Part shown: positions 1 through 33,793 of the stretch, piece by piece
How the letters are laid out: each line of letters begins with the position of its first letter
Position numbering within the stretch: position 1 is the first letter of the stretch
Assembly: GCA_017428285.1 (NCBI GenBank)
Contig: JAFRRE010000125.1
Location: 1-33,793 of the forward strand
Direction: 5' to 3'
DNA length: 33,793 nucleotides
From: Bacteroidales bacterium
GTDB lineage: Bacteria; Bacteroidota; Bacteroidia; Bacteroidales; F082
Notes under the pieces: model-generated
Seen by the model: only the letters and a program-made list of their open reading frames with translations
Databases searched by the model: none
What the model was told of the DNA's origin: nothing
Translations under genes and position numbers: made by a program

Positions 1-255
1 GAATGGCATCAGGGCGAGGTGGCGGGCACGCTTGATGGCTTGGGCGACCTTGCGCTGATATTTGCTGGAAGTGCCGGTGATGCGGCGAGGCAGGATCTTG
101 CCCTGCTCGTTGACGAACTTCAGCAAGAAATCGGCATCTTTGTAGTCGATGTACTTGATGCGGTTCTTCTTGAAGCGGCAGTATTACTTTCTTTTGGTAT
201 CGACTGCTATGGGAGTCAGATATTTGATGTCGTTGTTATTGTTCACTTGTGCCAT
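1..255 (-). pseudogene. rpsR: 30S ribosomal protein S18 gene (rpsR), partial, interrupted by an in-frame TAA
   Basis: S18 binds S6 on the platform of the small ribosomal subunit. The minus strand from ATG 253-255 reads MAQVNNNNDIKYLTPIAVD, then TKRK, a TAA stop at 184-186 (codon 24), and continues in the same frame with [34 protein letters not shown] and [10 protein letters not shown] up to the window edge. These blocks are diagnostic of Bacteroidota S18, where the residue before YCRF is normally lysine, so an A-to-T change in an AAA codon explains the stop. The 85 codons in the window lack only the C-terminal end. The gene lies 26 bp downstream of rpsF, in the usual rpsF-rpsR-rplI order. S18 is essential, so a sequencing or assembly error is the simplest explanation; a true lesion with a second rpsR elsewhere, or readthrough, are alternatives. 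The S18 identity is certain; the status of the stop is not. Confidence 0.88.
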
Positions 256-281
256 TTTTCTTCTTTTTTAATTGTTCAACA

Positions 282-635
282 TTAGGCTTGGGCTTCCTCG
301 GCGGCAGCTTCGGCTTTCTTGCGTTTCTTCTCGTTGTAGGCAATGGCGTGCTTGTCGAGCTTCACGGTGAGGAAGCGCATGACGCGCTCGTCACGCTTCA
401 GTTCGGTTTCGACATCGGCAATTACATTACCCTCGGCCTTGTACTCAATGAGTTGGTAAAAGCCCGTGGACTTCTTTTGGATAGGATAGGCAAGCTTGCG
501 CATGCCCCAGTTCTCTTCATGAACGATCTCTGCGCCATTATTGGTCAGATGGTCTTCATACTTCTTTACCGCTTCCTTCATCTGTTCGTCAGACAAAACG
601 GGAGTTAAAATGAAAACGGTTTCGTACTGATTCAT
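282..635 (-). CDS. rpsF: 30S ribosomal protein S6
   Basis: S6 is a small-subunit platform protein that forms a pair with S18. The 117-residue product starts [18 protein letters not shown] and has the family's ferredoxin-like fold pattern, including a block near residues 43-66 ([20 protein letters not shown]) that is typical of Bacteroidota S6. The C-terminus is a Lys/Ala/Glu-rich tail, as in relatives. It is the first gene of the ribosomal operon, with rpsR 26 bp downstream. A good phylum-type promoter lies at 698-727, giving a leader of about 55 nt. The start is the only ATG matching the family's N-terminus. It ends with TAA, which shows that TAA is used as a stop right beside the interrupted rpsR. 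Confidence 0.98.
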
Positions 636-697
636 AATTGAATTGATTGATTATTAAGTAATTAGTGTTTAATACTACGATTCTGAAATCGTGGGTG

Positions 698-727
698 CAA
701 AAGTACGACTTTTTTCTTAATCTACAA
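698..727 (-). promoter_or_regulatory. Bacteroidota promoter of the rpsF-rpsR operon
   Basis: On the minus strand, TTG (725-727) is followed after exactly 19 nt by TACTTTTG (698-705), matching the phylum's -33/-7 pattern TTG-N19-TAnnTTTG. The -33 element overlaps the last codons of the upstream 2-epimerase gene. Transcription should start near 691, about 55 nt ahead of rpsF. Confidence 0.85.
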
Positions 728-1912
728 CACTTTACAAGAAATTATTTTGTCAAGCATGAACTCAGCTGCATGGCCGTCGCCGAAAATATCGGGGAAAGCA
801 GTGGGCGGGTTATTCTTGAAGTGTTGCCAAGCGTCAATGATGCGGCTTCCGTCGGCATCGGCAAGGATGGCGTTGCCGGTCTGAACGATTTCCACCCATT
901 CGGTCTCTGGCCTGAGGATGATACAAGGCTTCTTGAAGAAATAGGACTCCTTTTGCACACCACCCGAGTCGGTGATTACCAATTGGGCGTGACGCTCAAG
1001 GGCGATGATCTCCAAGAAGGAAACGGGTGGAATTAAAATGATATTCGGGCTGTTGAAAATCTGCTCCTGAAGCTTCTCCTCAAGGTTGGTTTTCAAGAGT
1101 TTGGATGTCCTTGGGTGTAAAGGCAACACGACTTGACATTCCTTTGATAGACGGATTAAGGCACTGAAAATGGCGCTGAGGCGTTGGGGTTGGTCGGTGT
1201 TGCTGTCGCGGTGGATGGTGGTCAAAATGAAAGGCTTGCCTTTTAGTTCCAAGCGCTGTATGATGTCGGTCTTTTCTTCGGCAATGTTGGCAAAATGCAG
1301 ACTGTTGTCGTACATGATGTCGCCGCAATGGTAGACCTTGGGATTGTCGATGGTTGGTTTAGCGGTCCCTGAGCCCTCGGTTCCTGAGCTTGTCGAAGGA
1401 GTCGAAGGGCCGCCTTCATCGATAGAAAACCCTTCCCGTTTCAGATTTTCCAGTCCAGCCTTGGTAGGCGTGAAGAGCAGGGTGGAGCAGTGGTCGCACA
1501 CGATGCGGTTGATTTCCTCGGGCATGCTTTTGTTGAACGAGCGCAGTCCTGCTTCGATGTGGACGATGGGCACATGGATTTTGGCGGCTGCCACGGCACC
1601 GGCGAGGGTTGAGTTGGTATCGCCATAGAGCACGATAAAGTCGGGTCGCTCCTTTATTAATATAGCTTCGATGCCTTCGGTCATGCGGGCAGTCTGTACG
1701 CCATGTGAGGCCGAGCCAACATGAAGGTTGTAGTCGGGACGCGGGATTTGCAGCTCATCAAAGAAGATCTGCGACATGTTGTCATCGTAGTGTTGTCCCG
1801 TGTGGACAATGACTTCTTGTATGCGGTCGGCATAATGGTTACGGATGGCGCGGCTCAATGCGGCTGCTTTGATGATTTGGGGTCGAGCCCCGATGATGGT
1901 GACAAGTTTCAT
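722..1912 (-). CDS. wecB: UDP-N-acetylglucosamine 2-epimerase (non-hydrolysing), carrying an in-frame palindromic repeat
   Basis: The enzyme interconverts UDP-GlcNAc and UDP-ManNAc in the cytoplasm, for surface polysaccharide synthesis. I place the start at ATG 1910-1912, giving 396 residues that begin MKLVTIIGARPQIIK, the family's usual N-terminus with Arg10 and Lys15. An upstream TTG at 1930 would add six residues and overlap radC, and is less likely. Other family motifs are YGDTNST (near 96), HIEAGLR (near 118), MPEEINR (near 131), TTIHRDSN and ITDSGGVQKES. Between KREGFSIDE and PKVYHCGDIMYDN the protein carries an extra low-complexity stretch, GGPSTPSTSSGTEGSGT (about residues 167-183). 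It is encoded by a copy of the dispersed palindromic repeat and is absent from typical relatives. The gene follows radC by 14 bp and is probably co-transcribed with it. Function is likely retained, because the insert falls in a loop between conserved blocks. Confidence 0.93.
   Translation of the reverse strand: MKLVTIIGARPQIIKAAALSRAIRNHYADRIQEVIVHTGQHYDDNMSQIFFDELQIPRPDYNLHVGSASHGVQTARMTEGIEAILIKERPDFIVLYGDTNSTLAGAVAAAKIHVPIVHIEAGLRSFNKSMPEEINRIVCDHCSTLLFTPTKAGLENLKREGFSIDEGGPSTPSTSSGTEGSGTAKPTIDNPKVYHCGDIMYDNSLHFANIAEEKTDIIQRLELKGKPFILTTIHRDSNTDQPQRLSAIFSALIRLSKECQVVLPLHPRTSKLLKTNLEEKLQEQIFNSPNIILIPPVSFLEIIALERHAQLVITDSGGVQKESYFFKKPCIILRPETEWVEIVQTGNAILADADGSRIIDAWQHFKNNPPTAFPDIFGDGHAAEFMLDKIISCKVL
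1364..1414. repeat. Palindromic repeat copy A, inside the 2-epimerase coding sequence
   Basis: The plus strand contains CTGAGCTTGTCGAA (1384-1397), flanked by a second partial copy (CCTGAGCCCTCGG before it and GTCGAAGGGCCG after it). This is the same core as the intergenic copies at 5841, 18326 and 19123. Its length of about 51 bp is a multiple of three and no stop codon arises in the gene's frame, so it is translated as about 17 residues rich in Ser, Thr, Gly and Pro. Confidence 0.85.
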
Positions 1913-1926
1913 GGGTGTGTGTTGTT

Positions 1927-2622
1927 TCAAAAGGTCATTTCTCCATGGTCGCGGAAGCTGTAGTAGCGTTCGTTACCGATGATGATGTGGTCGATGACGG
2001 CGATGTCTAAGAGTTGGCCGGCCGACGCGATTTTTTGGGTCAGTAAACGATCATCCTTGCTGGGTCGTGGGTTACCCGAGGGGTGGTTGTGGCCCAAGAT
2101 GATGCATGTAGCGCCGTAGTTCAAGGCGTGTTTGAAGATGATCCTTGGGTCGGCGATGACATTGGTCGTTCCTCCGTTGCTGATGCATTCCACTTTCAGT
2201 TCGTGGAAGCTTTGGTCGAGGTACATGACAAGGAAATGCTCCTGCTTCATGTCATCGATATGGGAAAGGAAACGTTCGAACGAGGTTGTGGAGTCTTTGA
2301 CCTCGTCGGGAAGGTTGGCTTCTGCGCCGCGGCGGCGTTTGCCGAGTTCAAGGGCGGCCATTATGGTGATGGCCTTGGCTCTGCCAACGCCTTTGAAGGT
2401 TTCCAACTCCTTCAGCGAGAAATTGGAGAGGTTGATGAGGTTGTTGTTGGCTTTGCCCAAGATTTCGCGAGCCAGGTCCACTGCCGATTGCCCCTCTTTG
2501 CCGGTACGCAAAAGAATAGCCAAAAGCTCCGAGTCGCTCATGGCAGCCTTGCCTTTCTCGGCCATTTTTTCACGAGGCCTGTCATCCTTTGCCCATTCCT
2601 TGATGGATTTCTTCTGGGTCAT
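1927..2622 (-). CDS. radC: RadC family protein (JAB/MPN domain)
   Basis: The 231-residue protein has the two-part RadC structure: an N-terminal helix-hairpin-helix-like region (KGVGRAKA, residues 77-84) and a C-terminal JAB1/MPN-type metalloprotease fold. The zinc-site signature HNHPSG sits at residues 178-183, followed by PSKDD at 187-191. Length and motifs match the family. The biochemical role is unsettled: an early link to DNA repair was not upheld, and natural transformation or mobile-element functions have been proposed. The start ATG at 2620-2622 follows a plausible promoter at 2645-2673. The 2-epimerase gene begins 14 bp after the stop, so the two are likely one transcript, though a functional link is not evident. 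Confidence 0.93.
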   Translation of the reverse strand: MTQKKSIKEWAKDDRPREKMAEKGKAAMSDSELLAILLRTGKEGQSAVDLAREILGKANNNLINLSNFSLKELETFKGVGRAKAITIMAALELGKRRRGAEANLPDEVKDSTTSFERFLSHIDDMKQEHFLVMYLDQSFHELKVECISNGGTTNVIADPRIIFKHALNYGATCIILGHNHPSGNPRPSKDDRLLTQKIASAGQLLDIAVIDHIIIGNERYYSFRDHGEMTF

Positions 2623-2644
2623 GTAAGTGAAGTTTTTCGGGCGG

Positions 2645-2673
2645 TAAAGATAGCGTTTTTCTGCTTACCTCAA
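2645..2673 (-). promoter_or_regulatory. Probable radC promoter
   Basis: On the minus strand, TTG (2671-2673) is followed after 18 nt by TATCTTTA (2645-2652), one base off the TAnnTTTG element. The -33 part lies just next to the T-run of the rpsT terminator. The match is imperfect, so confidence is moderate. Confidence 0.5.
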
Positions 2674-2675
2674 GC

Positions 2676-2706
2676 AAAAAAGCCTCTTCCACAGAGTAGA
2701 AGAGGC
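2676..2706 (-). terminator. Intrinsic terminator of rpsT
   Basis: An 8-bp perfect stem, GCCTCTTC (2682-2689) with GAAGAGGC (2699-2706), is followed on the minus strand by a run of six T (2676-2681). It lies 27 bp after the rpsT stop codon. Confidence 0.88.
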
Positions 2707-2733
2707 ACCAACATGTATGAATAAAACTTCCAA

Positions 2734-2988
2734 TTATGCCAATTTTGCCGTGAACTTCGTCAGCTTCGACTTCAGGTTGGCGGCTTTGTTCTTGTGGATG
2801 ATACCGCGCTTGGCGACCTTGTCGATAACGGAGTACAACTTAGAAAGTTGTCCTTCGGCTTCCGACTTGCTGGTCAAAGCCCTGAATTTCTTGATTTCGT
2901 TACGCATGTTCTTGGCGTAGTAACGGTTGTGCAAGCGTCTCTTCTCAGTCTGACGAATTCTCTTGATTGCATCTTTGTGGTTTGCCAT
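2734..2988 (-). CDS. rpsT: 30S ribosomal protein S20
   Basis: S20 is a primary 16S rRNA-binding protein of the small subunit. The 84-residue, Lys/Arg-rich, all-helical product begins MANHKDAIKRIRQTEKRRLH and contains the family's central KKFRALTSKSEAE region and a C-terminal block with GIIHKNKAANLKSKL. Length and N-terminus fit S20 in Bacteroidota. It is a single-gene transcription unit with a strong promoter at 3033-3062 and an intrinsic terminator at 2676-2706. The start ATG is at 2986-2988. Confidence 0.97.
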   Translation of the reverse strand: MANHKDAIKRIRQTEKRRLHNRYYAKNMRNEIKKFRALTSKSEAEGQLSKLYSVIDKVAKRGIIHKNKAANLKSKLTKFTAKLA

Positions 2989-3032
2989 ATCTCTTATTCC
3001 TTTATGCTTTTTGTTCTTTTTATTTTGGGCTG

Positions 3033-3062
3033 CAAAATTACAACTTTTCTTCGAAATGCCAA
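3033..3062 (-). promoter_or_regulatory. Bacteroidota promoter of rpsT
   Basis: On the minus strand, TTG (3060-3062) is followed after exactly 19 nt by TAATTTTG (3033-3040), a full match to TTG-N19-TAnnTTTG. It lies about 45 nt upstream of the rpsT start codon. Confidence 0.87.
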
Positions 3063-3106
3063 CCCATTATTTGAATTTTTTTCAATAAAAAATGTATAAA
3101 TCTGAT

Positions 3107-4393
3107 TTATAATGCGTTAAAAGCCATCTTCTCTTCGTTTTCACGGTGGATGATTTCATTGAGCCTTATATTAATAAAGGTGTTCTTTTCCAGGTCTTTT
3201 CCGCTAGCGATGAGGGGAATGTAATTTTCGCCATAGCCTCGTGCCACGCCTTTGCTGTCGATACGCTCGATAAGCATGCGTTGGGTCTTGCCTTGCATCA
3301 TCTCAAAATACTTGGTTTTGTTCTCCAAAGAGATTCTTCGCATGACTTCACTGCGTTCCGTCTTGATGCTTTCAGGTACTTGGTTAGGCATTGTGGCTGC
3401 CTTTGTGCCATTGCGAACCGAGTATTTGAAAGTGTGAATGTGGCTGAATCCGATTTCTCTCGCAAAGTCGCAGCTTTCCTTGAAAGTCTGTTCTGTCTCG
3501 CCGGGGAAGCCCACAATGATGTCGGTGGTGAGGTTGAAGTCGGGACGGAAGGTCTTGATGCGTTGGCACATGTCACGGAACTGGTCGACGGTGTAGAAGC
3601 GGTGCATCCGTTTCAAGGTGTCGTCGGAGCCGCTTTGCAAACAGATGTGCATGTGGGGAGCGAGTTTCTCATGTTGGAAGAGCTGCAAAAAACGGTCACT
3701 AAACTGATCAGGCTCGATGGAGGAGACTCGGACACGAAAGTCACCGTCGATTTCCAGGATGTTTTCCACGAGTTGTTCGAAGTTCGTGTTCTCATATTGG
3801 TAACGCCCCATGTTGACACCGGTCAGCACGACTTCCTTGAAGCCGTGGGCGATGACTTCGCGCACATTATTATATATGTCCTTGGCGGGACGGCTTGTGG
3901 AGCGTCCTCTTACCATCGGGATGATGCAATAGGAGCAAAAGTTGTTGCAGCCATCATGGATCTTGATGAGGCTGCGGGTGTGGAAGGTGTCGAAGGCAGG
4001 CTGGTAGCTGAACAGGTCGCGGTCGTAGCCCTCAGGGTCGCTGTGACCTATGCGGAAATGCTCGTCGATGATGTCGAATAGGGCGGCTTTGCGCTCGTTG
4101 TCGATGACATAGTCGGCGATGCCTGAGCGGAGTAGCTCTTCTTTGCGGTGGTTGACCATGCAGCCAGTGACGGCAATCAAAGCATTAGGGTGTTTGCGTC
4201 GAATCTGGTGAATGGCCTGACGGCATTTCTGGTCGCTGGTGTTGGTGACGGTGCAGGTGTTCACGACGAAGACATCGGCGTCGGCATCGCTGTCGGCAAT
4301 GTCATAGCCCGCCGCTTTGAAGCGCGAAGCCAAAGCGTCGGTCTCGTATAGGTTGACACGGCAACCTAAAGTCTTGAACGCTACTTTCTTCAT
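3107..4393 (-). CDS. mtaB: tRNA (N6-L-threonylcarbamoyladenosine(37)-C2)-methylthiotransferase MtaB
   Basis: MtaB adds a methylthio group to t6A37 of ANN-decoding tRNAs, using two iron-sulfur clusters and SAM. The 428-residue protein begins MKKVAFKTLGCRVNLYETDA. The N-terminal UPF0004 domain supplies Cys11, Cys47 and Cys78 for the auxiliary cluster. The radical SAM domain supplies Cys149, Cys153 and Cys156 in DGCNNFCSYCIIP, followed by RGRSTSRP. The C-terminal part is TRAM-like. The sequence GCRVNLYE and the CIIPMVRGRSTSRP stretch point to MtaB rather than MiaB or RimO. It sits 19 bp after miaB and is probably co-transcribed, so this operon makes both ms2t6A and ms2i6A modifications. The start ATG is at 4391-4393. 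Confidence 0.93.
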   Translation of the reverse strand: MKKVAFKTLGCRVNLYETDALASRFKAAGYDIADSDADADVFVVNTCTVTNTSDQKCRQAIHQIRRKHPNALIAVTGCMVNHRKEELLRSGIADYVIDNERKAALFDIIDEHFRIGHSDPEGYDRDLFSYQPAFDTFHTRSLIKIHDGCNNFCSYCIIPMVRGRSTSRPAKDIYNNVREVIAHGFKEVVLTGVNMGRYQYENTNFEQLVENILEIDGDFRVRVSSIEPDQFSDRFLQLFQHEKLAPHMHICLQSGSDDTLKRMHRFYTVDQFRDMCQRIKTFRPDFNLTTDIIVGFPGETEQTFKESCDFAREIGFSHIHTFKYSVRNGTKAATMPNQVPESIKTERSEVMRRISLENKTKYFEMMQGKTQRMLIERIDSKGVARGYGENYIPLIASGKDLEKNTFINIRLNEIIHRENEEKMAFNAL

Positions 4394-4396
4394 CGA

Positions 4397-4417
4397 CTCT
4401 AAACTCTAAACTCTAAA
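4397..4417. repeat. Three tandem CTCTAAA heptamers at the miaB-mtaB junction
   Basis: CTCTAAA occurs three times head to tail (4397-4403, 4404-4410, 4411-4417). The last copy contains the miaB stop codon (TAG on the minus strand, 4413-4415). A change in copy number would alter the 19-bp spacer between the two genes, but not the miaB reading frame before its stop. Confidence 0.8.
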
Positions 4418-5795
4418 CTAATACTCCCTCAATCGACAGCGGCGAAGCCGAAGTCACTTTTACATTCACAATCTGCCCAATCAAGTTGATGTCTCTTGAA
4501 GCAAACCGGATAACAATCTTGCCTTCTGTATGGCCGGTGAGGTAGCCGTTCTTGCGGTCCTGGCTCTCTACCAGCATCTTGACGGTCTTGCCGACAAGGC
4601 CTTGGTTGTAGACAAGGCTGTGTTTCATCAGCTCTTCGGTGAGACGGTGGTAACGCTCACGCTTCACCTCCTTCGGCACATCGTCATCCCATTCCGAGGC
4701 CACGGCACCGGGACGCACACTGTACTGCGCTATGAACGCCATATTGTACTTGAACTCCTCCATAGCCTTGCGCGTGTTTTCAAACTCCTCTTCGGTTTCA
4801 TGGGTGAAGCCCACGATGATGTCGGTGAAGATGGTGGCCGTTGGTAGTTTCTCACGGATGGTTTCGATGATATGTCTATAAGTGGCCAGGTCGTGGTGGC
4901 GGTTCATGCGTCGCAACATGTTCTCGTCGCCACTCTGGATGGGGATGTGAATCTGCTTGCCGAGGCAGTCGTATTGTGCCATCACTTCGATGACATCATC
5001 CTTCATATCACGGGGATGCGGTGCGGTGTAATATACCCAAAACTCCTTGCCACTTGCCTTGCCGTATTCGCCCACGCGGCGCAGCAGCTCGGCAAAGTCA
5101 ATCTCTTCGCCTTTCTTGTCGAGGCCGTAGGAGTTGACATTCTGTCCCAACAAAGTGATGCTCTTGTAGCCTTTTTCAACAAGGTCTTTCAACTCAGCCA
5201 AAATCTCTTCCGACGGACGCGACACCTCGCGGCCACGGGTGTAAGGCACGGCACAGTAGGTGCAGAACTTGTTACAGCCGTTCTGGATCGGGATGAAGGC
5301 CTCGAAACTGGAGGTCAGCGTCGGCGTGATAGCCCAGAATTTGTCCATGTTGGCCGAAGGATTGATCTTGTCATCCTTATGAAACAGGGGAGCCAATGGT
5401 TTAACAACAGGTTGGTATTCAATCTCTTCTCCAAATTTCAATGAGGCTGGCGTGACGATGCCATATTGGCGAATCATCTCGGGCAGGTTGGGCAGTTCGT
5501 TCATGGCGAAGACTAGGTCGAAGAGCTTGAGGAAACGCAGACGGTCGGCGGGCAGGATGCAGCCCGACACGAAGGTGATGACATTCTGGCGGTTCTTCAT
5601 GGCGTTCCATTTCTCGATGCGGCCATACACCTTGTCGATGCCTTTCTGGCGTACCGAGCAGGCGATGATGCCGAGGATGGTGGCCTCGTCTTCGTTTTCG
5701 GTTTGGACAAAGCCCATGCCGTTGAGCACTGTGCGCACGCGTTCCGTGTCGCTTAAGTTCATTTGGCAGCCTAAGGGGAGAAGAAAGTATTTCAT
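4413..5795 (-). CDS. miaB: tRNA (N6-isopentenyladenosine(37)-C2)-methylthiotransferase MiaB, divergent type
   Basis: MiaB converts i6A37 to ms2i6A37 in tRNAs reading UNN codons. The 460-residue protein has an N-terminal UPF0004 domain with Cys10 (GCQMNLSDTE), Cys46 (ACSVRQKGIDKVYG) and Cys79 (SGCILPADR). The radical SAM domain has Cys174, Cys178 and Cys181 (NGCNKFCTYCAVPYTRGRE), and a TRAM domain lies at the C-terminus. Usual Bacteroidota MiaB reads roughly YGCQMNVADSE, NTCSIR and GFPGET. Here these are LGCQMNLSDTE, IACSVRQ and GFTHET, which resembles MiaB of Patescibacteria/CPR-like lineages as I remember them, and suggests horizontal transfer. All six cluster cysteines are kept, so activity is expected. 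It heads an operon with mtaB; its presumed promoter at 5937-5944 leaves a leader that contains palindromic repeat copy B. Confidence 0.9.
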   Translation of the reverse strand: MKYFLLPLGCQMNLSDTERVRTVLNGMGFVQTENEDEATILGIIACSVRQKGIDKVYGRIEKWNAMKNRQNVITFVSGCILPADRLRFLKLFDLVFAMNELPNLPEMIRQYGIVTPASLKFGEEIEYQPVVKPLAPLFHKDDKINPSANMDKFWAITPTLTSSFEAFIPIQNGCNKFCTYCAVPYTRGREVSRPSEEILAELKDLVEKGYKSITLLGQNVNSYGLDKKGEEIDFAELLRRVGEYGKASGKEFWVYYTAPHPRDMKDDVIEVMAQYDCLGKQIHIPIQSGDENMLRRMNRHHDLATYRHIIETIREKLPTATIFTDIIVGFTHETEEEFENTRKAMEEFKYNMAFIAQYSVRPGAVASEWDDDVPKEVKRERYHRLTEELMKHSLVYNQGLVGKTVKMLVESQDRKNGYLTGHTEGKIVIRFASRDINLIGQIVNVKVTSASPLSIEGVLV

Positions 5796-5840
5796 TCAGT
5801 TATCAGTTGATAGTTGTCAGTTGTTCAGTTAAAGCAGGTC

Positions 5841-5912
5841 GCTGAGTACTGAGTCCGTCGAAGTATCGAAACACCGTCCATACAATAGTCGGCCCTTCGA
5901 TGGGCTCAGGAA
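5841..5912. repeat. Palindromic repeat copy B
   Basis: A degenerate copy of the CTGAG...TCGAA / TTCGA...CTCAG element lies in the miaB leader, with a left part GAGTCCGTCGAAG and a right part GGCCCTTCGATGGGCTCAGG. The preceding bases GTTGTTCAGTT-AAGCAGGT and the central CACCGTC-ATACAA also match copy C at 18297-18381, so the two longer copies share about 90 bp. Confidence 0.8.
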
Positions 5913-5936
5913 TCCTTAGCTTGTTGAATTGGGCGG

Positions 5937-5944
5937 CAAAATTA
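5937..5944 (-). promoter_or_regulatory. Probable -7 element for miaB-mtaB
   Basis: On the minus strand, TAATTTTG fits TAnnTTTG. No TTG is found 19 nt upstream. Transcription from here would give miaB a leader of about 135 nt containing repeat copy B. It is divergent from the plus-strand element at 5968-5975. Confidence 0.5.
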
Positions 5945-5967
5945 ATATAAATTTTGTGGAAAATATG

Positions 5968-5975
5968 TATTTTTG
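5968..5975 (+). promoter_or_regulatory. Probable -7 element for the small His/Cys protein and the TonB receptor
   Basis: TATTTTTG matches TAnnTTTG and lies 19 nt before ATG 5995, giving a very short leader. No clear TTG -33 box is seen at the usual distance. No obvious Fur or Zur palindrome was recognised here. Confidence 0.5.
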
Positions 5976-5994
5976 CCCGCCGAAAGTGCAGAAA

Positions 5995-6309
5995 ATGAAA
6001 CGATGCAAAGTTAAAATAGCGTATTTGCTGTTGGCGGTTTATCTGCCAATGCTACTGTTGGCATCGTTTCACGTGCATACCAATCCTTTGGATTGCAACG
6101 GTGTGGCGAATGAACGGCACACGTCGGAATTGGAGGGGGACGATTGTCTCCTCTGTCAGTTCCAGCAACTTGTCTATGAAGACGCGCTCCAAGTGTCCGT
6201 GACTTTCATCTTGCCTGAAATTGAGGTAAATGTCCAGCCTTTCACCGTTGAAGAGCAAAGTGTCTTTGAAACCAGTTCTCTTTCACGCGCACCTCCTGTC
6301 TTGTTGTAA
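5995..6309 (+). CDS. Small exported His/Cys protein, DUF2946-like, upstream of the TonB receptor
   Basis: The 104-residue product starts MKRCKVKIAYLLLAVYLPML, a basic N-terminus plus hydrophobic segment that looks like a signal peptide or membrane anchor. The mature part has candidate metal ligands: HVH near residue 29, a lone Cys in DCNG, and a CLLC pair in DDCLLCQF. It ends with SRAPPVLL. The layout (signal, HxH, CxxC, C-terminal RAPP) resembles small DUF2946-type proteins found beside metal-linked outer-membrane receptors; this is recognition of pattern, not a database match. An in-frame ATG at 5929 lies upstream of the likely promoter, so the start at 5995 is preferred. The receptor gene follows 49 bp downstream, suggesting a shared metal-handling role in the periplasm. 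Confidence 0.7.
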   Translation: MKRCKVKIAYLLLAVYLPMLLLASFHVHTNPLDCNGVANERHTSELEGDDCLLCQFQQLVYEDALQVSVTFILPEIEVNVQPFTVEEQSVFETSSLSRAPPVLL

Positions 6310-6358
6310 ATTATAGAGAATCAATTTACTACATTACTAATTTATCAACAAGACTAAA

Positions 6359-8452
6359 ATGAAAAAAACATTATTATTAGGCTTGTCATTGGCTTGTGCA
6401 TTGCCGATGACAGCCCAGGGGTTGCCTGACTCTACCGATATGTTTTTCAGGCATTTGGAATTGAAAGAGGTGATGGTGACGGGTGCCGTGGGCGATATGA
6501 AGATGAAAGAATCGCCTATGCCCATTTCTATACTTCAAGCCAAAGAACTGCATCAATTGTCATCCACCAACCTGATAGATGCAATAGCCAAACAACCAGG
6601 CATTGCACAAATCACCACTGGGAGTGGCATTTCGAAACCTGTCATCCGAGGATTGGGTTACAATCGTATTGTGGTGATCAACGATGGCATCCGTCAGGAA
6701 GGTCAGCAATGGGGCGATGAACATGGTGTGGAAATCGACGGCAATGACGTTGGCTCGGTGGAGATATTGAAAGGTCCCGCCAGCTTGATGTATGGATCCG
6801 ACGCTATGGGTGGTGTGTTGGTGTTCAAAGGGATGCCGACCCTGCCGGAAGGAACAATCAAAGGTAATGTAAATGCCGAGTATCAGACTAACAACGGATT
6901 GTTTGGAGGCTCATTCAACCTTGCCGGCAACCAAAAAGGCTTCACATGGGATGCCCGTTACAGCGAGAAACATGCTCATGCCTATAAGAATCGTTTCGAC
7001 GGCTATGTGCCCAATTCCCAGTTTGAGGAAAGGGCTTTCTCTTTGAAGACGGGTTTGATGCGCTCATGGGGTTTCACCAACCTCAAGTTTGGGTATTACA
7101 ACCTCAATCCGAGCATTGTGGAAGGTGAACGCGACTCGGTGACGGGCGAGTTGCTGTCGGAGAATGAGAATCTGCTTACCTACCGTCATGGCTTGCCTTA
7201 TCAAAGAGTGTATCATTACAAGGCAGTTTCGGAGAGTTTTATCAACCTTTCATCGGGCTATCTAAAGGTGATAGCTGGTTATCAGCAGAATCGTCGCAAG
7301 GAGTTTGAGGAATCGATGGATGAATATGGTCTGTATCTGCAACTCCATACGCTGAACTACGATGTCCGTTACGTCTCGGAAGAAATGTCGGGTTGGAAGT
7401 TTTCGACAGGCCTGAACGGTATGGGACAAAAATCGCTCAATTTGGGTGATGAATTCCTCATCCCCGATTATGCCCTGTTCGACGCTGGAGTATATGCAAC
7501 GGCTTCCAAGAACTTGGCCCGTTGGAATTTAAGTGGAGGCTTGCGTTTCGACTACCGCTATTTGAACGCGAAAGGATTGGAAGAAGATGGTGAAGTGCGG
7601 TTTGAGGATTTCACGCGACATTTCAGTGGTGTCACGGGCAGTGTCGGTGCGACTTGTGAGGTCACGGAGCGTTTGGATGTGAAACTCAACCTGGCTCGAG
7701 GCTTCCGTACGCCCAACATCAGCGAACTGGCCTCCAATGGCGAACACGAGGGTTCGTTGAGGTATGAGATTGGAAATCATGATTTTAAATCTGAGTATAG
7801 TTTGCAAGCAGACTTGGGTCTCGATTATGCCACACGCTATTTCGAGTTGCATAGTGCTGTGTTTGCCAACCATATCAGCAATTACATCTATCTGCACCGT
7901 ATCGATAGTATCATCGAGCCTGATTTGATGACTTTTGCCTACGCTCAGGGTGAGGCGATGCTGATGGGATTTGAGGCTAGTGTTGATATCCATCCCATCC
8001 ATGCCCTTCATGTCGGAACTGCTTTCTCGTATGTCCAGGCACGACTATTGCAACAGCCCGAGGAGATGCGTTGGCTTCCTATGATGCCGGCACCGCGGCT
8101 TTCGACAGATGTGAAATATGAGATTACACACGACGGCGAGGTCCTCAATAATGCCTATGTCTCCGCGAGGATGGACTGGTATCTGAAACAAGACCATTTT
8201 TATGCCGCCTACAACACTGAGACTATGACGCCTTCATACCTCTTGCTGGGTCTGTCAGTAGGAACGGATGTCTTGGTCAAGGGAAAAAAGGTCGCCGAGT
8301 TGAGCGTAATCGTGGACAACCTTACGGATGTATGCTATCAAGACCATCTGAACCGCTTGAAGTATGCCGATTTCAATGTCGTGACGGGTAGGCAAGGCGT
8401 GTTCAATATGGGTCGCAACATCGTTTTCAAACTGACGGTGCCCATTGGCTGA
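6359..8452 (+). CDS. TonB-dependent outer-membrane receptor, ZnuD-like (probable metal uptake)
   Basis: The 697-residue protein has a signal peptide (MKKTLLLGLSLACALPMTAQ). A plug domain follows at about residues 35-155, with LKEVMVTGA near its start and KPVIRGLGYNRIVVINDGIR and SVEILKGPASLMYGSDAMGG within it. The rest is a 22-strand-type barrel. It lacks the N-terminal carboxypeptidase-like domain of SusC proteins, so it is a classical small-ligand receptor. The block FRTPNISELASNGEHEGSLR, followed by YEIGNHDFKSE, resembles the region of ZnuD-type zinc receptors as I recall them. Together with the His/Cys protein just upstream this favours a metal substrate, but heme, copper or another chelate cannot be excluded. 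It ends 2 bp from the convergent lplA, with no room for a terminator. Confidence 0.85.
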   Translation: MKKTLLLGLSLACALPMTAQGLPDSTDMFFRHLELKEVMVTGAVGDMKMKESPMPISILQAKELHQLSSTNLIDAIAKQPGIAQITTGSGISKPVIRGLGYNRIVVINDGIRQEGQQWGDEHGVEIDGNDVGSVEILKGPASLMYGSDAMGGVLVFKGMPTLPEGTIKGNVNAEYQTNNGLFGGSFNLAGNQKGFTWDARYSEKHAHAYKNRFDGYVPNSQFEERAFSLKTGLMRSWGFTNLKFGYYNLNPSIVEGERDSVTGELLSENENLLTYRHGLPYQRVYHYKAVSESFINLSSGYLKVIAGYQQNRRKEFEESMDEYGLYLQLHTLNYDVRYVSEEMSGWKFSTGLNGMGQKSLNLGDEFLIPDYALFDAGVYATASKNLARWNLSGGLRFDYRYLNAKGLEEDGEVRFEDFTRHFSGVTGSVGATCEVTERLDVKLNLARGFRTPNISELASNGEHEGSLRYEIGNHDFKSEYSLQADLGLDYATRYFELHSAVFANHISNYIYLHRIDSIIEPDLMTFAYAQGEAMLMGFEASVDIHPIHALHVGTAFSYVQARLLQQPEEMRWLPMMPAPRLSTDVKYEITHDGEVLNNAYVSARMDWYLKQDHFYAAYNTETMTPSYLLLGLSVGTDVLVKGKKVAELSVIVDNLTDVCYQDHLNRLKYADFNVVTGRQGVFNMGRNIVFKLTVPIG

Positions 8453-8454
8453 TG

Positions 8455-9420
8455 TTAGTCATACACCAAACGGATGATGTCCTTGAGAATCTCATCGTTT
8501 TGGTCGTGAGGGGGCATTTCGTGAGTGCTGCAACCGCGAAGCAGGATTTCTGCCCTTTGAATCGCCTCGGGTTCAAGACAATCCGAGGCGATTTGTATGT
8601 CTTTGATGACAGAATTTGCCTCGTCGATGTGCAGCGATATTTCCACACCGCCCCAGGAGAAGCGGTTTTTTTTCGTGGTCTTGAACTGCTCCCAACGGCC
8701 GAAAAGGAAGTCGTTTGATGCGATGTGTGCTTTGATGGCTTGCACTTCGCTATTATTAATAAAGGTGTCAAAGTCTAGCATTTCCGCCTCGCCATCGTAA
8801 ACCTTTTCAAACGAGGCAATCAAAGGTTGCTTGATGTTCTCGGAGGTCAGGTCAGGGATGAGTTCGCTGAGGTTAATGACCCTTGATGCCACGCTCTTCA
8901 CCCCGTTTTTCAGCAGTTTGGCCTTGTCGACAATGAGGTAGCGTTGCATCATCGCGCCATCGGTCTTGATGAGAATGGTGCCGTGGTGAAGGTTATTTCT
9001 CTGACCTTTCGCAAAGGCGTTACCGCTGAATTTGCGCCCTTGGCAGGTGAGGTCGTTGCGGCCAGAGATTTCGGTTTGTAAACCATAAGAAAGGAGTGCA
9101 TTTTGAATCACGGAGAGCTGTTTTTTCACATCATACAGCTTTTTGTCGGCAATGAAGGAGAAGTTGATGTTGCCCAAGTCGTGATAGACAGCTCCGCCGC
9201 CCGTACCGCGTCGCATAAGGTGACCGCCTTCATCAAGCAGAAGTTTGACGTTGCATTCTGCGTAAGGGTTTTGGTTGAAGCCGATGACCACGGTCTGTTG
9301 GTTTTTCCAAAGGTACAAAGTAACGACACCTTCCTCTTGGCGTTCCGTGAGGTATTGCTCGACGGCGCGATTGAGGAAGGGGTCGTACTGCGGGCTTATA
9401 ATAACTTGTAGCCTGCTCAT
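8455..9420 (-). CDS. lplA: Lipoate-protein ligase A
   Basis: LplA activates free lipoate with ATP and attaches it to lysines of 2-oxoacid dehydrogenase E2 subunits and the glycine cleavage H protein. The 321-residue product has the catalytic-domain motif RRGTGGGAVYHD at residues 70-81, the GRNDL motif near 120, and GRKFSGNAF with the likely catalytic Lys130. A C-terminal accessory domain of about 80 residues follows. The start ATG is at 9418-9420. It lies 17 bp after the T9SS protein gene on the same strand and is probably at the 3' end of that transcript. The lipoate-dependent enzyme lpdA is also in the window (27303-28694), but not adjacent. Confidence 0.94.
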   Translation of the reverse strand: MSRLQVIISPQYDPFLNRAVEQYLTERQEEGVVTLYLWKNQQTVVIGFNQNPYAECNVKLLLDEGGHLMRRGTGGGAVYHDLGNINFSFIADKKLYDVKKQLSVIQNALLSYGLQTEISGRNDLTCQGRKFSGNAFAKGQRNNLHHGTILIKTDGAMMQRYLIVDKAKLLKNGVKSVASRVINLSELIPDLTSENIKQPLIASFEKVYDGEAEMLDFDTFINNSEVQAIKAHIASNDFLFGRWEQFKTTKKNRFSWGGVEISLHIDEANSVIKDIQIASDCLEPEAIQRAEILLRGCSTHEMPPHDQNDEILKDIIRLVYD

Positions 9421-9437
9421 AATGTATGTGTTACGGC

Positions 9438-11312
9438 TTATTTCTTGTCGACCATCACTTTTTGGCTGACCAAACGGCCGTCTTCTGTCAAACCTTGGAG
9501 GATGTAGACACCAGTGTTCAGTTCGCTCATGTGGTTGGCGCTGATTCGCTGGCCTTTCATGTTGTAAACATTCAGCACGTTGATGATTCTGTTGTCGACA
9601 TTTTCCTCAATTCCAGTGACCTCGATTTGAACAAAGTCCTCTCCTTCGGGGGTGAGGGCAAATTCGGATTCGCAGTGCTCGTAAACAGCGGTCAGCTGAT
9701 AGGTGTATTGTCCTAAGCCGCATTCATCGAAATAAGAGGTGGCATCGGCTTCCACTTCGATGATGACCTGATCCTTGTAGATTTCGCTGTATCGATAGAG
9801 GTTATAATGCAGGGGCTGGGTCTCAGGGGCTATCCAGCTAATTTTCACACCAAATAGTTGCTCTTCCATATCATAGACATATTCGCCTTCAAGGTTCTCT
9901 GGTGGGAAGCAAGTGATGACTGGTGGTTCGATGGGCCCCATGGTGCCGTCAGGACCGATGTTTTGGCCGTAAATGCCGCCGTCAATGCAATTCACCCAAG
10001 TCACAATGTTTTGACCCATGATGAAACCTGGGGTGTTGTCGCATACCGTCCTTCTATAGACATTCGAGCACAAGGTCTTGGCCCATAGTTGGTTGCCGTT
10101 CATATCTACGCCCATCGCCTCGATCGTGGTGAAGTAGGAGTTACTGGGACTGCTTTTCGTGTAAATCACGCTGAAACCGCTGCCGTCCTCAAAAGCATCG
10201 ACCATGATGTCGGCATAGGAGACGCCTACATAATCGGCCAACAGGATGCCTTCTCCCCAAATTCTTTCGCCCGTGGCGGTGATGCGGTTGACATAAAGTC
10301 TTGACTGGCTTTGCGTCGAGGCATCGGTCTGCTCGTATGCTACGATGAGGTCGTGGCTGACGGGGTCGACAGCGCCGTAGGCGTAACCATAGTAGTTCAT
10401 CGGGTCGGTGGAATGCACCGATATGCCGTTCTGGTCGTTGATGGTGGAAAAACCTATCTCATTGAAATGAAAAACATAAGTGTTGAAGGCTCCTCCGATG
10501 CCAGGATGCCAAATGTAGGCATATCCGCCGCCCATGCCATCAGCAATAGCCTTATGGATATAGGTGGATTGGAAAGTCTGCGAAGACATGAGGAGTTGGT
10601 CGGGACTGATGATGCCACCCTCCGGCGTGACAGCGATGACATAAAGCTCCTTGTCGGTATAAAAACCAGAGCCCACTTTTTCGTAAGTGAGCAGCACATT
10701 GTTGTCGATGCTCAAAGTGAGTTGGCCGAACATGCACTTGTATCCGCCGCTGTCGCTGATGGTGGTGGTGGGTCCTAAAGTGCCATCGGCACCAACATAT
10801 TGCAAATAGAGATTGGTGTAGTCAAAGCCTAAGGCCCAAAAACCGCCATCGTCGCCGGCTGTCAATTCGGTGCGCGAAAAGCCAAGGCCACCAAATAGTT
10901 GCAAGCCTTGTTCTCCCCAAACGAAATTGCCGTCAGGATCAATCTTCACAGCGTATGTGAAGCCGTCGTAAGTGGCAAAACAACTCACCACGCAGCCATC
11001 GGTGGTGGTAGTCATGGCGACACCTTCCGACATCGACGAAAATTCATGTCCGCCGATATGGATGCCGTCATTGCCCCATTGAGGCACACCTTCAAAATTA
11101 AGGCGCTGCAAGGTGGGTGACCAACCATTGGAGGCTGATCCTTCCCATTGGACATAAGTGTCACCAGTGTTTGTGTTGGTGGAGAGATAGACTTCGCCGT
11201 CGTTGTTACCGCAGTTGGCGATGAAAGTGTTGTTAATCGGGTCGTCGACCCATTGGGCATGCAGTGCTGTGAAAACCAATAAGCCTGCTAAGAAAAGTAC
11301 AAGTTTTTTCAT
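9438..11312 (-). CDS. Secreted protein with FN3-like and T9SS sorting domains (tandem copy 1)
   Basis: The preferred start is ATG 11310-11312, giving 624 residues that begin MKKLVLFLAGLLVFTALHAQ, a standard signal peptide. An upstream in-frame ATG would add eight polar residues ahead of it. The large middle part has many short segments of the type DPDGNFVWG and ADGTLGPTT, consistent with a beta-propeller-like fold. A fibronectin type III-like domain lies near residues 470-565 (LHYNLYRYSEIY, TSYFDECGLGQYTYQLTAVY). The last 65 residues or so are a T9SS type A sorting domain (LNVYNMKGQRIS, LNTGVYILQGLTEDGR, VSQKVMVDKK). The protein is thus expected on the cell surface or secreted. It is a clear paralogue of the next gene upstream (11337-13217), 24 bp away. 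Substrate or binding target is unknown; no catalytic motif was recognised. Confidence 0.85.
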   Translation of the reverse strand: MKKLVLFLAGLLVFTALHAQWVDDPINNTFIANCGNNDGEVYLSTNTNTGDTYVQWEGSASNGWSPTLQRLNFEGVPQWGNDGIHIGGHEFSSMSEGVAMTTTTDGCVVSCFATYDGFTYAVKIDPDGNFVWGEQGLQLFGGLGFSRTELTAGDDGGFWALGFDYTNLYLQYVGADGTLGPTTTISDSGGYKCMFGQLTLSIDNNVLLTYEKVGSGFYTDKELYVIAVTPEGGIISPDQLLMSSQTFQSTYIHKAIADGMGGGYAYIWHPGIGGAFNTYVFHFNEIGFSTINDQNGISVHSTDPMNYYGYAYGAVDPVSHDLIVAYEQTDASTQSQSRLYVNRITATGERIWGEGILLADYVGVSYADIMVDAFEDGSGFSVIYTKSSPSNSYFTTIEAMGVDMNGNQLWAKTLCSNVYRRTVCDNTPGFIMGQNIVTWVNCIDGGIYGQNIGPDGTMGPIEPPVITCFPPENLEGEYVYDMEEQLFGVKISWIAPETQPLHYNLYRYSEIYKDQVIIEVEADATSYFDECGLGQYTYQLTAVYEHCESEFALTPEGEDFVQIEVTGIEENVDNRIINVLNVYNMKGQRISANHMSELNTGVYILQGLTEDGRLVSQKVMVDKK

Positions 11313-11336
11313 GATGATATGATTTTTAGATTCCAT

Positions 11337-13217
11337 TTATTGATTGTTTAATACGACCTTCTTTGTGACAAGTTTGCCAGTGGAGGTTAGCCCTTGGATG
11401 ATGTAAACGCCTGAACTCAGTTCACCAAAGTTAGCTTTGCGAATCACCTGGCCATTGGTGGAATAGATTTTTAAGACTGTGATGATTATGTTTTCGCTAT
11501 CGTTTTCGGGAACCGATGTCACCTCTATTATAATATAGTCCTCTCCATCAGGGGTTAGGGCGAACTCCGACTCAAAGTCATCGTACAAGGCTGTGAGTTG
11601 ATATTTGTATGTGCTGGGTGCCGTCTCATCAAAGTAGGATGTTACATTGGCATCAATTTCGATGACATTGGTTGTCCCGTCATCAAGATTTTCTCGGTAG
11701 AGGTTATAGTGGAGAACACTGTAGGCTGGTGCTTCCCAGGTAAGCATGGCGCCGTATGAAGCAGTTTCTTCATTGTAAAGATAGGAGCCTTTGAAGTTTT
11801 CAGGTGCATAACAGCAGGGGACTGGCGGGGGCGGCAGGGGACTGACCTCACCCAAGGCACCGTCCCATCCGATGTTTTGGCCATAGACACCACCCTCATC
11901 GCTGTTGACCCATGCCACAATGTTTTGTCCGTCATAAAAGCCAGTAGTGTTTTCGCTGATGGTTTTATTGTATCGGGTCGAACTCATGATAGTGTTCCAC
12001 TGCTGGTTTCCTTCGTTGTCGTAGCCCACAGCTTCAATGGTGCCTTGACTGGTTCCGTAAGTCACTACGAATCCATATACGGCATCGATGGCATCTACAT
12101 GGATGTCGCTATAGGAACGATTTGTGTAGTCCGCTACAAGAATGCCGTCACCCCAAGGCTTTTCGCCTGATTCCGTGATGCGGTTGACATAGACTCGGTG
12201 TTCGGATTGGGAGGCTGCATCCTTTTGGAGATAGGCGATGATGAGATCGTTACTCTCGGGGTCGACGGTGGCGTAGGCATTGGTGTAAAAGTGACTGTAG
12301 TCAGGACTATGTACAGCGATGCCGTTGGGGTCTGTGATAGTGGGCGTGCCGTTCTTATCGAAATGCGTGACGTAGGTGTTATACACGCCACCTATGGCGT
12401 TGTGAAATTGATAGACATAGCCGCCTCCTTGGTTGTCGGGAATGGCATAATGGACATAGCTGGCACCTATGGTCTGTTGCCCAAACAAAAGCGTCTCGGG
12501 GAAAATTTGTTCGCCATCCTTGTTGTATCCTGCGACGTGGATTTCCTTGTTGTAATTGGTATAGCCTTGTAGTGTTTGCTTGGCATAAACTACAAAGACA
12601 CCGTCTTCAGCAGGCACCAATAGACCATTGGAGCATTTTTTTGCAGGGTCTTTGATGGTGGTCTTGGGGCACAGCGTGCCGTCGGCATTGATATATTGCA
12701 GGAAGGTGCTGTCCATGTCGGTGCCTAAGGCCCATACACCGTCGTCATGGTCATAATAATAGGTTGACAACACTTCGGAACGGCCACCGCCTTCACCGTC
12801 GAAGAGCATGAGTCCATGTTCACCCCATGGGAAGGAGCCGTCGGCATTAATTTTGACCGCCCAGTGATAAGGTCCGAGGGTGCGGAACACTGTTACCACG
12901 CCTCCGTTGACAGCGGTCATGGAATAGCCTGGAGACCAGGTCGCAAAATCGGGTGTGGTGACATGGATCCCGTTGGCGGGCCATTGCGGAACGCCGTCGG
13001 CATCCAGCCGTTGCAACCATGGAGACCAACCGTTTTCGCCTTGGTAATGCCATTGCACATAAGAGTCACCCGTCGAGACATCGGTTGAAACATACACCTC
13101 GGCGGCACCATCGGCACAATTGGCAATGCGGGTGTTGGTGGCTGGGTCGTCGACCCACTGGGCTTTCAATGTTGCCAAAGAGGCCAAAGTCAAGAATAGT
13201 AAAGTGAGTTTCTTCAT
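11337..13217 (-). CDS. Secreted protein with FN3-like and T9SS sorting domains (tandem copy 2)
   Basis: The 626-residue product begins MKKLTLLFLTLASLATLKAQ (signal peptide), then WVDDPATNTRIANC, nearly the same as the mature start of its downstream paralogue (WVDDPINNTFIANC). Shared landmarks include NGWSPWLQRLDADGVPQW, VYVNRITESGEKPWGDGILVADY and VVAWVN-GGVYGQNIG-type segments. An FN3-like domain (LHYNLYRENLDDGT, TSYFDETAPSTYKYQLTALY) and a C-terminal T9SS sorting domain (IYSTNGQVIRKANFGELSSG, VYIIQGLTSTGKLVTKKVV) follow. It is first in the transcript 13217 to 8455, with a -7 element at 13247-13254. Function is unknown. The pair looks like an older tandem duplication, since differences are spread along the whole length. 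Confidence 0.85.
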   Translation of the reverse strand: MKKLTLLFLTLASLATLKAQWVDDPATNTRIANCADGAAEVYVSTDVSTGDSYVQWHYQGENGWSPWLQRLDADGVPQWPANGIHVTTPDFATWSPGYSMTAVNGGVVTVFRTLGPYHWAVKINADGSFPWGEHGLMLFDGEGGGRSEVLSTYYYDHDDGVWALGTDMDSTFLQYINADGTLCPKTTIKDPAKKCSNGLLVPAEDGVFVVYAKQTLQGYTNYNKEIHVAGYNKDGEQIFPETLLFGQQTIGASYVHYAIPDNQGGGYVYQFHNAIGGVYNTYVTHFDKNGTPTITDPNGIAVHSPDYSHFYTNAYATVDPESNDLIIAYLQKDAASQSEHRVYVNRITESGEKPWGDGILVADYTNRSYSDIHVDAIDAVYGFVVTYGTSQGTIEAVGYDNEGNQQWNTIMSSTRYNKTISENTTGFYDGQNIVAWVNSDEGGVYGQNIGWDGALGEVSPLPPPPVPCCYAPENFKGSYLYNEETASYGAMLTWEAPAYSVLHYNLYRENLDDGTTNVIEIDANVTSYFDETAPSTYKYQLTALYDDFESEFALTPDGEDYIIIEVTSVPENDSENIIITVLKIYSTNGQVIRKANFGELSSGVYIIQGLTSTGKLVTKKVVLNNQ

Positions 13218-13246
13218 GTCAGCTTTTTTTATGTTGATTGTTGCTG

Positions 13247-13254
13247 CAAAATTA
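13247..13254 (-). promoter_or_regulatory. Probable -7 element for the T9SS protein pair
   Basis: TAATTTTG on the minus strand matches TAnnTTTG, about 30 nt upstream of the start codon at 13217. It is divergent from, and only 10 bp apart from, the plus-strand element at 13265-13272, so the two promoters overlap in their -33 regions. Confidence 0.6.
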
Positions 13255-13264
13255 GAAAAAATCG

Positions 13265-13272
13265 TTTCTTTG
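13265..13272 (+). promoter_or_regulatory. Probable -7 element for the TerB-like gene
   Basis: TTTCTTTG is one base off TAnnTTTG, with a TTG about 21 nt upstream and the start codon 18 nt downstream. It overlaps the divergent promoter of the T9SS pair. Confidence 0.45.
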
Positions 13273-13289
13273 CACTAAAATTTGTTGTT

Positions 13290-13628
13290 ATGGATGAAAA
13301 ATTCACCCAAGTGGAACAAAAGGCCATCGCCAGCGTACTCTACAATTTGGCCAAGGCCGACTTTCGTACCCGCAATGCCGAGCGCGAATGCATCGATGTC
13401 TGCATGAAGGAACTTGAGTTTGATGCCACGGGCTTTGTGCCGATTCCAAGAAACGAATTGCCTAAACAAGCCTACAACACACTGAAACAGATGTCAATAG
13501 AAAAGAAACGCATCTTTTCACTTATGATGACCCAAGTTTCGCGTTCCGATACACATTTCGGTCCTCGCGAAAGGAGATTTGTCAAGGAAATCCTCGAAAT
13601 GTGTGAGGTCCCGTTTGTGCATAAATAA
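13290..13628 (+). CDS. Small helical protein, TerB-like (function unknown)
   Basis: The 112-residue cytoplasmic protein starts MDEKFTQVEQKAIASVLYNL and is predicted mostly helical. The pattern of an N-terminal helix, then LAKADFRTRNAERECIDVCM, and later FGPRERRFVKEILEMCE, resembles the TerB/DjlA N-terminal fold, where short helices surround acidic residues. The acidic metal-binding residues of true TerB are only partly evident, so the family call is tentative. It has no signal peptide or membrane segment. It is a single gene with a divergent promoter region on its left and a long palindrome (13631-13702) immediately after its stop codon. Confidence 0.7.
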   Translation: MDEKFTQVEQKAIASVLYNLAKADFRTRNAERECIDVCMKELEFDATGFVPIPRNELPKQAYNTLKQMSIEKKRIFSLMMTQVSRSDTHFGPRERRFVKEILEMCEVPFVHK

Positions 13629-13630
13629 AA

Positions 13631-13702
13631 TGTAGGGCTGTCGTACCACGGCAGCCGCTGTTTGTTTTTTTACAGCGGCTACCACGGTGTGACAGCCCTA
13701 CA
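13631..13702. repeat. Long palindrome between convergent genes
   Basis: The outer arms TGTAGGGCTGTC (13631-13642) and GACAGCCCTACA (13691-13702) are perfect 12-bp complements. The inner arms AGCCGCTGT (13653-13661) and ACAGCGGCT (13672-13680) are perfect 9-bp complements. Between them TACCACGG is directly repeated. The T-run is in the loop, not after the stem, so this is not a classical terminator, though it may act on both converging transcripts. Confidence 0.75.
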
Positions 13703-13725
13703 GGTTATTCAACCAGATTCCTGGT

Positions 13726-15345
13726 TTATTTAATATTGGGTTCTTCCAAACCGAAGTGCTTCTTCTTGTCGACGGCCTTGAGGTAGACCGAGATGAGCAG
13801 GGCTGCGATACCGAGGGCGGCCAGCATGACGAGAGCCCAGGTGTAGTCCAACTCGTGTGCGGCAGTGCCTTCAGCATTGGTCTTTTGCAGCACGTTGCCG
13901 ATGAGGGTCGGGAAGAGGCCGAGGCCGATATTCTGGATCCAGAAAATCAGAGCGTAGGCCGAGCCGATGATCTTTTCGTCCACCAGCTTCGGCACGCTTG
14001 GCCACAAGGCGGCAGGTACCAACGAGAACGAGGCGCCGAGCACCAGGATGGTCACATAGGCCACGATGACACCGCCAACAGATGAACTGGCTGAAACACC
14101 AGGCAAAACGAAGGCAAAGGTGAGGTGGCATACGACAAGCAGCAAGGAGCCGAGCATAAGCATCGTGGCGGCCTTACCTTTGTGGTCGACATAGCTGCCG
14201 AGGATAGGAGTGATAGCCACGGCCAGCAGCGGGAACACGGCGAAGATGGTCTCGGCGGTGCCACGCATGTAACCCATGTAGCAGTAAACCACAAGGGCAA
14301 CAATGGCAACAAGCATCAAACCAATCTTCATACCCTTCTTCTTCGAGAAGTTGCTGGCGAAGGAGCAAATGGCAACCAAAAGCATGATGACATATTGCAC
14401 GATGGTGACGGAGTCTCCAGCCCAGAAGGAACCTTCGGCAGGCAAGGTCAAGGTCAGGTTGCACTGTAGCATGTTAACGGCGTATTTCTGGAACGGGAAG
14501 ATGGCGCTGTAATACAGCACGCAGAGCAGGGCGACCAGCCAGAAACCAAGGCTCGACAGGATCTTGCCGATGTCGGAAATCTTGAACGGGTCGTCTTTCT
14601 CTTCGGCTTCACCAGTCTGACTGTCGAGTTTCTTGTCCATGAAGAAGTAGACAATGAACATGATCAAGGCGATGCAGAGGAGCACCACGCCGAAAGCAAC
14701 GGAACGGCTCACATTGATGGTGCCGCCGAGACGGGCAAAATAGGGCGAGAAAATCATGCAGGTGGCCACACCGAGACGGGCAAGAGCCATCTCCGAACCC
14801 ATGGCCAAGGCGGTCTCACGGCCCTTGAACCATTTCACAATACCACGGCTTACGGTGATACCGGCCATTTCGCAGCCGCTACCGAAGATCATGAATCCGA
14901 TGGCGGCCAGTTTGGCTGAGCCGGGCATTCCGTCAGCAAAAGGAAGAATGTCGCCAATGAACGGAATGTTGACATTCCAGTTGAGGTGTGTGTTGAACCA
15001 AGTCTCCATGCTTGTGCCAATGAAGTTTTCACTGCAGGCATAGAACTTAATCAGTCCGCCGACAAGCATCACGGCACCTGAAAGTACTGCCGTAAAGCGA
15101 ACGCCCATCTTGTCGAGGATAATACCGGCAATGATGAGGAAGAACACATAGACGTTAAGGAACACTTCTGCGCCCTGCATGCGGCCGAACGAAGCACTGT
15201 CCCAACCGCGCTCGGTCTGCATCAAATCCTTGATGGGGGACAAAATGTCCATGAAAATGTAGCTGCAAAACATGGCCAATGCCAACAGCAGCAAGGCAAC
15301 CCACCTCATGGTGGGGTTGTCTCTTAATGTGAGTTTTTCTGTCAT
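13726..15345 (-). CDS. Major facilitator superfamily transporter
   Basis: The 539-residue inner-membrane protein has about 12 hydrophobic segments, split by a hydrophilic loop near residues 235-255 (MDKKLDSQTGEAEEKDD). The N-terminal half has an MFS-like loop 2-3 sequence, GIILDKMGVR (near residue 77). The C-terminal half has the matching loop, GSYVDHKGKAATM. An unusually long periplasmic stretch rich in aromatic residues (near 105-140) follows helix 3. The sequence style (SFGRMQGAEVFLNVYVFF, ALWPSVPKLV, GSAYALIFWIQNIGLGLFP) recalls MFSD1-like transporters, some of which move dipeptides; substrate is not assignable. The start ATG is at 15343-15345. No TAnnTTTG element was seen in the gap upstream, which holds an inverted repeat. 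Confidence 0.88.
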   Translation of the reverse strand: MTEKLTLRDNPTMRWVALLLLALAMFCSYIFMDILSPIKDLMQTERGWDSASFGRMQGAEVFLNVYVFFLIIAGIILDKMGVRFTAVLSGAVMLVGGLIKFYACSENFIGTSMETWFNTHLNWNVNIPFIGDILPFADGMPGSAKLAAIGFMIFGSGCEMAGITVSRGIVKWFKGRETALAMGSEMALARLGVATCMIFSPYFARLGGTINVSRSVAFGVVLLCIALIMFIVYFFMDKKLDSQTGEAEEKDDPFKISDIGKILSSLGFWLVALLCVLYYSAIFPFQKYAVNMLQCNLTLTLPAEGSFWAGDSVTIVQYVIMLLVAICSFASNFSKKKGMKIGLMLVAIVALVVYCYMGYMRGTAETIFAVFPLLAVAITPILGSYVDHKGKAATMLMLGSLLLVVCHLTFAFVLPGVSASSSVGGVIVAYVTILVLGASFSLVPAALWPSVPKLVDEKIIGSAYALIFWIQNIGLGLFPTLIGNVLQKTNAEGTAAHELDYTWALVMLAALGIAALLISVYLKAVDKKKHFGLEEPNIK

Positions 15346-15400
15346 AATAATTTGGTATTTAAAGATTTAAAGATTCAAGATTCAATGATTTGGCATTTAG

Positions 15401-15475
15401 CTTTCAGCCGTCAGCAATCAGCATGCCTTAATATAGGCGTTGGCTGATTGCTGATAGCTGAAAGCTGATTGCTAT
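15401..15475. repeat. CAGC/GCTG-rich inverted repeat, family 2 copy
   Basis: The left part, with TCAGCAATCAGC (15412-15423), is mirrored by GCTGATTGCTGA (15442-15453), and AGCTGAAAGCTGATTGC follows. Related stretches occur at 26517-26582 and 32754-32805. It lies in the gap between the M16 protease and the MFS gene. Confidence 0.65.
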
Positions 15476-15479
15476 TGTA

Positions 15480-18281
15480 TCATTCGGGAATCTGCACCAC
15501 TTCTTTCTTATAGCCTTTCAGCACAGCTTTGGCCATATTGGCAACGTCATCGGCGGTGATACCATTGACAATCTGCTCGTAGTTGGCCATCGGGTTGTAT
15601 TTGTCACGATCCATGGTTTGGATGCAGCCCATCCAATAACGGTTGCTCTCCAGGTCTTCAGCATGCTTCTTGACGAGGAACTCCTTCACCTTCTTCAGGT
15701 CTTCAGGACGCGGGCCTTGGTTGGCCATGTTCTGCAACTCGGCGATGGCGATGCCCATCAGCTTTTCATACATTTCTTTGTTGGTGTCGAAGCCGATGAA
15801 GAACATGAAGCTGGGTTTCGGACGGAGGCTGAGGCTGCCTTGCACGCCCACACCGTAGGTGCCACCTTCATCTTCACGGATTTTCTCGGTGTAGACAATG
15901 TCCATTACATCACCCAACACTCTCATCTTCAGTTGGTTCTCCATGGTGTATTCCATGTCTCCATTGTAAATCATGTAGCAAGTGACCTTGGGGTTCTCCA
16001 TGGCCTTGGTGTAGTGGCTATTGACTTCTTTATCGGTGATGACGGGAGCGTTGGCTGTCCAAGTCTCGTCGTTTTTCTTGGTCTTCAAGGAACCGATATA
16101 TTGCTCAATCATGGGCTCGAAGGTCTCGGGGTCGATGTTGCCCACGAAGGTGAACACGAAGTTGTTGGCATCCTTAAAGCGGTCGGCATAGAGTTTAAGT
16201 GCCTTGGCGTAGTCAACTTTGTCGTAGTCTTCGGCTCTCATACGCTTGATGAGCGGGTGATTGTCGTACATGGCGAACATGAGGTTGTCGCGGAAGGCGG
16301 TGTTCGGATCGGACTCGATGTTGGCGACCATGGCCTTGGTGCGGGTGATGTAGGATTGGAAAGCCTCTTCGTCGCTGCGGGGCGAGGTGAAGTACAAATA
16401 GGTGAGTTGAAGCATGGTTTCAAGGTCACGGGCAGAGCAATTGCCACTCATGCCTTCAGTGAAGGTGCTGATGTTGGGGGTAACGCTAGCTCTCTTGCCA
16501 GCCAGTACCTTAGGCAGGTCGATGGCACTGAAGTTGCCAACGCCGCCGAGAGTAGCTAAGGAATTGATTTCCTGCAAGGTGAAGGGGTCGCTTTGGTCCA
16601 TGGCGGAATAGCCTCCAAAGCTGTAGGCATTCATCAGGATTTCATCTTCTTTGAAAGTGGTGGGCTTATAGATGACCTTCACGCCGTTCTTCAGGGTGAG
16701 CACGGTAGCATCGAAGGTGTCATCGTGTTTTCTGCTCTCGATGGAGCCTTTTACAGGCAGCGTGGCAATCAAAGGCTCGTTGCTGACGGTCTCCACATAG
16801 GGTTCCACTTCAACTTCCTTGGCTTTGTTGAGCAGGTTGACAAGCTCTTCCTTGGTGGGCAGTTTTACGCCTTCTTTTTCGGGACCAGTCAGCGTGATGA
16901 CGATGTTGTCCTCACGGATGAGTTCCGGAACGTATTGGTTGATGGCCTCAACAGGCAGGGCGGGAAGGATTTGGCTAAGTAGCATATACTCGTTCTCGAT
17001 GCCCATCAGCGGCTCGTTGGTGAGGAAGTGGGCGAGGATGGGGTTGAGGTAACGGGCAGTCTCTTGCTTGTCGCGCTCGTCATATTGGTTTTCGATGCGT
17101 TTCATGAGGTCGGCTTTGGCACGTTCAAATTCTGAAGCGGTGAAGCCGTATTGTTGCATACGTTTGTTCTCGGCCACAAGTGCGTTCAGAGCCTCATCAA
17201 TGCCGTTCTCATCCTTGGCGTAGGCCAGGGTTGTCCAAGCGTCTTTGGTATCGCTGACAAAGAAAGTGCCGTAGTAGCCATAGCCGAAGATGAAAGGCGG
17301 ATTGGCCTTCTGAGTGAGTTCTTCCATGCGGTTGTTGTACATGGTGGCGACAAGCTGGTCAATGTAGCCCTTCAGCCAGTATTGGATATCGCCTTTCTCC
17401 TCGTTCGGGATGACGTCATGCTTGTAGTATAACGAAATGCTGTAGTTGGTCTCTTCGCGGTCGGTGCAGATGCTCACGATGGGTTCCTTGTTGTCGGCCA
17501 CCTCAAAGCGGGTACGTTCGGCTGGGTTGACGGGAGCGGGGATGTCCTCGAAGATGGTCTTCAGATGGTTCTCCACCTCGTTCACGTCGATATCGCCGAT
17601 GATGATGATGCCTTGCAAGTCGGGGCGATACCACTTGTGGTAGTAGGCGCGCAATGCCTCATGGTCGAAGCCAGTGATGACTTCCTCAGTTCCGATAGGC
17701 ATACGGTGACCGTAAGGGCTGTTGGGGTAAATTTCAGGGAGCATCTTTTCCCACATACGCTGCTGGGCGTCGTTGCGGGTGCGTTTTTCCTCAAGGATGA
17801 CACCACGTTCCTTGTCGATTTCAGGGCCTTCCAAGGAGATGAAGCTCGACCAGTCGTGAAGGATGAGAATGCACGAGTCGACAAGGTTCATGTTGGTGGT
17901 GGGCACATTGGTCAGCATGTAGACAGTTTGCTCGATGCTGGTCCAGGCGTTGACATTTTCGCCAAACTTCACGCCGTTGTGCTCCATGTAGTTGAGCAAA
18001 TTCTTGCCGGGGAAGTTCTTCGTGCCGTTGAAGGCCATATGCTCGAGGAAGTGGGCCAGACCCTGCTGGTCGTCTTCTTCAAGGATGGAACCGACTTTCT
18101 GCGCGATGTAGAAGTTGGCGCGCTGAGCGGGTTTCTCGTTGTGACGGATGTAGTAAGTCAATCCGTTCTCCAATTTGCCTCTTCTGATGTTTTGGTCGAA
18201 GGGCACGGGCATGGCTTGCTGGGCGAACATGGTCGCACTGAGGGCAAGCATTGCCAAAAGGGTTAGTGTAAGTTTTTTCAT
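15480..18281 (-). CDS. M16 family zinc metalloprotease, exported
   Basis: The 933-residue protein starts with a signal peptide (MKKLTLTLLAMLALSATMFA), so it acts in the periplasm or at the envelope. The N-terminal M16 domain has the inverted zinc motif HFLEH at residues 77-81. Glu158 lies 77 residues after the second His, the same spacing as in pitrilysin, so the active site is intact. Two further M16-type halves follow, as in double-length family members: LKNGVKVIYKPTTFKEDEI near 530 begins the second, inactive half. The product probably degrades peptides. It is downstream of rsmG, with palindromic repeat copy C between them. The start ATG is at 18279-18281. Confidence 0.93.
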   Translation of the reverse strand: MKKLTLTLLAMLALSATMFAQQAMPVPFDQNIRRGKLENGLTYYIRHNEKPAQRANFYIAQKVGSILEEDDQQGLAHFLEHMAFNGTKNFPGKNLLNYMEHNGVKFGENVNAWTSIEQTVYMLTNVPTTNMNLVDSCILILHDWSSFISLEGPEIDKERGVILEEKRTRNDAQQRMWEKMLPEIYPNSPYGHRMPIGTEEVITGFDHEALRAYYHKWYRPDLQGIIIIGDIDVNEVENHLKTIFEDIPAPVNPAERTRFEVADNKEPIVSICTDREETNYSISLYYKHDVIPNEEKGDIQYWLKGYIDQLVATMYNNRMEELTQKANPPFIFGYGYYGTFFVSDTKDAWTTLAYAKDENGIDEALNALVAENKRMQQYGFTASEFERAKADLMKRIENQYDERDKQETARYLNPILAHFLTNEPLMGIENEYMLLSQILPALPVEAINQYVPELIREDNIVITLTGPEKEGVKLPTKEELVNLLNKAKEVEVEPYVETVSNEPLIATLPVKGSIESRKHDDTFDATVLTLKNGVKVIYKPTTFKEDEILMNAYSFGGYSAMDQSDPFTLQEINSLATLGGVGNFSAIDLPKVLAGKRASVTPNISTFTEGMSGNCSARDLETMLQLTYLYFTSPRSDEEAFQSYITRTKAMVANIESDPNTAFRDNLMFAMYDNHPLIKRMRAEDYDKVDYAKALKLYADRFKDANNFVFTFVGNIDPETFEPMIEQYIGSLKTKKNDETWTANAPVITDKEVNSHYTKAMENPKVTCYMIYNGDMEYTMENQLKMRVLGDVMDIVYTEKIREDEGGTYGVGVQGSLSLRPKPSFMFFIGFDTNKEMYEKLMGIAIAELQNMANQGPRPEDLKKVKEFLVKKHAEDLESNRYWMGCIQTMDRDKYNPMANYEQIVNGITADDVANMAKAVLKGYKKEVVQIPE

Positions 18282-18325
18282 TTTTTATAGTTATTAGTTG
18301 TTCAGTTGTTCAGTTGAAGCAGGTT

Positions 18326-18381
18326 GCTGAGCCTGTCGAAGCACCGTCAATACAAGTTGGCCCTTCGACAAGCTCAGGGGC
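18326..18381. repeat. Palindromic repeat copy C
   Basis: The arms CTGAGCCTGTCGAA (18327-18340) and TTCGACAAGCTCAG (18364-18377) pair at 13 of 14 positions around a 23-nt loop. Homology to copy B extends upstream to about 18297 (TTGTTCAGTTGAAGCAGGT). Confidence 0.88.
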
Positions 18382-18389
18382 CTTAACTT

Positions 18390-19016
18390 TTAATATAAAT
18401 GCACCACATACTTCTCCACAAAATATTCCTCCTTAAACCATTTGCTGATAATGGCTTTTTTGTACTTCCAATAACGGCCAAGGGCCTTGAACTCTTCGGT
18501 CAAGTCGCCGCCTTTGAGGTAAAGGATGCCCCCTGCCTCTGCGTCACCTCTGATTCTCAGCTTGTTGCCGGCAAGGTTGGCAATCTCGGGCAAGGTCATC
18601 ACGGCACGACCCGTAATCACATCGAACTTGTCTTTTACCTCTTCTGCACGTTTTTGTTCGGCTACTACATTCTCAAGTCCGATGGCATCTTTAACAGCGT
18701 TCACCACCTTGATTTTCTTTCCAGTCCCATCAATGAGGTAGAATTGGGTCTGCGGAAACATGATGGCCAAAGGAATTCCCGGAAAGCCACCGCCAGTGCC
18801 CAAGTCCATGACTTTCATGCCAGGCAACAGTTCGAAGTATTTGGCAATGGCTAACGAATGCAACACATGGTGCTCGTAGAAGTGCTCCATGTCCTTGCGC
18901 GAGATGACATTGATTTTGCTGTTCCAGTCCAAATATAAGTCTTTCAGTTGGTTATACTGCTCTTTCTGCTTGTCGTTCAGCTCAGGGAAGTACTTGAATA
19001 GGCTGGTTGTGTCCAT
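18390..19016 (-). CDS. rsmG: 16S rRNA (guanine527-N7)-methyltransferase RsmG
   Basis: RsmG (GidB) methylates G527 of 16S rRNA with SAM; loss gives low-level streptomycin resistance in other bacteria. The 208-residue product has the N-terminal helical part with WNSKINVISRKDMEHFYEHH (residues 31-50) and HVLHSL. The SAM-binding loop is VMDLGTGGGFPGIP at 69-82. A typical C-terminal half contains GRAVMTLPEIANLAG. Length and motifs match the family. The start ATG is at 19014-19016, with a -7 element 20 nt upstream (19037-19044). The stop is followed directly by repeat copy C. Confidence 0.95.
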   Translation of the reverse strand: MDTTSLFKYFPELNDKQKEQYNQLKDLYLDWNSKINVISRKDMEHFYEHHVLHSLAIAKYFELLPGMKVMDLGTGGGFPGIPLAIMFPQTQFYLIDGTGKKIKVVNAVKDAIGLENVVAEQKRAEEVKDKFDVITGRAVMTLPEIANLAGNKLRIRGDAEAGGILYLKGGDLTEEFKALGRYWKYKKAIISKWFKEEYFVEKYVVHLY

Positions 19017-19036
19017 AGATTAACAAAAATTGGCTT

Positions 19037-19044
19037 CAAAAATA
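19037..19044 (-). promoter_or_regulatory. Probable -7 element for rsmG
   Basis: TATTTTTG on the minus strand matches TAnnTTTG, 20 nt before the rsmG start codon. No TTG at the standard distance. Confidence 0.5.
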
Positions 19045-19122
19045 CGGAAAAAAATGGAACGATAGCTTTTTTATTTTGGTTTCATACGATTTTCGTGGGT
19101 TTTGCGTTTAAAGCTAAGGTCG

Positions 19123-19175
19123 TTGAGCCTGTCGAAACGCCGACCAATAATAAATCGGCCCTTCGACAAGCTCAG
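19123..19175. repeat. Palindromic repeat copy D
   Basis: The left arm TTGAGCCTGTCGAA (19123-19136) and the right arm TTCGACAAGCTCAG (19162-19175) pair around a 25-nt loop. The element lies in the divergent gap between rsmG and the glucosaminidase gene. Confidence 0.87.
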
Positions 19176-19216
19176 GGTCCTTTGGCCATGAGCCTTAGTA
19201 CAAAAGCACTAGAAAA

Positions 19217-20179
19217 ATGAAGAAGTTCCCACTGCTATTACTGCTCCTGATACCTTTGACGCTAACGGCACAGCGCATCACTCCTGAAGAATATATCCAG
19301 ACCTATAAGGACATTGCCATACGTGAAATGAAGGCCCATAAGATTCCGGCATCGATTACCTTAGCGCAAGGATTGCTGGAATCGGGGGCGGGTAATAGTG
19401 CTTTGGCTCGGGAAGCCAAAAACCACTTTGGCATCAAGTGCCACAAAGGCTGGGAAGGCGACACCTATTATATGGATGACGATGAGAAGAACGAGTGTTT
19501 CCGCAAATATGATGACGTTGAGCAATCGTTCCGCGACCATTCCGAGTTTTTATGTGGCCGTAGCCGTTATGCAGCTTTGTTCGACCTTGATATCACCGAT
19601 TATGAAGGTTGGGCGAAAGGACTGAAAGCGGCAGGCTATGCTACCAACCCGAAATATGCCCAATTGCTCATTGATCGCATCAAGCTTTACGACCTGACCC
19701 AATATGACCAGATTGCCCTTGGTTTGCTTGCGGAGAGTGATGTGGAACCTATTGATCCTGATGCTGATGAGTATTTTGAGTTAGCTTATTCTCCTAAGGA
19801 CAAATCTATATTTCCTTTGGCTGATATGACTCCTGAAGGCCGTTTCATCTATGAGAACAACGGTGTGCGCTTTGTTTACGCTAAGGAAGGTGAGACGCCG
19901 GAGAGTATGGCAAAAACATTTGGCATCAAGTTCAAGCGGTTCTGTCAATACAACTGTCTGAAACATCCCGAAGAAGTGGTCTTCCACAGCGGTGATGTGG
20001 TATATCTCGAAAAGCTGAGAAACAAAAACTGGAAGGCAAAGAAATACACCGTCCAGGAAGGGGAGACGCTCCGCGATGTGGCCTTGCGTTTCGCAGTGAA
20101 GCCTGAGAAGATTCTTAGGAAGAACGGCATGAAGGAAGGCACTCGTATTAGCAAAGGTCAAGTGCTTTGGCTGAGGTAA
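19217..20179 (+). CDS. Secreted glucosaminidase (GH73) with LysM-like repeats
   Basis: The 320-residue protein has a signal peptide (MKKFPLLLLLLIPLTLTAQ) and a GH73/LYZ2-type N-acetylglucosaminidase domain at about residues 20-165. The likely catalytic Glu55 lies in ITLAQGLLESGAGNS, followed by NHFGIKCHKGW, and DDVEQSFRDHSEFL later; these are hallmarks of the family. Two LysM-like segments follow, near residues 215-270 (VYAKEGETPESMAKTFGI) and 275-320 (KKYTVQEGETLRDVALRFAV), which would bind peptidoglycan. It probably trims peptidoglycan glycan chains in the periplasm during growth or division. It is a single gene, divergent from rsmG and convergent with uvrA. The start ATG is at 19217-19219. 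Confidence 0.92.
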   Translation: MKKFPLLLLLLIPLTLTAQRITPEEYIQTYKDIAIREMKAHKIPASITLAQGLLESGAGNSALAREAKNHFGIKCHKGWEGDTYYMDDDEKNECFRKYDDVEQSFRDHSEFLCGRSRYAALFDLDITDYEGWAKGLKAAGYATNPKYAQLLIDRIKLYDLTQYDQIALGLLAESDVEPIDPDADEYFELAYSPKDKSIFPLADMTPEGRFIYENNGVRFVYAKEGETPESMAKTFGIKFKRFCQYNCLKHPEEVVFHSGDVVYLEKLRNKNWKAKKYTVQEGETLRDVALRFAVKPEKILRKNGMKEGTRISKGQVLWLR

Positions 20180-20182
20180 GAG

Positions 20183-20304
20183 TTTCCCTTCGGGAATGGA
20201 GATGGGCATGAAGTCACAAGCGGCGGCTTCGTGCGGCCTCAATTTGGTAGCTGTTTCAAGCCGCCGATGATAACATGAAGATTAATTCCATTCCCGTAGG
20301 GAAT
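20183..20304. repeat. Nested inverted repeat between the glucosaminidase gene and uvrA
   Basis: The outer arms, TTTCCCTTCGGGAATGGA (20183-20200) and TCCATTCCCGTAGGGAAT (20287-20304), are complementary at 16 of 18 positions. The inner arms, CGGCGGCTT (20221-20229) and AAGCCGCCG (20258-20266), are perfect complements. The element fills the whole gap between two convergent genes and ends exactly where the uvrA stop codon begins. No U-run typical of a terminator follows either stem. Confidence 0.75.
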
Positions 20305-23142
20305 CTATTTCAGTTCTTCCTTCAAATACTTCGCCGTGTAGCTCTCCTTACATTTAACGATTTCCTCTGGCGTGCCTTCGCAAACGATGCGTCCGCCGCG
20401 GTCGCCGCCCTCGGGACCCATGTCGATGATCCAATCCGCCATCTTGATAACGTCCATGTTGTGCTCGATAATGAGGACGGTGTTGCCCTTGTCGACGAGC
20501 TTGTTCAGCACGTTCATCAGCACCTTGATGTCCTCAAAGTGCAGGCCTGTGGTGGGCTCATCAAGCACATAAAGTGTCTTGCCCGTGTCGCGTTTGGCCA
20601 ATTCGGTAGCCAATTTCACACGTTGCGCCTCGCCTCCGCTGATGGTGGTGGAGGCCTGACCAAGGGTCAGATAACCCAAACCGACATCTTTCAATGTCCT
20701 GATTTTCTGTATGATGCTTGGGATGTTCTCAAAGAACTCAACCGCTTCGTTAATAGTCATGTTGAGCACATCGTTGATCGACTTGCCTTTGTAGCGCACC
20801 TCAAGGGTCTCGCGGTTGTAGCGCTTGCCTTGGCATTCTTCACATAAAACCGTCACGTCGGGCAGGAAGTTCATTTCGATGACACGCACGCCAGCGCCTT
20901 TGCATGCTTCGCAGCGACCACCTTTCACGTTGAAAGAGAAACGCCCCGCCTTGTAGTTGCGGATCTTCGATTCGGGCAACTCACCATAGAGTTTGCGGAT
21001 GTCATCGAAGACCTTGGTGTAGGTGGCAGGGTTTGAACGTGGTGTGCGTCCAATGGGAGCCTGGTCTATCTGGATGATCTTGTCGATTCTCTCCAAACCT
21101 TCGATGCTATCGTAGGGCAAAGGCTCCTTCACTGAGCGGTAGAATTTCTGGCTGAGGATGGGGGAGAGGGTCTCATTTATTAAGGTGGACTTACCCGAGC
21201 CGCTGACGCCTGTCACGCAGATCATCACACCGAGGGGCAGTTTCAAATCGACATTCTTCAGGTTGTGGCCTTTCGCGCCCTTGATGGTGAGGAAGTCATC
21301 CTCCAAAGGTTTGCGCCTTGATTTCGGCACTTCGATTTGGCGGATGCCGTTGAGGTAGTCGCAGGTGATGGAATGGCCTTCTTTGGTCTCAGAAGGTGTG
21401 CCGGCAAACACGACTTCGCCGCCGTGCCTTCCTGCACCTGGACCGATGTCGACTAGATAATCGGCATTGAGCATGGTGTCTTTGTCGTGCTCCACCACAA
21501 TGACCGAGTTGCCGATGTCGCGCAGCTCCTTCAGCGACTCGATGAGGCGTTGGTTGTCACGTTGGTGCAAGCCGATGCTAGGCTCATCCAGAATATACAA
21601 AACACCTGTCAGTTGCGAGCCGATTTGTGTGGCCAATCGGATGCGTTGCGCTTCACCGCCCGACAATGATGCCGCCGGACGGTTCATATTGAGGTAGTCA
21701 ATGCCAATGTCCAAGAGGAAATGAACGCGCTTGTGGATTTCGCGCAGGATTTCCTTGGCAATGTCGTTTTGTCTTTCGGTGAGTTTGCTGGGCAACTCAT
21801 CTATCCACTTGCCGAGGCTGAGTGTGTCCATGTTGGCCACCTCAGCGATGTTTTTCCCGTCGATGCGGAACCATTGCGATTCCTTCTTCAACCTTGTACC
21901 TCCGCATACGGGACAACTCACATGGTTCATGAACGAACCTGCCCAGCGTGCGATGGCTGCTGAGGCTTCTTCGTTGTTTTGGTCCTCGATGAAGTTGATG
22001 ATGCCCTCGAAGTTGATTTTGACGGTTGAGGTGATGCCGAGAGTCTCGCGTTTCACCTCGAAGGTTTCGTTGGTGCCGTAAAGGATGACGTCGAGGGCCT
22101 CCTCTGAGATGTCTTTCATCGGCGTGTCGAGGGTGTAGCCGTATTTCATTCCGATGGCTTCCAGTTGTCTGAAGATCCAACTTCCTGCTTTGTATTCGCC
22201 AGCAGGAGCCAGACCGCCCTTGCGAAGGCTCAGGTTGGGATTGGGGATGAGTTTTTCCTTGTCCACCTCGGCAATTTCGCCCAAGCCGTTGCACTTGGGA
22301 CAGGCACCGTAGGGCGAGTTGAACGAGAAAGTGTTGGGCTCAGGATCTTCGTAGGAGAGTCCCGTGGTGGGGCACATCAGCAGTCGACTGAAGTAGCGCA
22401 ACTGTTGGCTGTCGTTGTCAAGCACCATAAGCAGGCCTTTGCCGTAACGGAAGGCGGTCTGCACCGATTTTTTGATGCGCGTGAGGCTGTCTTCATGGAC
22501 TTCAATTCGGTCGACAACAATTTCGATGTCGTGGGTCTTGTAACGGTCCACCATCATGCCAAACTCAATCTCGTGCATCACGCCGTCGACACGCACGCGG
22601 GTGAAGCCTGCTTGGCGGATATGTTCGAACAGCTCGCGGTAATGGCCTTTTCTGCCGCGTACAGTGGGTGCCAAAATGTTGATGCGTTTGCCATCAAACT
22701 CTTTAAGAATCAAATCGGTGATCTGCTCCTCGGTGTATCGCACCATTTTTTCTCCCGTGTTGTAGGAATAGGCCTCGCCAATACGGGCATACAGCAGACG
22801 CAAAAAGTCGTAAATTTCTGTGATGGTGCCCACTGTAGAACGAGGGTTCTTGTTCACAGATTTCTGCTCGATGCTGATGACGGGGCTCAATCCGGTGATT
22901 TTGTCGACATCGGGGCGCTCCATGTTGCCGATGAACTGCCGTGCGTATGCCGAGAAGCTTTCCATATAACGTCTTTGTCCCTCAGCATAGATGGTGTCGA
23001 AGGCCAACGACGACTTGCCGCTCCCGCTGATGCCGGTTATGACCACCAAGGCATTGCGTGGAATGGAAAGGTCGATGTTTTTCAGGTTGTTCTCCCGAGC
23101 ACCGTAGATTTCTAAGGTTTTATCTTCAGAGAATTCGTTCAT
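20305..23142 (-). CDS. uvrA: Excinuclease ABC subunit A
   Basis: UvrA is the damage-recognition ATPase of nucleotide excision repair and loads UvrB onto damaged DNA. The 945-residue protein has two ABC ATPase modules. Walker A is GISGSGKSSLAFDT near residue 37 in the first and GVSGSGKSTLINET near 640 in the second. Signature motifs are LSGGEAQRIRLA and ISGGEAQRVKLA, and the Walker B regions are LYILDEPSIGLH and LYVLDEPTTGLH. Zinc-binding Cys pairs appear in CPKCNG, CPVCGG (near 410) and CEACKGAG/CEECQGK (near 745). Length matches the family. The start ATG is at 23140-23142. No clear promoter was seen in the 100-bp gap upstream, so it may be read from the envelope-gene transcript; SOS control is not evident. 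Confidence 0.98.
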   Translation of the reverse strand: MNEFSEDKTLEIYGARENNLKNIDLSIPRNALVVITGISGSGKSSLAFDTIYAEGQRRYMESFSAYARQFIGNMERPDVDKITGLSPVISIEQKSVNKNPRSTVGTITEIYDFLRLLYARIGEAYSYNTGEKMVRYTEEQITDLILKEFDGKRINILAPTVRGRKGHYRELFEHIRQAGFTRVRVDGVMHEIEFGMMVDRYKTHDIEIVVDRIEVHEDSLTRIKKSVQTAFRYGKGLLMVLDNDSQQLRYFSRLLMCPTTGLSYEDPEPNTFSFNSPYGACPKCNGLGEIAEVDKEKLIPNPNLSLRKGGLAPAGEYKAGSWIFRQLEAIGMKYGYTLDTPMKDISEEALDVILYGTNETFEVKRETLGITSTVKINFEGIINFIEDQNNEEASAAIARWAGSFMNHVSCPVCGGTRLKKESQWFRIDGKNIAEVANMDTLSLGKWIDELPSKLTERQNDIAKEILREIHKRVHFLLDIGIDYLNMNRPAASLSGGEAQRIRLATQIGSQLTGVLYILDEPSIGLHQRDNQRLIESLKELRDIGNSVIVVEHDKDTMLNADYLVDIGPGAGRHGGEVVFAGTPSETKEGHSITCDYLNGIRQIEVPKSRRKPLEDDFLTIKGAKGHNLKNVDLKLPLGVMICVTGVSGSGKSTLINETLSPILSQKFYRSVKEPLPYDSIEGLERIDKIIQIDQAPIGRTPRSNPATYTKVFDDIRKLYGELPESKIRNYKAGRFSFNVKGGRCEACKGAGVRVIEMNFLPDVTVLCEECQGKRYNRETLEVRYKGKSINDVLNMTINEAVEFFENIPSIIQKIRTLKDVGLGYLTLGQASTTISGGEAQRVKLATELAKRDTGKTLYVLDEPTTGLHFEDIKVLMNVLNKLVDKGNTVLIIEHNMDVIKMADWIIDMGPEGGDRGGRIVCEGTPEEIVKCKESYTAKYLKEELK

Positions 23143-23242
23143 GCTTCAGGTTGTATGATTTCCCCCAAACCGTCCTTGTCAGGCCCAATGCGACGAAAAA
23201 ATGTATTGCGCATAAATTCTATGTTCTTGCTGACGGCTGCCC

Positions 23243-23776
23243 CTACAGTTTCCAAAGCGGCAAGGAATAGGACACGTAAAGCATGAGGCCATGCCCAAAA
23301 TAAGTTTCCGACCCACTATCACCATTCGATGAGATCCAACGAACTACCCTCATACCGTCTTGAATGCCAATTCCCAGTTTGAAGTTTTTGTAACTTCCGC
23401 CTGCAGAAATACCATAATAGTTATATAAGAATTCATTGCCACCTAATCCCAATCCAAAGCGTAAGTTTGTGAACAATCCCCATTTTTGAAAAGGCGTGCT
23501 GGCCGTGAATTCTCCAAAAGCCATCGGACCGTGAGAGAAAACTTCGATAAGATGAAAACCAACGCCCCCGCCCAAGGCGATGTAAGGGCTGATTTGGTAG
23601 TCATAGGCAATGGAAAAAGGATATCCTGCCTCAAACTTCAAATAACTTCCTTTCTGTTTGTAGGTTGAAGTGTTCTGGCGAGATCCAGCGTCGTTGCTGG
23701 TCGCTCCAATGACTTGCGCTTGTGCGGCTGTGGCCAGTGTTGCCAATATCACAATAGTAAGAAGGATTCGTCTCAT
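23243..23776 (-). CDS. Small exported barrel-like protein (tandem copy 1)
   Basis: The 177-residue protein begins with a signal peptide (MRRILLTIVILATLATAAQAQ). The mature part alternates polar and aromatic/hydrophobic residues in strands (GSYLKFEAGYPFSIAYDYQ, YIALGGGVGFHL, YYGISAGGSYKNFKLGIGIQ, GHGLMLYVSYSLPLWKL). This is the pattern of a small 8-stranded outer-membrane beta-barrel, and an aromatic residue near the end (LPLWKL) fits barrel assembly. The family is not recognised beyond that. It is a close paralogue of the gene upstream (23795-24307), 18 bp away, and probably co-transcribed with it and the TolB-like lipoprotein. The start ATG is at 23774-23776. Confidence 0.75.
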   Translation of the reverse strand: MRRILLTIVILATLATAAQAQVIGATSNDAGSRQNTSTYKQKGSYLKFEAGYPFSIAYDYQISPYIALGGGVGFHLIEVFSHGPMAFGEFTASTPFQKWGLFTNLRFGLGLGGNEFLYNYYGISAGGSYKNFKLGIGIQDGMRVVRWISSNGDSGSETYFGHGLMLYVSYSLPLWKL

Positions 23777-23794
23777 GGCTTAATAATTAGATTT

Positions 23795-24307
23795 TCAATA
23801 CAGTTTCCGAAGCGGCAAGGAATAGGACACATAAAGCATGAGGCCGTGTTCTATATAGTTTTCCATATCAACGAATATTCCGTTGTGTACTCCTACGCCC
23901 AATTTAAAGTTCTTGTAACTGCCACCCGCCGAAAGTCCATAATAGAAATAGGCCTGGCCGCTCCACATTCCCACGCCTGATCTGGCATCGACGAACAACC
24001 CCCATCGTTGAAGAGGTGTGCTAGCTGTGAATTCTCCAAAAACCAGTGGACCGCCATCAGCATCGATAAAAAGAAACGGAATCTGGAAGCCAACACCTCC
24101 ACCCAAGGCGATGTAAGGGTTGATTCGGTAATTATAGGCAATGGAAATGGGTGTTCCCACTTCAAACTTCAAGTAACTTCCTTTCTGTTTGAAGGTTGAA
24201 GTGTTTTGGCTAGAGCCATTGTCTTTGCTGGTCACTCCAATGACTTGCGCCTGTGCGGCTGTGGCCAGAGTTGCCAATATCACAATAGTAAGGAGGATTC
24301 GTTTCAT
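23795..24307 (-). CDS. Small exported barrel-like protein (tandem copy 2)
   Basis: The 170-residue product starts MKRILLTIVILATLATAAQA, almost identical to its downstream neighbour's signal peptide, then QVIGVTSKDNGSSQNTSTFK. The strands GSYLKFEVGTPISIAYNYR, YIALGGGVGFQI, FGEFTASTPLQRWGL and YYGLSAGGSYKNFKLGVGV line up one to one with the paralogue, and the C-terminus is SYSLPLRKLY. The two differ mainly in putative loops (FIDADGGP against VFSHGP; VDMENYIEH against a longer loop). That is what is expected for outer-membrane barrels whose outward loops diverge. It lies 11 bp after the lipoprotein gene. Function is unknown. Confidence 0.75.
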   Translation of the reverse strand: MKRILLTIVILATLATAAQAQVIGVTSKDNGSSQNTSTFKQKGSYLKFEVGTPISIAYNYRINPYIALGGGVGFQIPFLFIDADGGPLVFGEFTASTPLQRWGLFVDARSGVGMWSGQAYFYYGLSAGGSYKNFKLGVGVHNGIFVDMENYIEHGLMLYVSYSLPLRKLY

Positions 24308-24318
24308 GGTGGTTGAGT

Positions 24319-25293
24319 TTAGAGGTTAAAGTTCATTTTCCAGATGTTGTATTCTCCCTTCTCCGTGCCACGCTGCGAGAGAAAGTATATCGACTTGCCG
24401 TCGTTGCCCCATACGGGCGAGAGGTCGTGGCCGGGATGATAGGTGAGTTGTGTGAGCCGGGTGCCATCAATGCGTACCACGTAGATATCGATGTTCTCCA
24501 CCCCCTTGTTCGTCGTGTTGGAGGCACATACAATCCATTGTCCGTCGGGCGAGAGCGATGGCGTAGTGAAGCTGCGGTTCTCTTGGCTGATCAAGATAGA
24601 CTCAGTGCCTTTTTGGAAGTTGACCCGCCAGATCTCATAGTTGTTCTGTGAGTTGCGACGCACGCAGAGGAACTCTTCGTTATTGATGGGGTAAGGTGAC
24701 ATTCCATAGCAGTAGTACGAAAGTGTACCGTTGGACAGGTCTTGGCTCCAAATGGCATAGTCGTTGCCGTCGTTGCGGGCAAAGAAGATGAGGTTGCCGT
24801 CGGGCGAGTACCTTGGTCCATAATCTCTCACATTGGGCGAGGAGATTTGTTGCACTACCGATCCTTGCTTAGCGTTAGTGGTGAATACGGAATTGTAAGC
24901 CCCGTTTCGTTTGCTGAAGCAAAGCGTTTGACTGTCGGGCGAGTAGGCTACGTCTTTCACGTCATCGCTGAAGGTACGTTGCTGGGTGCCGCTTTGTCCC
25001 GAGAGATGCTTGACGAAAATGTTACTTTTCTCGTTACGGGTGCATAGAAAAGCCAAGTCGCTGCCGTCCTTAGTAATGGCGAAATAAGGATTGGCCCACC
25101 AAGTGAGCCGATTGTCCACCTTCCGTATGTAGGGCGTGATTTGGTCGGCATTTTCATTAGTTATCTTGATAAAATTGATGCCGCCTTCTTCGGGAACATA
25201 GGTTCGCGTGTCGATGAGTTCTGTTGATTTGCAGCCTGCCAAAAACAACGTTGCCATAAGCAAGGCTGCCACTTGCATAATTCTTCTTTTCAT
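24319..25293 (-). CDS. Lipoprotein with TolB-like (PD40) beta-propeller repeats
   Basis: The preferred start is ATG 25291-25293, giving 324 residues that begin MKRRIMQVAALLMATLFLAG with the lipobox Cys21; an upstream in-frame ATG would hide the signal. After the anchor come repeated PD40/WD40-like units: DVAYSPDSQTLCFSKR, YGPRYSPDGNLIFFARND, TPSLSPDGQWIVCASN and SPVWGNDGKSIYFLSQRG. These form a propeller of the type in the C-terminal half of TolB. The N-terminal TolB domain is absent, so this is a TolB-like protein, not TolB itself. It heads an operon with the two small barrel-like proteins, which suggests an outer-membrane or periplasmic partner role for them. Confidence 0.83.
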   Translation of the reverse strand: MKRRIMQVAALLMATLFLAGCKSTELIDTRTYVPEEGGINFIKITNENADQITPYIRKVDNRLTWWANPYFAITKDGSDLAFLCTRNEKSNIFVKHLSGQSGTQQRTFSDDVKDVAYSPDSQTLCFSKRNGAYNSVFTTNAKQGSVVQQISSPNVRDYGPRYSPDGNLIFFARNDGNDYAIWSQDLSNGTLSYYCYGMSPYPINNEEFLCVRRNSQNNYEIWRVNFQKGTESILISQENRSFTTPSLSPDGQWIVCASNTTNKGVENIDIYVVRIDGTRLTQLTYHPGHDLSPVWGNDGKSIYFLSQRGTEKGEYNIWKMNFNL

Positions 25294-25371
25294 GTTGAAC
25301 TGAATATAAGTGATTGATTTCTTTTGTTTTCCTTTGTCCGCCGACGTACTGCCGTTACCGACAATACTTCG

Positions 25372-25379
25372 CAAAAATA
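25372..25379 (-). promoter_or_regulatory. Probable -7 element for the TolB-like lipoprotein operon
   Basis: TATTTTTG on the minus strand matches TAnnTTTG. It is about 80 nt upstream of ATG 25293. TTTG occurs 12 and 16 nt upstream of it, closer than the usual 19. Confidence 0.5.
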
Positions 25380-25494
25380 GGGAAAAAGTTCAAACAAAGA
25401 ATCAAAACAGGGAAAAAAGTGTTGGAAAGAACCACCCCAACCCATCGGCATAGATGCGCATTTTTCCCGTGATTGGAAAGCGGATGGGAGTTTT

Positions 25495-26478
25495 TTACTC
25501 CCCGCTCCGCATCTTCTTATGCGTCTTGGCATATTTCCCCGTCGGAATCTTGATGTCATAGCTATTGCCGGCCGAAATGGTCAGCGAATTACCGCGCAGC
25601 CAGGGGTTGAAATATTTCAGCATCTTGAGGTTGGTGCCTTGCTCGTAGGCGAAATCCACCATGTTGGGGATGCTTTGCGTGACAGTGATGGTTTTGGTCT
25701 CGTAGGGACGGTACCAACCGTTGTCGCCAATTTGGAAGCCGTATTTCTCGGGATTCTCGGTGATGAGCTTTAAGGCGAGGATACGGTATACATAGCGTTG
25801 CGTCTCCTCGGGCAGAAGCATGTCGTAGTACGAATCCACGCGCTGTTCTTCTTGGGTCTTTGTGATACGTCCGTTGCCACAGTTGAAGGCGGCTGCCGCC
25901 AAGGTCCAATTGTTGAATTTGCGGTAGGAGGCTTTTAGGTATTTGCAGGCTGCCACGGTTTCTTTCTCCACATTGTAGCGCATGTCCACCTCCTTGTTGA
26001 TTTCCAAATTGTATTCTTTGCCCGTGCCTTCCAAAAACTGCCAGAAGCCTACCGCTTTCGAAGGGGAAACGGCATTGGTCAGTTCGCTCTCAATCATTGC
26101 GAGATACTTGAAATCCTCAGGCAGACCATATTTTTCCATCAGTGGTTCCATCACAGGAAACCAGCGTGTAGTGCGTTTTAGGAGCAAGATGGTGGCGGAA
26201 TGTCTGTACGAGTTAACCATAAGTTCTCTCTCGAGGCGTTCGCGGACATAGAACAAATCCAAGGGTACCTGTTCGCCGCAGAAGTACATGGTATCAGGCA
26301 GCTCGATGTCGTGGGTGATGTGGTCGATCTGGTCGAATGAAAGGTATTCTCTTTCGGTGCCCTCGTATTCTTCCAGTTGTTCGTCGTTGGATTGCGCCAG
26401 GGCAAAAGTGATGGCGGCGGTCACACCTATTAATATAATAGCCATGCCGCAGGCGAGGAGGAGGTTTCTAGTCTTCAT
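25495..26478 (-). CDS. Membrane-anchored lytic transglycosylase (GH23, MltD-like)
   Basis: The preferred start is ATG 26476-26478, giving 327 residues that begin MKTRNLLLACGMAIILIGVT; this places a signal peptide or anchor at the N-terminus. The upstream extension would put 19 charged residues ahead of it. The SLT domain spans about residues 90-225, with catalytic Glu130 in LAMIESELTNAVSPSKAVGFWQF and the family motif AAAFNCGNGRI at 195-205. The C-terminal 70 residues look like one LysM-type repeat (VTQSIPNMVDFAYEQGTNLK, YDIKIP). The enzyme cleaves peptidoglycan between MurNAc and GlcNAc to form 1,6-anhydro ends. It follows rfbC on the same strand, with a family 2 repeat in the gap. Confidence 0.92.
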   Translation of the reverse strand: MKTRNLLLACGMAIILIGVTAAITFALAQSNDEQLEEYEGTEREYLSFDQIDHITHDIELPDTMYFCGEQVPLDLFYVRERLERELMVNSYRHSATILLLKRTTRWFPVMEPLMEKYGLPEDFKYLAMIESELTNAVSPSKAVGFWQFLEGTGKEYNLEINKEVDMRYNVEKETVAACKYLKASYRKFNNWTLAAAAFNCGNGRITKTQEEQRVDSYYDMLLPEETQRYVYRILALKLITENPEKYGFQIGDNGWYRPYETKTITVTQSIPNMVDFAYEQGTNLKMLKYFNPWLRGNSLTISAGNSYDIKIPTGKYAKTHKKMRSGE

Positions 26479-26516
26479 ATAGTGGATTTCAAATTTCAAG
26501 ATTAGTTTAGCTTTTA

Positions 26517-26582
26517 AGCTGTCAGCTCTCAGCAATCAGCTTTCAGCAGGTTGAGACCGAGCTGACTGCTGATGGCTGATGG
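26517..26582. repeat. CAGC/GCTG-rich inverted repeat, family 2 copy
   Basis: GCTGTCAGCTCTCAGCAATCAG on the left is mirrored by GCTGACTGCTGATGGCTGATGG on the right. This is the same composition and motif set as 15401-15475 and 32754-32805. It fills the gap between rfbC and the transglycosylase gene. Confidence 0.65.
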
Positions 26583-26595
26583 CCACATAATACTA

Positions 26596-27138
26596 TCAAA
26601 ACGGACTGATAAATTCCTTGAACATTGGAGAAACCTTGTCCTTTTCAGACAGAATCGGATTCTCGATGTTCCAGTCTATGCCGAGGTCGGGGTCGTTCCA
26701 GCGGATGCTGCCTTCCGAGGCTTTGTTGTATACATTGGTGCATTTATAAGTAAACACCGAATGGTCTTCGAGGCAGACAAAGCCGTGGGCAAAGCCTTCA
26801 GGAATCCAGTACATGAACTTGTTGTCCTCGGTGAGCACCACTGATTCCCATTGCCCGTATGTCGGAGAGCCTTTCCGCAAGTCAACGGCCACGTCCATTA
26901 CGGCACCTTTCACCACGCGTACCAGTTTGCCTTGGGCAAAGGGTGGTTTCTGGAAATGCAGTCCGCGCAGCACGCCTTTCATCGACTGCGACTCGTTGTC
27001 CTGCACGAAGGTCATGTCGAGCCCGTGTTGTGCGAAACGCTCCTTGTTGTAGCTCTCGAAGAAATAGCCGCGTTCATCTGGAAATATGTCCGGCTTGATG
27101 ACAAGTAGGTCTTTTATTTTGGTTTCGATGATTTCCAT
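26596..27138 (-). CDS. rfbC: dTDP-4-dehydrorhamnose 3,5-epimerase
   Basis: RfbC (RmlC) epimerises C3 and C5 of dTDP-4-dehydro-6-deoxyglucose, the third step to dTDP-L-rhamnose for surface polysaccharide. The preferred start is ATG 27136-27138 (MEIIETKIKDLLVIKPDIFP), giving 180 residues; an upstream TTG would add five. Cupin-fold hallmarks are DERGYFFESYN (21-31), the catalytic His61 in GVLRGLHFQ, and Tyr131 in SVFTYKCT. PEGFAHGF (113-120) and the usual C-terminal block WNDPDLGIDW are also present. Other rml genes are not in the window, so it is detached from its pathway operon. The 5' gap holds a cloverleaf-like palindrome. Confidence 0.95.
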   Translation of the reverse strand: MEIIETKIKDLLVIKPDIFPDERGYFFESYNKERFAQHGLDMTFVQDNESQSMKGVLRGLHFQKPPFAQGKLVRVVKGAVMDVAVDLRKGSPTYGQWESVVLTEDNKFMYWIPEGFAHGFVCLEDHSVFTYKCTNVYNKASEGSIRWNDPDLGIDWNIENPILSEKDKVSPMFKEFISPF

Positions 27139-27174
27139 TGTGTACTTTTTCAAAGGGACGAAACCTTTGCCTTA

Positions 27175-27266
27175 ACCCTCATTGCGGGCTTGACCCGCAA
27201 TCTCCTGAACGAAAGGGTGTTGTTTTCGTGTTCGGGAGATGGCGGATCCTTGTCCGCCATGAGGGT
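27175..27266. repeat. Cloverleaf-like palindromic element with three hairpins
   Basis: The outer arms are ACCCTCAT (27175-27182) and ATGAGGGT (27259-27266). Inside are three stem-loops, back to back: TTGCGGG/CCCGCAA (27182-27200); ATCTCCTGAAC/GTTCGGGAGAT (27200-27240), which pairs fully if one G-T pair is allowed; and ATGGCGGA/TCCGCCAT (27239-27260). Together they form a four-way junction in DNA or RNA. It lies between lpdA and rfbC and holds no gene. Confidence 0.85.
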
Positions 27267-27302
27267 AAAAGGCGTTTAAGGTGTTTTCCCAGTGTTGTGT
27301 CA

Positions 27303-28694
27303 TTATAGATGTACGCACTCATTATATGCAGCTGCAGCGGCTTCCATGATGCCTTCCGACATGGTGGGGTGGGGGAATACAGCATGGATGATGTCTTCGC
27401 CCTTGGCGCCCAGTTCGCGGCAGAGCACAGCGGCAGCCACCATCTCGGTCACATTGTCGCCAACCATGTGGCAACCCAACCAGTCACCAGTCTTGGCATC
27501 GAAGACGACCTTGATAAAGCCGTCTCGGTTGCCGGCAGCGGTGGCCTTGCCTGATGCGGTGAAGGGGAACTTGCCAATCTTCACCTCATAGCCTGCTGCG
27601 ATGGCCTTCGCTTCGCTCAGGCCGACGGAGGCAATTTCAGGTGTGGTGTAGGTGCAGCCGGGAATGTTGGCGTAGTTGAGCGGCTTGGGGTCGAGGCCGC
27701 AGAGCTTCTCCACGCAGATGGTGGCTTCGTGGTCGGCCTTGTGGGCCAAGGCGGGACCATGCACGATGTCGCCGATGGCATATACGCCTGGCACATTGGT
27801 GCGATACCATTCGTCCACGTTAATCTTGCCGCGTTCGGTGCTGATGCCGAGTTCTTCGAGGCCGAGGTTGTCGATGTTGGTCTGCACGCCGACGGCAGAG
27901 AGCACGATGTCGGCCTCCACGGTCTTCTCGCCCTTCTTGGTGCTGATGGTGCACACACACTTCTCACCCGTAGTGTCGACGTGGGTCACCGAGGCATCGG
28001 TCATCACGGTCATCTTCAGTTTCTTGAAGGCACGCTCCACTTGTTTGGAGACTTCCTCGTCCTCGTTCGGGACCACGTTGGGCAGGAACTCCACGAGGGT
28101 CACCTTCACACCCATCGAGGTGAAGAAGAAGGCGAACTCGGAGCCGATGGCACCTGAACCGACCACGACCATGCTCTCAGGCAGTTTGTCCAAGACTAAA
28201 GCCTGGCGGTAGCCGATGATCTTCTTGCCATCGATGGGCAGGGCGGGCAACTCGCGCACACGCGAGCCTGTGGCGAGGATGATATGGTCAGCTTCGTAGA
28301 GAGTCGCATTGCCTTCGGCATCGGTCACTTCCACTTGCTTGTCTTTGGTCAGTTTGCCATAGCCGGCGATGACATCCACGTTGTTCTTCTTAAGCAGGTA
28401 TTGCACGCCTTTGCTCATGGTGTCGGCCACACCGCGGCTGCGGGCCACCACGGCCTCCATGTCGGGTTTCACTTCGCCTTCCACCTTGATGCCGTAGTTC
28501 TCGGCATGGTTGATATAAGTGTAGACCTGCGCGCTCTTCAGCAGGGCTTTGGTGGGGATGCAGCCCCAGTTGAGGCAGATGCCGCCCACTTCGGCCTTCT
28601 CGACCACGGCGGTCTTCTTTCCTAATTGTGATGCTCTGATGGCAGCCACATAGCCTCCCGGGCCGCTGCCGATAACGATGATGTCGTATTTCAT
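27303..28694 (-). CDS. lpdA: Dihydrolipoyl dehydrogenase
   Basis: This is the E3 flavoprotein of 2-oxoacid dehydrogenase complexes and glycine cleavage: it reoxidises dihydrolipoyl groups with NAD+. The start is ATG 28692-28694 (MKYDIIVIGSGPGGYVAAIR); a TTG two codons upstream is not needed. The 463-residue protein has the FAD-binding GSGPGG near residue 9, the redox-active pair Cys40/Cys45 in GGICLNWGCIPTKA, and the second dinucleotide-binding motif VVGSGAIGSEFAF. The C-terminal dimerisation domain ends with the catalytic His442/Glu447 pair in HPTMSEG. No E1 or E2 genes are near. It is isolated between a palindromic element (downstream) and a gap with a C/G-rich hairpin (upstream). Confidence 0.96.
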   Translation of the reverse strand: MKYDIIVIGSGPGGYVAAIRASQLGKKTAVVEKAEVGGICLNWGCIPTKALLKSAQVYTYINHAENYGIKVEGEVKPDMEAVVARSRGVADTMSKGVQYLLKKNNVDVIAGYGKLTKDKQVEVTDAEGNATLYEADHIILATGSRVRELPALPIDGKKIIGYRQALVLDKLPESMVVVGSGAIGSEFAFFFTSMGVKVTLVEFLPNVVPNEDEEVSKQVERAFKKLKMTVMTDASVTHVDTTGEKCVCTISTKKGEKTVEADIVLSAVGVQTNIDNLGLEELGISTERGKINVDEWYRTNVPGVYAIGDIVHGPALAHKADHEATICVEKLCGLDPKPLNYANIPGCTYTTPEIASVGLSEAKAIAAGYEVKIGKFPFTASGKATAAGNRDGFIKVVFDAKTGDWLGCHMVGDNVTEMVAAAVLCRELGAKGEDIIHAVFPHPTMSEGIMEAAAAAYNECVHL

Positions 28695-28759
28695 ATTCAA
28701 GTATTTAATTATTTAATATTCAAAGATTTAAGATTCTCTTGTTGGTGCTTCGCGTCCTC

Positions 28760-28787
28760 CCCCCTTTTAAGGGGGTGCCCGTAGGGC
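28760..28787. repeat. C/G-rich double hairpin
   Basis: CCCCCTTTTAAGGGGG (28760-28775) is followed directly by GCCCGTAGGGC (28777-28787); both are self-complementary. This small element lies in the divergent gap between lpdA and the first FISUMP-type lipoprotein, and resembles short palindromes common in intergenic DNA of the phylum. The rest of this 268-bp gap holds a low-complexity ATTTAAAGATT-type stretch and the promoter at 28927. Confidence 0.6.
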
Positions 28788-28926
28788 GGGGGATTCAGAG
28801 GAACGAAACAATCTATATGGACAATTATTGCGCGAAAGTACGAAAAAATCCACAATCGGTAACTATTCGAAAGTATCGAATAGCTCAAAAATCTGCTCTT
28901 TTTTTATTTCCATATCAAATTCTTTT

Positions 28927-28934
28927 TATTTTTG
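28927..28934 (+). promoter_or_regulatory. Probable -7 element for the lipoprotein pair
   Basis: TATTTTTG matches TAnnTTTG and lies 28 nt before ATG 28963. No TTG at the standard distance. Confidence 0.55.
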
Positions 28935-28962
28935 CCCTTTGAAAACTCAAAATCAATTTACT

Positions 28963-29940
28963 ATGAAGAAACTAAAAAAGATTGCATCAATAGTGATGCT
29001 GGCAGCCGCGGTGGTCTTTGCCGCAGGCTGCACAAAACCCGATGAACCGAACAACGGGGAGAATAATGGGAATGGAAACGGTGGTGGAGATAGCCCTGAG
29101 GTGCCGACTGTTCCAACAGGTGCCATTGATGGAGCATTTACCATCAATGAAAACGGAGGCAAGGTCTATTTCTCGCAAGGCAACTTGCAGTATCAGGCTT
29201 CGACCAACACTTTCCGTTTTGCTGATAACCAATGGAACTTTATAGGTGGCTCATACGAAGACAATCAAATGGGTAACGTCAATGGAAGTGACAATTGCCT
29301 CATTTCCAATACTTATGATGGCTGGATTGATTTGTTTAGCTATGGTACTAGTGGTTGGAATGGAGGTTGCGCTAGTTTTGAACCTTATGCTTATTCCTCC
29401 TCCCCAGATGGTTTTCTTGATAAAGACCTTGCGGGTGAATATGCCAAAGCCGACTGGGGCGTTTACAACGCCATCAGCAATGGTGGAAACCAAGCGGGAT
29501 TGTGGCGCACTCTGACCAAAGACGAATGGGAATACATTATCAATGGGCGTAACGGTAACCGATATGCCAGGGCTCAGGTGAACGGTGTGAATGGCATCAT
29601 CCTCCTGCCTGATGGTTGGGACAACTCGGTGTATGAACTCAAGAATGTGAACTCAGGAGGCAACAACTGGGACATCAATACGATAAACCAATCCATTTGG
29701 GAGAATACCTTAGAGTCTGCAGGTTGTGTGTTTCTGCCCAATGCAGGTTGGCGCAGCATTAATAGCGTAGGAATTCGTGTATATGAGACAGGAACATACG
29801 GAAATTATTGGTCTTCAACGGCCTATAACACTTCTTCCCCCCATGCTTACAAGCTGAGTGTCGGTTGGCAAGGACCAGGAGTCTCGGCTTCTTTTGCAAA
29901 TAACGGCTATGCTGTGCGTTTGGTGCAGGATGTCCAATAA
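28963..29940 (+). CDS. FISUMP/DUF1566-like surface lipoprotein (tandem copy 1)
   Basis: The preferred start is ATG 28963, giving 325 residues that begin MKKLKKIASIVMLAAAVVFA with lipobox Cys23 (AAGC). The mature N-terminus TKPDEPNNG has acidic residues close to the Cys, resembling a Bacteroidota lipoprotein export signal, so surface display is plausible. A Gly/Asn-rich linker follows (residues 31-45), then a domain with FTINENGGKVYFSQGNLQYQ, WIDLFSYGTSGW and ADWGVYNAISNGG. The C-terminus, with YWSSTAYN and YAVRLVQD, matches the end of the Fibrobacter succinogenes major paralogous (FISUMP)/DUF1566 type as I know it. The exact role is unknown; ligand or glycan binding is a guess. It is the first of two tandem paralogues with near-identical leader and signal regions. 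Confidence 0.8.
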   Translation: MKKLKKIASIVMLAAAVVFAAGCTKPDEPNNGENNGNGNGGGDSPEVPTVPTGAIDGAFTINENGGKVYFSQGNLQYQASTNTFRFADNQWNFIGGSYEDNQMGNVNGSDNCLISNTYDGWIDLFSYGTSGWNGGCASFEPYAYSSSPDGFLDKDLAGEYAKADWGVYNAISNGGNQAGLWRTLTKDEWEYIINGRNGNRYARAQVNGVNGIILLPDGWDNSVYELKNVNSGGNNWDINTINQSIWENTLESAGCVFLPNAGWRSINSVGIRVYETGTYGNYWSSTAYNTSSPHAYKLSVGWQGPGVSASFANNGYAVRLVQDVQ

Positions 29941-29978
29941 GCTGTTTTCCATTTTTAAACTCATAAAATCAACTCACT

Positions 29979-31016
29979 ATGAAGAAACTAAAAAAGATTG
30001 CATCAATAGTGATGCTGGCAGCGGCGGTGGTCTTTACCGCAGGCTGTACGAAACCCGATGAACCGAACAACGGGGGTAATGACAACAATGGTGGTGGAGG
30101 CGAGACCCCCGAGGTGCCGACCATCCCGACAGGTGCCGTTGACGGCAAGTTTTCTATCAATGAGAACGGAGGTAAGGTCTATTTCTCACAGGGTAACCTG
30201 CAATACCAAGCCTCGACTCAAACTTGGCGCTTCGGCAATCCTTGGGATTTTGTCGGAGGCACATGTGGCATTACAGGCTATAACCCTGATGGTGAGCCTT
30301 GGCCTGGTACCATTGCTGAAAGCAATAACTGTCATGCTTCAGCCACCTACACAGGATGGGTTGACCTGTTCTCATGGGGCACCAGCGGCTGGGCAGGAGG
30401 AGTAATGGCCTGCCAACCTTATAGCATTGTAGGGAACCCCTATCCCCACACTTATGCATGGGAACATTATATTGTTGGCGACAATAGCAACAATGGCCTT
30501 GTTGGCCAGTATGCCAATGCCGACTGGGGCGTTTATAATGCCATCAGCAACGGTGGCAACCAAGCAGGACTGTGGCGCACCTTGACCAGCGACGAGTGGG
30601 AATACGTCATCAATGGCCGTGAAGGGAGTCGCTTTTGCAAAGCTACCCTAAATGGTGTGAAAGGCCTCATTCTTATTCCCGATGGCTGGGACAATGTTTC
30701 GTTTGCTTTGAATAGAATTAACTCAACGGGTGCTGCGTTTGATGCCAACACCATCAGCCAATCGACTTGGGAAAATACCTGTGCCCCTGCCGGACTAGTG
30801 TTTCTGCCTCAAACGGGGAAACGGGTGTGCAATGGTATGGGAGACCATTATGTCGTTAGTTTGGATTTAAGCGAAGGTTATGGTCTTTATTGGTCTTCAA
30901 CTGCAAAGACGGAGACATCCGCTTATCAATACAACTTCCATAGCGGAAACGTGAATCTTGATGGTGGATTGCGCTATCAAGGCTTGGCCGTGCGCCTGGT
31001 GCAGGATGTGCGGTAA
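29979..31016 (+). CDS. FISUMP/DUF1566-like surface lipoprotein (tandem copy 2)
   Basis: The 345-residue paralogue starts MKKLKKIASIVMLAAAVVFT with Cys23, then TKPDEPNNGGNDNNGGGG. Its DNA from about 10 bp before the start codon through codon 34 is almost identical to copy 1, while the mature domain has diverged. The same landmarks appear in the same order: FSINENGGKVYFSQGNLQYQ, GWVDLFSWGTSGW, ADWGVYNAISNGG, LWRTLTSDEWEYVINGRE, YWSSTAKTETS and LAVRLVQDVR. An insertion near residues 130-180 (NPYPHTYAWEHYIVGDNSN) makes it longer than copy 1. It is 38 bp after copy 1 and has a strong terminator, so the two form one operon. Function is unknown. Confidence 0.8.
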   Translation: MKKLKKIASIVMLAAAVVFTAGCTKPDEPNNGGNDNNGGGGETPEVPTIPTGAVDGKFSINENGGKVYFSQGNLQYQASTQTWRFGNPWDFVGGTCGITGYNPDGEPWPGTIAESNNCHASATYTGWVDLFSWGTSGWAGGVMACQPYSIVGNPYPHTYAWEHYIVGDNSNNGLVGQYANADWGVYNAISNGGNQAGLWRTLTSDEWEYVINGREGSRFCKATLNGVKGLILIPDGWDNVSFALNRINSTGAAFDANTISQSTWENTCAPAGLVFLPQTGKRVCNGMGDHYVVSLDLSEGYGLYWSSTAKTETSAYQYNFHSGNVNLDGGLRYQGLAVRLVQDVR

Positions 31017-31041
31017 GGTTATTTAAGTCTTTTCAATCTAT

Positions 31042-31079
31042 CAGCCCTCGGAAGGAAAGCTTTCGGGGGCTGAGTTTTT
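31042..31079 (+). terminator. Intrinsic terminator of the lipoprotein pair
   Basis: CAGCCCTCGGAAG pairs with CTTTCGGGGGCTG over 13 positions (with G-T pairs) around a 5-nt loop, followed by AG and five T (31075-31079). It is 25 bp after the stop of copy 2. Confidence 0.85.
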
Positions 31080-31083
31080 GTCC

Positions 31084-31179
31084 ATTCCCTCATAAAAATG
31101 TAGTTTTTCAAAATTATTCCCTCATAAAATTGTAATTTTTCGATAATATTCCCTCATAAAATTGTATTTTTGCAGCGGA
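31084..31179 (+). repeat. Three 32-bp tandem repeats upstream of the DUF4143 ATPase
   Basis: Units begin with ATTCCCTCATAAAA at 31084, 31116 and 31148, an exact 32-bp period. Each continues with WTGTA and a T-run (TAGTTTTTC, TAATTTTTC, TATTTTTGC). Only the third ends in a full TATTTTTG promoter element, and the earlier two look like imperfect versions of it. They directly precede the ATPase start. Confidence 0.85.
31165..31172 (+). promoter_or_regulatory. Probable -7 element of the DUF4143 ATPase gene
   Basis: TATTTTTG, inside the third tandem repeat, matches TAnnTTTG and gives a leader of about 12-18 nt. No TTG lies 19 nt upstream; instead the conserved repeat body occupies the -33 region, which suggests factor-dependent control. 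Confidence 0.55.
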
Positions 31180-31190
31180 ATTGAAATGTA

Positions 31191-32495
31191 ATGTACATGG
31201 AAAGAACAATTTATGCCCAACTTTTGGAGTGGAAGGACAGCCCTAACCGTAAACCACTGATACTGCTCGGAGCACGCCAAGTGGGAAAAACCTATATTTT
31301 GAAGCAATTCGGGGAACACGAATTCGACAATATGGTCTATATCAACTGTCATAACAACGAGTTTATGGCCAACCTCTTCACGGATTTTGACATAAACCGT
31401 ATTCTGTATCAAATTGGCATTCATACGAGACAGAAAATCAGCATTGGGAAAACGCTGCTTTTCCTTGATGAGATTCAAGAGATCCACAATGGCATCGCCA
31501 GCTTGAAGTATTTTTGCGAGGATATGCGGGAGCTTCATGTGGCTGTGGCGGGTTCGTTGCTTGGGATTTCGTTGAAGGAAGACGAGTCTTTTCCTGTGGG
31601 GAAAGTGAACACATTAAGGATGTACCCTATGACTTTTTCCGAATTCCTCATCGCATCGGGAAGGGAAGCACTTGCCGAGGCCATAGATAGGTTCGATTAT
31701 GACACGATGCGTCTTATGGATAACGAATGCACCGAAAGGTTGAGGCAGTATTTTTTTACTGGCGGGATGCCAGAGGCAGTGTCTGTGTGGATGCAAACCC
31801 ACAATCCGAAATCAGTCAGGATGATACATCAAGAGATTCTTGGGGCTTATTATATGGATTTTGCCAAGCACACCAAGACGATGGTAAGGCATATCCGTAT
31901 GGTATGGGACAGCATTCCTGCCCAATTGGCCAAAGAGAACAAAAAATTTATTTTTGGCATGGTCAAGAAAGGTGCGAGGGCGGCGCAGTTTGAGGAGGCG
32001 CTGCAATGGCTTGTTGATGCCGGATTGGTCATTCGTGTGGACCGATGCAAAATCCCTCGTCGGCCATTGAAGTTCTATATGGATTCGTCGGCGTTCAAGA
32101 TATATCTGTTGGATTGCGGACTGTTGGCTACACTTTGTGAGACAGAACCAGCCGACATCCTGTTGGGAAGCAAGGCTTTCGTTGAATTCAAAGGCGCTTT
32201 TGCGGAGAATTTCGTGTTGCAGCAAATGACGGCCAAACAAAAATCTCCCGTCTATTATTACAACAAGGACAACTCCACTCAGGAAGTCGATTTTCTGGTG
32301 CAAACGCCGGAAAGGATTATTCCCGTAGAGGTGAAGGCGGAAGAGAATGTCAAGTCAAAATCGCTTTCAGTGTTTGTCAATGAAGACTTCAAAGAGTTGG
32401 AATTTAAAGGTTTGCGATGCAGCATGAAGCCCTATGTAGACCAAGGCTGGATGGAAAACATTCCATTGTATGCGGTTGAGGCATATTTTGGTTAG
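31191..32495 (+). CDS. AAA family ATPase with C-terminal DUF4143 nuclease-like domain
   Basis: The 434-residue protein (432 if ATG 31197 is used; MERTIYAQLLEWKD is the usual family start) has an AAA domain. Walker A is GARQVGKT at residues 27-34, and Walker B is LLFLDEIQ at 89-96, followed by a conserved VAGSLLGISL sensor-like stretch and YPMTFSEFL. The C-terminal DUF4143 part has the core pattern Glu-X-Asp (EVDF, 365-368) and VEVKA (379-383), which resembles a PD-(D/E)XK nuclease site. Members are very abundant and often multicopy in gut Bacteroidota and in archaea, yet their function is not established. It stands alone with its own repeat-bearing promoter; no toxin, antitoxin or nuclease partner gene is adjacent. 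Confidence 0.93.
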   Translation: MYMERTIYAQLLEWKDSPNRKPLILLGARQVGKTYILKQFGEHEFDNMVYINCHNNEFMANLFTDFDINRILYQIGIHTRQKISIGKTLLFLDEIQEIHNGIASLKYFCEDMRELHVAVAGSLLGISLKEDESFPVGKVNTLRMYPMTFSEFLIASGREALAEAIDRFDYDTMRLMDNECTERLRQYFFTGGMPEAVSVWMQTHNPKSVRMIHQEILGAYYMDFAKHTKTMVRHIRMVWDSIPAQLAKENKKFIFGMVKKGARAAQFEEALQWLVDAGLVIRVDRCKIPRRPLKFYMDSSAFKIYLLDCGLLATLCETEPADILLGSKAFVEFKGAFAENFVLQQMTAKQKSPVYYYNKDNSTQEVDFLVQTPERIIPVEVKAEENVKSKSLSVFVNEDFKELEFKGLRCSMKPYVDQGWMENIPLYAVEAYFG

Positions 32496-32517
32496 TGGTT
32501 GCGAAACCCAACCAAAA
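32486..32517. terminator. Hairpin at the end of the ATPase gene, possible bidirectional terminator
   Basis: TTTTGGTT (32486-32493) pairs with AACCAAAA (32510-32517), with an inner GGTT/AACC pair. The stem spans the ATPase stop codon and lies before the convergent small membrane gene. The A/T-rich arms could give a short U-run in both directions. The evidence is structural only. Confidence 0.4.
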
Positions 32518-32543
32518 ACTGGTAGATTTTGCTCAAAACTGTA

Positions 32544-32723
32544 TTATATTTCCGATTTGGCTGAGGGTTCTTTTTCTGTGACTTTTTCTTGAACAGCATC
32601 CTTATCTTGACCTTTTTTTTCGCTGATACGCTTAATCACTTTGGTCAAAACCGCCCAAAGCACGAAGAAGGCCACTACGCCGATGAACCATACAAAAACC
32701 AATTGCAGAGTATCGCTATTCAT
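32544..32723 (-). CDS. Small single-pass membrane protein, 59 residues (function unknown)
   Basis: ATG 32721-32723 to TAA 32544-32546 gives 59 residues. They start MNSDTLQLVFVWFIGVVAFF, with one strongly hydrophobic segment at residues 7-27. A basic stretch (TKVIKRISEKKG) sets the topology with the C-terminus in the cytoplasm, and a charged tail rich in Lys/Glu/Asp ends EPSAKSEI. The combination of a clean transmembrane helix, the positive-inside pattern and a TACCTTTG promoter element upstream (32816-32823) supports a real gene. I do not recognise a family; by size and shape it could be a small accessory subunit of a membrane complex. It is divergent from the hypothetical gene at 32939 and convergent with the ATPase gene. 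Confidence 0.6.
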   Translation of the reverse strand: MNSDTLQLVFVWFIGVVAFFVLWAVLTKVIKRISEKKGQDKDAVQEKVTEKEPSAKSEI

Positions 32724-32753
32724 TTTCTTGAGATCTTGAAGAAGCTACAAGTT

Positions 32754-32805
32754 GTCAGCCATCAGCTTAGTCTTGGCTTGCTGACAGCTGACAGCTGAAA
32801 GCCGA
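32754..32805. repeat. CAGC/GCTG-rich inverted repeat, family 2 copy
   Basis: GTCAGCCATCAGCTTAG (32754-32770) is mirrored by GCTGACAGCTGACAGCTG (32780-32797), ending AAAGCC. The core resembles those at 15401 and 26517. It lies in the presumed leader of the small membrane protein gene. Confidence 0.65.
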
Positions 32806-32815
32806 TTTTCGCCTG

Positions 32816-32823
32816 CAAAGGTA
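32816..32823 (-). promoter_or_regulatory. Probable -7 element for the small membrane protein
   Basis: TACCTTTG on the minus strand matches TAnnTTTG, about 93 nt upstream of ATG 32723. No TTG at 19 nt. Confidence 0.45.
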
Positions 32824-32884
32824 CGAAATCGAAGCGACATATTAATATAAGGTGTAAAAAAGTGTTCGTTAGTCAGCCAAAATG

Positions 32885-32914
32885 TTGCAAGTTTTAAAAT
32901 AATCCCTATCTTTG
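32885..32914 (+). promoter_or_regulatory. Bacteroidota promoter of the gene at 32939
   Basis: TTG (32885-32887) is followed after exactly 19 nt by TATCTTTG (32907-32914), a full match to the phylum consensus. The start codon is 24 nt further on. Confidence 0.85.
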
Positions 32915-32938
32915 CACCATATTCCAAAACGAAAAGCT

Positions 32939-33268
32939 ATGAATTACGACGCCAATCCCGTTCATCTCCTCTACAACAACGAGGAACTCAGAGACAGAAT
33001 CAACATGATTATGGACAGCCGCGACCATACCACGGGCATCACCTTTGTCAACCTATGCTACCAGGTTATGCAGATGGCTTTCCAAGAAAATATGGTGAAA
33101 AAAGTTGAGGATACGATCATCACGAGCGAAGAGCTAGCCCCCGAGGAGCAGGTGCGCGTGAGCCGTATCCTATGGGAACTCATTTGGGACCACAAGATTT
33201 TCCTCCTCTTCGGTCGCAGCGAACTGCTCGGGTTGAGCAATGGTGAAGACCGTTTCGTGAAGTATTGA
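32939..33268 (+). CDS. Conserved-looking hypothetical protein, 109 residues
   Basis: The preferred start is ATG 32939 (MNYDANPVHLLYNNEELRDR); an in-frame ATG at 32912 lies within the promoter and is excluded. The protein is soluble, acidic and mostly helical, with no signal peptide or membrane segment. Visible stretches are DRINMIMDSRDHTTGITFVN (residues 19-38), CYQVMQMAFQENMVKKVEDT and a C-terminal HKIFLLFGRSELLGLSNGED. I do not recognise the family. It is a well-defined single-gene unit, with a full-consensus promoter at 32885-32914 and an intrinsic terminator at 33288-33333, which supports it as a real expressed gene. Confidence 0.8.
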   Translation: MNYDANPVHLLYNNEELRDRINMIMDSRDHTTGITFVNLCYQVMQMAFQENMVKKVEDTIITSEELAPEEQVRVSRILWELIWDHKIFLLFGRSELLGLSNGEDRFVKY

Positions 33269-33287
33269 GGTCGTTTTTCTCCATCTC

Positions 33288-33333
33288 AAAGCGTCTTTTT
33301 CGACAGAAACAGGTCGAGAAAGACGCTTTTTTT
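33288..33333 (+). terminator. Intrinsic terminator after the hypothetical gene
   Basis: AAAGCGTCTTTTTCGAC (33288-33304) pairs with GTCGAGAAAGACGCTTT around a short loop, followed by a run of T (33327-33333). It is 19 bp after the stop codon. Confidence 0.88.
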
Positions 33334-33451
33334 ATGCAAAAGTAAAAGTTTTCAACAGGTTTAAACGATTGAAAAACAGCATTGTAATCCTCTATATCAA
33401 CATTTTTTCCAATTATTTTCAAAAAAGTGCTCAGCGTATTGAAAAAAGTTG

Positions 33452-33459
33452 TACTTTTG
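33452..33459 (+). promoter_or_regulatory. Probable -7 element of the rpsL operon
   Basis: TACTTTTG matches TAnnTTTG. Together with the rpsL start at 33735 it implies a leader of about 270 nt. No TTG is found at 19 nt; upstream sequence from 33334 is A/T-rich, with nothing else recognised. Confidence 0.6.
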
Positions 33460-33465
33460 CACCCG

Positions 33466-33734
33466 CTGAATTGAATGAGGGCTTGCCCTTGAAAATGATA
33501 TAGTTAAGGAACCTGATAAGTTAAACGTAATAGGTTTCTACACGATGTGACGCCAAAATCAAGCGTTCTTATATTGTCACAGCGTGGGTTTATAGACTTC
33601 TAAGCCGTCCATGGCTTATTATGTTTCCCTGACTACATCTTGAAAGAGTTGTCCTCGGCCAGTTTGGTATGAGTTTGTAAATAATTCCTAATCAACGGAT
33701 TAAATAACTAACAAATTAACCTAACAAATTAAAA
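33466..33734 (+). promoter_or_regulatory. Long structured 5' leader of rpsL
   Basis: About 270 nt without a gene separate the presumed transcription start from rpsL. Visible structure includes a small hairpin GGGCTTGCCC (33480-33489). A stem is formed by CACG-TGTGAC (33541-33551) with GTCACA-CGTG (33576-33586), with one unpaired base on each side. Another hairpin is AAGCC/GGCTT (33602-33617). A possible 10-codon ORF (MAYYVSLTTS) starts at 33611. The 3' part (33675-33734) is A/T-rich and unstructured. Leaders that regulate ribosomal protein operons by protein binding are common, but I cannot assign this one to a known class. Confidence 0.5.
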
Positions 33735-33793
33735 ATGCCGACTATTCAACAATTAGTGCGCAAAGGGCGCCAAAAATTGATCGACAAGAGCAA
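33735..33793 (+). CDS. rpsL: 30S ribosomal protein S12, N-terminal fragment (runs off the window)
   Basis: The first 19 codons read MPTIQQLVRKGRQKLIDKS, the near-universal start of S12, the decoding-site protein whose mutations give streptomycin resistance. The remainder, including the conserved decoding loops, is outside the window. It is expected to begin the str operon (rpsL-rpsG-fusA). It is preceded by an A-rich translation start region rather than a strong Shine-Dalgarno sequence, typical of the phylum, and by a leader of about 270 nt. Confidence 0.95.
   Translation, partial: MPTIQQLVRKGRQKLIDKS

Follow-up and report, generated by a model that had tools for sequence, protein, structure and literature searches.

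A dispersed palindromic repeat read in frame in a WecB-like gene and in other genes of related rumen Bacteroidales

Palindromic elements inside the genes of Rickettsia (Rickettsia palindromic elements, RPEs) were reportedly described by Ogata and others. According to parts of two accounts, RPEs are dispersed palindromic sequences of about 105-150 bp that in Rickettsia lie in intergenic DNA as well as in frame within conserved genes, where they are tolerated as added peptide (PMC2229807, PMC10969869). The GTAG- and CGTC-tagged REPs are small palindromes, often in inverted pairs; portions of one survey report that some are intragenic, in several species, with many in genes of replication and repair, that the end motif of CGTC-tagged REPs is an unpaired CGTC (or TGTC/CCTC), and that CGTC repeats are said to have no dedicated transposase (PMC3733652). 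Bacteroidetes are named among the holders of CGTC repeats, and the portions of that survey used here give no intragenic Bacteroidetes case (PMC3733652).

In the window (the whole stretch of 33,793 nucleotides of Bacteroidales DNA analysed here), a palindromic repeat likewise lies in frame inside a conserved gene, its translation being deduced from open frames. The comparison with RPEs made in the preliminary description is apt as a way of working. The likeness is one of description; the present element, found in Bacteroidales hosts, is smaller, with an arm of 24 nt as its unit, a nested form of 48 nt and pairs that measure about 60-70 nt. Unlike GTAG-tagged REPs, the consensus of 101 copies has no GTAG; unlike CGTC-tagged REPs, for which parts of PMC3733652 give near-invariable AT pairs at stem positions 1-2, its stem begins GG/CC. 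The end of the repeat has the consensus tCGGCCC, and some copies have GTC before the stem. With the REP/BIME elements that have RAYT transposases, as portions of the sources describe them (PMC3733652, PMC2817692), it shares about 100 copies per genome, covarying stems and inverted pairs, whereas among 68 loci matching PF01797 no RAYT-like locus was flanked by a clean copy. Neither a description of this repeat nor the literal 14-mer CTGAGCTTGTCGAA was found in the literature searched. In-frame palindromes in Rickettsia and intragenic REPs are therefore known; relative to that literature the new elements are the repeat in a Bacteroidales clade, the apparent reuse of the same loops by unrelated repeats and the putative exchange of loop cassettes. 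Protein-coding palindromes would thereby be extended from Rickettsia and other reported species to rumen Bacteroidales.

The host gene in the window, on the minus strand at 722..1930, encodes a WecB-like member of the UDP-GlcNAc 2-epimerase family, with 402 codons from a TTG and an ATG 6 codons downstream. Its product matches PF02350 (Pfam, E 2.3e-97) over residues 35-396, and the match spans the insert. The repeat occupies 1364..1411 of the same strand, 48 nt that encode GPSTPSTSSGTEGSGT (residues 174-189, G174-T189). Both ends fall on codon borders. The earlier proposal of an in-frame repeat within a conserved enzyme is confirmed; the span of about 17 residues at 1364..1414 given with it has to be corrected to 16 codons. 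In the insert a second arm is nested in the loop of an outer 24-nt arm, and CTGAGCTTGTCGAA is exact at 1384-1397. It is identical at 48/48 nt to an intergenic copy (L041:1487-1534) in G001, the nearest genome compared, which shares 28% of the sampled 31-letter words of the window. That copy is covered by no ORF of at least 80 codons with a score above 0.1, and one ORF opens 5 nt further on. The insert in wecB of G024 (L005 and L096, which are one gene) is likewise identical to that of the window.

AlphaFold2 was run on the WecB-like protein alone with 43 input sequences, and the best of five models had a mean pLDDT of 88.5 (the others 77.0-84.5). The fold was mostly confident except at residues 173-188, where pLDDT fell below 50, between a helix at 157-165 and a strand at 198-201. 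The nearest solved structures are Thermus UDP-2,3-diacetamido-glucuronate 2-epimerases (TM 0.92 by target, 0.84 by query), and two sequence alignments to them are interrupted at the insert, at residues 168 and 198. The insert thus models as a disordered loop, as the flexible loop first suggested would have it. Proteins that carry it presumably stay functional.

With up to 3 mismatches allowed, CTGAGCTTGTCGAA matches the window 11 times; 100 shuffles averaged 3.4 matches, and none reached 11 (largest 9). The preliminary description had placed matching intergenic copies at 5841, 18326 and 19123. The repeat there is real, but these places are left arms carrying 1-3 mismatches; between genes, the exact matches sit in the right arms of palindromes, at 18364-18377 and 19162-19175 on the minus strand. 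Three inverted arm pairs, with no strand assigned, lie between genes: a degenerate one at 5840..5912 (limits by eye, matches with 2-3 mismatches), with a further half-copy recognised from its sequence beside it at 5915-5928; one at 18322..18384 (limits by eye, 15-nt arms 93% complementary, DNA fold z -3.99); and one at 19116..19182 (28-nt arms 79% complementary, DNA fold z -4.61). Short tandem AGTTGTTC-like repeats adjoin intergenic palindromes at 5798-5830 and 18290-18318. At gathering scores Rfam gave no match in the window.

Alignment of the G001 copies yielded the arm tCGGCCCTTCGACARGCTCAGGGACCTt, with the 24-nt consensus GGCCCTTCGACARGCTCAGGGACC, and intergenic arms often stand head to head as pairs. 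Folding lends no support to a stable hairpin formed by one arm alone, as neither the genic copy at 1364-1411 (DNA fold z -0.16) nor a simple 24-nt arm (z 0.41 and 0.10) forms a significant hairpin of its own; covariation does back three stem pairs. In 152 copies, drawn from the window and from the stretches fetched from G001, three neighbouring pairs were complementary in 137, 136 and 132, above all 500 shuffles, and the next pair outwards showed no pairing (15/152 complementary, mostly G/A). The triplets flanking the core vary as complements (CCC/GGG in 70 of the 152 copies, CGT/ACG in 17, TGC/GCA in 6, TCC/GGA in 5), which indicates that the arm pairs or once paired, despite the weak folding of a single arm.

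The core TTCGACNNGCTCAG occurs 101 times in G001, where the reversed-pattern control gave 0 and simple arithmetic predicts less than one chance occurrence in 3.5 Mb. A copy was counted as genic when it lay in frame in a stop-to-stop ORF no shorter than 150 codons, its flanks looked coding-like (score cut-off 0.15, chosen by eye) and 12 codons or more lay on either side of it. By this definition 34/101 copies were genic, or 42 with 8 sites added by hand after reading the proteins; because the ORFs run from stop to stop, a few N-terminal cases (for example L201) may lie upstream of the true start. The expected further genic copies were found, in several frames, by a scan of this relative with one core pattern. 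Pfam was run on 29 of these ORFs and found a domain in 26 and none in 3. The hosts include gyrase A (its tail), ValS, DnaX, a pseudouridine synthase, TilS, FtsZ (beyond its C-terminal domain), EPSP synthase, an NqrF-like protein, a dihydroorotase-like amidohydrolase, mevalonate diphosphate decarboxylase, a prolyl oligopeptidase, a DcuC carrier, CotH and secretion-tail linkers. The names NqrF, dihydroorotase, ValS and DnaX were assigned in this analysis and are consistent with the Pfam matches.

The arm equals 8 codons and is open in five of six frames, so that arms landing in genes can survive where the peptide forms a loop or linker. The strict 34 copies fall in the open frames as 17 (read as GPSTGSGT), 12 (VPEPVEGP), 3, 1 and 1, with 0 in the frame that contains a stop. 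That 29/34 lie in two of the five open frames has P 7e-7, after multiplication by 10 for the post-hoc choice of frames and with copies taken as independent; selection probably causes this bias. Single arms make up 34/42 of the genic copies against 25/59 of the others (Fisher P 1e-4). For annotation, GPSTGSGT or VPEPVEGP in these proteins is likely to be a translated repeat and not a conserved motif. Among individual genes of G001, FtsZ (L189:1085-2968) holds at least 2 repeat copies beyond its C-terminal domain, and one alpha-2-macroglobulin-like gene region (L083, L084, L085) has apparently three. At L077:309-2600 a 764-codon open frame joins two ketoacyl-synthase-like parts across an inverted repeat pair, a possible gene fusion via the repeat.

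Orthologues of wecB were sampled twice (30 and 80, partly the same genes), the closer ones coming mostly from metagenome genomes of rumen or gut Bacteroidales. Among 81 sequences (the window, 79 of the 80, and G033), the spacing between two fixed blocks is 27-28 residues in 62 and 34-46 in 19, the window included. The insert is thus absent from 62/81 orthologues, some of them about 90% identical or more, an outcome in favour of the earlier reading. The 19 inserted sequences carry 6-18 extra, repeat-like residues; by eye, 8 have one arm (6-8 extra residues) and 11 have nested or extended forms. Relatives as distant as about 58% identity keep the 27-28-residue spacing.

A tree of 48 wecB rows (19 inserted), built with the insert region left out, places the insert label with 12 changes, 8 of them forced by well supported branches. 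On this gene tree the label is hardly clustered, 31/500 shuffles being as low. The state of the insert is nevertheless tied to its flank. The residue before it is Glu in 19/19 inserted and Asn in 29/29 uninserted rows, and across all 62 uninserted sequences it is Asn in 45, another residue in 17 and Glu in 0. The difference over an 18-nt flank is 0.39-0.50 between states and 0.00-0.24 within them; this holds for all four background bins, of which the two closest contain few pairs (3 and 3, and 5 and 2). Between L090, with the insert, and its near-identical uninserted orthologue L092, most bins show 0-4 differences per 60 sites and one bin near the 3' end shows 10, against 16/48 sites beside the insert. 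Other pairs of opposite state differ there at 20/48, 19/48 and 12/48, the same excess, less clear over a higher background. It is doubtful which genome L092 (G005) comes from, since its contig measures 3.4 kb and has a stated coverage of 3; the analysis makes no use of the low repeat count of G005 (2). An insert state linked to flank type while scattered on the gene tree reads as cassette exchange. To judge from these alignments, wecB behaves as if two old loop alleles had been exchanged in short tracts. It looks like one or a few insertions with alleles later swapped between species, and not a fresh insertion in the window genome. Such swapping was not foreseen in the preliminary description.

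Two other host genes were compared within the genus. The NqrF-like gene was matched in 27/40 genomes. As read here, its loop is short (23-24 residues) in 12, namely 2 close relatives and 10 more distant ones, and long (34-61) in 15. The long loops hold the window repeat in G001, G019 and G033 and a degraded nested form of it in G024, a GGCTGCCACA-TGTGACAGCC palindrome in G017, G028, G008 and G013, short tandem repeats in G031, G022, G034, G036, G021 and G035, and another inverted repeat in G009. In these loci (L221-L248) the repeat-filled loop precedes the NAD-binding motif, in frame; by eye, a tandem resembling the AGTTGTTC-like repeats is translated in G031, G022 and G013. The dihydroorotase-like gene was matched in 37/40 genomes, and 26/30 fetched loops were read; as the reading needed an open frame, the 4 others could include broken ones. 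By eye, ten of these loops hold the window repeat, 3 in degraded form; it occurs there in either orientation, nested or paired. GACGCGAT-type palindromes fill some of the other loops, with an exact one in G016. The repeat-holding loop is N-terminal (L250-L279). Both additional palindromes are themselves dispersed, the GGCTGCCACA-TGTGACAGCC one in 17/60 genus genomes at up to 10 copies, the NqrF copies counted in, and the GACGCGAT-type one in 35/60.

Since the same loops hold different repeat families and orientations across species, they have been filled more than once, which is the strongest sign of mobility here. It is possible, and we put it forward tentatively as a little short of an even prospect, that a few loops in enzymes serve as lasting landing sites where unrelated dispersed repeats swap in frame between species, filled alleles passing by short-tract recombination. 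The repeats concerned are the window REP (both orientations, nested), the GGCTG...CAGCC palindrome, the GACGCGAT-type palindromes and the short tandem repeats. If this is true, intergenic repeats would keep supplying housekeeping proteins with new loops and linkers.

For the repeat as a whole, we consider it highly probable that a REP-like dispersed element of a rumen Bacteroidales clade has been kept in genic loops, and that its wecB allele has grown and been exchanged. The source would be a dispersed, REP-like palindromic element with the 24-nt arm as its unit, whose genic survivors would mostly read as linker peptides, Gly/Ser/Thr-rich GPSTGSGT or Pro/Glu-rich VPEPVEGP. In wecB, an early insertion between helix and strand would have given the inserted allele, which may then have grown by further arms in frame-preserving steps; the alleles would later have been exchanged between species via short recombination tracts.

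Chance low complexity, or a local tandem expansion merely resembling the repeat, would fit a low-complexity peptide whose length and sequence vary among inserted wecB relatives. It is extremely improbable, as the 48-nt identity to an intergenic copy rules it out, and the number of cores in G001 against chance and against the reversed control, as well as the covarying stem pairs, argue in the same direction. A harder case, and the main rival to exchange, is that the wecB inserts are many independent insertions at one site and not one exchanged cassette. The 12 label changes, with 8 forced, are what it would predict, and both orientations in one dihydroorotase-like loop indicate separate events in that gene. 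However, the 19 inserted wecB rows share, by eye, the orientation and a non-repeat downstream spacer, all 19 have the flanking Glu, and the flank differs far more between states than within them, with few pairs in the closest bins; we regard independent insertion as somewhat unlikely.

The scattered tree pattern requires gains or losses, and could also come from an ancestral insert repeatedly lost by precise deletion. This is very unlikely, because distant relatives have the short spacing and the uninserted genes carry a different flank, with no Glu in 62, instead of the inserted flank minus the repeat. Positive selection of the insert, perhaps as a linker or a regulatory loop, instead of mere tolerance, would agree with the frame bias, the use of the same loops by unrelated repeats and the wecB cassette pattern. 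All three are expected too from purifying selection elsewhere combined with neutral recombination, and we hold positive selection to be unlikely.

The distribution of the repeat is patchy. In a draw across the phylum the core was present in 152/296 genomes, most abundantly in G001 with 101 copies, followed by a genome with 49; in the genus, G033 reaches 167 core copies and 2/20 genomes have none. Copies presumably move by a trans-acting enzyme. The earlier suggestion that the repeat can move is supported indirectly, by the different orientations and families within one loop, and no mobilising enzyme was found; no transposition event was seen and no target-site duplication was definable. Y1 transposases (PF01797) match in 42/60 genus genomes, and of the 68 loci searched (4 fetched twice, one more overlapping), none with a transposase or RAYT flanked by a clean repeat copy, four have the core at up to 1 mismatch. 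In L295 and L324 exact cores lie more than 1.2 kb from the PF01797 match, and in L322 a 1-mismatch core lies about 500 nt away. In L217, from G001, TTCGACACGCTGAG, one mismatch from the core, stands about 100 nt from the Y1 gene inside the locus's own palindrome, which is possibly a distant relative of the window repeat. That palindrome, beside the Y1 transposase at L217:1920-2051, is GCGTGTCTTCGACACGC and contains TTCGACACGCTGAG. None of the six G001 Y1 loci holds an exact core, and five are without it even at 1 mismatch; three of the six were checked for repeats and have other palindromes. The families at L215 and L216 are CATCCCGTAGGGATG and GGAGGTTGAAACCTCC.

Junk-like repeat DNA thus seems to remodel ordinary enzymes in a group of rumen bacteria. 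With about one third of the copies of one repeat genic in one genome, and many close relatives at hand, it becomes testable how repeats enter proteins, what loops tolerate them and whether they are of any use. Elsewhere in the window, three neighbouring paralogue pairs (9438-13217, 23243-24307 and 28828-31016) appear by eye to be tandem duplications.
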